From: Halorubrum lacusprofundi ATCC 49239
GTDB taxonomy: Archaea; Halobacteriota; Halobacteria; Halobacteriales; Haloferacaceae
Length of the DNA stretch: 64,000 nucleotides
Direction: 5' to 3'
Assembly: GCF_000022205.1 (NCBI RefSeq)
Contig: NC_012029.1
Span: 1,364,001 to 1,428,000 of the forward strand
In this document: positions 1-64,000 of the stretch, in pieces
How positions within the stretch are numbered: the stretch's first letter is position 1
Layout of the letters: each line of letters starts with the position of its first letter
Translations under genes and position numbers: made by a program
The notes under the pieces: model-generated
Databases searched by the model: none
What the model saw: the letters and a program-made list of their open reading frames with translations, nothing else
Told to the model about the DNA's origin: nothing

Positions 1-1989
1 GAACTCGTCGAGCCGCTCGTTTTCGCGTTCGATCCGGCGCTCGTACGCCTTCCGCTCCGAGATGTCGCGGCTGGTGGCGAGGAACCGGTCTTCGCCCTGC
101 ACGTCGACGCGACGGATCTGCACCTCCACCGGGAAAGTCGTGCCGTCGGCACGCCGGAACGTCGTCTCCAGCCGGTGCGTCTCGCCCATCTCCAAGCTCT
201 GCCAGACGTCGATCGCCTCCGCAGGGTCCATGTCCGTGTCGATCTCCCAGACGTCCATCTCCACGATCTCCTCACGGTCGTAGCCGAGCTCGGCCGCCAT
301 CACCGGGTTCGCGTCGACGATCTCGCCCGCCTCATCGTGGATGTTGATCATGTCCGGCGAGTCCTCGTAGAGGGCCTCCAACCGAGCCGAGGTGCGTTCG
401 AGATCCCGCTGACGGCGGCGTTTTTCGGTCACGTCGCGGGCGATGCCGAGCACCCCGTCGAACTCGCCGTCGATAACGAGCCGCTGGAAGCCGAAGTCGA
501 CGATCGCGTCGGACCGGACGGGAAAGTCGAGTTCGACCGTTCCAGACAGGGTCTCGCGGTCGCCCGCGACCAGCGCCGCGAACGGATCGTCCTCGCTCCT
601 CTCGCGGAGCCGCGCGACGAGCGGGCTCTGCCGACCGATGAGTTCCTCGGGGGTCGAGTCGTACACGTCGACGATCCGGTCGTTGACGACCGAGAACCGC
701 CCATCGGCGTCGTAGACGGCCACGGAGTCGGGGAGCTCGTCGACGAGCCGCCGGTAGCGCTTCAGGTCGCGTTCGCGCTTTTTCTCCTCCGTCACGTCGA
801 TGTGGATCCCGACGGCGCGAACCGGCTCTCCCTCGTCGTTGCGCTCGACAACGCGGCCGCGGTCTCGGATCCACTTCCACTCGCCTCCCTTCGTCTCCAT
901 CCGGTAGTCGCACTGGAATTGCTCCGTCGCACCGGAAAAGTGCGCCTCCAGCGCCGACCACACGGCGCTGAGGTCGTCGGGGTGGACCCGCTCTTCCCAC
1001 CCCGCGAGATCGAAGGCGATCTCCGACCGATCGTAGCCCAGCATGCTGGCCCACCGCTCGTCGAACCGCACCTCATCGGTGCGGATGTTCCAGTCCCACA
1101 CGCCCGCATCGGCGCCCTCGACGGCGAGCCGGAGCCGCTCGGAGAGTTCGCGGAGTTCGCGCTTGCGCTCCTTCTCCTCGGTCACGTCGCGGAAGTACAC
1201 CGAGAGGCCGGTGTCGGAGGGATACGCGTCGATCGCGAGATCGAGATCCGGGCCGGCGAAGTGGAACTCGAAGGCGGTCGGTTCCCCGGTAGCCATCGCG
1301 TCGCGGAACTGCTCCTCCAGTTCGGTCCCGCGAAGAGCCCGGAACCGGTCCCAGATCTGGTCGCCGAGCAGGTCCTCGGCGTCGCGTGGGAGCAGCTCTG
1401 CCGCCCGCTTGTTGAGGTAGGTGAGCCGCCAGGACTCGTCGATACCGCAGAACGCGTCCGTCATCCGGTCGAGATGCTCCGTCACTCGACGCTCGGTGTG
1501 GGACCGAGACACAGCGTAGTCGACACGGGACGCGAGTGTCGCGTAGGGGTCGTCGTTGCTCTCGTTGTCGTCGGGAGCGTCTGGGGCGTCGGGGGCGTCG
1601 GGGGCGTCGTTGTCACCGCCCACCGGAAGGTACTCGTCGACGCCCGCAGCGACCGCCTCGCTCGCGATCGCCTCCGATCCACGGGCCGTGAACAGCACGA
1701 AGGGGAGGTCGCCGACGCGCTCGCGGACGGTACGAAGGAACTCGACACCGTCCATCCCGGGGAGGTCGTAGCCGCTGACGACGCAGTCGACCGGCTTGCG
1801 ATCGACGACGCTGAGCCCTTCGGCCGCGTCCTCGGCCCGCGTCACCTCGAACCGGTCGGCCCGATCCTCGATGCCCGCTGCCGCGCGGTCCCCGACCGCC
1901 AGTTCGTCAGCGACGAGGAGCACCCGGGCCGGCTCGGACCGCGCGTCCGCCGCGAGCGCGTTCGACTGTTGTCCATCCCGTTTCGTCAT
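1..1989 (-). CDS. REC - multi-PAS sensor protein, probable histidine kinase (3' end outside window)
   Basis: The reverse-strand frame is open from an ATG at 1989 to the window edge, giving 663 visible codons. Residues about 22-125 form a receiver-like domain. Four PAS-type domains follow, roughly at 165-280, 290-410, 420-530 and 540-655, each closing with a PAC-like end (RDVTEEKER, HIDVTEEKKR, RDVTEKRRR, SRDISERK). The last visible residues (ERRIERENERLDEF) are what normally leads into a HisKA dimerisation helix, so a kinase core is expected beyond position 1, though it is not seen. The receiver is degenerate: the phosphoacceptor position before YDLPGMDG is Gly73, the first residue of the acidic pair is Ala27, and the conserved Lys position is Val123. 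No transmembrane segment is visible, so it is probably a cytoplasmic sensor. Confidence 0.85.
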   Translation of the reverse strand, partial: MTKRDGQQSNALAADARSEPARVLLVADELAVGDRAAAGIEDRADRFEVTRAEDAAEGLSVVDRKPVDCVVSGYDLPGMDGVEFLRTVRERVGDLPFVLFTARGSEAIASEAVAAGVDEYLPVGGDNDAPDAPDAPDAPDDNESNDDPYATLASRVDYAVSRSHTERRVTEHLDRMTDAFCGIDESWRLTYLNKRAAELLPRDAEDLLGDQIWDRFRALRGTELEEQFRDAMATGEPTAFEFHFAGPDLDLAIDAYPSDTGLSVYFRDVTEEKERKRELRELSERLRLAVEGADAGVWDWNIRTDEVRFDERWASMLGYDRSEIAFDLAGWEERVHPDDLSAVWSALEAHFSGATEQFQCDYRMETKGGEWKWIRDRGRVVERNDEGEPVRAVGIHIDVTEEKKRERDLKRYRRLVDELPDSVAVYDADGRFSVVNDRIVDVYDSTPEELIGRQSPLVARLRERSEDDPFAALVAGDRETLSGTVELDFPVRSDAIVDFGFQRLVIDGEFDGVLGIARDVTEKRRRQRDLERTSARLEALYEDSPDMINIHDEAGEIVDANPVMAAELGYDREEIVEMDVWEIDTDMDPAEAIDVWQSLEMGETHRLETTFRRADGTTFPVEVQIRRVDVQGEDRFLATSRDISERKAYERRIERENERLDEF

Positions 1990-2052
1990 TCGTTCGTGTG
2001 TCTATTACCCGACATAGTAACTATGTTCATTTCACATGTCAGGTCGCATCCG

Positions 2053-2238
2053 TCACGCCGACGCGTACGCGACGACGGCGCTGGACGCCGCGTACCCGAT
2101 CGCCGCCGCGACGACGCCCGCGACGAGCGCGACCGCGAACTCCCGGGCGACCGCGAACGCGATCAGGAACCCGGCCATGCCGACCGCGTTCGCGCACAGC
2201 AGCCGGAGCGTTCGGTAGGACGGTTCTCGGGGAGACAT
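2053..2238 (-). CDS. small two-helix membrane protein
   Basis: This reading frame encodes 61 residues and starts at ATG 2238 (MSPREPSYR). A short basic N-terminus is followed by two hydrophobic stretches at about residues 11-30 and 33-58, so the product is probably a small integral membrane protein. It lies just upstream of the PAS-kinase gene on the same strand, about 60 bases away. I do not recognise a family. The hydrophobic pattern supports it, but in such G+C-rich DNA a spurious frame of this length is possible. Confidence 0.5.
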   Translation of the reverse strand: MSPREPSYRTLRLLCANAVGMAGFLIAFAVAREFAVALVAGVVAAAIGYAASSAVVAYASA

Positions 2239-2422
2239 ACCCGGCGTATGAGGTCGCGAAGCAAAAAGGCACGAGTCACCGGCAGGTCGCGAGTCGCCGA
2301 CGGAGCACGGGCCGTCGGCCGAGCGCCCGCGGCTGACCGCAACCCGGGACGGTTTCGGACAGGGAACGGCCCCGGGTCGAAGCGTGGAACGGTTTAGGGC
2401 AGATGGCGCGGCCAGCGGCTCC

Positions 2423-2746
2423 ATGCGATCGCGAGACGATCCGACTGAGCGGCGGCGACGACCGAGCGCCCGGGAGCCGACGCGTCCTCACCGAGGAGCG
2501 GGACGGGGATGGCGCGGCCTCGAGTCCCGAGAGGAGGTATCGCAGACGGTCGTTCCGGGAGCGACGCTCATCGCGGTCGCGGCCCTCGCGGCGGTATGGG
2601 CGGCGAGCGGACTCCTCCGGGAGCGGTCCCTCGCGATCGCGGTGCTCCTCGTCGCGGCGGGGTGCTGGCTGGGCGCCATCGTCGTCGCGCACGTCGCGGC
2701 CGGGGTCGCGGCCAGGGTTGCGCATCGCTCCGGGACGAGTCGATGA
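2423..2746 (+). CDS. small membrane protein, unknown
   Basis: The chosen ATG at 2423 gives 107 residues. The first 45 are polar and arginine-rich. Two hydrophobic segments follow at about residues 51-68 and 74-100 (GATLIAVAALAAVWAASG, then SLAIAVLLVAAG). No family is recognised. An upstream ATG at 2384 is possible, but the extension looks like non-coding sequence. It lies between the small membrane gene on the other strand and the redoxin gene, with no clear partner. Confidence 0.45.
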   Translation: MRSRDDPTERRRRPSAREPTRPHRGAGRGWRGLESREEVSQTVVPGATLIAVAALAAVWAASGLLRERSLAIAVLLVAAGCWLGAIVVAHVAAGVAARVAHRSGTSR

Positions 2747-2804
2747 CTCCCACCGGCGCGAGACCCGCGGAACGATTTTGGGGTCGGCGCCGGAATGGGC
2801 GTGT

Positions 2805-3365
2805 ATGGTCGCGATGGAATCCGACTCGGAGCTCGACCGCGGCGACGCCGCGCCGGCGTTCGAGCTACCGGGCACCGACGGCGAGACGTACACGCTCGAC
2901 TCGTTCGACGCGGACACCCTGCTCCTGGTGTTCACCTGCAACCACTGCCCGTACGCGCAGGCGAAGTTCGACCTCCTCAACGATCTGGCGGCCGAGTACG
3001 ACGACCTGGCCGTCGTGGGCATCAACCCGAACGACGCCACGGAGTACCCCGACGACTCCGTCGAGGCGATGCGCGAGCGCGTCGCCGACGGCACGATCGC
3101 GTACGACGCCTACCTCCGCGACGAGACCGGCGAAGCGGCGGACGCGTACGGCGCGGTCTGTACCCCCGACCCGTTCCTGTTCGGCCGCGACGGCGATGCG
3201 TTCCGGCTTCAGTACCACGGCCGGCTTGACGACGCGTTGAACCCGGACGACGAGCCGACCGAGTTCTACATCCGTGACGCCGTCGACGCGGTCCTCGCGG
3301 GCGAGGAGGTCGAGGTCCCGGACCGCCCCTCGCGAGGCTGTTCGATCAAGTGGCCGGATGAGTGA
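2805..3365 (+). CDS. thioredoxin-fold (AhpC/TSA-redoxin-like) protein
   Basis: The 186-residue protein has a redoxin layout. An N-terminal GDAAPAFELPGTDG-type strand is followed by LLLVFTCNHCPYA, in which CNHC (about residue 46) is the expected CxxC redox site. VGINPND and the PDPFLFGRDG strand come later, together with a conserved cysteine before Pro (VCTPDPF). These proteins act as thiol-disulfide oxidoreductases or peroxiredoxin-like enzymes; the substrate cannot be read from sequence. The start is ATG 2805 (MVAMESDSE), and ATG 2814 is an equally good alternative. A cysteine near the C-terminus (RGCSIKW) is conserved in this redoxin subgroup. Confidence 0.85.
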   Translation: MVAMESDSELDRGDAAPAFELPGTDGETYTLDSFDADTLLLVFTCNHCPYAQAKFDLLNDLAAEYDDLAVVGINPNDATEYPDDSVEAMRERVADGTIAYDAYLRDETGEAADAYGAVCTPDPFLFGRDGDAFRLQYHGRLDDALNPDDEPTEFYIRDAVDAVLAGEEVEVPDRPSRGCSIKWPDE

Positions 3366-3516
3366 GGTAGGGAGATCGGCGGCGCTTTTTAAGTGAATGA
3401 TGGTGCGTCGGAGCCGCCGGAAACGGGGACGTTGGAGACGACTACCGTCGATCTGCCGACGGGATTTATAAGAGATCGAAGCGGTTTCGAGCAGCCGTCG
3501 CCAGTTCAGTGTCAAC

Positions 3517-3597
3517 TGCGAACGAACGAGCGCCAACGACTTCTGCGAACGAACGAGCGCCAACGACTTCTGCGAACGAACGAGCGCCAACGACTTC
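3517..3597. repeat. three perfect 27-bp tandem repeats
   Basis: A 27-base unit beginning TGCGAACGAACGAGCGCC occurs three times without mismatch at 3517-3543, 3544-3570 and 3571-3597, followed by a partial copy (TGCGAACTTCCC). The unit length is a multiple of three, so a reading frame through it gives a 9-residue repeat (SANERAPTT), but no convincing gene spans it. It sits in the intergenic stretch between the redoxin gene and the small reverse gene. Apart from these repeats I see nothing in 3366-3654. Confidence 0.9.
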
Positions 3598-3654
3598 TGC
3601 GAACTTCCCGATGCCGTCGTCGACTACTCGTCAATACCGCAGCGAGAACGTGTA

Positions 3655-3888
3655 CTACGTGTTGGGTGGTTCGATCTTGGTAGAGTCTGGCAGTTCTTTC
3701 AAATCTCCCTCGAAGAGGAGTGCCACCCGTTCGTTGGGCTCAAGACCGTCAACGAGGAGACCAAACTCATTCTTCCCGAAGAACGCACGGACGTCGGGTT
3801 CGGTCTGATCTGCCGTTGACCGTTCACAGACGAGTTCGAGTGTTCCAGTTTCGTCAGCGCGGATGATCATTTGTGTGAGTTGTGTCAT
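3655..3888 (-). CDS. small acidic hypothetical protein
   Basis: The frame encodes 77 residues from ATG 3888 (MTQLTQMIIRADETG). A TTG codon directly before it could also initiate. The protein is acidic and has an amphipathic, non-repetitive composition typical of haloarchaeal proteins rather than of a shadow frame. The surrounding DNA is more A+T-rich than the neighbouring genes, which suggests acquired sequence. I do not recognise a family, and no partner is obvious. The stretch 3889-4102 to its right holds no other gene. Confidence 0.5.
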   Translation of the reverse strand: MTQLTQMIIRADETGTLELVCERSTADQTEPDVRAFFGKNEFGLLVDGLEPNERVALLFEGDLKELPDSTKIEPPNT

Positions 3889-4102
3889 CAACCCACGTAC
3901 GATCGCTGGTTGTATATCTCCTTGGGTCTGCTGCCTCCTCGTAGCAGAGTACCCGCATCTGTCCGAAGATCATTCGCACGCGATCCCAGTCAGTTCCTGA
4001 GAGGGTCACCAAGACCAGATAGCTAGCTACGCATCGACAGCCGACGGTACCGATCCGCCCCGAATACGATCCGCCCAAGTCGGTCCGGCGGGGAGCGGAC
4101 GC

Positions 4103-4846
4103 ATGGCACGCGTCACGGTCTGGAACGAGTACCGCCACGAACAAGAGAACGACGCGGTCGCCGACGTGTACCCCGACGGGATCCACGCGGTCATCGCGGA
4201 CGCCCTCCGCGAGGCCGGCCACGAGGTCCGCACTGCGACCCTCGACGAGGGGCCGGATCACGGGCTCATCGAGGCGGTGTTAGACGACACCGACGTGCTC
4301 ACGTGGTGGGGCCACGCGGCCCACGACGAGGTGCGCGACGAGGTCGTCGAGCGCGTCCGCGAGCGCGTCCTCGACGGGATGGGCCTCTTGGTGCTCCACT
4401 CCGCGCACTACTCGAAGATTTTTAAGCGGCTGATGGGCACCAGCTGCTCGCTCAAGTGGCGGGAGGCCGCCGAGACCGAGCGGCTGTGGGCCGTCGAGCC
4501 GAGCCACCCGATCGCCGACGGGATCGGCGAGTACATCGAACTGGAGGAGACGGAGATGTACGGCGAGCGGTTCGATATCCCCGCGCCGGACACGCTCGTG
4601 TTCAACTCCTGGTTCGCCGGCGGCGAGGTGTTCCGGTCCGGCTGCTGTTACCGTCGCGGCAACGGCCGGGTGTTCTACTTCCGCCCCGGCCACGAGACGT
4701 ACCCGATCTACCACGACGACGACGTGCGGCAGGTGCTCCGGAACGCGGTCGAGTGGGCGACGCCGGGGGACGGCCCAACGCCCGACTTCGGCAACGCCGA
4801 TCCGATCGAAGACATCGACATCGACGACGACCGCACAGTCCACTGA
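4103..4846 (+). CDS. ThuA domain protein (trehalose-utilisation type)
   Basis: The 247-residue protein begins at ATG 4103. It matches the ThuA family, which has a glutamine-amidotransferase-like fold. Visible family features are the N-terminal [50 protein letters not shown]-like core, the [10 protein letters not shown] turn, [10 protein letters not shown] and RPGHETYP near the C-terminus. ThuA proteins are linked to trehalose and other sugar metabolism in bacteria, but the biochemical reaction of archaeal members is not firmly known. The gene is convergent with the PHP gene and shows no operon partner. Confidence 0.88.
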
Positions 4847-4882
4847 TCGACCGGTCCCAAAGCGAGACCGCCTGCGCTCCGA

Positions 4883-5734
4883 TTAGTCCTCGGCGAGTTT
4901 GTCCAGCCGGACGGGGTCGAGCCCGCGACGGTCCATTTCGGCCTCGATCTCGTCGATACGGGGCGCGATGACGCCCGGCTCGTGGCTGTCGGTACCGACG
5001 CTCACCCGGACGCCGGCGTCGACGAGCCGACTGAGGAAGGCGGGCGCCGGATGGAACTCCCCGTAGTCGTCGAGCAGGCGCCCGGCGTTGATCTCCGGGA
5101 TGGTCCGCGAGTCACGGAAGGCCTCGGCGACCGCCGCATAGTGGTCCGCGGTCGCGAATCCGCGGAGATGCGGGTTACGCTCGACCAAATCCGGATGCGC
5201 GGCGATCGCGAACAGCTCGGAATCGATCAGCGCGACCAGCTTCTCGAAGTATCGGTCGACGAGCGCCCGCCGCTCCGAGGCCGGCTTGTCGGCGAAGTGC
5301 GAGCGCGTGTGGACGTTCGCACCGTCGAGTTCGTGAACGCTCCCGATCGCGTAGTCGAACCCCGCCTCGGCGAGGAAGTCGGCGATCGCCGCCTCGTGGT
5401 CGGGGTCGTAGTCCATCTCCACGGCGTCGAACACGTCGATTCCGACGTCGGGGTCCGCGCGGAGCCGCTCGATCGCCTCGCGCCGTCGCTCGTAGGTCAG
5501 ATCGAGATTGAAGCCGAACGTCCGCTTGAACCGCTCTGCGGCCGGATCGGGAGAGACGTTGCAGTGGTCGGTGATCCCCACTCCGTCGAGTCCCGCGTCG
5601 GTGGCGGCGTCCACCATCCGGCTGAGGAACGCGCCGTCCGAGTAGTTCGTGTGAACGTGGTAATCGTACACACTCCGAGTTCGTTCCGGATCGACTCGTA
5701 GTTTTGGGTCGGCGGGAATCGCGCGCCGCGTCAT
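4883..5734 (-). CDS. PHP-domain phosphoesterase, histidinol-phosphatase-like
   Basis: The 283-residue protein starts at ATG 5734. PHP metal-site motifs are visible: YDYHVHTNYSDG near the N-terminus, GITDHCN, EMDYD, GSVHELDG, AIAAHPDLV and GTDSHEPG. PHP proteins of this layout hydrolyse phosphomonoesters, and histidinol-phosphate phosphatase (HisK/HisJ type) is the usual annotation, but the substrate is inferred. It lies 17 bases downstream of the MFS gene, so it is probably the last gene of the reverse-strand run 7958-4883. Confidence 0.85.
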   Translation of the reverse strand: MTRRAIPADPKLRVDPERTRSVYDYHVHTNYSDGAFLSRMVDAATDAGLDGVGITDHCNVSPDPAAERFKRTFGFNLDLTYERRREAIERLRADPDVGIDVFDAVEMDYDPDHEAAIADFLAEAGFDYAIGSVHELDGANVHTRSHFADKPASERRALVDRYFEKLVALIDSELFAIAAHPDLVERNPHLRGFATADHYAAVAEAFRDSRTIPEINAGRLLDDYGEFHPAPAFLSRLVDAGVRVSVGTDSHEPGVIAPRIDEIEAEMDRRGLDPVRLDKLAED

Positions 5735-5751
5735 CCTGTTCCCGCGTCGCG

Positions 5752-6984
5752 TCAGTACCCCGTCCCGAGCGCCCAGTTCACCACGAGCACGGCGAACGTG
5801 ACTCCGAACAGCACCGCCAGAATCGCGAAGGAGACGCCCCAGCCGAACAGGTCCGCCGCGAGCCCGACGCCGACGGAGCCCGCGGAACCGATCACGGTGT
5901 AAACCGTCCGGATGAGCCCGAACCCGGCGCCGCGCTCTGCGTCGCTAAGCGCGTCCATGAACCGCGGATCGATCGCCGAAAAGAAGCTCGCGCCGGAGCC
6001 GGCCAGTAGCACCGCGACCGCGACGCCGGCGGTCCCGGGACCGAGAACGAAGGCGGCGGTGCCGACCGCGCCTGCGAGCATCGCCGCGCCGATAGTGACG
6101 TCGCGGCCCGCGCGGTCGGAGAGGCGCCCGAGCCCCACCTGCGCGACGGCGCGGACGACGAAGAACGCGGAGAAGACGCCGGCAGCGACCGACGGCGAGT
6201 ATCCGCGGAACTCGACGAGGAACGTCGGGAGAAACGACATCACGCCCTGCACCACGTACGTGCCGACCATCGCGACGAACAACGGGAGGAGGACGCTCGG
6301 GCGCGAGAGGAGTTCGACGAGTGGCGCGAGCGCGAACCGCTCCCGCATCGGCTGGTCGGGACGCCGGGGCTCAGTCGGGCGGACACGCCACGCGAACAGC
6401 AGGAACACCGGCGCGCCGACCAGTGCGGCCAGCGCGACCGCGGGGCGCCAGCCGTACCGGAACCCGACCCACGCGGCGGCGACGGGCGCCACGAGCCCGG
6501 CGAGCGGCCCGCCCACGGAGTGAAGCCCGAACGCCGTCCCGATGTCGTCGAAGGTCCGGGAGAGCAGCGTCGTCGCCACCGCGTAGTGGAGCCCGGCGAC
6601 GAGCCCGAGACACACCGCCGCCAGCACGAACGCGGGGAACACGGGCGCGAGCGCGAGCACGACGCTCATCGCCGTCGTCCCGCCGACGGCGACGAGGATG
6701 ACGCGCCGCTCGCCGTACCGGTCCGCGAGCACGCCGCTCGGGAACTGGGCGGCGCCGTACGCCAGCCACATCCCGGAGAGCGCGACCCCGATCGCGGTGT
6801 TCGACACCGTGAAGTCGTCGACGATCAGCGGGACGACGGGGCTGATCGCCAGCCGAGCGAAGTACGTCACCAGGAACGCGAGCATACACAGCGACAGCAC
6901 CGTGTGGCGGTACTGCCAGCTCATCCGACCGTCACTGGCGACTTGTCGGTCCGGTCTGGGCTCAACGCTTTCGGTTCCGGACAT
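5752..6984 (-). CDS. MFS transporter
   Basis: The protein of about 410 residues has twelve hydrophobic segments and MFS signatures. The loop 2-3 motif is GVLADRYGERR, and GRLSDRAGRDVT is the matching motif in the second half. The start chosen is ATG 6984; a GTG one codon upstream would also serve. It is probably an inner-membrane secondary transporter; the substrate is unknown. It is 15 bases from the MOSC gene upstream and 17 from the PHP gene downstream, which suggests co-transcription. Confidence 0.9.
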   Translation of the reverse strand: MSGTESVEPRPDRQVASDGRMSWQYRHTVLSLCMLAFLVTYFARLAISPVVPLIVDDFTVSNTAIGVALSGMWLAYGAAQFPSGVLADRYGERRVILVAVGGTTAMSVVLALAPVFPAFVLAAVCLGLVAGLHYAVATTLLSRTFDDIGTAFGLHSVGGPLAGLVAPVAAAWVGFRYGWRPAVALAALVGAPVFLLFAWRVRPTEPRRPDQPMRERFALAPLVELLSRPSVLLPLFVAMVGTYVVQGVMSFLPTFLVEFRGYSPSVAAGVFSAFFVVRAVAQVGLGRLSDRAGRDVTIGAAMLAGAVGTAAFVLGPGTAGVAVAVLLAGSGASFFSAIDPRFMDALSDAERGAGFGLIRTVYTVIGSAGSVGVGLAADLFGWGVSFAILAVLFGVTFAVLVVNWALGTGY

Positions 6985-6999
6985 CACCGCGAGCGGCGG

Positions 7000-7566
7000 T
7001 CACTCTCCGTGCGAATCGGAGCGGTGGTGGTCGTCGGATGCGCGCGCCCGCAGCCGGTCCGCGATCGCGGCGCCCGCGGTCCGGGGGTCGGCATCGCGAA
7101 TCGCGACTCGGTTGCCGACCGCGACGCGGCCGGGTTCGATCACGTCACAGCAGAGCCCACCGCGCTCTGTCAGCGCAGACGCGAGTCCTTCTTCGCCCGC
7201 CAGCGACTCGACGTGCGCGCAGGGCGGTCGCCGGCGGGTCGGCCGGAGGAGCGCGTCGCCGACCGCGACGGTCGCATCCAGCAACTCGTCTAGGCCCGTT
7301 CCGAACCCCTCCACGACGACGTTCCGTCGATGGCGACCGTCGGAGACGTCGATTCCGGTCTCCTCGCGCACCGCGTCGAGCGCCTCCACGGCGACGAGCG
7401 TGACCGCGCAGGCGTCGAGCTGGAAGGTCCCCTCGCCGAGCTGGTAGCGATCGCCCGCGACCCCTCCGGGACGGATCTCGACGGCGTCCCGCAGTTCGGG
7501 CGGTGCGCCGCTCTCGGGGGCAGTGACGAGGCTCCGGACCGTGCCGACCGCGGCGTCGTCCGTCAT
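7000..7566 (-). CDS. MOSC domain protein
   Basis: The 188-residue protein begins at ATG 7566 (MTDDAAVGTVRS). MOSC features are GGVAGDRYQLGEGTF, DVSDGRHRRNVVVEG, the VGDALLRPTRRRPPCAHV stretch with its conserved cysteine, and a C-terminal GRVAVGNRV barrel strand. MOSC proteins carry sulfur or bind molybdenum cofactor and reduce N-hydroxylated or sulfoxide substrates; which applies here is unknown. Its ATG overlaps the stop of the upstream membrane-protein gene (ATGA), so translation is probably coupled. Confidence 0.88.
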   Translation of the reverse strand: MTDDAAVGTVRSLVTAPESGAPPELRDAVEIRPGGVAGDRYQLGEGTFQLDACAVTLVAVEALDAVREETGIDVSDGRHRRNVVVEGFGTGLDELLDATVAVGDALLRPTRRRPPCAHVESLAGEEGLASALTERGGLCCDVIEPGRVAVGNRVAIRDADPRTAGAAIADRLRARASDDHHRSDSHGE

Positions 7567-7958
7567 GGAGGGCCTCCGAGCAGGGACGGATCGCCCGGTT
7601 TCAGCCACTCGCGGTGCGCGTAGTAGACGATCGCGACCGGCGGGGCGATCAGTGCGACGACCGCGTACAGCCATTTAAAAAGGCCGAAGTCGGCGATCCC
7701 CCGCTCGGCGAGCGAGAGCGCGTCGAGCAGAATTGCGGCGGTCGCGAGCGGCGCGAGGAGGTAGCCGTGTGCGAACCCCACGGCGGCGCCCGCCGGGGTG
7801 CCGGCCGAGAGCAACGCCCAGTCGATCGCGTAGAGGACGGTCCACCCGCCGGTGGCAACGGCGAGGACGAGGAGCCACGGGCCGTCGAACCGACGGGCAG
7901 GCGGCTCGGCGGCCGACCCGTCAGGGTCGTCGTCGGAGGCTGCGGCGTGCGTGCTCAC
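7563..7958 (-). CDS. haloarchaeal three-helix membrane protein
   Basis: The 131-residue protein is read from GTG 7958 (VSTHAAASDDD), giving an acidic N-terminal tail. Hydrophobic segments follow at about residues 29-48, 56-79 and 94-115 (WLLVLAVATGGWTVLYAIDW, LLAPLATAAILLDALSL, WLYAVVALIAPPVAIVYY). The order resembles small haloarchaeal membrane proteins of unknown role. It is the first gene of the reverse-strand run leading to the MOSC, MFS and PHP genes, and its TGA overlaps the MOSC ATG by 4 bases. Confidence 0.75.
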   Translation of the reverse strand: MSTHAAASDDDPDGSAAEPPARRFDGPWLLVLAVATGGWTVLYAIDWALLSAGTPAGAAVGFAHGYLLAPLATAAILLDALSLAERGIADFGLFKWLYAVVALIAPPVAIVYYAHREWLKPGDPSLLGGPP

Positions 7959-8049
7959 GGTCGAACTGAGGACGCGACGGTACTCAACGTTCGGGTCGCA
8001 GGCGAGTCGGTGGCGGCTCGCGGGCGGTTCGTGGGGGAGCGCCGGCCGC

Positions 8050-8967
8050 CTACTCGTCGAAGGTGCCGGCGGTGAGGTAGCGCTCGCCGCTGTCCCAGAA
8101 GACGGTGACGACGAGCGGCTCGTCACCGACGAACGTATCCGACTCACGGAGCTCGGCGGCGGCGTTTTTGGCCGCGAGGTTGGAGGCACCGGAGGACTGG
8201 CCGACGAGCAGTCCTTCCTCGCGCGCGAGCCGGCGGCACTCGGCCTCGGCGTCCTCGATGTCGACGGTATGGACGTGGTCGAGCAGGTCCGTGTCGAGGT
8301 TCGGCGAGACGAACCCCGGTCCCATCCCCTGGAAATCGTCGATTCCGGGCTCGCCGCCGGAGAGGACGGCGTTGTCGCTCGGCTCGACCGCGTCGATCCG
8401 CACGTCGGGGAACGCCTCGCGGAGCCGGCGCCCGATTCCGGTAAGGGTGCCGCCGGTGCCGACGCCCGCGACGAAGGCGTCGACGGTGCGGTCGTCCACC
8501 TGATCGAGGATCTCCGGTCCGGTTGTCTCGTAGTGGGCCTGCGGGTTAGCGGGATTCTCGAACTGGCGGAGCTGGACCATCCCCGCGTCGCGTTCGAGCG
8601 CGTCGGCGCGGTCCTTGGCCTCGGAGATGTCGCCGTCGACGAGCTCCACGTCGGCGCCGTACGCGTGCATGAGCCGCCGGCGTTCGATCGACTTGCCCTC
8701 GGGCATCACCAGCGTCACGTCGTACCCCTTCACCGCGCCGACCATCGCCAGCCCGATCCCCGTGTTGCCGGAGGTGGGCTCGACGATCCCGTCGCCGGGC
8801 GTCAGGTCGCCGGCCTCCTCGGCGGCCTCGACCATGTACAGCGCCGGGCGGTCCTTCGCGGAGCCGCCCGGATTGCGCGACTCGACTTTCGCCGCCACCG
8901 TCGTCTCGGTCGGAGCGTCGACCCGCACGAGCGGCGAGCCGAGCGTGTCCAACACGTCCTCGTCCAT
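8050..8967 (-). CDS. cysK: cysteine synthase (O-acetylserine sulfhydrylase family)
   Basis: This is a fold-type II PLP enzyme of 305 residues from ATG 8967. The Schiff-base lysine lies in NPGGSAKDRPA. The substrate loop is EPTSGNTGIGLA, the phosphate-binding loop is GVGTGGTLTGIG, and the C-terminal strand is TVFWDSGERY. It makes cysteine from an activated serine and sulfide. The length is normal for the family, and cystathionine beta-synthase-type relatives share these motifs, so the exact substrate is inferred. The gene ends 91 bases before the membrane-protein gene start, so it may have a separate transcript. Confidence 0.93.
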   Translation of the reverse strand: MDEDVLDTLGSPLVRVDAPTETTVAAKVESRNPGGSAKDRPALYMVEAAEEAGDLTPGDGIVEPTSGNTGIGLAMVGAVKGYDVTLVMPEGKSIERRRLMHAYGADVELVDGDISEAKDRADALERDAGMVQLRQFENPANPQAHYETTGPEILDQVDDRTVDAFVAGVGTGGTLTGIGRRLREAFPDVRIDAVEPSDNAVLSGGEPGIDDFQGMGPGFVSPNLDTDLLDHVHTVDIEDAEAECRRLAREEGLLVGQSSGASNLAAKNAAAELRESDTFVGDEPLVVTVFWDSGERYLTAGTFDE

Positions 8968-9090
8968 GGACGACCCAGGGGTGCGCCACTCAAATGCCCG
9001 ACGGACTCCGGCAAGCCGCGTTCGGCGGGAGCCTGCCCAGTGGTTGCCACCGACGCGGCGTTTACAAGCGTCGCCGGCGTACGATCGGGT

Positions 9091-9474
9091 ATGACACTCG
9101 AAACGCTCGATCCCGACGCCGCCGACGCCACCGAGTTCGACCCGGCCGTACTCGACGCGCTCGCGGCCGACGACTACCGATTCAAGGTGTGGGGCGGCGA
9201 CTGGTGTGGCGACTGTCAGCGACAGCTCCCGGCGTTCGGCGCGGCGCTCGCCGCGGCCGGCGTCCCCGACGACCGGATCGAAGACTTCCCGGTGACGAAG
9301 GGACCGAACGGCAAGGAGGGCGAGGGCGTCGACGAGTACGAGATCGAACTGATCCCGACCGTCGTCGTCGAGACCGCAGACGGCGAGGAGGTCGCGCGGT
9401 TCGTCGAGGAGGCAGACGTGTCGATCGCCGAGTACCTCGCGGGCGAGCTTGCGGGCATAGAAGTGAACGCTTGA
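9091..9474 (+). CDS. thioredoxin family protein
   Basis: The 127-residue protein starts at ATG 9091. The thioredoxin fold is recognised from KVWGGDWCGDCQRQLPAF, with the redox pair CGDC at about residue 36-39, and from the cis-proline strand IELIPTVVV. It probably acts as a cytoplasmic thiol-disulfide reductant. The promoter region is shared with the divergent cysteine synthase gene, so both could be linked to thiol metabolism; this is inference. Confidence 0.85.
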   Translation: MTLETLDPDAADATEFDPAVLDALAADDYRFKVWGGDWCGDCQRQLPAFGAALAAAGVPDDRIEDFPVTKGPNGKEGEGVDEYEIELIPTVVVETADGEEVARFVEEADVSIAEYLAGELAGIEVNA

Positions 9475-9672
9475 GGACGAGGTGGTGAAGTCGAGTTTAA
9501 CGGGGGAGGAGTCATTGCCAACGGGTGGCGTGCGAGCGCAGTGCGCCACAGGCAAGCGGTAGTTTAAAAATGGATGCTTCGTGCTTCCAGTGTACATGCA
9601 CACAACAGGTGGCGGGACAGGGACCGCCAGCATTGTTCTTAGCACACGAGAAAGTCAATCTCTTGAAACCGG
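9475..9672. other. intergenic, boundary of the more A+T-rich accessory region
   Basis: No gene is seen. An imperfect hairpin TGGCG...CGCCA lies at about 9524-9546, followed by a TATA-like stretch (AGTTTAAAAATGG). A+T content rises here and stays higher through most of the interval to 13.7 kb. Confidence 0.4.
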
Positions 9673-10224
9673 GTGTCGGGCGTGAGCGACGATCGGAAGC
9701 AACTCACCCCCACCCAGCAGGCGATTCTCTATAAGAAAGGTGCGAATCCGAACTGGCAGAACACCGAGATTGCGAACGCGGTGGGCTGTTCGGACTCACA
9801 CGTCTCTGACACCCTCAACCGCTGGTCGCCCGACGAGATGGACGAGGACGGAACCGTTCCCGGCCAGTCGACGATCAGCCTCGGCTCGTTGATCTTCGGG
9901 TCCGTTGAGGACGTCGACCGCGACAGCCCCGCACCGTTTTCGGTCGGCTTTGGAGTCGTCGCAATCGGGATCGGACTCTGGGTCTGGTGGATCCTCGTAC
10001 TGATGAATCCTGGCGAGTTCTCGGAGACGATCGGGAACGCGGTCATGTTCACGTCGCTCTTCTGGCTGCTCGTGTTCCCCGTCGGGGTGTTCCTCGACTC
10101 GTGGGTACTCCATCGCGTCGACGCTGCGTGGCGACCGAACCGAATCGTGTGGCCGTCGATCGCATTTTTCGTCCCCGTCATCGGAGCATCCATGTACGCG
10201 CTGTACCGGCTTTCGCGTGCATGA
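9673..10224 (+). CDS. HTH-domain membrane protein
   Basis: The protein has 183 residues from GTG 9673; GTG 9682 (MSDDRKQ) is an equally good start. The first 50 residues form a helix-turn-helix (LTPTQQAILYKKG, then NTEIANAVGCSDSHVSDTLNRW). Three hydrophobic helices follow at about 90-112, 120-145 and 157-178. It could be a membrane-anchored DNA-binding protein. HTH-plus-transmembrane proteins of this size are frequent in haloarchaeal accessory DNA; the target is unknown. Confidence 0.75.
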   Translation: MSGVSDDRKQLTPTQQAILYKKGANPNWQNTEIANAVGCSDSHVSDTLNRWSPDEMDEDGTVPGQSTISLGSLIFGSVEDVDRDSPAPFSVGFGVVAIGIGLWVWWILVLMNPGEFSETIGNAVMFTSLFWLLVFPVGVFLDSWVLHRVDAAWRPNRIVWPSIAFFVPVIGASMYALYRLSRA

Positions 10225-10296
10225 GATGATGACTTCGCGTAGTTCGTGTGCCATGCTACCATAAGAATTTGTCAATTGAGCGTGAAGTATAGGATC

Positions 10297-11069
10297 GTGG
10301 CGCTACTAACAGACAAGACGGCAGTTATCACGGGAACAGCGAGCGGGGTCGGACGAGCGATCGCCGAGCTATTCTCCGACCACGGTGCGGCGGTTGTGGT
10401 GGCAGACATACGGTCCGAGCCTCGGGAAGGCGGAGAGCCCACACACGAACGAATCAACGACCAAGGCGGTGATGCGACGTTTGTCGAGTGTGACGTGACG
10501 AGCTACGACGACTGCGTCACAGCAGTCGAGGCAGCCGAGGAGTTCGGTGGGATCGACGTGATGGTGAACAACGCGGGGATCGTCGGGCCACAAACACCTC
10601 TCGTTGAGCTCGATTCGACGAGTACCAGACGCTCATGGACGTCAACCTCAGCGGCGTCTTCCACGGCTCGAAAGCCGCGGCCATCGAGATGATCGAGCAA
10701 GGAGACGGTGGAAGTATCATCAACATGTCGAGCGTCGCCGGGATGCAAGGGTACGGTGGTATCACGTCGTACTCGACGTCGAAAGGTGGCGTTCGTCTGT
10801 TTACTTACGCCCTGGCGAGCGAACTCGGCCCCGATGGGCTCAGGGTAAACGTAGTCCACCCGGGTGTGATCGAGACTGCGATGACGACCGAGGATTCACC
10901 GACCGTGGGGACTGAAGAGGGCGAACAACTCAAGCAGACGATTCCTCTCCGCCGGTTCGGTAAGCCTGAAGACGTCGCTGGCGTCTGCGGATTCCTCGCT
11001 AGTGACCTCGCGTCGTACGTCACTGCAGAGTCCATCGTCGTCGACGGCGGCGACCTGAACAGCGCGTGA
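10297..11069 (+). pseudogene. SDR-family dehydrogenase, frameshifted
   Basis: From GTG 10297 the first frame gives a Rossmann start (TGTASGVGRAIAELF), VVVADIR, DVTSYDDC and NNAGIVGP, then loses homology after PLVELD. The next frame continues exactly with EYQTLMDVNLSGVFHG, MSSVAGMQ, the catalytic SYSTSKGG (YxxxK) and the C-terminal ASDLASYVTAESIVVDGG. One T missing at about 10616 (GATTCGACG where GATTTCGACG restores the frame) explains the break. The whole would be a normal 255-260-residue oxidoreductase. It is either a recent pseudogene or a sequencing error. Confidence 0.88.
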
Positions 11070-11133
11070 CCCTGGTCGCAAGTGAGTGTTGAGGCTTTGA
11101 CCAAGACCGTTCCATCTAGCCCAGACGGAGCGG

Positions 11134-11910
11134 TTACTCGACGCCGAGCTCTCGCGCGGCGTCAGCCGAGATCGTGATCCCGGTGTCCGACGCGGTAACC
11201 CGCTCGTCGAGCACGTCGGCGAGCACGTCCTGTAGCTCCTCGATGAAGGAACCCGGGCGGTCGACTTGGACTCGGGTCGTCGATTTCCCCTTGTAGTTCA
11301 GCCCACGGTGACGGATGTAGATCTGCGCGAACGACCGCCGGACCGGGCGCGGCACCTCCCATACGACCGCTGGGATCCGGTCGAGCGTCGTCTTCACGCC
11401 GGTCGGAGCACCCATCGTGACGAGACACCGACCGAGGATCGTCCCGTTGCAGGTGGGCACGATCTCGGTCGCGCGGCCGGAATTGTCGTCGTTGCGAGTG
11501 CGGGTCTCGACGCCGACGCGCTCGAAGGCGCGGCGGATCTCCGCCGCGCTCACCCGTTCACCCGGCGTCACTGCGGGGACGTAGCTCTTCGCGGCGATGC
11601 TCCCGCCCGCGAGGACGTGCGCGAGCAGCTCGACGAGCGCGGCGGCGGTCTCGCTGTCAGGGTCGGGATCGAGCCAGCCGTGATCGATCGCCGTGTTGAT
11701 CGCTCGGACCGGGTCGGGGATCATGTCTTCGAGCCACCCACGGATGCGTTCGTTTGGGAGGTCGAGGGCGTTGCCGACGCGCACTCGACCGGCGTTCGGA
11801 TGCTCGGCGGCATAGTCGAGGACGCGACGGTGGTCGAGGACCTTCTCCCACGGGTCCGGATACACGCGATCGCTGTAGGTCCGGGCGAGGGCCTGAGCCG
11901 TGGGTTGCAT
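11134..11910 (-). CDS. hypothetical protein with N-terminal HTH-like region
   Basis: The 258-residue protein starts at ATG 11910 (MQPTAQALARTY); a GTG at 11916 is also possible. Residues about 25-60 (LDYAAEHPNAGRVRVGNAL, then LPNERIRGWLED) look like a winged HTH that chooses among leaf positions, and the middle carries GGSIAAKSYVPAVTPGE. Proteins of this general layout occur in haloarchaeal accessory DNA, but I cannot name a family. It is divergent from the pilin gene, with an 8-bp inverted repeat just upstream of its start. Confidence 0.7.
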   Translation of the reverse strand: MQPTAQALARTYSDRVYPDPWEKVLDHRRVLDYAAEHPNAGRVRVGNALDLPNERIRGWLEDMIPDPVRAINTAIDHGWLDPDPDSETAAALVELLAHVLAGGSIAAKSYVPAVTPGERVSAAEIRRAFERVGVETRTRNDDNSGRATEIVPTCNGTILGRCLVTMGAPTGVKTTLDRIPAVVWEVPRPVRRSFAQIYIRHRGLNYKGKSTTRVQVDRPGSFIEELQDVLADVLDERVTASDTGITISADAARELGVE

Positions 11911-11925
11911 TATCACTCATTATAC

Positions 11926-11967
11926 ATCAGCGGATTTGACCTTGTGCACCTAATTTTCACCGCTGAT
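11926..11967. promoter_or_regulatory. inverted repeat ATCAGCGG / CCGCTGAT, candidate operator
   Basis: Perfect 8-base arms at 11926-11933 and 11960-11967 are separated by 26 bases in the divergent intergenic region between the reverse gene starting at 11910 and the pilin gene starting at 12073. The arms lie 16 bases from the reverse start codon, so binding there could control that gene. Regulation is inference. Confidence 0.4.
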
Positions 11968-12072
11968 ATTCATGCCAGTAACTACATAAGCCAGTCCTAC
12001 TTAGTGAACAATAACCAGCTAACCGATCGGAACGGAGAGCCCGTTTCATCGGTGGAGCGCTGGGTTCAAACT

Positions 12073-12519
12073 ATGAAACCAAGCAACCTGTTCAATTCGG
12101 ACGACCGTGCAGTGAGTCCCGTTATCGGAGTCATACTCATGGTCGCAATCACCGTGATTCTGGCCGCCGTCATCGGGACGTTCGTCCTCGGTCTTGGCGA
12201 CCAGTTAGGCGACAGTGCACCGCAGGCATCATTCTCGACGGACAACGTGTCGGGATCTACCAACGGTCTGACGTTCGATGTTACCAAAACTGGCGGCCAA
12301 GCACTTGACCCCAGTAACATTATAGTTGCCGTGGATGGGCAAAGATACGGAACTGTCGCAGATAACACTAGCATTACAGATCCATGGCAAACGGGGGTTT
12401 CGGGTACCTTCACGGATCTCACCGGCAATGATTACAGTGGCTCTCATTCAATCGATGTCAGCCTAATCCACGAACCGAGTGGAAATGCAGTCTTCCAGAC
12501 TACGCTAACAACTAACTAG
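12073..12519 (+). CDS. type IV pilin / archaellin N-terminal domain protein
   Basis: The 148-residue protein starts at ATG 12073. A short charged leader (MKPSNLFNSDDR) precedes AVSPVIGVILMVAITVIL, the typical haloarchaeal prepilin signal. The PibD-type peptidase should cut after Arg12, leaving a hydrophobic helix for filament assembly. The rest is a beta-rich, Thr/Ser/Asn-rich secreted domain ending FQTTLTTN. It is probably an adhesion pilin or a minor surface protein. No assembly genes (PilB/PilC type) lie nearby, so it would rely on genes elsewhere. Confidence 0.9.
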   Translation: MKPSNLFNSDDRAVSPVIGVILMVAITVILAAVIGTFVLGLGDQLGDSAPQASFSTDNVSGSTNGLTFDVTKTGGQALDPSNIIVAVDGQRYGTVADNTSITDPWQTGVSGTFTDLTGNDYSGSHSIDVSLIHEPSGNAVFQTTLTTN

Positions 12520-12538
12520 ATCAGTAACAAACGTTTTT

Positions 12539-12796
12539 TCAACGCCAACGGCTCGTCACTTGAGTTCGGTATCTCAGCCCTATTATATCGGTATTGAACT
12601 GCTGAATTGTGGCCGGATCTAACTCCTCACGAGCGTCGTGAATATTCTCTTCTGATTGAATTAGGTGAGCGAGCGCGACATCGATCACCACGCTCATCGG
12701 CGGATCGTCTTCGGGGCCGCTCGACACGATCTCGCTCGCCTTTTCGATCTGGTGCTCGCGGTCGTCGGTGAGTTTGAGGCTGATACGACGGCTCAT
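12539..12796 (-). CDS. small ribbon-helix-helix-like protein
   Basis: The 85-residue protein is read from ATG 12796. The N-terminal strand MSRRISLKLTDD followed by helices REHQIEKASEIVSSG and SVVIDVALAHLIQSEENIHD has the beta-alpha-alpha order of ribbon-helix-helix DNA-binding proteins. It may be a repressor of the accessory region. The family cannot be named with certainty. The gene is convergent with the pilin gene, 19 bases away. Confidence 0.65.
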   Translation of the reverse strand: MSRRISLKLTDDREHQIEKASEIVSSGPEDDPPMSVVIDVALAHLIQSEENIHDAREELDPATIQQFNTDIIGLRYRTQVTSRWR

Positions 12797-12942
12797 TCAT
12801 TACCCTCCGTATGCACGGGGGCGCGATTCCGTCGATCTCGACCGACTGACTCAGCTCTGCTCTTATAGTCCCACCGTTGACGACGGCGGGAGGCACCAAG
12901 CGGCTCGAAAGCCCGCCCGATTTGATGCACCTTCCGCGCCCG

Positions 12943-13065
12943 TCATCCACGGCGAAGTGCATAGATCGCGGATCGTAAATACATCCGCGTCGGATCCCAC
13001 GGGGTCGCGTCGAGCACGCTGTGGCTCGTGAAGATCGCGGCGGCCTCTCCGTACCGATCACGCAT
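12943..13065 (-). CDS. 40-residue small protein
   Basis: The frame begins at ATG 13065 (MRDRYGEAAAIF) and ends at 12945, giving 40 residues including LDATPWDPTRMYLRSAIYAL. Its ATG overlaps the end of the small HTH gene upstream (ATGCGTGA), a coupling arrangement that supports translation. The composition is protein-like. The function is unknown. Confidence 0.45.
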   Translation of the reverse strand: MRDRYGEAAAIFTSHSVLDATPWDPTRMYLRSAIYALRRG

Positions 13066-13210
13066 CGGTATCACCCAGCAAGTAGGTTTGAACGCAGTAG
13101 GGCCGCGAGCAGCCGGCGATCTTGCCGATCTCGTCGAAAGTGAGATCGGTTTGCTCTCGAAGACGAACGATCACCAGGTGTCGATCGATCGTCGCCGGAT
13201 CGTCGTTCAC
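13058..13210 (-). CDS. 50-residue HTH protein
   Basis: The start is GTG 13210, preceded by a GAGGGG Shine-Dalgarno-like stretch 8 bases away. The product (VNDDPATIDRHLVIVRLREQ, then TDLTFDEIGKIAGCS) is a single helix-turn-helix of the sigma-region-4/MarR-like kind, with the recognition helix around CSRPYCVQTYL. Its stop lies within the start of the 40-residue gene (8-base overlap). It is probably a small DNA-binding protein of the accessory region. Confidence 0.6.
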   Translation of the reverse strand: MNDDPATIDRHLVIVRLREQTDLTFDEIGKIAGCSRPYCVQTYLLGDTDA

Positions 13211-13562
13211 GCCAATCCCCTCTGTTCGGCGTCATGCTTTCAACGAAGGTGGGCGGCGTCAACGACGTGGGCGCGTGGGTCGTGGGTCGGATCGTACAGC
13301 TCGGAAGCCCGAACGAACGGCGTCGTCCTGACAGCCCTCCGTTCCACGGCTCGCCGGCGTTGCGGGCGGGGCTCGTCTGCGGGTCCGGCGTCGGAACGTC
13401 CTTCCCGGCCGCGCTTCCCTCACAGATCCGCACCCACGAGCCACACTCGGGGCAACGGTGGGCGCGATCGTCGGCGTCGCCGTGAACCCGACCGAATCCC
13501 GGCGGGAGGTGGGCGTCACACTGGAGGCAGTTGCTCCGGCTACTGTGAGATCGGAGCAACAT
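13211..13562 (-). CDS. possible zinc-finger protein, 3' limit uncertain
   Basis: From ATG 13562 the frame encodes CLQC at residue 13 and CPEC at residue 37 with about 20 residues between. This resembles the small haloarchaeal CxxC...CxxC zinc-ribbon proteins (DUF7563 type). Beyond residue 60 the sequence becomes low-complexity, and the frame runs on to 13071, overlapping the small HTH gene in another frame. The coordinates given stop before that overlap, so they do not end at a stop codon. The gene may be degraded. Confidence 0.35.
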
Positions 13563-13678
13563 CACGTCGACACCACCTCGGCTAACGCAGATCGGGGGAC
13601 GGTGGTGATTACTGGCTTACTTCTTGCCCGGACAAGACACGCTAGCGGTGCCTCTTGAGGTGTAGAATACCGAAATTG

Positions 13679-13728
13679 GGTGGCTGGGGAGTCCCAGCCC
13701 ACCAATCCCGCACGGCCAGAGGCCGTGC
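13679..13728. terminator. two hairpins immediately 3' of tRNA-Ile
   Basis: The first hairpin is an imperfect stem (GGTGG-CTGGG with CCCAG-C-CCACC, loop GAGT) at 13679-13703. The second is a perfect 8-bp stem with a 3-base loop, GCACGGCC-AGA-GGCCGTGC, at 13710-13728. They lie in the trailer of the reverse-strand tRNA and could mark transcript processing or termination. The second has the same stem and loop sizes as the hairpins at 22045-22129. Confidence 0.5.
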
Positions 13729-13738
13729 GCGCAGTAGG

Positions 13739-13812
13739 TGGGCCAACACGGATTTGAACCGTGGACCTCCCGGTTATCAGCCGAGCGCTCAACCTGACTG
13801 AGCTATTGGCCC
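13739..13812 (-). tRNA. tRNA-Ile (GAU)
   Basis: A complete cloverleaf is seen on the reverse strand. The acceptor GGGCCAA pairs with TTGGCCC, followed by an A discriminator. The D arm is GCTC...GAGC. The anticodon arm is CTCGG-CTGATAA-CCGGG, giving anticodon GAU. The T arm is CACGG-TTCAAAT-CCGTG. No CCA is encoded and no intron is needed. An upstream CTTAAAAT box (about 13845-13852) and GAATAAATG could serve as promoter. It inserts isoleucine at AUC/AUU codons. Confidence 0.95.
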
Positions 13813-13976
13813 AGGTGAGCGCATTTATTCGTTGCGCTGGTAGGATTTTAAGGGTTTCCTTTCGCGATTCGCCCGCCGTCAGTCGGTTTTCGGTTGCCTC
13901 AGAAACAGATCGAGTCGGTAACGGATCGCGTCGGAAGCGACTCACGGTGAGGCGAGAGCGCGTAGAAGGCGGAGCC

Positions 13977-14630
13977 TCAGTCGCTCCGGTCCGTCTCCTC
14001 GTCTTCGACCGTGAAGTCCACGTCGACGACATCGTCCGCGTGGTCCGCGTCGTCGAAGCGGTCGCCGTCGGAATCGTCACCGGGGGAGTTCCCGCCGGCG
14101 ACTTCGTCATCGCTGCCGAACCCGTCACCGTTACCGAAGTTGCCGCCACCGAATCCGCCGCCCATCGTGAATCCGGCACCGGCGCCGTTTCCGTCGCCGT
14201 CGCCGTTCCCGGGGAATCCGCCGATATACACGTTTCCGGTGGTGAACCCGTTGGTCTCGCTGTCGAGGTACGGGATCACGACGTACTTCTTGAGAGCCAT
14301 GCGGATCGGGACCCGCGAGAGCGGGAGCGCGAGCAGGAACCCGACCGCGTCGGTGACGAGTCCCGGCGTGAGCAGGAACGCGCCGGCGGCGATAAGGAGG
14401 CCGCCGTCGAGCAGTTCATCGGTCGGGGGCTCGCCGCGAGCCAGCTTTCGCTGGACCCGTGCGAGCGTCGCGCGCCCCTCGGCGCGGAGGAGAAGCATCC
14501 CGAGGACGGCCGTCAACACGACGAGCGCGACCGTGATCGCCCATCCCAGCCGCGTCGCGACGACGATCAGGAACAGCGCGTCCACGAGGGGGACGACGAG
14601 GAGCAGCGCGAGCAGCGTTCGCGGGCGCAT
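13977..14630 (-). CDS. FxsA family membrane protein
   Basis: The 217-residue protein starts at ATG 14630. The FxsA domain fills residues 1-125: helices LLALLLVVPLVDALFLIVV and AITVALVVLTAVLGMLLL, then ELLDGGLLIAAGAFLLTPGL and DAVGFLLALPLSRVPI. The tail is Gly/Asn-rich, then Asp-rich, and probably disordered. FxsA in Escherichia coli relieves phage T7 exclusion when overproduced; the archaeal role is unknown. The gene is divergent from the DUF1405 gene and lies upstream of the tRNA on the same strand. Confidence 0.88.
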   Translation of the reverse strand: MRPRTLLALLLVVPLVDALFLIVVATRLGWAITVALVVLTAVLGMLLLRAEGRATLARVQRKLARGEPPTDELLDGGLLIAAGAFLLTPGLVTDAVGFLLALPLSRVPIRMALKKYVVIPYLDSETNGFTTGNVYIGGFPGNGDGDGNGAGAGFTMGGGFGGGNFGNGDGFGSDDEVAGGNSPGDDSDGDRFDDADHADDVVDVDFTVEDEETDRSD

Positions 14631-14757
14631 ACCGTCGTCTTTCCGCCGGGGACCCATAGCCCTTTTCGTCCGGTGCTTCGAGTCCGTCCGTCTGCAGTCG
14701 TCCACCTCACCGCCCCGCGACCGCCACGGCTTTGACCGGGCGGGGTGAGCCGACCGT

Positions 14758-15468
14758 ATGAACATCGTCGATGCGCTCGGCCGCGACCCGCCGGACCGCG
14801 AGTCGCTGCCGCGGTGGCTCGCCCCGCTCCCGAAGGCGCTGGAGGATATCGCCTTCCGGTTCGTTTGGGTCATCGTCGCCATCAACCTCCTCGGTACCGC
14901 GTTCGGCTTCTGGTACTACCGGTTCCAGTTCCGCGAGCTTCCGGTCGAGATGTGGGCGTTCATCCCCGACAGCCCGGGCGCGACGCTGCTGATCGCGCTG
15001 GCGCTCGCGGCATGGGCCCTCGGCCGGTCGAGCGACACGCTCGCGACGCTCGCCTTCTTCGGAAACGTCAAGCTCGGGCTCTGGACCCCGTACGTGCTCG
15101 TCGTCTTCTACCCGGCGTTCCTCGCGAACTCGGGGCCCGCGATGTACGCGTTCCTCCTCGTGAGTCACCTCGGGATGGTCGTGCAGGCGTTCGTCCTCCA
15201 CCGGATCACCGACTTCCCGCTGAAGGCGGTCGGGATCGCGACCGCGTGGTACACGGTCGACCTGCTGATGGACTACTTCGTCCCCGTGATCGGCGAGGTG
15301 ACCCACACATCGATCCCCTACCTCGATACCGAGCCGTGGTTCACGACGACCGTGTTGCAGGTCGCGGCGGCCGGCGCCGTCGCGCTCACCGTGATCCCGC
15401 TGTTCTGGGCGCTCGCGACGCGGGTCGCCACGCTCCAAATCCGGCTCGATCGCGGCGATGGCGCCTGA
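14758..15468 (+). CDS. DUF1405 family membrane protein
   Basis: The 236-residue protein begins at ATG 14758. Six to seven hydrophobic segments run through it, with family-typical FGFWYYRFQFRELPVEMW, GNVKLGLWTPYVL and AWYTVDLLMDYF. DUF1405 proteins are widespread in Bacillus-type bacteria and haloarchaea; no activity is established. It stands alone on the forward strand, followed by the enolase-superfamily gene 57 bases later. Confidence 0.85.
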   Translation: MNIVDALGRDPPDRESLPRWLAPLPKALEDIAFRFVWVIVAINLLGTAFGFWYYRFQFRELPVEMWAFIPDSPGATLLIALALAAWALGRSSDTLATLAFFGNVKLGLWTPYVLVVFYPAFLANSGPAMYAFLLVSHLGMVVQAFVLHRITDFPLKAVGIATAWYTVDLLMDYFVPVIGEVTHTSIPYLDTEPWFTTTVLQVAAAGAVALTVIPLFWALATRVATLQIRLDRGDGA

Positions 15469-15525
15469 TCGCAGCCCCGTCGACTGCGTCTTCCGTTTAA
15501 GTTCCCACGGACCGTCAGGTGCGCC

Positions 15526-16572
15526 ATGAGCGCGTACGAGCAGATTTCGGACCTACCGATGACGATCGAGTCGGTGGAGCGCCGCCGGTACACCGAGAAA
15601 ACGACCAGCGGGTTCGATCGGACGACCACCGAGTTCCGCCTGGCCGGCGACGGCGTCATCGGCCGCGGCGAAGACGTGACCTACGAGACCGAGGACCACG
15701 CCGCGCTCGTCGGGACCGACCCGATCGACGTCGAGGGCGAGTGGACCATCGACGAACTGTCGGCGCGTCTCGACGAGATCGACCTGTTCGCGCACAAGCC
15801 GCCGGAACAGGCGTACTTCCGCAACTACCGCCGGTGGGCGGTCGAGAGCGCCGCCCTCGACCTCGCGCTCCGCCAGCGCGGGGAATCGCTCGGCGAGTGC
15901 CTCGGTCGCGAGCCCGAGCCGGTCCGGTTCGTCGTCTCGACGCGACTGGGGGAGCCACCGACGACGGACCGCGTCGAGGAACTGCTCGCGCTCGACGACG
16001 AGTTGGAGTTCAAGCTCGATCCGACGCCCGACTGGCCGGAAGAAGCGTTCACAACCCTTAGAGAGACCGGCGCGGTACGGATCCTCGATCTGAAGGGCTG
16101 GTACGAGGGTACCGACGTCGATGTCGAGGCCGACCCGGAACTGTACCGCGACGTGTTCGCCGCGTTCCCGGCCGAAATCGTGGAGGACGCCGCCTTCACG
16201 CCCGAGACCCGACCACTCGTCGAGCCGCAGGCCGACCGGCTCTCCTTCGACTACCCGATCGACGGCGTCGAGAGCCTCGAATCGCTCCCGGTCGAGCCGG
16301 GGTGGTGTAACATCAAACCATCCAGATTCGGTACTCTCGAATCGCTGTTCGAGACGATAGCGTACTGCGAGGAGCGCGGCATCGAACTGTACGGCGGCGG
16401 CCAGTTCGAACTCGCCAGTGGGCGGACCGCGATCCAGACGCTCGCCGCGCTCTTCTACCCCGACGGGCCGAACGACGTGGCTCCCCGCGAGTTCAACGAC
16501 CCCGAGTCGTCGCCGCCGTACCCGATGAGCCCGATCAGGCCCGATCGCGACGCCGTCGGCTTCGAGTTCTAG
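15526..16572 (+). CDS. enolase-superfamily protein (mandelate racemase / muconate-lactonising-like)
   Basis: The 348-residue protein starts at ATG 15526. The second half has barrel strands expected for the enolase superfamily: EFKLDPTPDW, ILDLKGWYEG, EIVEDAAF, NIKPSRFGTL and YGGGQFELASGRTAIQ. The first Lys and Asp/Glu metal-ligand positions are plausible, but the motifs differ from those of characterised dehydratases, so the substrate is unknown. Haloarchaea carry such proteins near sugar or menaquinone genes, but neither occurs here. Confidence 0.75.
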   Translation: MSAYEQISDLPMTIESVERRRYTEKTTSGFDRTTTEFRLAGDGVIGRGEDVTYETEDHAALVGTDPIDVEGEWTIDELSARLDEIDLFAHKPPEQAYFRNYRRWAVESAALDLALRQRGESLGECLGREPEPVRFVVSTRLGEPPTTDRVEELLALDDELEFKLDPTPDWPEEAFTTLRETGAVRILDLKGWYEGTDVDVEADPELYRDVFAAFPAEIVEDAAFTPETRPLVEPQADRLSFDYPIDGVESLESLPVEPGWCNIKPSRFGTLESLFETIAYCEERGIELYGGGQFELASGRTAIQTLAALFYPDGPNDVAPREFNDPESSPPYPMSPIRPDRDAVGFEF

Positions 16573-16605
16573 GTGGGAGGCGGACCAATTTACGGGACAC
16601 TCTCG

Positions 16606-16893
16606 CTACCGCTCGCGTTCTGTGATCCGGGCCGACGATTGCGACGCCTCGTCGGCCTCGCGCTCTCGGGTGTCGGCGATCCGCTGAGCCGCGTCGGCGA
16701 GCGCGTCAAGCGCGGCGAACAACCGGTAGCTGAGGTACAGGCCGACCGACAGCCCGACGGCAACGATAACACCGAGGAGGATCTGCGCGACGATCACGAG
16801 CGAGTACACGAACGCGAGGAAGGAGACGACGGCCACCGTCGCCCCGACCGGTGTTCGGAGGGCTTCGGAGGGAGAGAGCGGGTCGTGCGTCAT
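16606..16893 (-). CDS. small membrane protein with C-terminal coiled coil
   Basis: The 95-residue protein starts at ATG 16893. It has two hydrophobic helices (VGATVAVVSFLAFVYSLVIV and ILLGVIVAVGLSVGLYLSYR) and a charged heptad-like tail (ALDALADAAQRIADTRERE). The family is haloarchaeal and unnamed. It lies 42 bases upstream of nothing on its strand and ends close to the 3' end of the enolase-like gene, in convergent orientation. Confidence 0.7.
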   Translation of the reverse strand: MTHDPLSPSEALRTPVGATVAVVSFLAFVYSLVIVAQILLGVIVAVGLSVGLYLSYRLFAALDALADAAQRIADTREREADEASQSSARITERER

Positions 16894-16934
16894 ACGCAGC
16901 GCTACCGGCGCGCATCACTTAAAAATGGCCGGCG

Positions 16935-17456
16935 CTACTCCGCGTAGATCGTGTCGCAGGTCGGCTCCAGTCCCACCCCACCGTCGGGGAGGAGGTACAC
17001 GTCGACGCCGCCCGCCGATCGGGTTCCCTGCTCCTCGCAGTTCGGGTTCGGCCACTCGCGCTCGATCGGATCGCGGTCGTCGACCGTCACGACGACCGCC
17101 GTCGGCGTCCCGGTGAACGGCTCGGTCCCCTCTCGGACGCGGTCGCCGTCGATCTCGAAGGTCCGGCGGTACAGTGCGTCGGCGTCGGCGTTCTCGATCC
17201 GGACTGAGAGCGTGTGGGCGGTGTCTCGGCGGTTATAAATCTCGACCTCGTGCGCGAGTTCTTCCGAGCCGGGGAGATCCGCGCAGCCAGCAAACCCGCT
17301 CGCCGCGGCGGCACACACCGTGCCGAGGAGGGATCGACGGGACTGGCCAGACGGGGATCGACGGGACTGAGACTGGCCAGACGGGGATCGACGGGACTGA
17401 GACTGGCCAGACAGCGATCGATGGGACAGCGAACGGGGAGCCGGATTCGGGGACAT
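16935..17456 (-). CDS. Tat-exported lipoprotein, unknown
   Basis: The 173-residue protein is read from ATG 17456. After a repeated Ser/Arg/Gln-rich N-terminus comes a twin-arginine signal SRRSLLGTVCAAAASGFAGC. The cysteine of FAGC is the probable lipobox residue, at about 58. The mature part (EVEIYNRRDTAHTLSVRIEN) is a beta-sandwich-like domain with two further cysteines, NCEEQG and TCDTIYAE. It is expected to be lipid-anchored outside the cell membrane. An unusually long n-region of repeats precedes the Tat motif. A downstream start is possible. Confidence 0.75.
   Translation of the reverse strand: MSPNPAPRSLSHRSLSGQSQSRRSPSGQSQSRRSPSGQSRRSLLGTVCAAAASGFAGCADLPGSEELAHEVEIYNRRDTAHTLSVRIENADADALYRRTFEIDGDRVREGTEPFTGTPTAVVVTVDDRDPIEREWPNPNCEEQGTRSAGGVDVYLLPDGGVGLEPTCDTIYAE
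17341..17430. repeat. 30-bp tandem repeats in a lipoprotein signal region
   Basis: Two identical 30-base units beginning GACTGGCCAGACGGGGATCG lie at 17341-17370 and 17371-17400, and a diverged third at 17401-17430. A partial unit is visible just before 17341. The period is in frame, so the lipoprotein gene on the reverse strand gains copies of a ten-residue RRSPSGQSQS-like block in front of its Tat motif. Confidence 0.9.
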
Positions 17457-17527
17457 ACGCAGGCGGTGCGCGCGGCTCCGTAATACTGGTTGCGGTCCAA
17501 AAAAATCCGACTGCGGGCAGTGAGCGT

Positions 17528-19474
17528 TCAGTCGTCGGCGGGGGCTGCGGAGTCGCCGGCGGAGACACCGGTACCGGGGCCGATGTCGATGCCGAGCGCC
17601 TCGAGCTTCTCGTCCGGGACGACGCCGTCGACCCAGCCGCGGGTCTCGTAGTACTCCGCCTTCATCTCGTCGAGCTCTGCGAGCTCGCCCTCGCTGGCGC
17701 CCGTGCCGGGGATGGCGTCCGGGTGCCCGTCGATGAAGCGGTTCGGCAGCGTGTCGTCCGCGCCGTCGAAGCCGACGAGGTTGTTGTAGTAGCGTTCGAG
17801 GTTGTACACGCGCTCGCCGGCCTCGAACAGCTCGTCCTCGGTGACGTCGCGACCGGTCATGCCGTTGTACTGGAGCACGTACTCTTCGATCCCCTCCGCG
17901 AACGCGCTGAACTTGCAGATGTCGAAGGAGTCGGAGACGGCGTGTAGGTTCTGGAAGGTGGCGGTGAGCTCGCCCTTACCCTCCCACTCGTACGGATCGA
18001 CCTTCTCCGGAATGCCGAGGATCTCGGCGGCCGGCGTGTAGCCGCGCAGGTGGCAGGCACCGCGGTTGGAGGTCGCGTACGCGATCCCCATGCCCTTCAT
18101 GCAGCGCGGGTCGTAGGCGGCCATCGTCTGGCCCTTCACGGAGAGCTTGTTGCCGTGAGCATCCTTCGCGTCGGCGATGCGCTCGGGCCCTTCCGCGAGG
18201 AGGTCGCCGAGGTCCGACGATCGGTGACCGATCTCCTCGATGAGGTCGATCATCGTCTCGGAGTCGCCCCAGTCGAGGTGGCCGACGCCGTCGAGTTTGC
18301 CTTCTTCGCTCATCTCCATCGCCATCGCCATCATGTTGCCGGCCTCGATGGTGTCGATGCCGAGGTCGTTACAGCGCTGGAGCATCAGCGCGATCTCGTC
18401 GCGGTCGGAGTGCCCGGAGTTCGGGCCGAGCGCCCACGCGGACTCGTACTCGTACGACTCCGTGCGGACGTTCATCTCATCGCCCTTGTGGGTGACGTCG
18501 ACCTCGACCTCTTTCTTACACGCGACCGGACAGGAGTGACACGTCGGCTCGTCGACGAGGATGTTCTCGCGGACGTTCTCGCCGGAGACGCGCTCGGCGT
18601 CAGTGTCGACGCCCTCCGCGTCGCGGTACGCCTCCGTCGAGGTGTACTTCGCGTTCTTCGCCGGGAGCCCATCCATTTCCTCGGTCGCGTTCATCAGGAC
18701 GTTGGTACCGTACATCGAGAGCCCACCCTCGTTGGGCGCGGTCACGTCGGACTCGCGAATGACCTCCATCGCCTGCTGGTAGCCCTCCTGGAACGTCTCC
18801 GGATCGGCGGGCTTCGGCATGTCGGTGCCGCTCTTCACGACGACCGCCTTCACGTTCTTCGAGCCCATCACGGCACCCGTGCCGCCGCGGCCCGACGCGC
18901 GGTCGTCTTCGTTGATGACGCAGCCGTAGCGAACCTCGTTCTCGCCTCCCTGTCCGATCGCCATCACGGAGACGTTTCGACCGACCTTCCCGTCGACCTC
19001 TTCACCGATCTGGTCGATCGTGTCGTGGACGCCCTGCCCCCAGAGGTGGGAGGCGTCGCGTACCTCGACGTCGCCGTCCTCGACGAGCAGATACACCGGC
19101 TCGTCGCTCTCGCCGTCCAGCAGGAGTCCGTCGAGCCCGGCCCATTTGAGCCGTGCTCCGGACCAGCCGCCGTGGTGCGAATCGGTGACCGTCCCCGTCA
19201 GCGGTGACTTCGTCACCAGCGCGATCCGACCGCTCATCACGGTCTGGGTCCCCGTGAGGGGGCCCGTCATGAACGCGAGTCGGTTGTCCGGCCCCAGCGG
19301 ATCGACGTCCGGGCCGGCGTCGAAGACGTACTTGACGCCAAGCCCGCGCGCGCCGATGTACTTCTCCGCGTCCTCCTCGTCGATTCCTCGGTAGTCGACC
19401 GCTCCGTCCCCGAGATCGACCTGTGCAACTCGGTCTCTGTAGCCACCCATTTCAGTCATGTAATGCTCGTTCAT
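17528..19474 (-). CDS. aldehyde ferredoxin oxidoreductase family (tungsten/molybdopterin) protein
   Basis: The 648-residue protein starts at ATG 19474; ATG 19459 (MTEMGGYRD) is an alternative. The N-terminal domain has YIGARGLGVKY, FMTGPLTGT and SPLTGTVTDSHHGG. The iron-sulfur ligands are CHSCPVACKKE (about residue 310) and a late cysteine in DICKFSAF (about residue 520). The family oxidises aldehydes to acids with a tungsten bis-pterin cofactor, passing electrons to ferredoxin. The substrate is not determined. The length and cysteine pattern are normal. A small acidic C-terminal tail is the only extension. Confidence 0.93.
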   Translation of the reverse strand: MNEHYMTEMGGYRDRVAQVDLGDGAVDYRGIDEEDAEKYIGARGLGVKYVFDAGPDVDPLGPDNRLAFMTGPLTGTQTVMSGRIALVTKSPLTGTVTDSHHGGWSGARLKWAGLDGLLLDGESDEPVYLLVEDGDVEVRDASHLWGQGVHDTIDQIGEEVDGKVGRNVSVMAIGQGGENEVRYGCVINEDDRASGRGGTGAVMGSKNVKAVVVKSGTDMPKPADPETFQEGYQQAMEVIRESDVTAPNEGGLSMYGTNVLMNATEEMDGLPAKNAKYTSTEAYRDAEGVDTDAERVSGENVRENILVDEPTCHSCPVACKKEVEVDVTHKGDEMNVRTESYEYESAWALGPNSGHSDRDEIALMLQRCNDLGIDTIEAGNMMAMAMEMSEEGKLDGVGHLDWGDSETMIDLIEEIGHRSSDLGDLLAEGPERIADAKDAHGNKLSVKGQTMAAYDPRCMKGMGIAYATSNRGACHLRGYTPAAEILGIPEKVDPYEWEGKGELTATFQNLHAVSDSFDICKFSAFAEGIEEYVLQYNGMTGRDVTEDELFEAGERVYNLERYYNNLVGFDGADDTLPNRFIDGHPDAIPGTGASEGELAELDEMKAEYYETRGWVDGVVPDEKLEALGIDIGPGTGVSAGDSAAPADD

Positions 19475-19699
19475 TATAGAGGGACCACAGTGTGTTAGTT
19501 GTTCACCTCTTCGCGAAACAAGTATCGGTTACATTGACGACCGGCGGTCGCCGTCACGATATATAAGCGGCGGGAGTGAAAATCCGGGCAAAAATAGCCG
19601 ACACGACGGTGTTCGCATGACGTTCGAACGCCTGAACCGGCGGCCGTACTGCCGAGCGGTTTCGGTGCGGCAGGACGTGAGCCCCGACGTGCTCGCTTC
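19475..19699. promoter_or_regulatory. divergent promoter region of AOR gene and VanZ remnant
   Basis: No gene is seen in this stretch. A TATA-like ATATATAAGCGG lies at about 19559, near the middle of the region. The sequence immediately before the AOR start (ATTATAGAGG) is A+T-rich. Confidence 0.4.
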
Positions 19700-20250
19700 G
19701 TGACCGATAACTTTGCGGGCCGTGAACAGGCGTGTGTGATCGGGACCGACCGCGAAGCCGACCGCGACGACCACGCCGATCGAAGCGATCGTGTCGATCG
19801 GAGCGGCCGGTGGAACGGCGTCGCCGCGTTCGCGCTCGCGCTCCTCGTCGCGTCGCTGATCCCGGTGTCGTGGGTCGTCTCCGATGGTACCGGTGGCAAA
19901 CGCGTCGGCGGCACAAGCGACACGGGTGGCGGCACAGGCGTCGAGATCGTCGACGCGCTCCCCCTCGACGTCGGGCTCACCGACCCCTCCACCTCGTCGG
20001 CTACGCGATTCTGGCAGTCCTCGCGAGCCGCGTGATCGGTCGAGGCCGACGGGGGCTCTTCCTCGCCGTCGGCGCGGCGGTCGCATTCGGGTTCGGGATC
20101 GAACTTCTGCAGGCGCCGATCCCGTGGCGGTCGTTCGCGTGGAGCGACGCCGCGGTCAACGCGATCGGGGCGGTCGTCGGTCTAGTCGCCGTCGTCGCGG
20201 TCAACGCGATCGGGGCGATCGTTGCGACCGCCGAGCGCCGCCCACGATGA
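19700..20250 (+). pseudogene. VanZ family protein, frameshifted
   Basis: From GTG 19700 the frame gives a charged N-terminus, a membrane helix (AAFALALLVASLIPVSWVV) and VEIVDALPLDVGLTDP. It then loses sense. The +2 frame continues as LVGYAILAVLASRVIGRG, VAFGFGIELLQAPIPWRS and WSDAAVNAIGAVVG, the VanZ core. One T missing at about 19987 (CCCTCCACC for CCCTTCCACC) restores TDPFHLVGY. VanZ-like proteins are small membrane proteins of uncertain role. Either a pseudogene or a base-calling error. Confidence 0.85.
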
Positions 20251-20287
20251 CGACACGGCTTTACGCGCTCGGCCGCTTTTTCCGGTA

Positions 20288-21382
20288 ATGAGCACGCCGA
20301 GCCCCGACGCGTACGAGCAGGGGCGCGGGATGGACGCGCACAACGCCGTGATGCGCGACATCCGCGCCGAGCGCTCGGAGACGTACGACCCGACCCAGCC
20401 CACCCGGGTGTGGATCGACGAGGACAACACGCCCGACGGGGTGGTGAACTCGCTCACGATCATCCTCAACACCGGCGGGTGCCGCTGGGCCCGCGCCGGC
20501 GGCTGCACGATGTGCGGCTACGTCGCCGAGTCCGTGGAGGGCGGCAGCGTCGCCCACGAGGACCTGATGAACCAGATCGAGGTCTGTCTCGATCACGAGA
20601 CCGAGAACGCGGATGCCCCCGCCGAGCTGATCAAGATCTACACCTCCGGCTCGTTCCTCGACGAGAGGGAGGTTCCCGCGGAGACCCGGCAAGCGATCGC
20701 GGAGACGTTCGCGGACCGGAACCGGATCGTCGTCGAGTCGCTGCCGGACTTCGTGAGTCAGGAGAAGATCGGCGACTTCGCCGACCACGGGATCGCGACC
20801 GACGTGGCGGTCGGGCTGGAGACCGCGACCGACCGCGTCCGCCACGACTGCGTGAACAAGTACTTCGACTTTTCCGACTTCGAGGACGCCTGCGCGGAGG
20901 CGGCCGCGGCCGACGACACCTTCGACGCCGACGTGGGGATCAAGGCGTACCTCCTGATGAAGCCGCCCTTCCTCGCGGAGCCCGAAGCCGCCGCCGACAT
21001 GATCGACTCCATCCGTCGGTGTGGCGACGTGGACGGGTGTCACACCGTCTCGATGAACCCGACGAACGTCCAGCGCTACACGATGGTCGACGAGCTGTTC
21101 TTCAAGGGCGGCTACCGCCCGCCGTGGCTCTGGTCGGTCGCGCACGTCCTCAAAGAAACCGCCGATGTCGACGCCATCGTCGTCTCCGACCCGGTCGGGC
21201 ACGGCTCCGATCGCGGCGCGCACAACTGCGGCGAGTGCGATGACCGCGTCCAGACCGCGATCAAGGATTTCGACAAGCGACAGGATCCGAGCGTCTTCGA
21301 GCAGGTGTCCTGCGAGTGCGAGGCGACGTGGGAGCTAGTGATGGACGAGGAGACGAGCTACAACATGCCGCTCGCTCGATAG
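20288..21382 (+). CDS. raSEA: archaeosine biosynthesis radical SAM protein RaSEA
   Basis: The 364-residue protein starts at ATG 20288. The cluster-binding cysteines are seen in TGGCRWARAGGCTMCGY (about residues 64-76), the wider spacing typical of this family, followed by YTSGSFLDEREV, GLETATDRVR and KPPFLAEPEA. With ArcS, RaSEA converts the lysine-preQ0 adduct to archaeosine at position 15 of archaeal tRNA by radical chemistry. The C-terminal part has further cysteines (HNCGECDDR and SCECEATWEL). No ArcS gene is in the window. Confidence 0.9.
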   Translation: MSTPSPDAYEQGRGMDAHNAVMRDIRAERSETYDPTQPTRVWIDEDNTPDGVVNSLTIILNTGGCRWARAGGCTMCGYVAESVEGGSVAHEDLMNQIEVCLDHETENADAPAELIKIYTSGSFLDEREVPAETRQAIAETFADRNRIVVESLPDFVSQEKIGDFADHGIATDVAVGLETATDRVRHDCVNKYFDFSDFEDACAEAAAADDTFDADVGIKAYLLMKPPFLAEPEAAADMIDSIRRCGDVDGCHTVSMNPTNVQRYTMVDELFFKGGYRPPWLWSVAHVLKETADVDAIVVSDPVGHGSDRGAHNCGECDDRVQTAIKDFDKRQDPSVFEQVSCECEATWELVMDEETSYNMPLAR

Positions 21383-21554
21383 GAACGTCCGGAACTGGAG
21401 CGATCGAGGCCGGTAGCGATCAGGTTGTTCCAGAATATCGAAACGCTTGATCTGTTCTCACCCGATTTTTAAACGATATATCCGTGCCAATGCGGATCAT
21501 ACCGAACGATCAGGTCGAAAAAGACCCTTATACCTCCGGATACTGAGAGGAGGT

Positions 21555-21755
21555 ATGAACGCAGACGCCAGCGGTCCCCGGTCCTCCCGCGGGAAGTCGG
21601 TCCTGTTCTGTGCGCAGTGCAGCTTCGAGAACCCCGTCTCCGAGGGGTGGCTCGTCGTCAGCGACGGCAGCGAGCGCACCATCGTTTGCCCCGAGTGCGG
21701 TCACGTCGCCGACCACCGGACGGAGCGATCGGCGCCGGCGCCGCGGGCGGACTGA
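21555..21755 (+). CDS. small CxxC...CxxC zinc-ribbon protein
   Basis: The 66-residue protein starts at ATG 21555, preceded by a good AGGAGG ribosome site. SVLFCAQCSFENPVSEGW and TIVCPECGHVAD supply four cysteines for a zinc ribbon, of the sort common in haloarchaeal small proteins (DUF8106-like). Such proteins have been linked to regulation, but no role is known here. It is convergent with the cyclo-ligase gene. Confidence 0.8.
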   Translation: MNADASGPRSSRGKSVLFCAQCSFENPVSEGWLVVSDGSERTIVCPECGHVADHRTERSAPAPRAD

Positions 21756-21786
21756 ACCGGGGCGGCCGGTTGAGCGCCGACCCGCT

Positions 21787-22671
21787 TCACTTTCTCCCCG
21801 GCGCGCGCTCGGCCAACACCGGAATCGCGGCCAGTTTGTCGTCGTCGAGCGCGTCCCAGTCGATCCCCTCCGGACGCGCGTAGGGCGTCTCGGTCCGAAT
21901 CGTTCGCTCGGGAGTCACTACCAAGTCGAGCGGCACGTCGTGAGCGTCGGGCGCGGGAAGCTCGGCGGGATCCGCGATCGGCGACTCAGGCCCGTCGAGG
22001 ACCGACAGCTCGTGGACCGTGGTCGCGACAGTGGTCGCGCCGTCGTCGGGCTTCGCCCGACTGTCACCGGGCGAAGCCCGGTTGCCCGAGGGACTCTGTC
22101 CCTCGCTGCCAGAGGCGCTTTGCGCCTCTCTGTCGACGGCGCCGAGTTCGCTGAGTACGCCCCACTCGAGGTCGCTGTACCCCTCACCCTTCCCGATTCG
22201 GGCGCCGTCGGTCGTGACGCCCACGGAGCCGGCGACCACGAGGTCGACGTGCGGCACGTCCTCGGGAGCGACGGGCGTGCCGTGCGTCGAGATGCCCGAG
22301 ACGGTGGTGGCGTCGTCGACGGTCGGGCCGTCGGCGTCGACATCGGCGGATTCGGAGTCGACGGACCCGACGTCGACGAGATCGGCGGGGTCGATCCGGA
22401 GGAACGGGTCGGCGTCGCGGAGCCGCGGCTGCGCGACGTACACCGTTTTTCCGTCCCTGAGCGCGGCGCGTCGCACGGGGAGCTGCGGCGCGTCCGGATT
22501 GCACTTCAGCGTCGACGCCGACGCCCACGCGTCGGTGTCAGTTAGGCGGTCGCACGCCGCGTCGGCGCCCGCGAAGTTCGGGATTCGGTCGTGGGGTGGG
22601 AACGGAAACCGGGCCTCGCCGCGCTCCTCGAACGCGTCCCAGACGGTCTCGCGGACGGCCTGTTTGTCCAT
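21787..22671 (-). CDS. 5-formyltetrahydrofolate cyclo-ligase family protein
   Basis: The 294-residue protein starts at ATG 22671. N-terminal RETVWDAFEERGEARFPFPP, VRRAALRDGKTVYVAQPRLR and the GKGEGYSDLEWGVL loop identify the family. It converts 5-formyl-THF to methenyl-THF with ATP and retunes the one-carbon pool. A Ser/Asp-rich insert at about residues 180-210 (DREAQSASGSEGQSPSGNR) comes from an in-frame array of hairpin-forming repeats at 22045-22129. The family core resumes after it (TTVHELSVLDG). The enzyme may still work, because the insert lies in a loop. Confidence 0.88.
   Translation of the reverse strand: MDKQAVRETVWDAFEERGEARFPFPPHDRIPNFAGADAACDRLTDTDAWASASTLKCNPDAPQLPVRRAALRDGKTVYVAQPRLRDADPFLRIDPADLVDVGSVDSESADVDADGPTVDDATTVSGISTHGTPVAPEDVPHVDLVVAGSVGVTTDGARIGKGEGYSDLEWGVLSELGAVDREAQSASGSEGQSPSGNRASPGDSRAKPDDGATTVATTVHELSVLDGPESPIADPAELPAPDAHDVPLDLVVTPERTIRTETPYARPEGIDWDALDDDKLAAIPVLAERAPGRK
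22045..22129. repeat. array of four triloop hairpins inside the cyclo-ligase gene
   Basis: Four perfect inverted repeats stand in a row, each with a 3-base loop: GTCGGGC-TTC-GCCCGAC (22045-22061), ACCGGGC-GAA-GCCCGGT (22066-22082), CGAGGGAC-TCT-GTCCCTCG (22087-22105) and AGAGGCGC-TTT-GCGCCTCT (22111-22129). Spacers are 4, 4 and 5 bases. Stems are 7, 7, 8 and 8 bp. The first two share a complementary core. The reading frame stays open. This looks like a miniature palindromic repeat family rather than chance. Confidence 0.9.
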
Positions 22672-22818
22672 GCGAAAGAGACGGTCGGGGACCCCAAGTA
22701 AGCCCCGAACGCGACCCCGAGAAGAGAACGTCTCCCGTCACGGCTCGGTCCGTCCCGTCTGTCGATTGCTCGGGATCTACCGTCGCGTTTATATATCAGA
22801 TCGGTGTTGATTCGACGT

Positions 22819-23535
22819 ATGTTGGAAGACGGACTCTCGTACCCGATACGCGGCGACTGGATCGGACGGATAATCATCGGCGGCGTGTTGGGGTTCCTCT
22901 CGGTACTCCTCCTCCCGGCGTTCGTCATCGTCGGGTACCTCGTTCGCGTGCTCGAACAGACGATCGACGGCGAGGACGTGCCGCCGGAGTTCGACGACTG
23001 GGGTGACCTCCTGATGAAGGGGGTAATCGGATCGGTGATCACGATCGCGTACACGGTGATTCCGGTAGTTCTGTACGCCATCGTCGTCGCGGTCGTGGGC
23101 GGGACGAGCGGTGCGATCGGCGGCGACGCCGGCGCGTTCATCGGTGTGGTCGGCGTGCTGCTCACGCTGGCGTTTATCCCCGTGCTGTTCCTCATCTACT
23201 ACGCCGTTCCCGCCGCGCTGTCGGCGTACGCGGCCCGCGACGAGATCGGCGCCGCGTTCGACCCTGACCTGCTGAAGCCGGTGCTGTTCAGCACCGAATA
23301 CCTCGTCGCGGTACTCATGCCCATCGTCGTGGCGGTGATCACGTGGATCGCCACCGCGGTGCTGGCCGTCACCGTCGTCGGTCTCTTGCTCGTCCCCTTC
23401 GTCCAGTTCTACGGGCAGGTCGCGGTGTTCCGGATGTTCGGATCGGCGTTCGCGAGCGTGAACGACCGGATCGATTCCGGTTCGGTCCGCGGCGCCGGCG
23501 ACGTCGTCGACGACGACGCCGGTTCAGCGGTCTAA
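22819..23535 (+). CDS. DUF4013 domain membrane protein
   Basis: The 238-residue protein starts at ATG 22819. Typical DUF4013 features are the GDWIGRIIIGGVLGFLS start, GYLVRVLEQTIDGEDVPPEF with DDWGDLLMKGV, and several long hydrophobic helices to residue 205. The tail is acidic. It is an integral membrane protein of unknown function found in many archaea. The promoter stretch GCGTTTATATATCAG lies about 20 bases upstream. A T-run (CGTTTTTTTG, 23580-23589) after the stop could end the transcript. Confidence 0.88.
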   Translation: MLEDGLSYPIRGDWIGRIIIGGVLGFLSVLLLPAFVIVGYLVRVLEQTIDGEDVPPEFDDWGDLLMKGVIGSVITIAYTVIPVVLYAIVVAVVGGTSGAIGGDAGAFIGVVGVLLTLAFIPVLFLIYYAVPAALSAYAARDEIGAAFDPDLLKPVLFSTEYLVAVLMPIVVAVITWIATAVLAVTVVGLLLVPFVQFYGQVAVFRMFGSAFASVNDRIDSGSVRGAGDVVDDDAGSAV

Positions 23536-23665
23536 TCGGGTGTCCGGGAAGCGACGGCACCGACCCGGCCGTCGCTACGACGTTTTTTTGAATCGGTCAA
23601 TCCTCCGAACGCGGTTATGAACCGGTCAGTCGTCCACGTGCGCGTTCGAGAGAACGCTGGACCGC

Positions 23666-23686
23666 AACGGGGAGGTCCTCCCCGTT
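23666..23686. repeat. 21-bp near-perfect palindrome
   Basis: AACGGGGAGG-T-CCTCCCCGTT is a perfect 10-base inverted repeat around one central base. It lies in the convergent gap between the DUF4013 and nhaC genes. It could be a terminator stem (no T-run follows) or a protein-binding site. Confidence 0.6.
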
Positions 23687-23739
23687 TGGGCCGCACGACC
23701 TCGTCGACGGTCTGCCGCACGCTCGGGTCGACCGCAGGC

Positions 23740-25365
23740 TCAGTCGTCGTCGGTGGCCGACCGGTTTCCGACTCGAACCGTGCGGGTCGCCTCCACGTCC
23801 TTCCGGTTCGCGTCGAACTCGGAGAGTACGTACACCAGACCGCCGAGCATCACCACGCCAACCGGGAGCAGCACCAGCGGCGTTATCCGGGTGGCGCCCC
23901 ACACCGTCAGCAGCGAAGCGGCCACCACCAGCACCGTCGTGGCGTAGTACATCTGGGTGCGGACGTGATCGATGTGGTCGGCACCGGTGAACGTCGACGA
24001 GAGGATCGTCGTGTCGGAGATGGGTGAGCAGTGGTCACCGAAGATGGCGCCGCTGAACACGGTCCCGATCGCGACGGGGAGCAGTGCCGGCGTGGCGCCG
24101 CCAACGCTCCACGCCAGCGGGACCGCGATCGGCGTGACGATCGCCATCGTTCCCCAAGAGGTGCCCGTCGAGAACGCGATGAACGCGGACGCCACCAGCA
24201 CGACGACCGGGAGCAGCGTCGGCGTCACGAAGTTCTCCGCGATGTTCGTGACGTAGATACCCGTGCCGAGCGCGGTGGTGACGGAGCCGATCGTCCACGC
24301 CATCACGAGGATCGTGAGCGCGGTGAGCATCATGCTGAAGCCGTCGATCACGGTCTCCATCGCCTCGTCGAGGTTGGCGATGCCGCTCCCGACGCCCATG
24401 ACGAGCGCGACGGCGACCATAGTGAACGTTCCCCACAGGAGCGCGTCGACGAACGCGGCGTTGCCGGCGATTTCGAACACCGACGCGCCGGGCTCCGAGC
24501 CCCCAAGTCCCGTGTAGGCCGCGCCGCCGACCACGACCGCCATCAGCGAGAGGGTCGGCACAGCGAAGTACCGGAGCTGCGGCGAGTCGGTGAGCACCTC
24601 TCCGAGGCTGTCTTCGGCGCTTTGCATCGGAATCGCCCCGTCCCGCAGGAGCTTCCCCTCCGTCGCGGAGCGGTGCTCGGCGTCGAGCATCTCGCCGAAG
24701 TCACGCCCGGAGAACACGATGATTCCGACCATCACGACCGCAAACAGGCAGTACATGTTAAACGGGATACTCTGTAAGAACAGCGCGAACGCGCCGGGAA
24801 CCTCGCCGGCCTCGACGGAGACGCCCGCGGCGCTGTACCCCTCTCGGATCATGCTCAGTTGGTACGCGACCCAACTCGAGATGCCGAACGTCGCGACGGG
24901 AGCGGCCGTCGAGTCGATCATGTACGCGAGCTTCTCGCGAGAGATCTGCACCTCGTCGGATATCTCTCGCATCGTGGTGCCGACGATCGCCGTGTTGGAG
25001 TAGTCATCGAAGAACCACAGCATGCCGAAGAGCCACGTCGCCCCGCCGACCTTCCGTTGGGTGTCGAGGCTGGAGGTCACCGTGTTGGCGATGGCGTTCG
25101 CCCCGCCGAGCCGCCAGATGAGCGCCACGCCGGCGCCGAGGAACAACACGATCAGCATGATCTTCGCGTTGAATGTGCTCTCGCCGATCGAGGAGACGAG
25201 CCAGTCCAGCGTCTGCGCCACGCCGTGGCTCGTCGTGAAGATCACGCCGCCGGACCAGATCCCCAAGAACAGCGAGAGGATCGGTTTCCGCGTCACGATC
25301 GCGAGAACGATCGCCAGAAGCGGCGGAACCAGGGAGATGGCGCCGAACGTCTCGGCTCCCGTCAT
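23740..25365 (-). CDS. NhaC-family Na+/H+ antiporter
   Basis: The 541-residue protein starts at ATG 25365. About twelve hydrophobic segments are visible. NhaC-type landmarks are LFLGIWSGGVIFT, GGATWLFGMLWFFDDYSNT, the ISREKLAYMIDSTAAPVAT loop and the GTSWGTMAIVTPIAVPLAW / GAIFGDHCSPISDTTILSST pair. It exchanges Na+ for H+ across the cell membrane, which in a halophile helps keep sodium out. Related proteins can transport amino acids, so the ion specificity is inferred. The 400-base upstream region carries its promoter. Confidence 0.9.
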   Translation of the reverse strand: MTGAETFGAISLVPPLLAIVLAIVTRKPILSLFLGIWSGGVIFTTSHGVAQTLDWLVSSIGESTFNAKIMLIVLFLGAGVALIWRLGGANAIANTVTSSLDTQRKVGGATWLFGMLWFFDDYSNTAIVGTTMREISDEVQISREKLAYMIDSTAAPVATFGISSWVAYQLSMIREGYSAAGVSVEAGEVPGAFALFLQSIPFNMYCLFAVVMVGIIVFSGRDFGEMLDAEHRSATEGKLLRDGAIPMQSAEDSLGEVLTDSPQLRYFAVPTLSLMAVVVGGAAYTGLGGSEPGASVFEIAGNAAFVDALLWGTFTMVAVALVMGVGSGIANLDEAMETVIDGFSMMLTALTILVMAWTIGSVTTALGTGIYVTNIAENFVTPTLLPVVVLVASAFIAFSTGTSWGTMAIVTPIAVPLAWSVGGATPALLPVAIGTVFSGAIFGDHCSPISDTTILSSTFTGADHIDHVRTQMYYATTVLVVAASLLTVWGATRITPLVLLPVGVVMLGGLVYVLSEFDANRKDVEATRTVRVGNRSATDDD

Positions 25366-25772
25366 GCGCCTACCCCCGAGCGATCCGGGACGGACGACGG
25401 AGACGAGCGGCCCTCGACGGACGATCGCAACCCTCGCCGCACGCGTTCCGGGGCGTCGACACGAGTTTTTGTCGGCTTCGTCGGGCCGATACGACGGTTC
25501 CGAGTCCTCGTCGGGAGAACCATGGTACAGTGACCCACACTATGCCAGAGTACATAATTATAGAGCGCCTACATAATTTACATTATACATGTTTGAGATG
25601 GGATATCCGTTTGACGTAGCGACTGGTTTGGTCCTCGACCGACAGACCAGTCGAGAATCTATTCAGCAGCGTCCACCGTCGCCGCCCGGCCGGTGCGCAT
25701 CCGCTCTCCGTCGGGAACGCATCCGAGACCGACGACGCGCCTTTTAAACCGTTCAGCCGCCCACGTACGGGT
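25366..25772. promoter_or_regulatory. A+T-rich promoter region of nhaC, with repeated TACATAATT
   Basis: No gene is seen. Between 25540 and 25592 a local A+T-rich patch contains TACATAATTA (25551-25560) and TACATAATTTA (25570-25580), 19 bases apart, then CATTATACATG. These could be regulator-binding half-sites or TATA boxes for the reverse nhaC gene, leaving a leader of about 180 bases. A CTTTTAAACC box about 30 bases before 25773 is a likely promoter of the forward EngB gene. Confidence 0.5.
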
Positions 25773-26393
25773 ATGTTCGAAGACCGGCCGGACCGCGACG
25801 CCGAGGTCGTCCTCGTGGGGCGCTCGAACGTCGGCAAGTCCACGCTGATGCGCGAGCTGACGGGCCACGACTTCTCGACCGGCGGCAAGCCCGGAGTCAC
25901 CCGCCAACCGAACCACTTCGACTGGGCCAGCGAGAGCTTCATGTTCACGGACCTGCCCGGGTTCGGGTTCATGTCTGGCGTCGAAGAGGAGCACCGCGAG
26001 GCGATCAAAACGAACATCGTCCGCTATCTAGAGGAGAACGCCGACTCGATTCTGGCGGGCGTCGTCGTGATGGACGGGAAAGCCGCCGTCGACATCATCG
26101 ACCGCCACGCCGAGCGCGGGAACATCCCCCACGACGTGGAGATGTTCGGCTTCTTAGAGGACGTGGGCGTCGAGCCCATCGTCGCCGTCAACAAGACCGA
26201 CAAGATCGACGACCTCGACGAGCGGCTCGACGAGATCTGTGATCGCCTCGGGCTGTACCCGCCGTGGCAGCAGTGGTCTGACCAGATCGCCCCGATCTGC
26301 GCGAAGCGAGGCGACATCGAGGCGTTAGAGGAGTGTCTTCGGACCCGCTTCCACGAGCACAACCGCGACGACCTGCTGAAGTTCGTTTCGTGA
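25773..26393 (+). CDS. engB: EngB-type GTP-binding protein
   Basis: The 206-residue protein starts at ATG 25773. GTPase motifs are in order: G1 [10 protein letters not shown]3 DLPGFGF, G4 NKTD, and a C-terminal [14 protein letters not shown]. EngB/YihA proteins help assemble the large ribosomal subunit in bacteria; the archaeal member probably has a similar role. It stands alone between the nhaC promoter and a small membrane-protein gene. Confidence 0.92.
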
Positions 26394-26470
26394 GGGAGGC
26401 CATCGCCAGAGCAGTCGTCTCGTGAGCGGCCGCACGCTCTTTTAAGTAGCGAGCCGACGATCGCATCCGC

Positions 26471-26839
26471 ATGAACGCCCGTCCGGTCGCGGCGCTCGGC
26501 GTCGCGCTCACGACGTTTCTCGCCGTCGCCGCGCTTCTCACCGACCTCCTCGCGGCTCGGATCGCGTTTTCCGCGATCGTCGGGCTCCCGGTCGGGCTCA
26601 TCGCGGGCGCCGCGGCGGGGATCGCGACGTGGGCTCGCCTCTGGCACTCTCCGGGGACTCGGCCGCCGCTCCTCGGAACCGCCGCGTTCGGCTACGCGCT
26701 GCTCGGCGCCGCCGCGGTCTCGTACGCCGTGCCGCCGGCTCGCAGTTTCGTGAGCGTCGGCACAGCCCTTCCGTTCGGCGTCGTTTGTGCGGTCGTCGCG
26801 TTCCTACTCGCGCGCCGGTACGACGACCGGATCGCGTGA
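26471..26839 (+). CDS. haloarchaeal four-helix membrane protein
   Basis: The 122-residue protein starts at ATG 26471. Four hydrophobic segments run almost without break (VAALGVALTTFLAVAALLTD, FSAIVGLPVGLIAGAAAGIA, LGTAAFGYALLGAAAVSYAV and LPFGVVCAVVAFLLARR). No named family is recognised. A CTTTTAAGTAG box lies 25-35 bases upstream. It is convergent with the azlD gene. Confidence 0.75.
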   Translation: MNARPVAALGVALTTFLAVAALLTDLLAARIAFSAIVGLPVGLIAGAAAGIATWARLWHSPGTRPPLLGTAAFGYALLGAAAVSYAVPPARSFVSVGTALPFGVVCAVVAFLLARRYDDRIA

Positions 26840-26870
26840 GCCGACGGGAGAAACCGAAAAGTCACCGACC

Positions 26871-27230
26871 TCAGGCGAACACGACGAACCGGAACAGCCA
26901 CAGCGTGACCATCCCGCTCGCGATGGTCGCCATCACGTTCTCCGTGCGCCATGCGACCGCGCCGGCGACGACGCCCGCGATCAGCCGTTCGTCGACGAGC
27001 GTGGCGGCGACCGAGGGTCGGATCGTCACCAGATCGGGGAACACGAGCGCCGCGAGTACCGCCGGCGGAACGTATCGGAGCGGGCGCTTGATCCGGGTGG
27101 GCACCTCGTCGATCCGCCCGAACAGGTGGATGAAGGAGAGCCGGAACCCGTACGTCGCGATCCCGATGAGGACGATGGCGAGCCAGACTTCGAGCGAGCC
27201 GCCGATGGGAAGTGGGGATCCGCCCGTCAC
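26871..27230 (-). CDS. azlD: AzlD family protein (branched-chain amino acid export, small subunit)
   Basis: The 119-residue protein starts at GTG 27230, which overlaps the azlC stop codon (GTGA). AzlD features are VWLAIVLIGIATYGFRLSF, PLRYVPPAVLAALVFPDL, RLIAGVVAGAVAWRTEN and ATIASGMVTLWLF, in four hydrophobic segments. It partners with AzlC in the membrane for export of branched-chain amino acids or analogues. It is the last gene of the 29405-26871 run. Confidence 0.9.
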   Translation of the reverse strand: MTGGSPLPIGGSLEVWLAIVLIGIATYGFRLSFIHLFGRIDEVPTRIKRPLRYVPPAVLAALVFPDLVTIRPSVAATLVDERLIAGVVAGAVAWRTENVMATIASGMVTLWLFRFVVFA

Positions 27231-27937
27231 TCGCCGAACACCTCCGTTAGCAGGCCGACGAGGATTCCGGAGACTGCCCCCGTGAGCAGGCCGAGATTCA
27301 GGGGGAGCCCGGCGGCGACGACCGCGATGGTACCGCCGGCAACGGCCGCGGCGGTGGTCGGCCGGTCCTTCATCGCGGGAACGAGGAGCGCGAGGAACAC
27401 CAGCGGGACCGCAAATGTCAGCCCCCACGCGTCGGGGACGCTAGCGCCGACGACGACGCCGACCACCGTCGCGATCTGCCAGACGACCCACAGCGTCGCG
27501 GCCGCGCCGAGGTAGTATCGCCACCGGCTCCGCTCCGGGTTCCGCTCGAACTCCGCGACCGAGAGCGCGTACGCCTGATCGGTGAGCACGTACGCGAGTC
27601 CCGCCCGGAGCCTGCGACCGTAGTCCGCGAAGTGCGGTGCGATGGAGGCCGAGTACATCACCATCCGGACGTTGATCACGACCGCGGTGCCGACCACGAC
27701 CGCGAGCGGCGCGTTCGATCCGATCAGCTCGATCGCGGCGAGTTGAGAGGCCCCCGCGAACACGATCACGGACATTCCGACCGCCTCGGCCAGTCCGAGC
27801 CCGGCGTTGACGGCGGCGATGCCGGCGACGAGTCCGAACGGGACGATCCCGAGCAGCAGCGGCGACACGTCTCGGACGCCGGCCCAGATGTCACCGTCAA
27901 AGGAGTTGCCGTCGAGGAGGTCTCCGTCCACGGTCAC
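27227..27937 (-). CDS. azlC: AzlC family permease (branched-chain amino acid export)
   Basis: The 236-residue protein starts at GTG 27937, overlapping the trmJ stop by 4 bases. Family marks are DVSPLLLGIVPFGLVAGIAA, AVGMSVIVFAGASQLAAIEL, VINVRMVMYSASIAPHF and AYVLTDQAYALSVAEFE. Five to seven hydrophobic helices are expected. AzlC/AzlD complexes export branched-chain amino acids; the substrate in haloarchaea is inferred. It is coupled by GTGA overlaps to the genes on both sides. Confidence 0.92.
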   Translation of the reverse strand: MTVDGDLLDGNSFDGDIWAGVRDVSPLLLGIVPFGLVAGIAAVNAGLGLAEAVGMSVIVFAGASQLAAIELIGSNAPLAVVVGTAVVINVRMVMYSASIAPHFADYGRRLRAGLAYVLTDQAYALSVAEFERNPERSRWRYYLGAAATLWVVWQIATVVGVVVGASVPDAWGLTFAVPLVFLALLVPAMKDRPTTAAAVAGGTIAVVAAGLPLNLGLLTGAVSGILVGLLTEVFGE

Positions 27938-28806
27938 TCTCGGGGGTAGACGGGTTCGTCGTACTTCGCCGCGAGGTGGTCGGCGTGTTCCAGCTTCACG
28001 TTGGCCTTGCGGAACGTGCCGAGCAGCGAGTGAATCTCGCGTTCGGTCGGGTGCGCGCGCCCGAGTAGCCGGCGCACCAACAGCGCGTTCTTGTCGCGGT
28101 GGTGTTCGCGCTGGCCGGTGGCCTCGAGGAAGTCGCCGAAGAACTCGTGGAAGCGCTCCACGTCGGGCTCGGGTGCGCGAGTGACCGCGGTGTCGGGCAA
28201 CTGCGTCTCGTCGACAGTGAGATCGCGAAGCTCGTAGAGGAGCACGGTCGCGGCCTGCCCGAGGTTCAAGACGGGGTAGTCGTCGTCGGCCGGGATCGAG
28301 CACACCTCGTCGAGCTGCGAGAGCTCCTCGTTGTTGAGCCCGCGCCCCTCTCGGCCGAAGACGATCGCCGTCGGTGCGTCCACGGTCTTCAGCGACTCCC
28401 GAAGTTCGACGGGCGTCTTGAAGGGGAACCGCTCGTGGCTCTGGTCGTCCTCGCCGGTGATCGCGGTGGTGCCGACCGTGTGGTAGTTCGCCACGATCTC
28501 GTCGAAGGTCACCTCGTCGGCGTTCGGGAGCACGTCCTCGCGGGCGTGACCCGCGAAGCCGTACGCCTCGCCGTCCTCCTTCAGCTCCGGCGGATCGACC
28601 AGCTTGAGGTCCGAGAGGCCGAAGTTCTTCATCGCTCGGGCGATGGTGCCGACGTTGCCGGGTGTCTCCGGCTCGACGACGACCACGACCGGCTTGCGGC
28701 GGGTCTGCGGGTCGGGGTCGGTGTTGGCTCCGGCGTCGGCGTCGGTGCCGGCGTGGGTCGGGTCCTCGGTGCGGTCGGTTTCGTCGCCCTCGTCGACTCC
28801 GCTCAT
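27934..28806 (-). CDS. trmJ: archaeal TrmJ, tRNA (ribose-2'-O)-methyltransferase
   Basis: The 290-residue protein begins at ATG 28806 after an acidic leader. SPOUT features are VVVVVEPETPGNVGTIARAM, LKLVDPPEL, AIVFGREGRGLNNEEL and the knot segment PVLNLGQAATVLLYEL. Archaeal TrmJ methylates the 2'-hydroxyl of nucleotide 32 in tRNA. A C-terminal helical region (HHRDKNALLVRRLLGRAHPT) belongs to the family. The gene is coupled by ATGA overlap to the upstream gene and GTGA to azlC. Confidence 0.93.
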   Translation of the reverse strand: MSGVDEGDETDRTEDPTHAGTDADAGANTDPDPQTRRKPVVVVVEPETPGNVGTIARAMKNFGLSDLKLVDPPELKEDGEAYGFAGHAREDVLPNADEVTFDEIVANYHTVGTTAITGEDDQSHERFPFKTPVELRESLKTVDAPTAIVFGREGRGLNNEELSQLDEVCSIPADDDYPVLNLGQAATVLLYELRDLTVDETQLPDTAVTRAPEPDVERFHEFFGDFLEATGQREHHRDKNALLVRRLLGRAHPTEREIHSLLGTFRKANVKLEHADHLAAKYDEPVYPRE

Positions 28807-29405
28807 CGGTTCGACGGGTAGTCAGTCGAGAGATCGACACCGGACTCCGCGAGGTCGTCCTCGCTCAGTTTGTCCGCTGCGTCCTCCTCCTTGTCGTCGC
28901 TCTCTCCGGCGAGTTCGAGGATGTCGATCCGGTCGCCCTCGAAGCCCTGCTCGACGCGCTCCTGGATGTCCTGCTGGTCCGGCAGGTCCGGGAGCCCATC
29001 GGGGTCCTCCTCGACGTGCTCGACCGGGGCGTACCCATCCGGAGCCTCGTTGCCCGCGGCGACCCACTCGTGAAAGCGGTCGCCGAAGTCGAGGTCGCCG
29101 GCGTGCTCGCTACCGCCCTCCTCGCGGAACCAGTAGATCAGATCCGGCTCGTGTTCGGGACAGAGTAGCACCTCTCCGTTGGGCTCGCCGTAGACGATCT
29201 CGGCCTGATTACAGCGGTGGACCTCGGCCTCGCCGTGTTCGAGGTAACAGACATCGCAGGGCTCCTCGACGAGACCGACGAGCCTGACGAGGCGCTCCCG
29301 TGGCTCCTCGGGGATCTCGTCGAGGGGTTTCAGCTCCTCGTCGTCGGTGAATATCTCCTCCTCGTCGAACCGCCATCCGCGGAGGCCGACGCTCACTTTC
29401 GCCAT
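28803..29405 (-). CDS. haloarchaeal acidic protein with cysteine pair, unknown
   Basis: The 200-residue protein starts at ATG 29405. The first half carries CDVCYLEHGEAEVHRCNQAE and EVLLCPEHEPDL, a set of cysteines and histidines that could bind zinc. The second half is very acidic and probably flexible. No family name is recognised. It heads the four-gene overlapping run with trmJ, azlC and azlD, so it might work with tRNA modification; that is only context. Confidence 0.75.
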   Translation of the reverse strand: MAKVSVGLRGWRFDEEEIFTDDEELKPLDEIPEEPRERLVRLVGLVEEPCDVCYLEHGEAEVHRCNQAEIVYGEPNGEVLLCPEHEPDLIYWFREEGGSEHAGDLDFGDRFHEWVAAGNEAPDGYAPVEHVEEDPDGLPDLPDQQDIQERVEQGFEGDRIDILELAGESDDKEEDAADKLSEDDLAESGVDLSTDYPSNR

Positions 29406-29501
29406 GCGCGAGGCTACGCGAGGCGCAGATAAAAGCGCGTCCTTCCGGGGACGAGCACCCCGTTCGCGAGGCATATACGGATGCAGCCCGTACCACCGCC
29501 A

Positions 29502-30065
29502 ATGCGACGACGGGGAGTCCTCGCGGCGATAGGTGTCGCGTCGATCGGCGGGCTCGCGGGGTGCGGCGGGAGCGCCCCTACGGAGGACGATGGGGGAGAG
29601 GACGGCGAGGGCGGCCGGAACGACACCGGCACTGACGACCTCCCGACCGACTGGCCCTCCGGGACGTACGCCGACTACGACGCGGCCACGGTCACGGTTC
29701 GGAGTCCCGAGGACGACGATTTGGGTGCGGTTCGGGCCGCGATCGCGGATACGAGGGAGAAGCGCTATCTCGGCCTGAGTGATGCGACTTCGCTCCCGGA
29801 AAACGCCGGGATGCTGTTCGTCTTCTCAGAGCCGCGAGACTCGCTGCGGTTCGTCATGCGCGAGATGGACTTCGGGATCGACATCATCTACGCCGACGCC
29901 GAGGGAACGATCACTCGGATCCACAACGCGCCGGAACCGGGGCCGAACGAGGACGGGAGCGAGCAGCGGTATCCGGGCTCGGGTCAGTACGTGCTCGAAG
30001 TCCCGTATAAGTGGACCGACCGCAACGGGATCGAGGTCGGCGATACGCTTGCGTTCGATCTGTGA
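29502..30065 (+). CDS. DUF192 family Tat lipoprotein
   Basis: The 187-residue protein is read from ATG 29502; ATG 29481 would add seven residues. MRRRGVLAAIGVASIGGLAGC is a twin-arginine signal with a lipobox Cys at about 21. An acidic linker (about 25-55) follows, then the DUF192 domain: TREKRYLGLSDATSLPENAG, MLFVFSEPR, LRFVMREMDFGIDIIYAD and a closing GIEVGDTLAFDL. The domain is found in secreted proteins of unknown role. A CATATACGG box just before 29481 is a likely promoter element. Confidence 0.88.
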   Translation: MRRRGVLAAIGVASIGGLAGCGGSAPTEDDGGEDGEGGRNDTGTDDLPTDWPSGTYADYDAATVTVRSPEDDDLGAVRAAIADTREKRYLGLSDATSLPENAGMLFVFSEPRDSLRFVMREMDFGIDIIYADAEGTITRIHNAPEPGPNEDGSEQRYPGSGQYVLEVPYKWTDRNGIEVGDTLAFDL

Positions 30066-30204
30066 CTCCGATTACGGAGAATCGAGGAGAAAGCCTCGCG
30101 CTTCAGCGGGGATGAATCCGACAGTCAATGACACAACCCACCGACGATAGCACGGCCTGATATTCCAACAGACACTTGAGTAAGTATAGATTATTACACA
30201 TGTA

Positions 30205-31485
<1,281 letters not shown>

Positions 31486-31716
31486 TCAACGAACTCTTTC
31501 AGTGACCGTCGGGTCGGGGGCGCTCATCACCGGCGTTCGAGCGACGCCCACTGCGAGCACGACGCTCATGACCGCGAACAGCGCGAGGAGAGAGATGACG
31601 AACCCGACAGCGCCGACCGTGATGAGCAGTTGACTCCCGAGTAGTTCGCCGCCGATCGTCGTGACGAGGGCTGCTGACGCGAGCCCGAGCAATCGATCTT
31701 CTGATTTCGTGTTCAT
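31486..31716 (-). CDS. small membrane protein, stop codon supplied by the TnpB element end
   Basis: The 76-residue protein starts at ATG 31716. Two hydrophobic helices are seen (LLGLASAALVTTIGGELLG and LLITVGAVGFVISLLALFAV plus MSVVLAVGVA). The C-terminus is PTVTERVR, and the TGA falls in GTCAAC, the end of the IS1341 element. The original gene may have had a different C-terminal end before insertion. Confidence 0.65.
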   Translation of the reverse strand: MNTKSEDRLLGLASAALVTTIGGELLGSQLLITVGAVGFVISLLALFAVMSVVLAVGVARTPVMSAPDPTVTERVR

Positions 31717-31808
31717 ACAATACGACCGTGCTGGACGGTATTAACGCGTGCCCGACTGCTGCCGTCATGTCTCACACTGACACGTCTCGTCGCGAGTGCG
31801 GACCGATC

Positions 31809-31904
31809 GACGACCCGCCACCGGTCCGACGACCCGCCACCGGTCCGACGACCCGCCACCGGTCCGACGACCCGCCACCGGTCCGACGACCCGCCACCGG
31901 TCAT
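31809..31904. repeat. five copies of a 19-bp tandem repeat
   Basis: The unit GACGACCCGCCACCGGTCC recurs five times with starts 19 bases apart, at about 31809, 31828, 31847, 31866 and 31885. The copies are almost perfect. The period is not a multiple of three, so it is not coding. It lies in the divergent gap between the small membrane gene and the dihydropteroate-synthase-like gene. Each unit contains the ACCGGT palindrome. Confidence 0.9.
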
Positions 31905-32003
31905 CTCTCGGTCATCCAATCTATCGGCGGTCCCGCCCGCCCGCGCCGTTCGTCCACTTCGTGCACTCGTCCCGTTTATATCGCTCGCGCTCGTGGTGAG
32001 CGT

Positions 32004-33221
32004 ATGCGAAACGTGGACGCCGCGGGGCTCGAGATCGGCGACGACCACCCGCCTCGGATCATGGGCGTACTCAACGTCTCCGCGGAGTCGCCGTACGACC
32101 CGAGCGTGTACGACGACCCGGGCGAGGCCGCCGAGTACGTCGACGAGGAGCTGATCGGCGAGGGCGCCGACATCGTCGACGTCGGGCTCGAATCGGCCAA
32201 CAAGGACTTAGACGTGCTCTCGGCCGAACAGGAGTTGGATCGGCTCGACACCGCGATCGAGACGCTGGAGTCGACCTCGGGCGACGCCGTCTGGTCGATC
32301 GAGACCCGCTACCACGAGGTCGCCGACGAGGCGCTTGCACGCGGGTTCGACATGGTCAACGACATCTGCGGCTTCGCCGATCCCGAGATGCCCCGCGTCT
32401 GCCGCGAACACGACGCGGCCGTCTCGAAGATGGCCTCGCCGCCAGATCTGGAGCGACCGGGTGCCATCGAGGACGTGGACGAGATCTACGAAGCGCTGTC
32501 GATGAACGGCCTCACCGACAAGACGATCCTCGACCCCGCGTTCGGTGGCTGGTCGAAGGCAAAAACCCACGCCGACGACCGCGAGACGTTCCACCGGCTA
32601 CGGGAGTTCCGCGGCTACGGTCGCCCGCTGCTCGTCTCGATCAACCGCAAGAGCTTCCTCAAGACGATCGCGGGACGGAGTACCGAGGAGGCCCTTCCGG
32701 TGTCGCTCGCCGCCACCTCGATGGCAGTCGAGCGCGGCGCACACGTGATCCGCACCCACGATGTGGCCGAGACGCGGGACGCGGCACTCGTCGGCGCCGA
32801 GTTCGCCCGCGATCGGGTCCGTTCGGACGACGGGCCCAGCGACATCGCCGTCGAGGAACTCGACGTGACGACCGTTCGGGAGGCCGAGCGCCACCTCGAC
32901 CGGCTGGACGCCGACCAGTCCGTCGCCGGCGACGCGGCCGTTCGCACCTACGAGCTACGCGGGCTCACCGACGAGGCCGTCGGCGCGCTCCGAGCGGCGA
33001 CCGCCGAGCCCGGCGTCGGCGCGGCGTTCGCCCTCGCCGGTTCCGACGCCGCCGAGACCGCGGTTCCCCCCTCGGCCACCGACGGCGGGGCCCCCACAAA
33101 TGGCGAATCCGGACTGCTCGTCGGAACAGTAGCCGCGCTGTCTGCGGTTCGATCGGCCGTTTCGGGCGTTTCAGACGCGCTCGACGCCGCGCTGGAATCG
33201 ATCGACGACGGCTCCAAGTAA
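32004..33221 (+). CDS. dihydropteroate synthase-like pterin-binding protein
   Basis: The 405-residue protein starts at ATG 32004. The N-terminal 270 residues follow the DHPS barrel: IMGVLNVSAESPYDPS, ADIVDVGLESANKD, MVNDICGF, LDPAFGGWSK and SINRKSFL. Several signature residues are altered (see findings). Residues 280-405 form an additional acidic domain ending in an amphipathic helix. DHPS joins aminobenzoate to dihydropterin pyrophosphate. The next gene makes that pyrophosphate, so a pterin role is likely, but the true substrate may differ. Confidence 0.85.
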   Translation: MRNVDAAGLEIGDDHPPRIMGVLNVSAESPYDPSVYDDPGEAAEYVDEELIGEGADIVDVGLESANKDLDVLSAEQELDRLDTAIETLESTSGDAVWSIETRYHEVADEALARGFDMVNDICGFADPEMPRVCREHDAAVSKMASPPDLERPGAIEDVDEIYEALSMNGLTDKTILDPAFGGWSKAKTHADDRETFHRLREFRGYGRPLLVSINRKSFLKTIAGRSTEEALPVSLAATSMAVERGAHVIRTHDVAETRDAALVGAEFARDRVRSDDGPSDIAVEELDVTTVREAERHLDRLDADQSVAGDAAVRTYELRGLTDEAVGALRAATAEPGVGAAFALAGSDAAETAVPPSATDGGAPTNGESGLLVGTVAALSAVRSAVSGVSDALDAALESIDDGSK

Positions 33222-33407
33222 GAGAAAGTTTATGCCGTCGTGCAGACAACCCGTTCACTGGACGCCGGAGGGGCACGCGGGTAGGGGTACTCTGTGCTAC
33301 TCCGGCCCATACCATATACGACCCCGCCAGCGGCGGCGCCGTCCGCCGCTGCGATCGGGCGGTAGCAATCGCTGCAAGATCGCCGCACCGACAGCGGGGA
33401 CTCACGA
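33222..33407. other. structured intergenic segment between the DHPS-like gene and mptE
   Basis: A TTTATG box (about 33229) is followed by a stem GCCGGAG (33264-33270) with CTCCGGC (33300-33306) enclosing GCAC/GTGC. A second nested stem follows: AGCGGCGG with CCGCCGCT (33329-33350), flanked by CCGCC and GGCGG. It could be a small RNA or a leader of mptE. No ACA or K-turn motif is clear, so an H/ACA assignment is not supported. Confidence 0.35.
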
Positions 33408-34121
33408 ATGAATTTCCAGATCTTTGAACCCGTCTACGAGGCGATCCTCTCCGACTTCGGCTTCGACCGAGCAGCCGACGAACGCGCTCGCGACGTCGCG
33501 GCCGATATCGCGACGCCGTTCCCCCTCGACCGGCTCGGCGACTGGCGCGGCGAGACCGTGGCGATAGCCGGCGCCGCCCCGTGCCTCAGCGACGAAGTCG
33601 AAATCGCCCGCAACGCCGATGTCGTCGTCGCCGCCTCCACCGCCGCCGACGCCCTCCGCGACCGCGGCGTCGACGTCGACTGCATGGTCACCGACCTCGA
33701 CAAGAACCCTGAGACCGCGGCGGCGTTGACACACGAGGGAGTCCCGGTCGCGGCCCACGCCCACGGCGACAACATCCCCGCGGTCCGCGAGTGGCTCCCC
33801 CGGTTCGCCGACGAGGCGACGCTGGCGACGACGCAGGCGGCCCCCGTTGGCCCGATCCGAAATCTTGGCGGGTTCACCGACGGCGACCGCGCCGCCTTCC
33901 TCGCGGACCACGTCGGCGCTGGTCGCCTCGTGTTCCCGGGGTGGGACTTCGACGACCCGGACGTGGACCCGATGAAGGCGCGGAAACTCGACTGGGCCGC
34001 CCGGCTGCTGCGGTGGCTGGAACGGCGCCGCAACGAGCGGTTCGGGATTCTCGACGGGCGTCGCCCGGAACTGGACGCCGCGCTCGATCCGATTCTCCCC
34101 GGCCACGACGACGTGATTTAA
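33408..34121 (+). CDS. mptE: 6-hydroxymethyl-7,8-dihydropterin pyrophosphokinase MptE
   Basis: The 237-residue protein starts at ATG 33408. The archaeal DUF115-type kinase is identified by VAIAGAAPCLSDEVEIARNA, DVVVAASTAADALRDRGV, CMVTDLDKNPETAAAL, VAAHAHGDNIPAV, and RLVFPGWDFDDPDVDPMKA. It uses ATP to make 6-hydroxymethyldihydropterin diphosphate for folate or methanopterin-type cofactors. Its position after the DHPS-like gene on the same strand fits a pterin pathway. Confidence 0.92.
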   Translation: MNFQIFEPVYEAILSDFGFDRAADERARDVAADIATPFPLDRLGDWRGETVAIAGAAPCLSDEVEIARNADVVVAASTAADALRDRGVDVDCMVTDLDKNPETAAALTHEGVPVAAHAHGDNIPAVREWLPRFADEATLATTQAAPVGPIRNLGGFTDGDRAAFLADHVGAGRLVFPGWDFDDPDVDPMKARKLDWAARLLRWLERRRNERFGILDGRRPELDAALDPILPGHDDVI

Positions 34122-34137
34122 AAGGAGACAGGGAGCG

Positions 34138-34911
34138 CTACTCGACGCGATCTTTCGGCAACAGCTCCGCGCGGTCGCGGGCGTCGAGCCACTCGACCAA
34201 CTGGACGAGTTGGTCGCTTGCGGCCTCGAACAGGCGCTCCGCTTTCTCGGGAGTCACGTCGGTCGGGTCGCCGAACGCCCCGTTCGCGGAGTTATCGACC
34301 GCGTCGTAGTAGGTGCGAGCGCCGTGGACCACCGCGTCCGACTCGTCGAGGTGGACGAGTCCGTCGTCGCGAGCGTCTTCCAGTCGGTCCGTCTTGACCA
34401 GCTCCGGGGCGATGTGGGTGATCATCGCGGTCTCCTTCGGTCCCGCGTGGGGTCCGTTGTGCTCGAATAAGTCGTCGACGAGTTCCGGGATCGACTCGTC
34501 CCACATCCACTCGATCGCGTAGGCCGTCTCGTCCTCGTGGAGCCGGCGTCCGACCTCCCGGAGGTGCTGGACGTTACCGCCGTGGGCGTTCACGAACACG
34601 ACGCGGTCGATCCCGTGATACGCGAGGTTCCGGGTGAACCCCTCGACGTAGTCGCGGAACTCCGGCGGGTCGACCCACATCGTGCCCGGGAACTGCCGGT
34701 GGTGCGGGCTGACGCCGACGGTGACCGTGGGGGTGCGGACGGCGCCCGTCTCCTCGGCGGCCGCGCTCGCGAGCGCCTCGGCGATCAGATGGTCGGTCGC
34801 CAGCGGCAGGTGCGGGCCGTGCTGTTCCGTGGAGCCGAGCGGAACGAGCGCAACGGATTCGTCCGACAGCGCCTCCCCAAGTTCCGGCCACGTGTGGTCG
34901 GCGAGATACAT
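34138..34911 (-). CDS. creatininase family metalloenzyme
   Basis: The 257-residue protein starts at ATG 34911. Metal-site motifs are VPLGSTEQHGPHLPLATD, SPHHRQFPGTMW, VNAHGGNVQHL and NGPHAGPKETAM. In archaea one member (ArfB) deformylates a formamidopyrimidine in riboflavin/F420 synthesis; creatininase itself hydrolyses creatinine. Lying next to pterin genes makes the ArfB activity plausible, but this is inference. It is convergent with mptE, 16 bases apart. Confidence 0.88.
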   Translation of the reverse strand: MYLADHTWPELGEALSDESVALVPLGSTEQHGPHLPLATDHLIAEALASAAAEETGAVRTPTVTVGVSPHHRQFPGTMWVDPPEFRDYVEGFTRNLAYHGIDRVVFVNAHGGNVQHLREVGRRLHEDETAYAIEWMWDESIPELVDDLFEHNGPHAGPKETAMITHIAPELVKTDRLEDARDDGLVHLDESDAVVHGARTYYDAVDNSANGAFGDPTDVTPEKAERLFEAASDQLVQLVEWLDARDRAELLPKDRVE

Positions 34912-35074
34912 ACCCGACCTCGAATTCGGGGACGTATGAAACCCGCTCTCTCGGTCGCGTTCGCCGGGAGCGGTAGTCGCGTTTGCCGGGGGGAGTACTC
35001 GCGAGCGACCCCGATCGCCACCTCCTCGGCCCGTGTCGCCACCCTTTTTGTGTCGTCCCGCCGAATTCGGGCGT

Positions 35075-35491
35075 ATGTTCGGAGGAGGCGGCATGAACCC
35101 GCGAAAGATGAAACAGATGATGAAACAGATGGGGATCGACGTCGAGGAGCTCGACGCCGAGCGGGTCGTCATCGAGACGGCCGACGGCGACGACCTCGTC
35201 TTCGACGACGCCCAGGTGACCAAGATGGACGCTCAGGGTCAGGAGACCTACCAGATCGTCGGGTCGCCCGAAACCGTCGCCGACGCCGGTGCCGGCGGGA
35301 GCCCCTCGGCGGTCGAGGGCGGGGACGGGTCGGTCGACGCGACGGAACGCGACGCGGGCGTGACCGACGCCATCCCCGACGAGGATGTGGCGCTCGTCGC
35401 CGAGCGCGCTGGGGTCCCGAAGTCGACGGCCCGAGAGGCCTTGGAGGACGCCGACGGCGACCTCGCGGCCGCGATCGCGGATCTGGAGTGA
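35075..35491 (+). CDS. archaeal nascent polypeptide-associated complex protein
   Basis: The 138-residue protein starts at ATG 35075. The NAC domain follows [20 protein letters not shown] and contains [15 protein letters not shown] and [18 protein letters not shown] linker follows, and a UBA domain closes the protein ([20 protein letters not shown], then [10 protein letters not shown]). The homodimer binds nascent chains at the ribosome exit. Its stop codon overlaps the next gene's GTG start by four bases. Confidence 0.93.
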
Positions 35492-36228
35492 CCGACGCCG
35501 CGTACCTGCTGGTCCACGAGGACCGGGAGTACCTGCTAGAGCCGGGCGAGGAGTTCGGCACCGACCTCGGCGTCCTCGAGGTCCCCGAAGACGTCGAGGG
35601 CGGCGACACCGTCGAGACGCATCTCGGCACCGTCTTCGAGGTCCGCGAGCTTCGCGGCCCGGACCTGTTCAACCACCTCGAACGCACCGGCGCGCCGATG
35701 ATGCCCCGCGACGTGGGGCTCGTAATGGGCCACACCGGCGCCTCCGGCGGCGATCGCGTGCTCGACGCCGGCACGGGGTCGGGAATCCTCGCAGCATACC
35801 TCGGTCGCGCCGGCGCCGACGTGACCAGCTACGAGATCGACTCCGAGTTCGCCGAGGTCGCCCGCGGGAACATGGTGACCGCCGGCGTGGCAGACCGCGT
35901 CGAGGTCCGCACCGGCGACCTCACCGAGGAACTGGACGCGCTCGCCGACGAGGACCCCTTTGACGTGTTAACGCTCGATACGGGCGACGCCCCCGAAGTC
36001 GTCGAGCGCGCGGACGACCTGCTCGCGCCCGGAGGGTACCTCGCCGTCTACTCCCCGTTCGTCGAGGGGACCCGCGAGGCCGCCCTCGCCGCCCGCGAGG
36101 CCGGCTTTGAGGGCGTCGAGACGCTCGAAACGATTCAACGGGAGATGGACTTCTCCGACCGCGGCTCCCGCCCCTCGACCGCGGGCGTCGGCCACACCGG
36201 GTACCTGGTGTTCGGCCGGGCGCCGTAG
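35488..36228 (+). CDS. trmI: tRNA (adenine-57/58-N1)-methyltransferase TrmI
   Basis: The 246-residue protein starts at GTG 35488, overlapping the NAC stop (GTGA). The N-terminal strand domain ([20 protein letters not shown]) is followed by [20 protein letters not shown]. The SAM-binding core has [16 protein letters not shown] and [18 protein letters not shown], and [12 protein letters not shown] and [13 protein letters not shown] also belong to the domain. Archaeal TrmI makes m1A at positions 57/58 of tRNA. The co-translation with NAC is conserved in arrangement for haloarchaea as far as I know. Confidence 0.93.
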
Positions 36229-36274
36229 TCGGCAGCGGCGCAACGTTCTTTCCGACTCCGCCGCCACAGAGCGT

Positions 36275-37276
36275 ATGGCTCCGCCGACGGCTGGCGAAGA
36301 CACTTCGAATCCCGACAGCGACGACCCCTCCGAAGTCGCCGTCGCGCTCGATGAGGCCGATGACGGGCTAGCCGACGCGATCGAATCGGCGCTTGCCGGT
36401 CGGTCCGCGATCGTCGCCGTCGGCGTCCCACTTGCGCTTCTCCCCCCGATACTCGCCGCGAGAGAGCGCACAAGGGGAGGAACATGGCGGGTCGCCTGTC
36501 GGCCGGGCGTCGCCGACGCGCTTGGCCGGGCGTTCGTCCTCGGCACCGCGGTCGCCGAGGCGGTCGCGGAGGGAGCGATCGAGCTTCGGACGGTCGCGGA
36601 CGAACCAGACGTCCAGCGAATTCTGTTCGCGTCGCCGGACCGAATCGACGCGGTCGTCGGACCGGAGAAGGATCGAACACTCGTTACCGAGGAGGCGCCG
36701 AAACGAGTCACGCCCGCGGGCCGAGCGGTGCGCGAGCGGTTCGCGGCGGCGACGCCCGAGACCGTCGATATGCCCGCGCGAAGCCGCCTGCTCGCGGCCG
36801 CCTGCGAGACGCTCGACGACAGGTTCGCGGACGACGTGGCGGCGGTGCTCGACGCGCTCCCGTACGGCGCGGTCGGACGGACCGGTGAGGTCACCGACCG
36901 GACGCTCCTCGTCGCGCTGGCGGCGCGCCACGATCACCTGCTGTGGGACCTGCGGCGGTGGATCGGCGACGGAGCAGACGGGGGGAGCGCCGAAGGCGTC
37001 GGGATCGCCGCTGGACAGGACCTCACCGACGACCGGCGAGCCCTCGTGCGGCGCGGCCTGATCGAGGCGATCAAGATGCCCGCGGGCGACGGCCGCCCGC
37101 AGCTCCGGCTCCGGGCGGTCGACGACGCGCTGCTCCGCGCGACGCCAGAAGAGGTGCTCAGCGTGCTCCGCGGGCGGTTCGCGCTCCCGGTCGACGAGGA
37201 CGGGCGGGTCCGACAGCCGCCCGGCCGCGACGAGCGGCGACCGGTCTGGGAGCGGACGCGACGTGACAAGAACTAA
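36275..37276 (+). CDS. TbsP-like (DUF5821) transcriptional regulator
   Basis: The 333-residue protein starts at ATG 36275. The first 170 residues form an alpha/beta domain like that of the haloarchaeal TbsP group (AIVAVGVPLALLPPILAARE, TAVAEAVAEGAIELRTVADE). The next part (FADDVAAVLDALPYGAVG, DRTLLVALAARHDHLLWDLRRW) leads to a C-terminal winged-helix-like end (RALVRRGLIEAIKMPAGDGR). TbsP regulates sugar metabolism genes in Haloferax; the target here is unknown. It precedes the aminotransferase gene by 25 bases. Confidence 0.6.
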   Translation: MAPPTAGEDTSNPDSDDPSEVAVALDEADDGLADAIESALAGRSAIVAVGVPLALLPPILAARERTRGGTWRVACRPGVADALGRAFVLGTAVAEAVAEGAIELRTVADEPDVQRILFASPDRIDAVVGPEKDRTLVTEEAPKRVTPAGRAVRERFAAATPETVDMPARSRLLAAACETLDDRFADDVAAVLDALPYGAVGRTGEVTDRTLLVALAARHDHLLWDLRRWIGDGADGGSAEGVGIAAGQDLTDDRRALVRRGLIEAIKMPAGDGRPQLRLRAVDDALLRATPEEVLSVLRGRFALPVDEDGRVRQPPGRDERRPVWERTRRDKN

Positions 37277-37301
37277 CTCCCGGCAGCGCCCCCGAACGGG
37301 T

Positions 37302-38423
37302 ATGCCGAACTTCTCCGACAGGGTCGAACGGATCTCCATCAGCGGGATCCGCGAGGTGTTCGAGGCGGCCGGCGACGACGCGATCAACCTCGGGCTCGGC
37401 CAGCCCGACTTCCCGACGCCGGACCACGCGCGGCAGGCGGCGATCGATGCCATCGAAGCCGGGAAGGCCGACGCCTACACCGAAAATAAGGGCACTCGGT
37501 CGCTTCGCGAGGCGATCGCCGAAAAACACCGGACGGATCAGGGGATCGACCTCGACCCGAGTAACGTGATCGCCACTGCGGGCGGCAGCGAGGCGCTCCA
37601 CATCGCCTTAGAGGCGCACGTCGACGCCGGTGACGAGGTGTTGATTCCGGACCCGGGGTTCGTCTCCTACGACGCGTTGACGAAGCTGACCGGGGGCGAA
37701 CCGGTCCCGGTCCCGCTGCGCGACGACCTCACGATCGACCCCGCCGCGATCGAGGCGGCGATCACCGACGACACCGTCGCGTTCGTGGTGAACTCGCCCG
37801 GGAATCCCACCGGCGCGGTCTCCTCCGAGGAAGACGTGCGCGAGTTCGCGCGGATCGCCGACGAGCACGACGTGCTCTGTATCTCCGACGAGGTGTACGA
37901 GTACACCGTCTTCGAGGGGGAACACTACTCGCCGATGGAGTTCACCGAGACCGACAACGTCGTCGTGATCAACTCGGCCTCGAAGCTGTTCTCGATGACT
38001 GGCTGGCGGCTCGGATGGGTGTACGGCTCCGAGGAGCGCGTGGAGCGCATGCTGCGCGTCCACCAGTACGCGCAGGCTTGCGCGTCGGCGCCTGCCCAGT
38101 ACGCCGCTGAGGCTGCGCTGCGGGGCGATCACGGGGTCGTCGACGAGATGACCGCCTCCTTCGAGCGCCGCCGCGACCTCCTCCTCGACGGCTTCGACGA
38201 AATCGGCATCGACTGCCCGACGCCGCAGGGAGCGTTCTACGCGATGCCGCGGGTGCCCGAGGGGTTCGTCGACGAGTGTCTTGACCGCGGCGTGGTCGTC
38301 GTTCCCGGCGAGGCGTTCGGCGAGCACGGGCGCGGCCACGCTCGGATCTCGTACGCGACCGACGAAAGCGAGCTCCGCGAGGCGCTCGACGTGATGGCGG
38401 ACGCCTACGAGGCGGCGAAGTAG
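37302..38423 (+). CDS. class I PLP-dependent aminotransferase
   Basis: The 373-residue protein starts at ATG 37302. Residues for PLP binding are clear: GLGQPDFPTPDHARQAA, TAGGSEALHIAL, VNSPGNPTGAVSSEED, SDEVYEYTVFEG and the lysine in NSASKLFSMTGWRLGWVY. It belongs to the aspartate/aromatic aminotransferase group and transfers amino groups between amino and 2-oxo acids. The exact substrate cannot be told. The length is standard. Confidence 0.93.
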   Translation: MPNFSDRVERISISGIREVFEAAGDDAINLGLGQPDFPTPDHARQAAIDAIEAGKADAYTENKGTRSLREAIAEKHRTDQGIDLDPSNVIATAGGSEALHIALEAHVDAGDEVLIPDPGFVSYDALTKLTGGEPVPVPLRDDLTIDPAAIEAAITDDTVAFVVNSPGNPTGAVSSEEDVREFARIADEHDVLCISDEVYEYTVFEGEHYSPMEFTETDNVVVINSASKLFSMTGWRLGWVYGSEERVERMLRVHQYAQACASAPAQYAAEAALRGDHGVVDEMTASFERRRDLLLDGFDEIGIDCPTPQGAFYAMPRVPEGFVDECLDRGVVVVPGEAFGEHGRGHARISYATDESELREALDVMADAYEAAK

Positions 38424-38538
38424 GGGGGAAGTAGCCGCGAGGTAAGGGCAATACCTGCCAAACGATAACTAGAGAGCATTACCCGGTCCCGGGAGGTTTC
38501 CGCAAGTTATACTGCCGCCGGCCAAGTACCGAAACGTA

Positions 38539-39741
38539 ATGGACCGGAACATTCAGGTTAGCCGCCTCGATCGTCGAGCGGTCGAGGACCAGGAGGTCGA
38601 GATCGTCGAGCGGAAGGGTATCGGACACCCGGATTCGATCTGCGACGGTATCGCGGAGTCGGTGTCGCGGGCGCTCTCGCAGCTCTACTTGGACCGCGTC
38701 GGGAAGGTGCTTCACTACAACACCGACGAGACGCAGTTGGTCGCCGGCCGCGCCGCCCCCGCGTACGGCGGCGGCGAGGTCGTCGAGCCGCTCTACGTGC
38801 TCATCGTCGGGCGCGCCACGAAGGAGTACGAAGGCGAGCAGCTCCCGGTCGACTCGACCGCGCTCGCGGCCGCCCGCGACTACCTCTCTGAGGCGATCCC
38901 GGAGCTGGAGTACGGTACCGATGTGATCATCGACGTGAAGCTCGGCGAGGGGTCGGGCGACCTCCAAGACGTGTTCGGCGAGGAGACCCAGCAGGTGCCG
39001 ATGGCCAACGACACCTCCTTCGGCGTCGGCCACGCGCCCCTGACGGAGACGGAGACGATCGTCTACGAGGCCGAGCACGAACTCAACACGACCTACCACG
39101 CGGATCATCCCGAGCTCGGGCCGGACGTGAAGATCATGGGCAAACGCGAGGGCGACCGGATCGACATCACCGTCGCGGCCGCGATGGTCGACCGGTACGT
39201 CGACGGGCTCGACGAGTACGACGACGCGGTCGAGAACGTGCGCGAGTTCGTCACCGAACTGGCCGAGTCGCGCACGGACCGGGAGGTCCACGTCGACGTC
39301 AACACCGCCGACGACTACGACGAGGGCTCCGTCTACCTCACCGTCACCGGCACCTCCGCGGAGCAGGGCGACGACGGGTCCGTGGGACGCGGCAACCGCG
39401 CGAACGGGCTCATCACTCCGAACCGGCCCATGTCCATGGAGGCGACCTCCGGGAAGAACCCCGTCAACCACATCGGGAAGATCTACAACCTCCTGTCGAC
39501 CCGGATCGCGGAGTCCGTCACCGAGGAGGTCGACGGGATCCGCGACCTGCAGGTCCGCCTGCTCTCGCAGATCGGGCGCCCGATCGACGAGCCCCACGTC
39601 GCCGACGCGCAGCTCGTCACCGAGGACGGCGTCGCGCTCGGAGACATCGAACCGAAGGTCCTCGAAATCGTCGATCGCGAGCTGGCAAACGTCACCGACG
39701 TGACTCGCAGCGTCATCGACGGCGACGTGTCGACGTTCTGA
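38539..39741 (+). CDS. mat: archaeal S-adenosylmethionine synthetase
   Basis: The 400-residue protein starts at ATG 38539. The archaeal type has no sequence likeness to the bacterial enzyme. Visible marks are [72 protein letters not shown] and [18 protein letters not shown]. It makes SAM from methionine and ATP. The upstream gap (38424-38538) shows no clear riboswitch. Confidence 0.95.
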
Positions 39742-39816
39742 GCCGGCGACGACTCTTCTGGACCGCCGAGACGAACGACCGCAACCGATTTGTGGAGCGG
39801 CCGAGTCCGGTAGCGT

Positions 39817-40269
39817 GTGACGCGGGTGTGTCTCCTCGGCGATCCGGACGTGAATCTCACCTACGAGCTGCTGTCCCGCGAAACGGCCCGGGACGCGCTC
39901 GCGACCTACGAGATTGAGGAGCCGTTCGAGAACAGCGTCGCCGTCGACACCGTAAGCCTCGGCGCGGCGGTGTCGCTTTTAAATGACCTCAACTGGTACC
40001 TCGTCCGCTTCGTCGACGAGGCGCTCGTTCGCGAGCCATCGGTCTCCCCCGACGAGTGGCTCTCTCGCGACCTCGCCCGCGAGGTGCGCGACGGCGCCGT
40101 CCCCCCCGAGGAGACCGATCAGCGACTGAAGGTGTTCGGGCTCGTCGACGGCCGGCCGGTCGAACCCCTCTACGTTCGGCGAACGCAGGGCGAGACGCCC
40201 GAGTACGACCTCCGCGACGTCGACGAGACGGTGATCGTCCGGGTGAGCGAGTCGGAGTTCTCAGGATAG
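39817..40269 (+). CDS. DUF5804 family protein
   Basis: The 150-residue protein starts at GTG 39817. The N-terminus VCLLGDPDVNLTYELLSRET, ATYEIEEPFENSVAVDTVSL and AAVSLLNDLNWYLVRFVDEA identify the haloarchaeal DUF5804 group. The function is unknown. It follows the SAM synthetase gene on the same strand by 75 bases and may share its transcript. Confidence 0.8.
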   Translation: MTRVCLLGDPDVNLTYELLSRETARDALATYEIEEPFENSVAVDTVSLGAAVSLLNDLNWYLVRFVDEALVREPSVSPDEWLSRDLAREVRDGAVPPEETDQRLKVFGLVDGRPVEPLYVRRTQGETPEYDLRDVDETVIVRVSESEFSG

Positions 40270-40339
40270 GCTTGAGCAATTCGGCGTTTCAGCGGTCCCG
40301 CCGGAGAGGGTTGAAAAGGATCCGGACTAAATACGTGTT

Positions 40340-41038
40340 ATGGAACTGAAAGCTGACGGCGACGCGGACCTCCACGAGATCGATCGCTTCGACCGCGGCG
40401 TCGGCTGGATCGCGTACCCGGGCGAGGCGATGGAGCGGGCGAGCCACGCGATCGCGGTCCCGAACGAGGAGAGCGAGACGGACGACGTCTGGGTGTTCGA
40501 CCCGGTCGACGCGCCCGGCGTCGACGACCTCTTGGCGGATCTCGGGACGGTCGCGGGCGTCGTGGTCGGGCTCGACCGTCACAAGCGCGACAGCGCAGCG
40601 ATCGCGACCCGACACGACGTTCCCGTCTACGTCGCCGACTGGATGACCGGTGTCGCAGAGGAGATCGACGCCCCCGTCGAGCGGTTCGGCTCGCGGCTGG
40701 CGGACTCGGGGTTCGAGGCGTTTCGGATCCGCGACTCCATGATCCCCCCGTGGCAGGAGGTCGGCTTCTTCGACGGCGAGACGCTGATCGTCCCCGAGTC
40801 GCTCGGCTCCGCCTCGTACTTCCGTGGCGATCGTGAGCGCCTCGGCGTCCATCCGATGCTCCGGCTGATGCCGCCGATCGAGGCACTCTCCGGACTGAAC
40901 CCGGAGCGGGTGCGCGTGGGCCACGGCGTCGGCGTGGACGAGCGGGCCGCCCTCGCCGTTGAGGACGCGCTCTCCGGGTCGCGCCGCAAGGCACCCGGAC
41001 TGTACGCGCGGACCCTGCGCTCGGCGCTCGGGATCTGA
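40340..41038 (+). CDS. haloarchaeal protein with degenerate metallo-beta-lactamase-like fold
   Basis: The 232-residue protein starts at ATG 40340. RGVGWIAYPGEAMERASHAI, VWVFDPVDAPGVDDLLADL, VAGVVVGLDRHKRDSAAIAT and VRVGHGVGVDERAALAVED follow the strand order of metallo-beta-lactamase-fold proteins, but the usual HxHxDH cluster is absent (LDRHKRDS). It is probably non-catalytic or has another role. The family is not named with certainty. Confidence 0.65.
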   Translation: MELKADGDADLHEIDRFDRGVGWIAYPGEAMERASHAIAVPNEESETDDVWVFDPVDAPGVDDLLADLGTVAGVVVGLDRHKRDSAAIATRHDVPVYVADWMTGVAEEIDAPVERFGSRLADSGFEAFRIRDSMIPPWQEVGFFDGETLIVPESLGSASYFRGDRERLGVHPMLRLMPPIEALSGLNPERVRVGHGVGVDERAALAVEDALSGSRRKAPGLYARTLRSALGI

Positions 41039-41060
41039 CCGTGTCGGCGCCCGTTTGCTC

Positions 41061-41477
41061 GTGATCCACATCACGCGCGACCTGTTGACGGTGTTGCTCG
41101 ACCAAGCCGCCGAGCGCGATCCCGACGCGACGAGCCTGCGGCTTTCGGCTACTCGTGCCGGCGAGTTCGACGAAGACACCGGTCTCGACCCGTCGATGCC
41201 GGTGGTGACCCATTTCACACCCGCGGGGGTCGGCGGGTCGGTGAACGCGGTGTTCGGGGTCGATATCGGGACGCCCGCCGGACGAGGCGGGGCACGGTTC
41301 ATCTCGCACCCGAACGGATTCCTCGGCGTGTCGAAGAGGGACGACCTCGCGGCGGTCGTGCTCGTCGCCGTCCCGCCGTACGACGACGACGCGGTCGCTG
41401 CGTTCGACCGCGCCGGCAACGGGATCGAGCTGGCGGTCCTCGACGCAGCGCCGCCGGAGGAGTCACTCCCGGAGTGA
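41061..41477 (+). CDS. haloarchaeal hypothetical protein
   Basis: The 138-residue protein starts at GTG 41061 (VIHITRDLLTVLLDQAAERD). It continues with MPVVTHFTPAGVGGSVNAVF, GVDIGTPAGRGGARFISHPN and VVLVAVPPYDDDAVAAFDRA. It has an alpha/beta composition; no family is recognised. It is 22 bases from the preceding gene and probably co-transcribed with it. Confidence 0.7.
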   Translation: MIHITRDLLTVLLDQAAERDPDATSLRLSATRAGEFDEDTGLDPSMPVVTHFTPAGVGGSVNAVFGVDIGTPAGRGGARFISHPNGFLGVSKRDDLAAVVLVAVPPYDDDAVAAFDRAGNGIELAVLDAAPPEESLPE

Positions 41478-41571
41478 CCGCATCTGCGACGTTGAGCGGA
41501 GCGGTCGGAGCGGCCCACCGGCCGCTCGCCGAACATGGGTTTAAAAAGGCCAGAGCGAGTACCACGCCGCA

Positions 41572-41898
41572 ATGGCAGCACGCCCACCCGGCGGCGGCGG
41601 ATCGTCGGAGCCGGACGCGATCGAGTTCGGCATCGCCGTGCTCGACGAACAGATCGGGAAGGCGGACGTGTCGTTCCCGGCGACGGCCGAGGAGGTCCGC
41701 CACGCTCTCGGCGACCGCGAGATTCCCTACGACGGCAAAGGGCGGACGATCACGCTCGGCGAGGCGCTCGATCAGGTGCCACAGAGCCGGTTCGAAAACA
41801 AGACGGAGTTCCTCGACGCACTGTACCCAGTGTTCGACCGCAAGCGGCGGGAGGGCGGTGGGCTCCTAACGAGCCTGCGGGACGCGCTTCCCTTCTGA
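41572..41898 (+). CDS. DUF5789 family protein
   Basis: The 108-residue protein starts at ATG 41572, following a TTTAAAAAGG box. GIAVLDEQIGKADVSFPATA, EEVRHALGDREIPYDGKGRT and FENKTEFLDALYPVFDRKRR match the DUF5789 group. Function unknown. It is convergent with the PRC-barrel gene. Confidence 0.8.
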   Translation: MAARPPGGGGSSEPDAIEFGIAVLDEQIGKADVSFPATAEEVRHALGDREIPYDGKGRTITLGEALDQVPQSRFENKTEFLDALYPVFDRKRREGGGLLTSLRDALPF

Positions 41899-41941
41899 CG
41901 CCGCGAGAGCGGCCCAGCGATCTCGGACTGGCGGTCCTCCG

Positions 41942-42244
41942 CTAGACTTCTGCTTCCGCCTCGGCCTCGGGTTCGTCGGTCCCGGTGTCGAGGCGTTCGA
42001 TGACATCGTTTATCAGCACAACGTCGCCGACGGCACGGACCCAGCGGTACGGGACGATGACGCCCGTGTTCCTGTCGACGCGCCCAGCGAACAGCTCATG
42101 GTTGAGCTCCGCGAGCGCGAGCCCGGTCACGGCCTGCGCGTCCAGATCGAGGCGTACGTCCTCGATCTCGCCGACGAAGACGCCGTTGTTCGAATACACC
42201 TCGCGACCGACGAGAGACGTGATCTCCTCCGGAACAGCGTTCAT
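41942..42244 (-). CDS. PRC-barrel domain protein (possible CdpB-type cell division protein)
   Basis: The 100-residue protein starts at ATG 42244. A single PRC barrel is seen: EITSLVGREVYSNNGVFVGE, EDVRLDLDAQAVTGLALAEL and VDRNTGVIVPYRWVRAVGDV, then an acidic tail. Small PRC-barrel proteins (CdpB1, CdpB2) bind the division machinery in haloarchaea, and ones of this size next to DUF5789 genes are candidates. Assignment to CdpB is from memory of the family and is tentative. Confidence 0.75.
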   Translation of the reverse strand: MNAVPEEITSLVGREVYSNNGVFVGEIEDVRLDLDAQAVTGLALAELNHELFAGRVDRNTGVIVPYRWVRAVGDVVLINDVIERLDTGTDEPEAEAEAEV

Positions 42245-42424
42245 ATTCGATACGGTCACGAGCGCGCCTAATAAGCGTTCGTTGTCGAACGACGCCCGTC
42301 AGACGGTGCCCGCGACGTTTTCGGTTGCCCCCGCGTCCGGCTCACCTCCGCGATCCGGGAAGGCAGGTTCTCATGATTCGACGACTGGGAGAGGTTTTTC
42401 ACGGTCCGACCGTGAGGGATTCGC

Positions 42425-45400
42425 ATGGCGACCAACACGCCGGATCCGGATCCGCGGGACGGGGGGGACTTCGATTACACTGGCGGCGCGGTAGAGCGCC
42501 CGGGCCTCGTCGACGCGCTGGAAGACCGGGTCGATGGCAACGTGCGGTTCGACGAGTACTCGAAGCGGCTGTACGCGACCGACGCCTCGGCGTACGAGGT
42601 CACACCGATCGGCGTCGTGGTGCCGGAGTCGACGGCGGACGTGGCGGCGGTCCACGAGTACTGCTACGAAGAGGGGATTCCGGTGTTGCCCCGCGGGGGC
42701 GGCACGTCGCTCGCGGGCCAGACCGTCAACGAGGCGGTCGTCCTCGATCTCACCGGTTCGATGGACGAGGTGCTGTCGACGGATCCGGAGGCGGGGACCG
42801 CCCGAGCGCAGGCGGGGGCGTACGTCGGCGACCTCAACGCCGCGGTCGAGCCCCACGGGCTGAAGTTCGCGCCCGATCCGGCGTGGCGCGACAAGTCCGC
42901 GATCGGCGGCGCAATCGGCAACAACTCCACCGGGTCGCACTCGCTGAAGTACGGGAAAACCGACCACTACGTCGAGGAGCTGGAGGTCGTGTTAGCCGAC
43001 GGGACGGTGACGACCTTCGGAGAGGTCGCCGTCGAGGAGCTACGAGAGTCCGCAGACGCCGAGAGCGACGACCTCCTACCGCGGATCCACGCCGAGATCG
43101 TCCGGATCCTCGACGAGGAGGCGGGCGCGATCGACGAGCGCTTCCCGGAGATGAAGCGGAACGTCTCCGGCTACAACCTCGACCGCCTGCTCGCCGAGTA
43201 CCGCGGCGAGTACGGCGAGGCGGGCGTCGTCAACCTCGGTCGGCTCATGGCCGGCAGCGAAGGGACCCTCGCGACGGTCACGGAAGCGACCGTCTCGCTT
43301 GTCGAGATTCCAGAGACGAAGGCGGTGGCGCTGCTCACCTACGACGACCTGCTGGACGCGATGGAGGATGTGGCGCCGATCCTCGACCACGACCCCGCCG
43401 CCGTCGAGGTGATGGACGACGTGCTCCTCGGCCTCGCGGCCGACACGCCCGAGTTCGAGGGCGTCGTGGGGATGTTGCCCGAGGGGACCGACTCCGTCCT
43501 CCTCGTCGAGTTTTACGCCGACAGCGACGTGGATGGGAAACAGAAGGTCGCGGACCTGATCGCGGATCGGGTGGGTGCGACGGCCGACCGTGCCCGCCCG
43601 GCGACGATGGCGGAGCCGAGCGACGGCGCGGCCGAGACGACGAGCCAGCCCCGCCGCGCGGTCGACGCGATGGAAGCGCACGACCCCGAAAAGCGCGACC
43701 GGTTCTGGAAGATGCGCAAGGCCGGACTCCCGATCCTCCTGTCGCGCACCACAGACGAAAAGCACATCTCCTTCATCGAGGACTGCGCGATCCCGCCCGA
43801 ACACCTCCCCGAGTACACCCGCGAGTTCCAGGAGATCCTCGACGACAACGACACCTTCGCGACCTTCTACGCGCACGCCGGCCCGGGCGTACTCCACATC
43901 CGGCCGCTGATCAACACGAAAGACGTGGACGACGTGGACGCGATGGTCGACATCGCCGACCGCGTCACCGACGCCGTGGTCCGGCTCGGCGGGTCGGTGT
44001 CGGGCGAACACGGGGACGGCCGCGCCCGGACCCAGTGGAACCGGAAGCTGTACGGCGACGACCTCTGGGACGCCTTCCGCGACCTCAAGACCGCCTTCGA
44101 CCCCGACTGGCTGCTCAATCCCGGAAACGTCTGCGGCGACCACGACATGCGCGAGAACCTCCGGTTCGACTCGGAGTACGAGTACGACGCCGGCTTCGAC
44201 CCCGCGATGGAGTGGGCGATCGACAACGGGATGCAGGGGATGGTCGAGCTCTGTCACGGCTGTGGCGGGTGTCGCGGCCCGCAGGAGACCACCGGCGGCG
44301 TGATGTGTCCGACCTATCGCGCCTCCGAAGAAGAGATACAGGCGACCCGCGGCCGGGCGAACATGCTCCGCGGAGCCATGAACGGCGAACTCCCCGACGA
44401 CCCGACCGACGACGAGTTCGTCACCGAGGTGATGGATCTGTGTGTCGGCTGTAAGGGCTGTACGAAGGACTGTCCGAGCGGCGTCGACATGGCGAAGCTC
44501 AAAGCCGAGGTCGAACACGCCCACCACGAGGAACACGGGATCGACCTGCGGACCCGACTGCTCGGCAACTTCGAATCGCTCGCGCCGATCGGCTCGACGC
44601 TCGCGCCCCTCTCGAACCTCCCCGGGAAGATCCCCGGCGCCGGCCTCGTCATGGAGAAGGCCCTCGGGATCGCGAAGGAGCGTGACCTCCCCACGTTCCG
44701 CTCGGAGAGCCTGACCGACTGGTTCGAGGCCCGCGGCGGCGCGGGGATTCCCCGAGCCGAGGCCGACCGCGACGTACTGCTGTTCCCCGACGTGTACACC
44801 ACCTACACGAACCCCGGTGCGGGGAAGGCCGCGGTGCGCGTGCTGGAGGCCGCGAACTGCCACGTCCGAATCCCCGATGTGGACGGGAGCGGGCGCCCCC
44901 CGCACTCGAAGGGGATGCTCGACGAGTCGCGCGCGGCGGCGAGAGACGCCGTGGAGACGCTCGTACCAGATGTGGCCGACGGCTGGGACGTGGTGGTCGT
45001 CGAGCCCACCGACGCCGTGATGCTGCAGACCGACTACCACGACCTGCTCGACGGCGACGCCAGCGACGTGCCCGACGCCGACGTGGCGACCGTCTCGGCG
45101 AACACCTACGGCGTCATGGAGTACGTCGACGCCCACCGGCTCGACGAGGATATCGACCTCGACGCGCCCACCGAATCGCTCACGTATCACGGGCACTGCC
45201 ACCAGAAGGCGACGAAGAAGGACCATCACGCGGTCGGCGTGCTCCGACGTGCGGGGTACGGGGTCGATCCGCTCGACTCCTCCTGCTGTGGGATGGCGGG
45301 CTCGTTCGGCTACGAGGCCGAGCACTACTCGATGAGCAAGGCGATCGGCCGGATCCTCTTCGATCAGGTCGCCGAGAGCGACGGTGACGAGGTCGTTGCT

Positions 45401-45496
45401 CCCGGTGCCTCCTGCCGGAGCCAACTGAAGGAGCGCGACGGCGGTGCCCCCGAGCCGCCGCACCCGGTCGAGAAGCTGGCGGCGGCGCTGGCGTAG
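42425..45496 (+). CDS. FAD-linked, Fe-S dehydrogenase (D-lactate/glycolate dehydrogenase type)
   Basis: The 1023-residue protein starts at ATG 42425. The FAD-binding domain is at about 50-270 (VLPRGGGTSLAGQTVNEAVV, AIGGAIGNNSTGSHSLKYGK), and the FAD-oxidase C-terminal domain at about 280-570 (GEHGDGRARTQWN). Iron-sulfur cysteines are CHGCGGCRG (about 612) and CVGCKGCTKDCPSG (about 675). Two CCG-type segments end the protein (HCHQKATKKDHH, SSCCGMAGSFGYEAE). Such fusions oxidise D-lactate or related 2-hydroxy acids and pass electrons to quinone or an Fe-S carrier. It is nearly tail-to-tail with the DUF5787 gene. Confidence 0.93.
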   Translation: MATNTPDPDPRDGGDFDYTGGAVERPGLVDALEDRVDGNVRFDEYSKRLYATDASAYEVTPIGVVVPESTADVAAVHEYCYEEGIPVLPRGGGTSLAGQTVNEAVVLDLTGSMDEVLSTDPEAGTARAQAGAYVGDLNAAVEPHGLKFAPDPAWRDKSAIGGAIGNNSTGSHSLKYGKTDHYVEELEVVLADGTVTTFGEVAVEELRESADAESDDLLPRIHAEIVRILDEEAGAIDERFPEMKRNVSGYNLDRLLAEYRGEYGEAGVVNLGRLMAGSEGTLATVTEATVSLVEIPETKAVALLTYDDLLDAMEDVAPILDHDPAAVEVMDDVLLGLAADTPEFEGVVGMLPEGTDSVLLVEFYADSDVDGKQKVADLIADRVGATADRARPATMAEPSDGAAETTSQPRRAVDAMEAHDPEKRDRFWKMRKAGLPILLSRTTDEKHISFIEDCAIPPEHLPEYTREFQEILDDNDTFATFYAHAGPGVLHIRPLINTKDVDDVDAMVDIADRVTDAVVRLGGSVSGEHGDGRARTQWNRKLYGDDLWDAFRDLKTAFDPDWLLNPGNVCGDHDMRENLRFDSEYEYDAGFDPAMEWAIDNGMQGMVELCHGCGGCRGPQETTGGVMCPTYRASEEEIQATRGRANMLRGAMNGELPDDPTDDEFVTEVMDLCVGCKGCTKDCPSGVDMAKLKAEVEHAHHEEHGIDLRTRLLGNFESLAPIGSTLAPLSNLPGKIPGAGLVMEKALGIAKERDLPTFRSESLTDWFEARGGAGIPRAEADRDVLLFPDVYTTYTNPGAGKAAVRVLEAANCHVRIPDVDGSGRPPHSKGMLDESRAAARDAVETLVPDVADGWDVVVVEPTDAVMLQTDYHDLLDGDASDVPDADVATVSANTYGVMEYVDAHRLDEDIDLDAPTESLTYHGHCHQKATKKDHHAVGVLRRAGYGVDPLDSSCCGMAGSFGYEAEHYSMSKAIGRILFDQVAESDGDEVVAPGASCRSQLKERDGGAPEPPHPVEKLAAALA

Positions 45497-45503
45497 GACC
45501 GAC

Positions 45504-46511
45504 CTAGTCGCTCTCGCCGTCGCCGTCGGCGACCCGGTCGCGCTCTCGCTCTCGTCGGCGGTCGAGGACCAGTTCGAGCCCCTTCCCGGGGCCGCCCTCG
45601 ATGGGCCACCCCTTCGTCCGCCACTGGGGCGGTTCGGGCGAGAACGACGCACAGGATCCCGAACACTCTCGTGCGGTCGGGACCGTCTCCTTGGCCGCGC
45701 AGTACGGGACGAGCGCTTGCCCGTTGCGGCGAAGTTCGAAGTGTCGGCAGTCCGGCCGCATCGTGTCGGCGAAGGAGCGCCACCCCTTCCCGTAGGCTCG
45801 CTCGGCTATCTCCAGCCGGCGGGTCACCGTCTCAGGGTCGCGGCGCTCGTGTTCCGCGGGCGCCAGATCGCTCGGATGCCACGCCACGTCGGCCGCATCG
45901 GCGCCGACGCCTCCCTCGAAATCGGTCGCGAGGATGCCGGCCTCGACGGGCATCTCGCGGAGCAGGGCCGGCTCGACGCGCTCGCCGGTCGTCTCGGTGG
46001 CGAGCCACGCCTCGTCAGCGAGGCAGGTTTCGACGTCGTGAGCGAGTTGGTCGGCGAGCCGGTCGGCCGCAGAGCGATCGAGATCCGGCTTGTTCTCGAT
46101 CGCGACGATCCGCTTGACCCAATCGGGATACGGTCGCTTCCGGCGGAGCTGAATCCGGTTGTTCCGCCGTCGCTTCTCGATCAGCTCGCGGCCGGCAGCG
46201 CGGTGGACCGCCTGTCGAACGTAGCGCCATGGATAGCCGGGATGCGGGAGCGCGTCGCGGTACCACGCCCACTCGGCGGGGGCGTGGCGAACCACGTGGA
46301 GGAGGTCGGAATCGATGGTCCGATCGCCGAACGCACGGCGGGCTGCGAACGCCGCCGGATCGACCTCTATCACGACCGTGTCCCAGCGGCGCTCTTTGGT
46401 GCCGAGCTGGCGGGCGACGACTGCCGGACGCGGACCCTCTCCGGGGTACCACGCCAGCTCGGCGTACCGACAGACCAACAGCTCGTAGCCGAACTCGGCG
46501 TCCGGAGTCAC
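45504..46511 (-). CDS. DUF5787 family protein
   Basis: The 335-residue protein starts at GTG 46511. N-terminal FGYELLVCRYAELAWYPGEG and WDTVVIEVDPAAFAARRAFG, middle RIVAIENKPDLDRSAADRLA (an ExK pair like restriction-type nucleases), and C-terminal CRHFELRRNGQALVPYC with ARECSGSCASF. The pattern suggests a nuclease-like fold with a cysteine cluster, possibly Fe-S as in Cas4/AddB-type nucleases. The family is haloarchaeal with unknown activity. Confidence 0.75.
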   Translation of the reverse strand: MTPDAEFGYELLVCRYAELAWYPGEGPRPAVVARQLGTKERRWDTVVIEVDPAAFAARRAFGDRTIDSDLLHVVRHAPAEWAWYRDALPHPGYPWRYVRQAVHRAAGRELIEKRRRNNRIQLRRKRPYPDWVKRIVAIENKPDLDRSAADRLADQLAHDVETCLADEAWLATETTGERVEPALLREMPVEAGILATDFEGGVGADAADVAWHPSDLAPAEHERRDPETVTRRLEIAERAYGKGWRSFADTMRPDCRHFELRRNGQALVPYCAAKETVPTARECSGSCASFSPEPPQWRTKGWPIEGGPGKGLELVLDRRRERERDRVADGDGESD

Positions 46512-46572
46512 GGTTGTGGTAGTCGGCGGCAGTTTAAAAGTGAACGGGGCGGAATGGAACGAGAGTATCCGC

Positions 46573-47019
46573 TTAGACGTACTCGCCGGTGTCCCCGTCT
46601 TTCCGCTCGTCGAGGTAGTCGTGGGCGTCCTCTAAGATCTCTCGGGGGCCTGTTTGCGTGATCGTGTTGAGCGCCTGATCGTAGTCGCGCCACTGCAGGT
46701 CACGGTGTTCGTTCGAGATTTCGGCGCTCGCTTCGAACGAGCGCGCGATGAACAGGTGCACCGTCTTGTGGATGGTGTTGCCGTTCGCCTCAAACACGTA
46801 GTCGTACTCCTTGCGGAAGCCGTCGATCAGCCGGAAATCTTCGATTCCGGCCTCCTCCGACACCTCCCTGATCGCCGTCTGCTGGAGCTCCTCGTCCCCC
46901 TCGATCCCGCCCTTGGGGAACTCCCAGTCCCCCGGTCGGCTCTTCAGGAGCAAGTACTCCCGTTCGCCGCGGGTGTCGCGGAAGAGGATGGCTCCGGCAC
47001 TGGTCGCTTCGACCGTCAT
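46573..47019 (-). CDS. Nudix hydrolase, bis(5'-nucleosyl)-tetraphosphatase-like
   Basis: The 148-residue protein starts at ATG 47019. The Nudix box is complete: GGIEGDEELQQTAIREVSEE plus AGI. WEFPKGG precedes it, as in Ap4A hydrolases, and VHLFIARSFEASAEIS follows. It probably removes diadenosine polyphosphates or related nucleotides. It stands alone on the reverse strand. Upstream 47020-47223 holds the shared promoter with the S10 gene. Confidence 0.88.
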   Translation of the reverse strand: MTVEATSAGAILFRDTRGEREYLLLKSRPGDWEFPKGGIEGDEELQQTAIREVSEEAGIEDFRLIDGFRKEYDYVFEANGNTIHKTVHLFIARSFEASAEISNEHRDLQWRDYDQALNTITQTGPREILEDAHDYLDERKDGDTGEYV

Positions 47020-47223
47020 TAGCGTCAGGTAAGCGACCACCCCTAAAGAGGGTGTCGGAGTCGCAAACACATCGGCCGTTGCAGCCTTCTTCGACCGATC
47101 TGCGCGCCGTTAGTCGCCCGCTGCCGGTGTTTTATACGTGCAGATCGACATCGGATTTTACGTCCCGTTCGCGGTAGATGCGTTTTTACTCCTTGGGCCA
47201 CCATCAACGAACAAGCCCCAGCC

Positions 47224-47556
47224 ATGACCTTCGTCACGAAACTCTCTTTCGCGTCCGGCGACCACGACGTGCTCGCCGAGACCGTCCAAGACCTCAAATC
47301 GACGCTCGAACGGAAAGGCGCGGAGTGTAAGGGTCCACACGCCACGCCCGCCGAGACCGTCCGCGTTCCACTTTACAAACAGCTCCGCGCCGGCGACGAG
47401 TTCTCGCCGTGGAACTACGACGTGTACAAGCGCTCGATGGAGATCCACGGCGCGGACGACATCGCCCGCGAAGTCGTCGGTCGCGACTTCCCCGACTCGA
47501 TCCACGTCGAGGTCGAGGTCGACCAGAAGAAGCCGCTCGGACACCGTCGGGACTGA
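47224..47556 (+). CDS. uS10-type ribosomal protein paralogue
   Basis: The 110-residue protein starts at ATG 47224. It resembles ribosomal protein S10: TVQDLKSTLERKGAECKGPH, PAETVRVPLYKQLRAGDEFS and a closing DSIHVEVEVDQKKPL. Haloarchaea keep a paralogue alongside the ribosomal copy; its role is unclear. Upstream TTTTATACGTGC (about 47130-47141) is a likely promoter box. Confidence 0.85.
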   Translation: MTFVTKLSFASGDHDVLAETVQDLKSTLERKGAECKGPHATPAETVRVPLYKQLRAGDEFSPWNYDVYKRSMEIHGADDIAREVVGRDFPDSIHVEVEVDQKKPLGHRRD

Positions 47557-47585
47557 TTTTTAAAGGCCGCGAGACCTCGCGCGAC

Positions 47586-48935
47586 TCAGTCGTCGTCGCC
47601 GGTCGCGACGATCCGCTCGCCGGAGACGAACCATCCGTCGTCGTTCGCGCGCTCCGCGATCTTCGGCTGGAACACCCACGCCACGAGCCCCAAGATCGGT
47701 ATCATCGACGCGCCGACGATCGCGTAGCCGACGTGGAGGTTCGGGAGGAACGCGGCGGAGAACGCGAGCGGGTAGACGACGCCTCCGACCGTTCCGATCC
47801 CGCCGACGATCCCCGCCACCGATCCGGAGTTGTCCGGGAACATCGCGGGCACTTGCGCGAAGATCGCGCCCTCGGAGAACGCGCAGCCGGTGCCGACGAG
47901 GAAGCCGGCGACCACGGCGACGTAGATGTTCCCCGTCAGCCCGGCGAGCGTCATGCCGAACATCGACAGTACGACGAACGAGAGCGCGGCGAACGTCCAC
48001 TGGTTGCGGTACTCACCCTCGAAGACGGGGAGGATGTCCCGCTCGTTGCGCGCGACCACGTCGCTGACGTACCCGCCGATCGGCCGGAGGAGCCCGGCGG
48101 CGACCGAGAACGTCGCCGCGAACGACGCGGCGATCACGATGTCGCCCTGGCCGAACGCCTCGCGGTAGTAGGTCCCGAGCCAGCCGTTCATCGCGAGTTC
48201 GAGGCCGAACGACATCACGTACGCGACGGAGAGGACGACCGCGCCGTAGCGGGTCGCGATGAACCGCCACTGCTCCCAGCTCACGCCCGCCTTCGTCGCC
48301 TCCCGCTTCGCCTCGCTCTTCGCGGCGGCCCCGAAGACGTAGTAGACGACACCGAGCAGCACCGCGAGCGCGCCGGTGTAGAAGAACGCCGCCCGCCAGT
48401 TCGACGAGGTGGCGAGGAACGCCGAGCCGAATATCGGGTCGACGTATCCCTCACCGAAGATCCGCGGCAGGGTGAAGTACGCGCCCAGCCCGGCCCCGGC
48501 GTTGCCGATTCCGGCGAAGATCCCTTCCGCGGTCCCGAGGTTCTCCTCCTCGAACCACTCGGCGACGTGCTGGATGCCGATGACGAACGTGATCCCCGAG
48601 AGCGACGCGACGATCCGTGAGGCGGTGAACACCTCGTACGTCTGTGAGAACGCGCTGATGATCGCGAACGTCCCGACGACGACGAGCGTGACGCCGCCCG
48701 TGACGTTCGCCCCGAACCGATCCGTCAGCGGCCCGATGACGATGCGACCGAGGGGGACGGCGACGATGGCCGCGCTCGCGACGACCCCGAGCTGTTGGAC
48801 TGAGAGCCCGAACTCCTCGGCGATACCGCCGGTGAACGGCGCGAACGAGAACCAGATTACGAATCCGAGGTTGAACATGGCCGTCGCGAGAATGAGGTTC
48901 CGGTACTTGCCGTAGAGCAGGTCGGTCGGCTTCAC
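47586..48935 (-). CDS. narK: nitrate/nitrite MFS transporter
   Basis: The 449-residue protein is read from GTG 48935. Nitrate-porter (NNP family) features are [54 protein letters not shown] and [12 protein letters not shown], and the second signature [18 protein letters not shown]. Twelve helices are expected. It imports nitrate (or exchanges nitrite) for the assimilation enzymes encoded upstream. Its GTG start overlaps the TGA of the small gene at 48932-49096, so translation is probably coupled. Confidence 0.92.
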
Positions 48936-49096
48936 CGCGAGTCACCTCCCGCGGAACGGTCGAGAACGTCTGCAGTTTCGTGGCTCTCGAACGACCGATC
49001 GACGACGTTCTCACGGTGGAGTGGACGGCTCGGTGAAGATCCGGCGGGATCGGAATCCGAATCGCACACCACTTGTGGTTCAAATTGTTTGAACAT
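48932..49096 (-). CDS. 54-residue microprotein translationally coupled to narK
   Basis: The ATG at 49096 starts [20 protein letters not shown], continuing to [11 protein letters not shown], and its TGA overlaps the GTG of narK by four bases (GTGA). The product is hydrophilic, with a single Cys and no membrane helix. The overlap, the gene's place just before narK, and a strong A+T-rich promoter zone upstream argue for a real gene. I do not recognise a family. Confidence 0.55.
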
Positions 49097-49486
49097 GGTC
49101 TTTCTCACGTTACAACGACACATACTGGCTATTAATAAACAAATCGGTTGACAATACTAACATTCTAGTGGGATATAGTAAGATATTCTCAACAACTACT
49201 CGCACGGCGGATTATTCGGCCATATTTGAAAGAAATTAAAAATTAAGAACTTTATTGAGGTATTCTCGAAAGAACGGCTTCTGTCGAACTGTTCGCTGAT
49301 CTGTTTTAGTTGTTTAATCACGATCATATGACTAGATGGCACACGGTGTGGATCGGTAGCCGTCGACCGCCGTGCGGCCGGAGGTCCGGGATCGACGTCG
49401 AACGCCGTCAGGTCTCGACTCCCGGCGGCGGCGAAGCTGATCCCTCGGTAGAACGGCTGAAAGCGCAACCGGCGGCTTGGAACCGC
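49097..49486. promoter_or_regulatory. A+T-rich intergenic region upstream of narK
   Basis: No gene is supported. The region 49100-49310 is strikingly A+T-rich for this genome and carries likely promoter elements for the reverse-strand microprotein-narK unit (for example ATTAATAAACAAA at about 49133). The remaining part is the end zone of the upstream nasA copy. Confidence 0.5.
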
Positions 49487-51649
49487 CTAGGAGTGGGATC
49501 CGGTCCCGTTCAGTTGTCCCGAACTGCCGGTGATATCGGTGGTGGTCCGGTCCGGGGCACGCAACGCGACCGCGCACTGCTTGAGGTTCGGCTCGGCCGA
49601 CTCCGGGTCCGCGGCGGACAGCGTGAGTCGGTTCGCCGCCGGGTTGTGGACCGGGAGCCAGACGAGCCCCGGCGGCACGTGGGCGTCGGGCGCGACCCCG
49701 ACCGTCACCGCGGAGCGACGGGACTCGATCACCGTCTCTCCCCGGTCGAACGCCCGCAGGTTGTCGGCGATCGTCTCGGGGTGCATCCGCGCGGCCGTCG
49801 CGCTCCCGTCGTCGTCAGCGTCAGGCCGAGTCCGGACCCCGGTGTTGTACGCGTCCGGACGACGGCCGGTGGTGAGCGTGAGGGGGTACGCCTCGTCGAT
49901 CGGCTCCGGCACGCCCCGGTGAGACGCGTTCGAGAACCGCGCTCGGCCCGAGTCGGTCGGGAACGACCATCGGCCGTCCGCGTCGTCGGGGGTTGCGTCC
50001 CTGGCGTCTTCGGCGTCCGCGCCGTCCCCGTCGTAGTACCGGTACCCGCCCTCGCCGGTCTCGTCCGGGGCGGGCCACCGGACGGCCAGCTCCTCGGACA
50101 GCCGCTCGTAAGAGATCCCCGAGAGGTCGGCCGTCGTGCCGCGCGTCAGGGCGCTGACCTCGTCGAACAGCGCTTCGGGGTCGAGCCGCGTCGAATCGAA
50201 CAGATCCGAAACGACACGGTCGGCGACCGCGCCGATGATGTCCACGTCCTGCCGAACGTCGGCCGGCGGCTCGCGCGCCGCCGAGACTCGTGAGACACGC
50301 CGCTCCATGTTCATCACCGTCCCCTCGGACTCGCCCCACGTCGCCGCCGGCAACACCACGTCCGCCAGCTCGACGGTGTCGGAGCGGAACGCGTCTTGGA
50401 CGATCAGGAACGTGTCTTCGAGGGCGCTCTCGACGTGGTTCGCGTCGGGCATCCCCGCGACCGGGTTCGTCGCCACCGTCCAGCAGACGTCGACGTTGTC
50501 CCGCGCCAGCTCGTCGATGATCCGGACGAACCCCGGCCCGGACGAGTCGGGAAGCCGGCTCAGCGGAACGCCCCACGCGTTGGCGATAGCCTTGCGGTGA
50601 GCCGTGTCGTCGAACGGTCTGTATCCCGGCCACGACGACTTCGAGGCGCAGACGCGGTTCCCCATCGAGTTCGCCTGTCCGGTCAACGAGAAGGGGCCGC
50701 TGCCCGGTCCCAGGTTGCCGGTGGCCAGACAGAGGTCGATCAACGAGCGGGCGGTTCCGGTCCCCTGAACGCTCTGGTTGACCCCCATTCCCCAGTACAC
50801 GAGGGTCCGAGCGTCGAACGCCGCGGCCAGCTCGGAGACGCGCTCGACCGGGACACCGGCGGTCTCGGCCGCGACGTCGACGTCTGGCAGCGATCCGACC
50901 ATGGCCTCGAACCCCTCGGTGTGGTGTTCGATGAACTCGCGGTCGACGAGGCCGTCGTCGACGACCTGCGCGAGCACGGCTCGCGCCAGCGCCAGATCCG
51001 TCCCCGGCTCCGGGCTGACGTGCAGATCGGCGTCGGCCGCCGTCTCGCTTTCGACGGGGTCGACGACGATCAGTTCGCCGTCGTCCCCGCCCGCGCTGTC
51101 GGCGATCCTGCGATACAGCACGGGATGGGCGATCTTCGGATTCGCGCCCCAGATCACGTGGGTCTCGGCGTCGGGGATGTCGTCGTACGTCGGCGGCGGC
51201 GCGTCGCTCCCGAACGCCTGCACGTACGCCTGCACCGCCGAGGCCATACAGAGAGTGGTGTTGGCGTCGTAGTACCGGGTGCCGAAGCCGCCGCGCGCGA
51301 GCTTTCCCAGCGCGTACGCCGCCTCGTTCGTCTGCTGGCCGCTTCCCAGCACCGCGACGTTGTCGTTCCCGTTCCTGAGCGCCTCGATAATCCGCACCGA
51401 AACGGTCCCGAGAACGGTGTCCCAGTCGGTCGGCCGGAGCGTCCCGCCCCGGCGGATCAGCGGTTCGGTCACCCGCTCGCCGCTCGGGTCGATCGTCTCG
51501 CGGACCCCCCGACTGCAGGTCTTGCCCCCGTTCGTGGGGTGGTCGTCGTCGCCTCGAACGTCGAGGAACTCCCCGTCGTCGCCGGCGCGCTGTTGGTAGC
51601 CACAACCGACCGCGCACCGCATACAGGTTGTTGGCTCCCGATCAGTCAT
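49487..51649 (-). CDS. nasA: NasA-type assimilatory nitrate reductase, copy 1 (divergent)
   Basis: The 720-residue protein starts at ATG 51649. CMRCAVGC (residues 9-16) and CSRG supply the [4Fe-4S] ligands. The molybdenum-ligand cysteine lies in NTTLCMASAV (about 133). Molybdopterin contacts are VIWGANPKIAHPV, GMGVNQSVQGTGTA and SLTGQANSMGNRV. It reduces nitrate to nitrite for assimilation, with electrons probably from ferredoxin. The C-terminal domain (KQCAVALRAP) and an acidic loop insertion at about 575-600 are visible. It is a tandem paralogue of copy 2. Confidence 0.9.
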   Translation of the reverse strand: MTDREPTTCMRCAVGCGYQQRAGDDGEFLDVRGDDDHPTNGGKTCSRGVRETIDPSGERVTEPLIRRGGTLRPTDWDTVLGTVSVRIIEALRNGNDNVAVLGSGQQTNEAAYALGKLARGGFGTRYYDANTTLCMASAVQAYVQAFGSDAPPPTYDDIPDAETHVIWGANPKIAHPVLYRRIADSAGGDDGELIVVDPVESETAADADLHVSPEPGTDLALARAVLAQVVDDGLVDREFIEHHTEGFEAMVGSLPDVDVAAETAGVPVERVSELAAAFDARTLVYWGMGVNQSVQGTGTARSLIDLCLATGNLGPGSGPFSLTGQANSMGNRVCASKSSWPGYRPFDDTAHRKAIANAWGVPLSRLPDSSGPGFVRIIDELARDNVDVCWTVATNPVAGMPDANHVESALEDTFLIVQDAFRSDTVELADVVLPAATWGESEGTVMNMERRVSRVSAAREPPADVRQDVDIIGAVADRVVSDLFDSTRLDPEALFDEVSALTRGTTADLSGISYERLSEELAVRWPAPDETGEGGYRYYDGDGADAEDARDATPDDADGRWSFPTDSGRARFSNASHRGVPEPIDEAYPLTLTTGRRPDAYNTGVRTRPDADDDGSATAARMHPETIADNLRAFDRGETVIESRRSAVTVGVAPDAHVPPGLVWLPVHNPAANRLTLSAADPESAEPNLKQCAVALRAPDRTTTDITGSSGQLNGTGSHS

Positions 51650-51841
51650 TAGCGATTACAGTTCGATATTGTTCCAATACGAGTCATTTTTATATTCATT
51701 CGTGTGCTGTTCTCGGCTCAACTTGGCTCTCCGTTTTCTCTCATCCGGCATAATTCTTTTTTCGCATGAATAACCATGGAGTATACTGCGGTCGAGCCGG
51801 TCGTCGCTCTCCGAGTCCCGCGAGACGGCGGCGGCAGGCCA
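51650..51841. promoter_or_regulatory. promoter region between the two nasA copies
   Basis: A+T-rich sequence (CATTTTTATATTCATTCG, about 51687-51704) lies upstream of copy 1 on the reverse strand, so this copy can be transcribed from its own promoter rather than only by read-through from copy 2. No gene is seen. Confidence 0.5.
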
Positions 51842-53956
51842 TCAGTCGTCCGTCGGTGCGGGCTCGCCGTCCACGGTGGGCTGGCCCTCGTGGACCAACG
51901 GGTTCGACGGCTGCGGCGCCCGGACGTCGACCGCGCACTGCTTGAGGTTCGGCTCGTCTGACTCGGGATCGACGACGGGGAGCGTGAGGGCGTTCACGGC
52001 CGGGTGGTGGATCGGCAGCCACACCATCCCCTTCGGCACGCCGTCGTCCGGGTTGACCGCAATCGTCACCGACCCCCGCCGCGACGAGACGACCGTCTTC
52101 CCGCGATCGAACGACTCGATGTACTCCAGCGTCGTCTCCGGGTGGATCCGCGCCATCGGGGGGTCGTCGGTCCCGGTGCCGCGACTGCGGACGCCGGTGT
52201 TGTACGCGTCGGCCTGCCGGCCGGTCGTCAAGGTCAGCGGGAACTCGTCGTCGGTCGGCTCGGCGAGGCCGTCATGGGCCCCCGTCGAGAACCGAGCGCG
52301 ACCCGACGGCGTGGGGAACGACCAGCCGTCGTTGTCGACGTAGCGGTAGCCGCCCTCCGCTTCCGGTGACGGAGCCGGCCACCGGACCGCGCGCTCCGCC
52401 TCCAGCCGGTCGTACGAGATCCCCGACAGATCCGCTGGCGTCCCCGCGGTCAGCGCGCGCAGCTCGTCGAACACCGACTCCGGCGAGAGCGCGGGTCGGG
52501 GGAACAGCTCCCCGTCGATCGCGGCGCCGATCGCGACGATGATGTCGAGGTCCTGTTTGATCTTCGGGGAGGTCTCCGTGGCGGCGCGGACCCGCGATAT
52601 CCGGCGCTCCATGTTGGTGACGGTCCCCTCGGACTCGCCCCACGTCGCCGCCGGCAACACCACGTCCGCCAGCTCGACGGTCTCGGTCCGGAAGGCGTCC
52701 TGCGCGACGAGGAAGGCGTCGTCGAGCGCGCTTCTGACCTCGCTCGCGTCGGGCATCCCCGCGACCGGGTTCGTCGCCACCGTCCAGCACACCTCGGGCG
52801 GCCCGTCCGCGACGGCGTCGACGATCCCGACGGGTCCCGGACCCGGATCGTCCGGAAGTCGGCTTCGTGGAATCTCCCACTCGTCCGCGATGAACTGCCG
52901 CTCCTCCGGATCGGTGAACCCGCGTTGACCGGGCCACGTCCCCTTCGACGAGCAGACGCGGGTCCCCATCGAGTTCGCCTGCCCGGTCAGCGAGAACGGT
53001 CCGCTTCCCGGCCGGAGGTTCCCGGTCGCGAGACACAGGTCGATGAGCGCCCGCGAGGTCGCGGTCCCCTGCACGCTCTGGTTGACGCCCATCCCCCAGT
53101 ACACGAGCGCCGAGTCCGTCATGGCCTCGGCGACGCGCTCGACCGTCTCGACCGAGACGCCGGCGGTCTCCGCCGCCTCCCGTACCGAGGGCAACGAGTC
53201 GACCGTCGCCTCGAAGCCGGTCGTCGCCTCCGCGACGAACTCGCGGTCGACGGCGTCGTCGGCGACGGTCTGCGCTAACACCGCCCGGGCGAACGCCAGA
53301 TCGGTGCCGGGGTCGACCTGCGCGTGCAGGTCGGCGTCGTCGACGGTCTCGCTCTCGACGGGGTCGACGACGATCAGTTCGCTGTCGTCGTCGCTCGCGC
53401 TGTCGGCGATCCACCGGTACATCACGGGGTGCGCCACCGCGGGATTCGCGCCCCAGATCACGTGGGTCTCGGCGTCGGGGATGTCCTCGTAGGTCGGCGG
53501 CGGCGCGTCGCTCCCGAACGCCTGGTAGTAGGCGGTGACGGCCGAGGCCATACAGAGGGTGGTGTTGGCGTCGTAGTACCGGGTGCCGAAGCCGCCCCGC
53601 GCGAGCTTCCCCAGCGCGTACGCCGCCTCGTTCGTCTGCTGGCCGCTTCCCAGCACCGCGACGCCGTCCCTCGTTTCGGCCAGCGCGTCCTCGATATGCG
53701 AGACGACCGTCCCGATCGCCGTCTCCCAGCTCGTGGGGACGAGGGTGCCGTCCTCCCTGACGAGGGGCCGCGTCAGCCAGTCCCCGTCGGGGTCCGCGGT
53801 CTCGCTGACCCCGCGCTGGCAGGCGAGGCCGCGGTTGACCGGATGGGACGCGTCGCCTCGGACGGTGTCGAGTCCGTAGTTGTTGGTGTACCCCTGCTGG
53901 AGGTGACCGCACCCGACGGCACACCGCATACACGTCGTCGGCGTCCACTCGCTCAT
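51842..53956 (-). CDS. nasA: NasA-type assimilatory nitrate reductase, copy 2
   Basis: The 704-residue protein starts at ATG 53956. CMRCAVGCGHLQQG and ACQRGV form the [4Fe-4S] site. NTTLCMASAVTAYY gives the Mo-ligand Cys (about 134), and VIWGANPAVAHPV and SLTGQANSMGTRV follow. The sequence is closer to what I know of haloarchaeal NasA than copy 1, so this is probably the working parental form. It is divergent from nirA, the next enzyme of the pathway. A stretch of about 220 bases is nearly identical to copy 1. Confidence 0.92.
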   Translation of the reverse strand: MSEWTPTTCMRCAVGCGHLQQGYTNNYGLDTVRGDASHPVNRGLACQRGVSETADPDGDWLTRPLVREDGTLVPTSWETAIGTVVSHIEDALAETRDGVAVLGSGQQTNEAAYALGKLARGGFGTRYYDANTTLCMASAVTAYYQAFGSDAPPPTYEDIPDAETHVIWGANPAVAHPVMYRWIADSASDDDSELIVVDPVESETVDDADLHAQVDPGTDLAFARAVLAQTVADDAVDREFVAEATTGFEATVDSLPSVREAAETAGVSVETVERVAEAMTDSALVYWGMGVNQSVQGTATSRALIDLCLATGNLRPGSGPFSLTGQANSMGTRVCSSKGTWPGQRGFTDPEERQFIADEWEIPRSRLPDDPGPGPVGIVDAVADGPPEVCWTVATNPVAGMPDASEVRSALDDAFLVAQDAFRTETVELADVVLPAATWGESEGTVTNMERRISRVRAATETSPKIKQDLDIIVAIGAAIDGELFPRPALSPESVFDELRALTAGTPADLSGISYDRLEAERAVRWPAPSPEAEGGYRYVDNDGWSFPTPSGRARFSTGAHDGLAEPTDDEFPLTLTTGRQADAYNTGVRSRGTGTDDPPMARIHPETTLEYIESFDRGKTVVSSRRGSVTIAVNPDDGVPKGMVWLPIHHPAVNALTLPVVDPESDEPNLKQCAVDVRAPQPSNPLVHEGQPTVDGEPAPTDD

Positions 53957-54678
53957 CGGCGAACCGGCTCCTCCGTGGTGGTCCCGCGCCGCGCTGGAGC
54001 GATCGATCCGCCGGCGGTTCCGATCCGTGACCGGTCCGAAATAGGTGGCCCGCACACGTAGTGTCGCATCAGTTAGTTTCTGAATACAACATACCCGATC
54101 ATCGGTATAATTGTTTTGGTGTGTACAATATAACGAGATTAGAAAAATAACAGACGATTTTCTGGATTATTTCTAAATAAACACGCACACGCGATCGGCC
54201 AAGCGGGCGCCGTCGGCCAGGCACGTGCCGGCGCATACACACGCGGGAGTCCCGGCCGACCGATCTCGGACCGATCGACGCCGGATCCGACCAATTTCGG
54301 ACCCGATCGCTCCCGGACCCAACCGATCCCAGACGCGATAACCGTTCCCAGACGCGATCGACGACCGCGACACGCTCGCGGGGATCGCACCTCGAGCTGA
54401 CCGGGCAGTTCCGACCCACGCTCGTCCGCGACCGGCCATTTGCATTTGTGAACTTCTGGCTCGTTTCGCTACCACATATATAATTTCGTTTTTTGGAAAT
54501 GGAAATATAAGTCAGTCTGGCGACCGCCCTTTCGATCGCTTCGTTATCTCCTATATTTTGTGATTTTATAAAAGCCGAACTATTTTATGCAATCCTGTAA
54601 ACTTCTATCCGAGATGACCCACCATTCGGACAATATAGATGGAGAACGGTTCCACACCAACGACGAGGGTGATCGGTG
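53957..54678. promoter_or_regulatory. divergent nasA-nirA intergenic region with degenerate repeats
   Basis: About 720 bases without a supported gene. A+T-rich ends (54060-54180 and 54470-54600) fit promoters for the two divergent genes. The middle has loosely repeated blocks (GGACCGATCG; GGATCCGACC; CCCAGACGCGAT at 54331 and 54350). A nitrate or ammonium regulator could bind here; no defined operator is recognised. Confidence 0.5.
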
Positions 54679-56439
54679 ATGGCCAACAAAAAGGAGGACT
54701 GGAAATCGGAGATGTACGGCGACGAGGTTCGCGAGAAGCTACTGGAGTTCGCGGAGACGGGGTTCGAGTCGATCCCGGAAGACGAGCGGGACGCGTGGTT
54801 CACCCGGTTCAAGTTCTGGGGAGTGTTCCACCAGCGCTCGGGCCAAGAGGGCTACTTCATGATGCGGCTGACGAACGCCAACGGGATCTTGGAGCCCGGT
54901 CAGCTCCGCGCGATCGCCGAGGTCGCCCGCGACTACGCGTCCGGCCCGGTGTCGAACCCCGAGTTCGGCGACAGCTGGATCGATCTGACGACCCGCCAGT
55001 CCGTCCAGCTCCACTGGATCAAACTCGAAGACGTCCCGGAGATCTGGGAGAAGCTCGAATCGGTCGGCGTGACCACCCGGTCGTCGGGCGGCGACACGAT
55101 GCGGAACATCTCGGGCAGTCCGGTCGCCGGCAAGGACGCCGACGAGGTGATCGACACGCTCCCGCTGCTCGAACGGTTCCAAGAGGAGATCCGCGGCGAC
55201 GACGACCTCTGTAACATGCCCCGGAAGTTCAACATCAGCATCTCCGGGACGCCCGAGGGCGGCGCGCAGGACGCGATCAACGACATCGGACTCGAACCCG
55301 CGAAAAAAGAGATCGACAGCGGGGAGACGCTCGGCTTCAACGTGCGCGTCGGCGGCGGGCTCGGCGGGCGAGAGCCCCGCGTCGCCCGCCCGCTGGACGT
55401 GTTCGTGACCCCGGACGAGGCGTACGACGTCGTCCGCGGGTTCGTCGAATTGTACCACGACCACGGCGACCGGCAGGTCCGCGCGAAGAACCGCTCGCGC
55501 TTCTTCGTCGACGATCACGGCACCGAGTGGATCCGCGACCTGCTCGACGAGGAGTACGTCGACGCCGATCTGCGGACCGCCGGCGAGGACATCCGCGACG
55601 AGTACACGTACAACGCCGGTCGGACCACCGAGGACGGGAAGCAGGACTACACCGGCGTCCACGAGCAGAGCGACGGAAGGCGGTACGTGGGCCTCAGCGT
55701 CCCAGTCGGTCGGCTGCCGGCCGAGGAAGCGATCGAGCTCGCCGACCTCGCCGACGAGTACGGCTCCGGCGAGGTCCGGCTCACGCGCCGGCAGAACCCG
55801 ATCATCGTCGACGTGAACTCCGACCGCGTGGACGAGCTGCTCGCGGAGCCGCTGCTCGCGAAACACCGGCCCGAACCGAACCGGTTCGTCCGCGGGGCGA
55901 TGGCCTGTACCGGCACCGAGTTCTGCTCGATAGCGCTCGTCGAGACCAAGACCCGAATGGCGACGATGCTCCGCTGGCTCCGCGAGAACGTCGACCTGCC
56001 GGACGACGTCGACCAGCTCAAGATCCACTTCTCCGGCTGCACCGCCGACTGCGGACAGGCCAACACGGCGGACATCGGCCTGCTCGGCATGCGAGCGCGG
56101 AAGGACGGCGAGATGGTCGAGGCGGTCGACATCGGCGTCGGCGGCGGGATGGGCGAGGAGCCGTCCTTCGTCGACTACGTCCAACAGCGGGTGCCGGCCG
56201 ACGAGGCCCCCGGAGCGATCCGGAACCTGATCGAGGCGTTCGCGGAGCGCCGGGCGCCGGGCCAGACGTTCCGCGAGTGGGCGGACGCGACCGACACCGA
56301 GACGCTCGCGGCGCTGTGCGAGCCCGAGGAGACGGACTACGTCGACCCGTCGCTCACCGACGCGAAGCAGTCGTGGTACCCGTTCGCCGAGGAGGGGACG
56401 ACGGCGGCGAATCCGGAGGTGGCCTCCTCGGATGACTGA
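54679..56439 (+). CDS. nirA: ferredoxin-nitrite reductase
   Basis: The 586-residue protein starts at ATG 54679 (a GTG lies just before). Siroheme/[4Fe-4S] cysteines are CTGTEFC (about 411) and SGCTADCGQ (about 453). The two ferredoxin-like and nitrite/sulfite reductase repeats are seen: WGVFHQRSGQEGYFMMRL, LTTRQSVQLHWI, GGGLGGREPRVA and GRLPAEEAIELADLADEYGS. It reduces nitrite to ammonium in six electrons from ferredoxin. Together with the neighbouring narK and nasA genes it completes nitrate assimilation. Confidence 0.93.
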   Translation: MANKKEDWKSEMYGDEVREKLLEFAETGFESIPEDERDAWFTRFKFWGVFHQRSGQEGYFMMRLTNANGILEPGQLRAIAEVARDYASGPVSNPEFGDSWIDLTTRQSVQLHWIKLEDVPEIWEKLESVGVTTRSSGGDTMRNISGSPVAGKDADEVIDTLPLLERFQEEIRGDDDLCNMPRKFNISISGTPEGGAQDAINDIGLEPAKKEIDSGETLGFNVRVGGGLGGREPRVARPLDVFVTPDEAYDVVRGFVELYHDHGDRQVRAKNRSRFFVDDHGTEWIRDLLDEEYVDADLRTAGEDIRDEYTYNAGRTTEDGKQDYTGVHEQSDGRRYVGLSVPVGRLPAEEAIELADLADEYGSGEVRLTRRQNPIIVDVNSDRVDELLAEPLLAKHRPEPNRFVRGAMACTGTEFCSIALVETKTRMATMLRWLRENVDLPDDVDQLKIHFSGCTADCGQANTADIGLLGMRARKDGEMVEAVDIGVGGGMGEEPSFVDYVQQRVPADEAPGAIRNLIEAFAERRAPGQTFREWADATDTETLAALCEPEETDYVDPSLTDAKQSWYPFAEEGTTAANPEVASSDD

Positions 56440-56572
56440 TCGGATGAGCGGTCCGGCAGCGGACGACGCCGCGACCGCAGCCGAGGAGCCGGCGACCGTT
56501 ACTGAGGACCCCACGGACGACCGCGCGCAACACGCGTCGGCCGACGTGGCCCCGGAGCTCTTCGGCTGGTAA
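56432..56572 (+). CDS. 46-residue microprotein after nirA, ending ELFGW
   Basis: An ATG at 56432 lies within the last codons of nirA and overlaps its stop by 8 bases. The frame encodes MTDRMSGPAADDAATAAEEP, an acidic middle, and ends DVAPELFGW before TAA 56570-56572. The start overlap and the distinct aromatic C-terminus suggest a coupled small protein, perhaps an accessory peptide of the nitrite reductase. I recognise no family. Confidence 0.5.
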   Translation: MTDRMSGPAADDAATAAEEPATVTEDPTDDRAQHASADVAPELFGW

Positions 56573-56608
56573 TCTGCGGCGGCGCGGCCGCTGAGCGACT
56601 TCCACTCC

Positions 56609-57031
56609 CTGTACGACGAAATTCTGTTTCCGACCGACGGCAGCGAGGCATCGAAACGGACGTTTCCGCACGCGGTGAGTCAGGCGGAGGCCTTCGACGC
56701 GCGGGTCCACGTCCTCTACGTCGTGAACACGACGTACGCCGGCGTCGGCGCCGGCGGCAGCAAGAACGTCAACTCCCTCCGCGCCGAGGGCGAGGAGGTG
56801 ATCGAGGAGTTCGAACAACTGCTCCGCGACGAGGACGTTGATGTGGTCACGCGGATCGAAGAGGGAGACCCCCACACGAAGATCACGAAATACGCCGACG
56901 AGGAGACCGACATGATCGTCATGGGGACGCGAGGGCGCAGCGGGATCGAGAAGTACCTGCTCGGCAGCGTCACCGAGAAGGTCGTGCGGACCGCCGACGT
57001 GCCCGTGTTCACGGTGCGGACGCCGGAGTAG
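56609..57031 (+). CDS. universal stress protein (UspA) with no ordinary start codon
   Basis: The frame encodes LYDEILFPTDGSEASKRTFP, VHVLYVVNTTY, TRIEEGDPHTKITKYADEE, MIVMGTRGRSGIEKYLLGSV and VPVFTVRTPE, a complete UspA domain with the GxxGS-type ATP loop. The residue before YDEILFPTDGS is normally Met and is coded CTG here. No ATG, GTG or TTG occurs between the preceding in-frame TAA (56570-56572) and that point. Either CTG 56609 or 56591 starts it, or translation begins at GTG 56675 inside the fold, or the gene is broken. Confidence 0.7.
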   Translation: MYDEILFPTDGSEASKRTFPHAVSQAEAFDARVHVLYVVNTTYAGVGAGGSKNVNSLRAEGEEVIEEFEQLLRDEDVDVVTRIEEGDPHTKITKYADEETDMIVMGTRGRSGIEKYLLGSVTEKVVRTADVPVFTVRTPE

Positions 57032-57068
57032 TTCGGGGCCGTCGGTTCTCACGCCGGCCGGAAGGACC

Positions 57069-57395
57069 ATGTCGCTCCCCGCCGTCCGGCCGGGCATGAA
57101 CGAGCGGATCACGTCGGTGACCGCGTACACCACGCTGGATCTCGTCGACGGGGCGGCCCTCGGCCACGACTGGACCGAGAACGGGTCGGGCGTGTTGAAC
57201 GTCACCGCGTCCGACGAGAGACCCGATCGGGTCGAACTGCAGTTCGAGCTCGACGGCCTCGACGTCGAGCGCCTCCCCAACCACGCCGACCGGGTCGACC
57301 TCACGCCCGAGCAGGCCCGGACGGTCGCGGCCGCGCTGACGCGGTACGCGGACCGGATCGAAGCGGACGAGGGCGGAAACGCCGACTCCGACTGA
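57069..57395 (+). CDS. DUF6360 family protein
   Basis: The 108-residue protein starts at ATG 57069; ATG 57096 (MNERITSVTAY) gives the core length. Typical features are ITSVTAYTTLDLVDGAALGH, GVLNVTASDERPDRVELQFE, LDGLDVERLPNHADRVDLTP and EQARTVAAALTRYADRIE. The family is haloarchaeal with no known function. It lies 38 bases after the UspA gene. Confidence 0.78.
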   Translation: MSLPAVRPGMNERITSVTAYTTLDLVDGAALGHDWTENGSGVLNVTASDERPDRVELQFELDGLDVERLPNHADRVDLTPEQARTVAAALTRYADRIEADEGGNADSD

Positions 57396-57467
57396 CGGCG
57401 CGGACGCGGAACGAGCGAGCCGCACCGCCACGCGATCGTTTAAGCCCGCTCGAGGCTACCGACGCCC

Positions 57468-58748
57468 ATGAGCGCTCTCGACGACGACGGATACCGCGCG
57501 TTCCGCCGCGACCTGCACCGCAACCCGGAGCCCGCTTGGCGCGAGTTCTACACTACCGCTCGGATCGTCGAAGAGCTTCGCGAGCGCGACCTCACGGACC
57601 TCTACGTCGGCCCTGACGCGCTGGCGACCGACGACCGCATGAACGTCCCCGACGACGAGGAGTTGGCCGAGTGGGAACAACGGGCCCGCGATGCGGGTGC
57701 GGACCCGGAGATCGTCGACCATCTTTCGGGCGGATACACCGGCTGCGTCGCGGTTGCCGAGCGCGGCCCCGGCCCCGTAGTCGGACTCCGGGTCGACATC
57801 GACGCGCTCCCGGTGACCGAGTCCGAAGACGCCGACCACGTCCCCGCCGCCGAGAGGTTCCGCTCGGAGCGGGAGGGGTACATGCACGCCTGCGGCCACG
57901 ACGCGCACGCGACGATGGGGCTCGGGGCCCTCGACGCGGTGCTCGACTCCGACTTTTCCGGCACCCTCAAGGTGTTCTTCCAGCCGGGCGAAGAGCAGGT
58001 CGCGGGCGGCAAGCCGATGGCGGAGTCGGGCCACCTCGACGACGTAGACTACCTCTACGCGGTCCACGTCGGCTTGGACCATCCCTCCGGTGAGGTCGTC
58101 TGCGGCGTCGACGGCTTCCTCGCCGTGCGGCACTTCCTCGCGGAGTTCACCGGTGAGCCGTCTCACGCGGGCGCGCGACCAGAGCAGGGACGAAACGCGG
58201 TGCAGGCGATGGCGGCGGCGGTCCAGAACCTCTACGCGATCCCCCGCCACGCCGACGGACCGACCCGTGTGAACGCCGGGCTCGTCGGCGGCGGCACGGC
58301 GACGAACGTCATCCCCGAGGAGTCGTATATCGAGGGCGAGCTCCGCGGCGCGACGACCGAACTGGCAGAGTACATGTCCCAGCACGCCGACCGAATACTG
58401 GAGTCGGCCGCCGAGATGCACGACTGCGAGGTGGCCGTCTCGACGAAGGGAGAGGCGCCGAGCGCGACGAGCGACGACGCACTCGCCGGGATCGTCGGCG
58501 AGGTCGCCGGCGGCGTCGCCGGCGTCACAGAAATCGTCGATCGCGCCGATCTGGGCGGCTCCGAGGACGCCACCTACCTGATGCAGTCGGTCCAGAAGCG
58601 CGGGGGACTGGCCTGCTACGTCGGCGTCGGCACCGACCACCCCGGCGGGCACCACACGAGCACGTTCGACGTGGTCGAAGGCGACATCGCGGTCGGGATC
58701 GACGTGCTCGCGGGCGCGATCCGAAAGGTCGCCGAGACGCGGCCCTGA
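57468..58748 (+). CDS. M20 family amidohydrolase (AbgA-like)
   Basis: The 426-residue protein starts at ATG 57468. Metal-binding and catalytic motifs are GLRVDIDALPVTESED, YMHACGHDAHATMGLGALDA, VFFQPGEEQVAGG and DHPGGHHTSTFDV. The lid domain includes AEFTGEPSHAGARPEQGRNA. A long N-terminal segment before GGYTGCVAV is typical of aminobenzoyl-glutamate hydrolases. It cleaves an amide bond of a small substrate; the identity is unknown. The C-terminal metal ligands are complete. Confidence 0.9.
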   Translation: MSALDDDGYRAFRRDLHRNPEPAWREFYTTARIVEELRERDLTDLYVGPDALATDDRMNVPDDEELAEWEQRARDAGADPEIVDHLSGGYTGCVAVAERGPGPVVGLRVDIDALPVTESEDADHVPAAERFRSEREGYMHACGHDAHATMGLGALDAVLDSDFSGTLKVFFQPGEEQVAGGKPMAESGHLDDVDYLYAVHVGLDHPSGEVVCGVDGFLAVRHFLAEFTGEPSHAGARPEQGRNAVQAMAAAVQNLYAIPRHADGPTRVNAGLVGGGTATNVIPEESYIEGELRGATTELAEYMSQHADRILESAAEMHDCEVAVSTKGEAPSATSDDALAGIVGEVAGGVAGVTEIVDRADLGGSEDATYLMQSVQKRGGLACYVGVGTDHPGGHHTSTFDVVEGDIAVGIDVLAGAIRKVAETRP

Positions 58749-58927
58749 AGCCGGGAGAGAGCAGCCAAAATCGAACGTCGGATTCTGCCGAACTCCCATT
58801 TTCAAGTTGTGAGGCGGACGGAACGGCCGATCACTGGAGACCGCGAATCCAGCAAACGACTATCGTAACCTCAGTTAGATCCGTCACCGAGGAAGCCGTT
58901 ATCCGGCCCACGTCGGTATAGACGAGC

Positions 58928-59371
58928 ATGAGTAATCGAACGCTACGGCTTCAGCGAGCCGACGAAGAGACGATAGCCTACGTCGAAACGCTACTGGACA
59001 AGAACGGCTTGCCTTCGGATGACGTGGAACCGGGCCGAAATCGGTTCTACATCGGATATGACGGTGACACCCGAGTCGGTGTCGGCGGCGTCGAGAGACA
59101 CGGGACGGACGGGTTGTTACGGTCTGTCGTTATCGAGCGATCGGCACGGGGGAACCGATACGGAACGGCGCTGTGCGAGGCACTGGAATCGAAGGTCGAA
59201 GCCGACGGCGTCGAACGGTTGTACCTGCTCACGACGACTGCGGCCGAATTCTTCGGGGACTGCGGCTACGTAGAGACAGATCGGACGACCGCTCCGAACG
59301 CTATTCGTCAAACGGCCGAATTCGACGAGCTCTGTCCCGTAACGGCCACGTGTATGGTGAAATCTCTGTAG
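58928..59371 (+). CDS. GNAT acetyltransferase, ArsN2-like
   Basis: The 147-residue protein starts at ATG 58928. The GNAT fold is seen in RFYIGYDGDTRVGVGGVERH, LLRSVVIERSARGNRYGTAL (the acetyl-CoA loop, altered to RGNRYG) and LYLLTTTAAEFFGDCGYVET. The tail TTAPNAIRQTAEFDELCPVT matches arsenic-resistance N-acetyltransferase ArsN2. No arsenic genes lie nearby, so the substrate is uncertain. Confidence 0.82.
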   Translation: MSNRTLRLQRADEETIAYVETLLDKNGLPSDDVEPGRNRFYIGYDGDTRVGVGGVERHGTDGLLRSVVIERSARGNRYGTALCEALESKVEADGVERLYLLTTTAAEFFGDCGYVETDRTTAPNAIRQTAEFDELCPVTATCMVKSL

Positions 59372-59444
59372 CGCCGTCGCTCCGTCGACATCCGTCCGCG
59401 GCTGAGATCAGAATACCCCCACGGAACGACGACCAGCGTCCGAC

Positions 59445-60815
59445 TCAGTACTTCGCGTCCGCGCCGGTCGTCTCGTAGATCCGGTCCATGATCGCGTCGC
59501 GCTCGCCCGTCCAGTTCGCCATCGCGGCGGGGCTCGTGGGGTACGCGCCGTAGTGGTCGAGCAGCTCGTCCGCGAGCGACTTCGTCTGGTAGAAGTTCCG
59601 GATCGTCCCCCAGTAGCCGAAGCTCTTGACCGCCGCCTTCAGCTTCAGGCCGAAGGACATCGAGGTCGACCCCTCGTACAGCGCCTCAGCGAGCTTCTCG
59701 CCCGGCAGCGACGCGAGCAGTCCCATCAGGTCGTCGACGTCGACCGCGGTCGAGAGCACGTTGTACACGTCGAGACCGGCGTATCGCCCGCCGAAGTGGT
59801 CCATTACGCGGGTGTTGTACCGCCAGAGGTTCTCCTCGCTCACGTCGCCGTCGGAGACAGCTTTCACCGCCTGCTCGCCGGCGTACTTGCCAGCGTACGC
59901 CGCGCCGGCGATGCCGCCCCCGGTGGTCGGGTTGACGTGGCCCGCGGCGTCGCCGACCGCCATGTATCCCGGCGCGACCGCCGAGTCGTACGGGCGGCGG
60001 GTGGGGAGCGCGGCGCCGAGCTTGTCTTTGACCTCCGCGCCCTCGAACTCGGGGCGGTTCCGGAGATCGCGTTTCAGCGCCTCGACGAGCTGCATCGGCT
60101 CCTCGTTCATCTGGAAGCCGAGTCCGGCGTTGATCTCGGTGGCGGTTCGCGGGAAGTACCAGAGGTAGCCCGCGGCGCGATCGGTCGCCTTGAACACCAA
60201 GGCGTCGTCCCACTCGACCGGCTCCGGCACCTCGACGATCTCGCGGTACGCCGAGCAGAACTGCGAGTACCGGACGTTGGTGTCGAAGGTGGTCCCCTCG
60301 AAATCCGCCTTGTCCTGCAGCAGCGACAGCGACCCGGCGCCGTCGATGACGAGGTCGGCCTCGTAGGTGACCGGGGTACCCTTGCGCTTGGCGCGAAGTC
60401 CCGTGACCCGACCGCCGCCGGTCTGGATCACGTCGTTGATCACGGTGTCGTAGTGGAACTCGACCCCGGCGTCCTCCGCCCCTGCGATGATCCGTCGCCC
60501 GTACTCCCAGCGGTCGATGACGGCGAGTTCGCCGGGAACCGGAATCTCGAGGACGGTGTCCTCCTGCGGAATCTCGAAGCGCCCGTGGTCGACGCCGGTG
60601 TTCGTGAACGCCGGCTCCAGCCGATCTTTCGGGATCGCTTCCGGGAAGGTATCGGCCCCCTTCAGCGCGTCGCCGCAGGCGATGTGGCCGGCCTCCTCCG
60701 CGTCCTTCCGCTCGACGATGACGACGTCGAGCCCCTCGTTCGCGATCGTCGCGGCCGCGTAACAGCCGGCGGTCCCGGCGCCCGCCACGACGACGTCGTA
60801 CTCGTCGATGCTCAT
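59445..60815 (-). CDS. geranylgeranyl reductase family flavoprotein
   Basis: The 456-residue protein starts at ATG 60815. The FAD-binding GAGTAGCYAAATIANEGLDV motif is at the N-terminus. Mid-protein marks are AGHIACGDALKGADTF, RWEYGRRIIAGAEDAGVEFH, LVIDGAGSLSLL and YMAVGDAAGHVNPTTGGGI. The family saturates geranylgeranyl chains of archaeal membrane lipids (digeranylgeranylglycerophospholipid reductase) and related isoprenoids. Paralogues exist in haloarchaea, so lipid or quinone substrates are both possible. Confidence 0.9.
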   Translation of the reverse strand: MSIDEYDVVVAGAGTAGCYAAATIANEGLDVVIVERKDAEEAGHIACGDALKGADTFPEAIPKDRLEPAFTNTGVDHGRFEIPQEDTVLEIPVPGELAVIDRWEYGRRIIAGAEDAGVEFHYDTVINDVIQTGGGRVTGLRAKRKGTPVTYEADLVIDGAGSLSLLQDKADFEGTTFDTNVRYSQFCSAYREIVEVPEPVEWDDALVFKATDRAAGYLWYFPRTATEINAGLGFQMNEEPMQLVEALKRDLRNRPEFEGAEVKDKLGAALPTRRPYDSAVAPGYMAVGDAAGHVNPTTGGGIAGAAYAGKYAGEQAVKAVSDGDVSEENLWRYNTRVMDHFGGRYAGLDVYNVLSTAVDVDDLMGLLASLPGEKLAEALYEGSTSMSFGLKLKAAVKSFGYWGTIRNFYQTKSLADELLDHYGAYPTSPAAMANWTGERDAIMDRIYETTGADAKY

Positions 60816-60966
60816 ACCACGTGCGTGGTCGCCCCTGTGGCAAAACTCTTTGTTCCCGATTCGGTTGTCTGTGGGACGACGCGGGAGGGAAAATCGGGCG
60901 GCGGCGCAGATCAGACGAGAGGAGAACGCAAACGGGTGGACCGGCGAGTGAGCCGCTCGGTCCTGT

Positions 60967-62019
60967 TCAGTCCTCCGTCTCGTAATGCTCGCCCGCGGCC
61001 TCAGGTAGGCGGGTGCGACCGACCAACGCGAGCACCAGGATGACGACCACGTACGGGATCGTCTGGACCAGCGTGTCGGGGATCGCGTAGCCGAGCTGCT
61101 GGAGCCGGATCTGGATCGCGTCGAGCCCGGCGAACAGCACGCCCGCGCCGAGCGTCCCGAGCGGGTTGTAGTTGCCGAACAGGTACGCGACGATGGCGAT
61201 GAACCCCTTCCCTTGCACCATCGTGTCGCCCGAGCCGATGAACTGGCCGATCGAGAGCGCGAGCGCGGAGCCGCCGACGCCCGAGAGCACGCCCGACAGC
61301 AGCACGCCGGCGTGACGCACCTTCGAGACGGAGATACCCACTGTATCGAGCGCCTTCGGGTTCTCGCCCGCCGCTCGCAGGTGTTTCCCGAACGCGGTGC
61401 GGTTCAGCGCCCACCACGAGGCCAGCGTCGCGATCACGACCATGGTCGCTGAGTAGTGCCAGCCGATGCGCGCGCCGAGATTCGGGGTGTTGACGCCGCC
61501 GAAGAACACCGTCGACATGAACGGCGCCAGCCCTAACGCGATGAGCCAGACCGCCAGTCCGGCGATGATCTGATCGGCTTTGAACTCGATGCAGACGATC
61601 CCGAACACGCCGGAGAGTGCGGTCGATGCGGCGATCCCGGCGAGGAAGCCGACCCAGATAGCCGGCACTCCGAGGACGGCGTTGCCGATCCCGACGACCG
61701 AGGCGACGTAGACGGAGACGAACGCCGAGATGATCAGCAGTCCCTCCAGCCCGATGTTGATGACGCCGGACTTCTCGGCGAAGATACCGCCGAGCCCGGC
61801 CAGCACGATGGGCGCCGCCAGCCGCGCCGTCGACGCCGCGGTGCTCGTCGAGAAGACGATTCCGGCGAGGTCGCCGGCGATCGAGCCGGGCAACAGCAGT
61901 CCCAGCAGGCCCAGCAGACCGAGCACCGCCGTGGTGCCCACAACCAGCGACCGCACGTAGTCGGATTCGATCAGATCGTCGAGGATCGGAATCGGCACGT
62001 CCGCGAGCGGGTTATGCAT
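60967..62019 (-). CDS. ABC transporter permease (nucleoside/sugar type), second permease
   Basis: The 350-residue protein starts at ATG 62019, within the final codons of the upstream permease (8-base overlap ATGCATAA). Eight or more hydrophobic helices are seen. The family is recognised from GIFAEKSGVINIGLEGLLII, GVFGIVCIEFKADQIIAGLA, WALNRTAFGKHLRAAGENPK and GKGFIAIVAYLFGNYNPLGT. It forms the inner-membrane channel with the first permease, for a nucleoside or sugar-like ligand. Confidence 0.92.
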   Translation of the reverse strand: MHNPLADVPIPILDDLIESDYVRSLVVGTTAVLGLLGLLGLLLPGSIAGDLAGIVFSTSTAASTARLAAPIVLAGLGGIFAEKSGVINIGLEGLLIISAFVSVYVASVVGIGNAVLGVPAIWVGFLAGIAASTALSGVFGIVCIEFKADQIIAGLAVWLIALGLAPFMSTVFFGGVNTPNLGARIGWHYSATMVVIATLASWWALNRTAFGKHLRAAGENPKALDTVGISVSKVRHAGVLLSGVLSGVGGSALALSIGQFIGSGDTMVQGKGFIAIVAYLFGNYNPLGTLGAGVLFAGLDAIQIRLQQLGYAIPDTLVQTIPYVVVILVLALVGRTRLPEAAGEHYETED

Positions 62020-63358
62020 CGGTCTCACCTCCCTCGACGGCGGCCGCGTCGTCGGCCGGCCCTGTGCCGCCCGATCCGCTCGTCTCCGGCCCGCTCGGGC
62101 CTCGCGAGCCCAGACCGGCGTACCGGCCGATCATCCGGAAGAACTCCGGCATGGCCACAAACAAGATGATCAGGCCGCGCAACACGCCGACGAGTTCGGT
62201 CGGCACGTCGGTGCGAAACCCGATCTCCAAGGCGCCACCTTTCAGGATTCCGAACAAGAACGCCGCCGGCAACACGCCGAGTGGGTTGTTGCCGGCGAGG
62301 ATAGAGACGGTGATCCCGTCGAATCCGAGCGCAGGGACCGACGCCATCCACCGCCCCTGAGACATCAGCACCCACACCGCACCGCCGACGCCGCCGATCG
62401 CACCCGAGAGCGTCATCGCCCGGACAGTCGTCGCCTTCGCGTTCACGCCGCCGTACTCGGCGGCGGCCGCCTGCACCCCGCTGGTACGCAGGTCGTAGCC
62501 GAACGACGTGTGCTCGACGAGGTAGTAGAGCCCGGCGATGAAGCCGATCCCGACCACCAGCGCCAGCAGCGCGAAGTCGCTCGACTGCGGGAAGAGCCAC
62601 GGAAGGAACTGTGCGTACTCGGGGACGTACTCGGTGGCGACGACCGAGGAGCCCTCGGCGCGGAATACCTCCAACACGAGCACGTACGCGACGTTCGCGG
62701 CGATGAAGTTGAGCATGATTGTCGTGATCACCTCGTTGGCGTCGGTGTACGCCTTCAGCGCGCCCGGAATCGCGCCCCAGAAGCCGCCGCCGACGGCACC
62801 CGCGAGGACTCCGGCGACGATCAGCGCGACGCCCGCGACCGGCCCCGCCGGGAGCAGCGGCGCCGCCGCGAGCACGGTCAGTGCGGTCGCAAGACCCCCG
62901 ACGACCAGCTGGCCCTGTGTCCCGATGTTGAACAGCCCGGCGCGGAACGCGACCGCGACGGAGAGCCCGGTGAAGATCAGCAGCGTCGTTTCCGAGAGCG
63001 TCAGCCCGAGCGAGAGGTTGAACGGCGTCCAGGCTGGGTCGATGAGCCCCGGCTCACCGACCGCGAACGGGTACCCGAGCGCGCCGTTGAACAGGACGAG
63101 GTACACCTCGACCGGGTCGTAACAGAAGCCGATTCCGGTGAGGGGCATCGTCCACGCCGCGGTGCTGCACTGCGCGACGCGTCCGGAGACGAGCACGATG
63201 GCGAAACCGACAATGATCGAGAGCAGGATCGCGGCGACGCTTATCAGGAGTCGTTCGGCGACCGACCGGTCGACGAACGGCGCGATGACGCGGCGGGCGA
63301 TCGACGGGATATCGTCAGAACCGGACCCGTCGTCAGACCCGGTGTTGGTGCGACTCAC
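62012..63358 (-). CDS. ABC transporter permease (nucleoside/sugar type), first permease
   Basis: The 448-residue protein is read from GTG 63358, overlapping the ATPase stop (GTGA). Its family is the BMP/nucleoside-type permeases: TLLIFTGLSVAVAFRAGLFN, IGTQGQLVVGGLATALTVLA, GALKAYTDANEVITTIMLNF and YGVNAK-like YGGVNAKATTVRAM. About ten helices are present. A long acidic C-terminal tail follows. It pairs with the second permease in the same operon. Confidence 0.92.
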   Translation of the reverse strand: MSRTNTGSDDGSGSDDIPSIARRVIAPFVDRSVAERLLISVAAILLSIIVGFAIVLVSGRVAQCSTAAWTMPLTGIGFCYDPVEVYLVLFNGALGYPFAVGEPGLIDPAWTPFNLSLGLTLSETTLLIFTGLSVAVAFRAGLFNIGTQGQLVVGGLATALTVLAAAPLLPAGPVAGVALIVAGVLAGAVGGGFWGAIPGALKAYTDANEVITTIMLNFIAANVAYVLVLEVFRAEGSSVVATEYVPEYAQFLPWLFPQSSDFALLALVVGIGFIAGLYYLVEHTSFGYDLRTSGVQAAAAEYGGVNAKATTVRAMTLSGAIGGVGGAVWVLMSQGRWMASVPALGFDGITVSILAGNNPLGVLPAAFLFGILKGGALEIGFRTDVPTELVGVLRGLIILFVAMPEFFRMIGRYAGLGSRGPSGPETSGSGGTGPADDAAAVEGGETDA

Positions 63359-64000
63359 GCGTCCACCTCCTCGTTCTCAATGTCGTCATCTGTCTTCTCG
63401 AGGGTATCATCTGTCCCGGTGTCCGTCTCCACGCCGCCGTTGCCAACGGGGTCCGGTCCGGCGTTGTGGACCGCAGCCCCCTCGACGGAGTCGTCGTCGA
63501 GCGTCTCGCCCGCCATCAGCAGGCCGATTTCCTCTTCGGTCACCGTGGCGGGGTCGACGACTCCAGTGAACTCTCCCTCGTGGATCACGGCGAGCCGGTC
63601 GGAGAGCCCCTGTACTTCGTCTAACTTCGAGGAGACCAGAAGCACCGCCTTCCCCTCGGTCCGCAGTTCGAGCAGGCGGTCGTGGAGGAACTCCGTGGAG
63701 CCGATGTCGACCCCCCGCGTCGGGTGCATCGCCACGACCAGTTCCGGATCGCGCTCGAACTCCCGGCCGACGATGAACTTCTGCTGGTTGCCGCCAGAGA
63801 GCGATTCCGCCTCGGCGTCGGCGTTCGGGGGCCGCACATCGTACTGCTCGATCACGGACTCGGCGTGATCACGAGAGGCGCGCCAGTCGAGCCGGCCGCC
63901 CTCGGCGAACGGCGGGTCGTGCTGGCTTCCGAGGATACCGTTCTCGGTCAGGTCGTACGACATCACCAGCCCTCGCTCCTGCCGGTCTTCGGGGATGAAG
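63355..64000 (-). CDS. ABC transporter ATP-binding protein, C-terminal part (5' end outside window)
   Basis: The visible 215 residues begin FIPEDRQERGLVMSYDLTEN, typical of the second ATPase domain of sugar/nucleoside importers (RbsA/YufO type). The signature motif is LSGGNQQKFIVGRE, and the Walker B-like strand LVVAMHPTRGVDIG follows, with LLVSSKLDEVQGLSDRLAVI. The Walker A of this domain lies beyond the window. The acidic tail (DTGTDDTLEKTDDDIENEE) is haloarchaeal. A solute-binding protein gene probably lies further right. Confidence 0.93.
   Translation of the reverse strand, partial: FIPEDRQERGLVMSYDLTENGILGSQHDPPFAEGGRLDWRASRDHAESVIEQYDVRPPNADAEAESLSGGNQQKFIVGREFERDPELVVAMHPTRGVDIGSTEFLHDRLLELRTEGKAVLLVSSKLDEVQGLSDRLAVIHEGEFTGVVDPATVTEEEIGLLMAGETLDDDSVEGAAVHNAGPDPVGNGGVETDTGTDDTLEKTDDDIENEEVDA

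Follow-up and report, generated by a model that had tools for sequence, protein, structure and literature searches.

A dispersed 45-bp double-hairpin repeat of haloarchaea, nested in two copies within a Halorubrum cyclo-ligase gene

Rickettsia palindromic elements (RPEs) are palindromic repeats that lie in frame in many unrelated genes, are absent from the orthologues of those genes and have no known dedicated transposase (PMC3733652, PMC10969869). As reviewed, they are about 150 bp long, and two of them, RPE-4 and RPE-6, are CGTC-type REPs (PMC3733652, PMC10969869), which have 8-9 bp stems starting A-T, loops of 4-5 bases, a head-to-head dimer arrangement and a CGTC (or TGTC/CCTC) tag. The intragenic GTAG REPs of Opitutus terrae (RAYT, REPINs, BIMEs) are short dispersed hairpins, found also as dimers, some of which code for 20-30 residues (PMC3733652). 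Among haloarchaea, Haloquadratum walsbyi carries PATEs and small mobile repeats (SMRs), palindromic elements with no transposase and no target duplication (PMC3119063); PATE palindromes derive from IS605 ends, and SMRs are about 110 bp long with terminal inverted repeats. PARCELs are tandem coding repeats with dyad symmetry that spread within genomes (PMC2996958), their 25-residue amphipathic repeats forming whole repeat proteins.

Here we describe a haloarchaeal unit whose nearest known kind is the RPEs and intragenic REPs: like them, it lies in frame in unrelated genes and is missing from orthologues. It is RPE-like by kind and not by homology, and it is archaeal and only 45 bp long. Unlike CGTC REPs, it has GC-rich 7 bp stems, 3-base loops and a direct A-B order, its sole resemblance to the tag being a TGTC/TGCC-like edge on one strand; unlike the GTAG REP/RAYT systems, it has GAC/GGC and no GTAG in its consensus, forms no inverted dimer and has no link to Y1 transposases. 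Because it fails on sequence, structure and Y1 association, the unit is assigned to neither REP family. It shares with PATEs and SMRs its haloarchaeal host, its palindromes and the lack of a transposase and of a target duplication, but neither of those has been described as an in-frame coding element. It differs from a MITE in having no terminal inverted repeat, with at most a GAC shared at its edges, and from PARCELs in supplying 15-residue polar linkers to conserved housekeeping genes. In open full-text literature (subscription journals lay outside the scope) we found neither a haloarchaeal description nor an archaeal precedent, and the peptide strings of the insert described below occurred in none of the open-literature papers. 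An earlier note on this DNA knew of no named element built in this way; the open literature agrees, but palindromic elements within genes, as a general kind, have been described in Rickettsia and Opitutus (PMC3733652, PMC10969869).

The window, a 64-kb stretch of the Halorubrum lacusprofundi genome, carries four triloop hairpins within the gene for 5-formyltetrahydrofolate cyclo-ligase (Table 1), separated by 4, 4 and 5 bases. The gene was identified by a PF01812 match (E 3e-17), its reading frame is intact despite the insert, and its nearest relatives, among 80 related loci, are all from Halorubrum. The perfect stems of 7-8 bp and the spacers of 4-5 bases that the earlier note had described are all present. 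Across the whole window we counted 16 triloop stems of at least 7 bp versus 11.8 in second-order Markov shuffles; since this total barely exceeds the shuffles, four stems within 85 bp are far beyond chance, as had been claimed. The complementary cores of the first two hairpins likewise proved real, being joined in a 13-nt perfect inverted repeat (22047-22059/22068-22080). The array had been credited with about 28 in-frame residues: the frame is indeed kept, but the insert measures 90 bp and 30 residues. Folded as single-stranded DNA, the array region reaches -38 kcal/mol (z = -7.4), and folded as RNA it has z = -6.6; an Rfam scan returned tRNAs and one sense-overlapping transcript family only, with no match at the arrays.

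Table 1. Coordinates of the hairpin array, its half-units and its host gene, in positions of the window.
Feature	Position	Strand	Description	Basis
5-formyltetrahydrofolate cyclo-ligase ORF	21787..22671	minus	host gene, 294 aa	ORF, PF01812, 80 related loci
Whole insert	22042..22131	minus	90 bp, 30 codons; two nested 45-bp units (A-A'-B'-B); REAQSASG-SEGQSPSG-NRASPGD-SRAKPDD	empty/filled orthologues, half-unit parsing
Putative target trinucleotide GAC (Asp codon)	22132..22134	minus	directly before insert start	flank codon counts in 42 aligned copies
Half-unit A	22108..22131	minus	24 bp, AG-[AGAGGCGC AAA GCGCCTCT]-GGC (REAQSASG)	sequence, family consensus
Half-unit A'	22084..22107	minus	24 bp, AG-[CGAGGGAC AGA GTCCCTCG]-GGC (SEGQSPSG)	sequence
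Half-unit B'	22063..22083	minus	21 bp, A-[ACCGGGC TTC GCCCGGT]-GAC (NRASPGD)	sequence, R1 match
Half-unit B	22042..22062	minus	21 bp, A-[GTCGGGC GAA GCCCGAC]-GAC (SRAKPDD)	sequence, family consensus
Triloop hairpin	22045-22061		7 bp stem, 3-base loop, perfect inverted repeat	
Triloop hairpin	22066-22082		7 bp stem, 3-base loop, perfect inverted repeat	
Triloop hairpin	22087-22105		8 bp stem, 3-base loop, perfect inverted repeat	
Triloop hairpin	22111-22129		8 bp stem, 3-base loop, perfect inverted repeat	

The array is two nested copies of a dispersed 45-bp double-hairpin repeat of haloarchaea. On the coding strand the recurrent unit reads AGC-[GAGGCGC NNN GCGCCTC]-TGGCA-[GTCGGGC NNN GCCCGAC]-GAC, two perfect hairpins that code in frame for 15 polar residues (DSEAQxASGSRxxPDD-like / DSE..xSGSRxxS.D). 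A blastn search of the array against its own genome found 12 places, one of them nearly full-length, and a 464-kb sample of that genome held 19 triloop arrays versus 4 in shuffles. We built R1, a covariance model of the 45-bp unit seeded mainly with coding-type copies; a first MAFFT seed alignment mixed 7- and 9-bp stems, and a second alignment was used in its place. Half-units A' and B' together match R1 as one unit (64.9 bits), and insertion of one unit at the internal GGCAG joint of another would give the AABB order of the window's array as its expected product.

In the H. lacusprofundi genome R1 found 50 matches, of which 31 score above 30 bits; the noise floor is the best score, 29.8 bits, that it reached in a control of 20 bacterial genomes, most of them GC-rich and together roughly 98 Mb. 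The earlier note had suggested looking for such units in haloarchaeal genomes, and they proved to be common: 291 of 392 sampled genomes of the order carry the unit at an E cut-off of 1e-6, as do 133 of 170 in the family at 1e-5 and 50 of 52 in the genus at 1e-4, these last two cut-offs lying close to the best control (4.7e-5), so that lone weak genus or family matches are untrustworthy. Beyond the order, roughly 200 genomes from the same phylum yielded no unit at 1e-6, all 32 positives being in the order; many of these outgroups are AT-richer, and it is for this reason that the bacterial control was added. Among 72,556 plasmid records, seven match, all of them haloarchaeal, and in all six that are annotated the unit lies within a gene. 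A viral vehicle was considered and rejected, there being no unit in 50,697 phage records and no match to one exact pattern in IMG/VR viral contigs. Identically scoring copies in three genomes (G028, G042 and G015) resembled recent bursts, but they have longer intergenic flanks in common, which makes gene conversion of a larger repeat equally likely.

An intergenic repeat of composite structure, roughly 300 bp long, was also seen in the H. lacusprofundi genome (CCTCCAAAGCCCCAGCC ... GACTGCCCCTTTGAGTCCCACC ... CCTCACGCCTCCCCAGCC; L022:10250-10650, L016:1550-1950, L017:11150-11600, L010:13950-14260, L013:11620-12020) and in other Halorubrum (L043:1200-1600, L052:1200-1600). It includes hairpin units with longer, 9-bp stems and CGAAAGGCGC / CGAGACGCC hairpin pairs joined by TGATGA, often adjoins TTTATAA boxes and has no Rfam match.

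Most Halorubrum orthologues of the cyclo-ligase have no insert, so the gene can do without the peptide. The earlier note had held that the hairpins would be a codon-level coincidence if every orthologue carried the same insert over different DNA, and the empty orthologues speak otherwise. The site lies after AVD and before the next Asp/Gly codons, and the window's gene exceeds empty ones by 30 residues, or by 29 against some orthologues because of the run of Asp. A single unit is present in Hrr. kocurii, salsamenti and californiense, two tandem units in Hrr. yunnanense, the 90-bp nested form in Hrr. amylolyticum, aidingense, persicum and SD626R, and the nested form plus one extra unit in Hrr. 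lipolyticum; in Hrr. persicum the stems have decayed and the reading frame is kept. On an insert-free cyclo-ligase tree this one site needs at least four state changes, with four forced by well-supported branches; they may reflect repeated gain, an ancient gain followed by losses, or exchange of alleles among species, and the last two could account for part of the same-site presence in distant Halorubrum species. Hrr. halophilum alone has a unit in a second, different loop of the enzyme, where no other orthologue carries one. Empty and filled orthologues were also found for the DUF7095 and CHY zinc finger genes among 51 genomes of the genus. At the DUF7095 site, two genomes of the genus (L252, L253) carry unrelated Asp/Ala-rich linkers, so this loop varies in length where the element is absent, too. 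In AlphaFold2 models most of the cyclo-ligase core has pLDDT above 90 and the insert region about 52-63; the insert is thus modelled as a low-confidence loop that connects a helix to a strand, the rest of the fold being confident.

The arrays of the three hotspot genes were parsed as AB, ABAB, ABABAB, AABB, AABBAB, ABB and AAB, with G(A/G)CAG at every half-unit boundary. The 24-bp and 21-bp half-units can thus be gained or lost one at a time. Long in-gene arrays were also noted in CHY zinc finger proteins with three units, in a PEP carboxylase with at least three and in another protein with two identical units (L169, L172, L173, L170).

Five copies in the H. lacusprofundi genome are clearly within coding sequence and share one frame, and most of the others are intergenic. 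The five hosts are the cyclo-ligase, the DUF7095 protein, the CHY zinc finger protein and, named from sequence, an aconitase-like and a histidine-kinase-like protein. We also examined 40 high-scoring copies drawn from many further genera, a set that the seeding of R1 biases to coding-type copies. By a codon-position GC test, 33 of them lie in coding sequence in frame +0; four that this test left open read as frame +0 as well (in a CBS protein, a CHY zinc finger protein, a phosphodiesterase and one other), giving 37 of 40, with one antisense and two ambiguous. The antisense unit, in frame -1, breaks the one-frame rule; it lies at L268:801-854 in a gene resembling PEP synthase. The insert in the window both follows a GAC and ends in one; of 42 aligned copies, 36 have GAC or GAT as the preceding codon, and in 40 the unit itself terminates in GAC or GAT. 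Stops never occur in the unit's frame +0 and are frequent in frame +2. Since the half-units are multiples of three and stop-free in the frame set by GAC, each unit adds a 15-residue polar linker and leaves the gene unbroken. The constant orientation of the unit relative to genes may, we argue, be due to selection.

The stems vary by paired substitution. In the 42 aligned copies, which were picked from the best model matches and so favour perfect stems, 587 of 588 stem cells form Watson-Crick pairs, and we counted 82 double changes and zero one-sided ones. Two less biased sets gave 44 double against 3 one-sided changes, with 3 G-U and 5 unpaired positions (copies in the own genome), and 703 Watson-Crick, 6 G-U and 33 mismatched pairs (all units of the three hotspot genes). 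G-U pairs make up about one-sixth of the departures, as for random single changes, and RNA pairing therefore does not look selected. A functional mRNA element acting in stability, pausing or processing, a role that the earlier note had raised, could draw on the strong RNA fold (z = -6.6) and on the coding-strand, frame +0 placement of most copies, but it is highly improbable given that G-U is not preferred, most orthologues have no insert, the stems decayed after insertion in Hrr. persicum with the frame kept, the host genes are unrelated and most own-genome copies are intergenic. It is harder still to credit that a favoured linker peptide happens to have palindromic codons: the peptide is alike across genes and sits in loops, but the intergenic copies carry the same hairpins, about four clustered stems exceed the chance expectation, and residues covary according to base pairing. 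In the aligned block, positions 4 and 7 are limited to Ala-Ala, Glu-Ser, Gly-Pro and Val-Thr, the two residues being linked because the stems stay Watson-Crick; such linkage is not predicted by any selection on a linker peptide. Paired double changes without an excess of G-U point to hairpins formed in DNA, not RNA, and the pattern fits correction of one arm from the other, or copying of perfect DNA hairpins only, followed by decay.

What moves such a DNA hairpin? It could be a non-autonomous single-strand transposon of REP/RAYT or PATE/IS605 type, mobilised in trans by a Y1 (HUH) transposase that recognises the hairpins as ends and inserts 3' of GAC without target duplication. The two subterminal hairpins, the absence of any duplication beyond the shared GAC and the target-like triplet at both the left flank and the right end would suit such a mover; IS200/IS605 elements are plentiful in haloarchaea, with 9 Y1 genes in the own genome, and Haloquadratum PATEs with near-terminal palindromes are already known (PMC3119063). 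We consider it unlikely, because neighbouring units and any correlation of copy number are both missing. Within about 1.5 kb of the Y1 genes, eight of which were searched in the own genome, R1 gave no convincing match, a single one of 16.8 bits being within noise. Across 51 genomes the number of Y1 genes is unrelated to copy number (rho = -0.003). Nine genomes that carry 6-60 copies show no Y1 match at all; draft assemblies may hide some Y1 genes. Three identically scoring Y1 transposase genes lie within about 19 kb in the own genome (G000:C2:435543-454548). Movement by another trans-acting enzyme (a relaxase, a serine or DEDD recombinase or a casposase-like enzyme) would suit the precise 45-bp unit and its recurrent precise sites, and CGTC-type REPs, too, spread with no known dedicated transposase (PMC3733652); with no candidate enzyme found, and with half-unit gain and loss and tandem growth requiring no such enzyme, this seems a still more doubtful proposal.

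With Y1 unsupported as mover, hairpin-directed template switching at the GAC/GGCAG motifs is favoured. We consider it probable, at roughly 60%, that the repeat is a non-autonomous DNA element, a two-hairpin 45-bp unit that enters behind GAC and spreads by hairpin-directed copying. A strand folding into or out of hairpins would switch template at the unit-edge motif G(A/G)C(AG), so that a single unit or several are copied into a site with GAC; the same switching could add or drop half-units, one stem arm could be repaired from the other so that stems stay perfect, and selection would spare only insertions whose translation is a harmless hydrophilic loop. Template switching would explain the precise units, the tandem growth, the half-unit changes and the perfect stems, and we infer from these that the unit spreads at the DNA level. 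The earlier note had offered a mobile or replication-generated palindromic repeat as one reading of the array, and the dispersed copies, clean empty sites and tandem and nested arrays support it.

To judge from the open literature, this would be the first palindromic element coding in frame to be described from Archaea, and one found across most genera of an order rather than in one pathogen genus. It accounts for many lineage-specific loops of haloarchaeal enzymes, among them aconitase, PEP carboxylase, class I tRNA synthetase, pyruvate phosphate dikinase-type enzymes, PolX and CBS proteins, and supplies clean before/after pairs for the tolerance of proteins to new loops. It also makes the transposase-free spread of short perfect hairpins testable in a genetically tractable group. 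More tentatively, these copies may belong to a class-wide archaeal family of transposase-independent, hairpin-copied repeats that, through their length (15 codons), Asp-codon target and reading frame, act as a self-spreading peptide linker and continually write new surface loops into core proteins.

Follow-up and report, generated by a model that had tools for sequence, protein, structure and literature searches.

How does a gene encoding a complete universal stress protein domain begin, when the codon at its start position is neither ATG, GTG nor TTG? The question is raised by a uspA-like gene of the Antarctic archaeon Halorubrum lacusprofundi ACAM 34, a strain with replicons of 2,735,295, 525,943 and 431,338 bases, 3,692,576 in sum (PMC5018182). 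We analysed a 64-kb stretch of its chromosome 1, called the window here, in which the gene and its neighbors are laid out as follows:

54679..56439, plus strand: nirA-type nitrite/sulfite reductase gene with NIR_SIR and NIR_SIR_ferr domains; the first start common to relatives is ATG 54679.
56432..56572, plus strand: microprotein gene, 46 aa; its ATG overlaps the end of nirA, its N-terminus is variable, and QHASADVAPELF near the C-terminus is invariant in 8 of 8 aligned copies.
56573..56608, plus strand: spacer of 36 nt from the microprotein TAA (56570-56572) to the UspA start position, with no canonical start.
56609..56611, plus strand: CTG codon occupying the ancestral start position, where six orthologs have ATG and one has GTG.
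56609..57031, plus strand: uspA-like gene, 140 codons plus TAG 57029-57031, with a complete Usp domain.
56675..56677, plus strand: GTG codon, the first canonical in-frame start; an internal Val, residue 23, so that a start there drops 22 residues including strand 1.
57069..57395, plus strand: DUF6360 gene, 3' of uspA.

Further upstream in the window, two neighboring minus-strand genes (49490-51655 and 51845-54166) cross-match, each aligning at roughly 70-76% DNA identity with the relatives' version of its neighbor, which suggests an old tandem duplication.

The initial annotation had described the UspA domain as complete, with CTG at the place of the normal ATG and the microprotein TAA in the same frame 36 bases upstream, and each of these points is borne out. 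The protein matches PF00582 over profile positions 2-141 of 141 (E 6.7e-33; 114.6 bits against a curated cut-off of 24), and its orthologs start at the codon aligned with the CTG. The ATP-binding Usp subtype carries the motif G-2x-G-9x-G-S/T, and residues 106-120, GTRGRSGIEKYLLGS, read G-2x-G-9x-G-S. The predicted model (mean pLDDT 86.2) alternates beta and alpha elements with a strand first, placing strands at 4-9, 32-40, 79-86, 102-107 and 133-137 and helices at 13-29, 54-74, 88-99 and 115-128, and the first strand leads into a PTDGS loop in which P8, T9, D10 and G11 are invariant in 20 of 20 aligned sequences. By sequence, the protein matches the ATP-binding UspA-type proteins MJ0577 (PDB 1mjh; E 1.3e-12) and PDB 3loq, a two-domain universal stress protein (E 1.9e-22), and shares their motif; compared with these ATP-binding UspA-type proteins, the window gene is unusual in its start codon only.

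No canonical start codon is available for the conserved UspA N-terminus. The UspA frame (56573-57031) holds no ATG, GTG or TTG ahead of GTG 56675, and between the microprotein TAA and that GTG the only in-frame starts under table 11 are CTG 56591, CTG 56609, ATT 56621 and CTG 56624. A scan of 56540-56659 found every frame free of ATG, GTG and TTG from 56547 to 56659, and slippage from an out-of-frame start was dropped on these grounds. An own promoter with a leaderless transcript was likewise set aside by a crude test, as only 4 of the 16 positions at -38 to -22 of CTG 56609 are A or T and no A+T-rich box is apparent.

Comparison across the genus indicates how this situation arose. A close ortholog (E <= 1e-45) is present in 8 of 52 Halorubrum genomes, that of H. 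lacusprofundi included, and all seven syntenic orthologs lie behind nirA and the microprotein and start at the codon aligned with CTG 56609, none of them with CTG. The start is ATG in H. halophilum, H. saccharovorum, H. sp. CSM-61, H. salipaludis, H. lipolyticum and H. alkaliphilum and GTG in H. sp. SD626R, and because six orthologs have ATG and one has GTG, the ATG-to-CTG change looks derived and specific to the H. lacusprofundi lineage. The loss of a normal start codon proposed in the initial annotation thus stands as a lineage event, and we do not extend this to its being recent. The clade's tree resolves poorly (supports 20-80), and we therefore claim no nearest sister species. A genome-contig scan, which may omit near records, listed no second H. 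lacusprofundi strain, and a pattern scan of viral contigs for other strains' copies returned no matches. A small tandem duplication is seen in H. salipaludis, where a short copy of the uspA tail comes directly after the gene's end (VRTPE stop FRTPE stop).

Wider sets of genes indicate that the missing canonical start is more than a chance finding. In every one of 72 homologous loci (76 found, less four C-terminal-only matches) an ATG, GTG or TTG lies in frame no further in than residue 3, with up to 60 codons upstream searched, and the residue-1 codon is ATG in 31, GTG in nine, another codon in 32 and CTG in none. Within the window, we scored 31 conserved coding stretches against four relatives, keeping those matched by two or more relatives with a synonymous share no lower than 0.55, a filter that uspA passes exactly at the threshold of 0.55. 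The first start column common to relatives, meaning that every matching relative has a start codon there, is a proxy that sometimes differs from the true start; at that column the window has ATG in 18 stretches, GTG in 11, TTG in one and CTG in one. The CTG case is uspA, the other 30 stretches carrying a canonical codon. The same genome yields 26 Usp matches, five of which were dropped as they begin within the domain; of the 20 other Usp N-termini, 17 have ATG at the match start or up to 13 codons upstream, the other three being downstream domains within longer frames. Elsewhere in the genome, two further Usp matches (C2:1977312-1977755 and C3:225377-225805) each contain one in-frame TGA, and are possibly broken copies or overrun alignments.

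The sequences show that the codon is derived, the frame is intact, selection has been purifying over the whole divergence, and the full domain has no canonical start. We modestly prefer the explanation that the CTG initiates weakly, so that full-length UspA would still be made at a reduced level, and give it an even chance of being right. Under this explanation, the ATG of a uspA gene behind nirA and the microprotein would have changed to CTG in the H. lacusprofundi lineage, the three genes would be carried on one transcript, initiator Met-tRNA would read CTG 56609 by de novo initiation, and translation would yield full-length UspA in smaller amounts. In favor of CTG use we count the seven orthologs that start at this position, the ATG and GTG codons found there among the 72 homologous loci, a low dN/dS, a frame free of stops, the intact motif and predicted fold, the HVO_1510 precedent described below, and a codon that mRNA folding leaves mostly unpaired (predicted pairing probabilities 0.06, 0.08 and 0.37). 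Against it we count the dispensability of the gene, the 36-nt gap, the rarity of such switches, and the lack of a common pattern in folding around the start across eight loci, the H. halophilum ATG being predicted to be mostly paired. The identity of the new codon adds a further consideration: under a simple weighting in which transitions count threefold, CTG makes up about 1 in 11 of the single-base outcomes of ATG that fall outside ATG, GTG and TTG, and since the change landed on the sole other NTG codon, kept function is mildly favored. A stronger version, in which the CTG of H. lacusprofundi is a working and deliberately weak UspA start, perhaps tuned to nitrogen through the nirA transcript, strikes us as doubtful.

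Losses of ATG to CTG have been observed in other genomes, in a count of AUG-to-CUG start switches that is reportedly the work of Belinky and colleagues. Across 36 genome triplets, two such switches are reported per 61,358 reconstructed AUG starts (PMC5622118). These belong to the same class of event, an ancestral AUG becoming CUG in one lineage, although they are genome-wide counts, whereas the Halorubrum uspA is a single case. Scaled to a genome of the size of H. lacusprofundi's, and depending on the divergence of the genomes in that paper, the rate amounts to roughly 0.12 switches. A comparable case is the HVO_1510 set of haloarchaeal leuA paralogs, for which the proposal is an atypical start, an in-frame CTG for instance, peptides of HVO_1510 having been seen upstream of its first alternative start, Met-93 (PMC8305020). 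In that set the N-terminal region is conserved, yet in four species the orthologs either have no canonical start to cover it or are disrupted, and the authors propose that translation begins at CTG or slips from an ATG in another frame (PMC8305020). Several genera are involved in the HVO_1510 set, whereas the uspA change concerns one species, is known from sequence alone, and has sister species with a plain ATG. For haloarchaeal plasmids, too, a CTG start has been raised as possible (PMC11431627), and CTG was assigned to 5% of unannotated small ORFs in Ribo-seq of Methanosarcina mazei (PMC11456600). A literature search made without the locus tag found nothing on this uspA gene, and searching the main text of three H. 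lacusprofundi papers turned up no mention of UspA.

The distance from the microprotein stop to the UspA start bears on how initiation could occur. The gap is 36 nt here, 45 in H. halophilum, 38 in H. saccharovorum, 25 in CSM-61, 41 in H. salipaludis, 38 in H. lipolyticum and +1 in SD626R, and the two genes overlap (TGATG) in H. alkaliphilum. Termination-reinitiation is expected where genes overlap or are separated by less than about 20 nt, and in Haloferax volcanii reinitiation is reported to cease or nearly cease in three gene pairs once the gap reaches 22-23 nt (PMC10666635). The 36-nt gap exceeds this working distance, and reinitiation at the CTG is therefore unlikely. Because Haloferax reinitiation all but vanishes at 22-23 nt, we confine coupling to H. 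alkaliphilum and SD626R, whose microprotein-uspA pairs may be coupled, and by the same analogy H. lacusprofundi and five close species, with gaps of 25-45 nt, probably need de novo initiation. The longest Shine-Dalgarno (SD) match ahead of CTG 56609 is 3 nt, and in haloarchaea such motifs reportedly play no part in de novo initiation (PMC6728339).

The most serious rival to CTG initiation holds that the ATG was destroyed and that uspA, with little translation left or none, is decaying; one relative already lacks the gene, and we regard this outcome as a real possibility, if the less probable one. In that relative, G031, nirA, the microprotein gene and the DUF6360 gene follow one another as in the window, with about 89-90% DNA identity around the site, where 17 bases replace the equivalent of window 56592-57051, leaving a clean empty site; no close uspA ortholog was found elsewhere in its genome. 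It is because G031 is cleanly without the gene at the same site that silencing after start loss must be taken seriously. With uspA so patchy, in 8 of 52 genomes, the gene is, by its distribution, dispensable in the genus. A spacer longer than the Haloferax reinitiation distance (PMC10666635), the lack of an SD motif or A+T-rich box before the CTG, and the annotation of this genome with 105 pseudogenes (PMC5018182) all fit decay as well. Against it, the frame has no stops in its 140 codons, the new codon is the remaining NTG rather than one of the commoner outcomes ACG or ATA, and dN/dS is low: values against the five closest species are 0.029-0.053 for dN and 0.18-0.25 for dS, a ratio of about 0.13-0.22. 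This low ratio spans the whole shared divergence, and so cannot date the start change. Codons altered in H. lacusprofundi alone, where the other five species agree, comprise two synonymous changes and one nonsynonymous change (R71L), and these three are too few to judge constraint after the start change.

A sequencing error at 56609 is improbable. The CTG is seen in one genome only, and the published error bound of less than 1 in 50,000 (PMC5018182) permits up to 0.024 A-to-C start errors per genome, yet the genome was sequenced by the Sanger method to 12.5x and finished quality (PMC5018182), and the published switch rate, although it depends on the divergence of the genomes in that paper, predicts about five times as many real changes as the error bound permits errors. 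The spacer just before the CTG differs from that of every relative, and the relatives also differ among themselves, which is neutral on this point. A shortened protein from GTG 56675 is less probable again. This GTG is the first canonical in-frame start, but the same codon is GTG in 4 of 4 relatives compared, whose start lies upstream, and in the predicted fold it falls within helix 13-29, so that a start there would remove strand 4-9 together with the PTDGS loop; we ruled it out on the predicted fold and because relatives keep this GTG as an internal codon. Least credible of all is the suggestion in the initial annotation that the TAA is read through to give a microprotein-UspA fusion, for although the two frames agree at this locus, separated by 12 sense codons, they do so at only 2 of 8 loci (H. 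lacusprofundi and H. halophilum), the other six being shifted or overlapping, the spacer is conserved in neither length nor sequence, and TAA is generally the least leaky stop; on this frame relation across orthologs we dropped the fusion as not a conserved feature, and the in-frame link at this locus, while real in the sequence, fits chance.

With the same gene at the same place and an ATG in five close sister species, the locus offers a clean comparison of start codons. If the CTG initiates, start-calling by ATG, GTG and TTG would miss or truncate genes of this kind, and if it works as a weak start, the natural swap against six ATG orthologs would gauge how haloarchaeal ribosomes handle CTG. 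If uspA is silent instead, the gene has been caught at an early step of loss. Non-canonical starts have been suggested in haloarchaea before, and worked cases may be few. The H. lacusprofundi uspA is a natural test case, a single-gene curiosity and not a new kind of system.

The microprotein upstream of uspA is one of a family that has QHASADVAPELF in common. Matches to it (E <= 0.01) occur in 37 of 52 Halorubrum genomes, and a sample of 59 genomes from the order has it in 22, spanning 7 of 29 genera. The window copy has no Pfam match at E 0.01, and neither of the two copies tested has an NCBIfam match at E 0.1. The second copy in the same genome (C2:857352-857429, within the region C2:854500-860500) is separated by about 600 bases from another nitrite/sulfite reductase-like gene in divergent orientation, which is followed by a DUF6360-like gene; this arrangement, in which both of these genes were identified by eye, echoes the neighborhood in the window.
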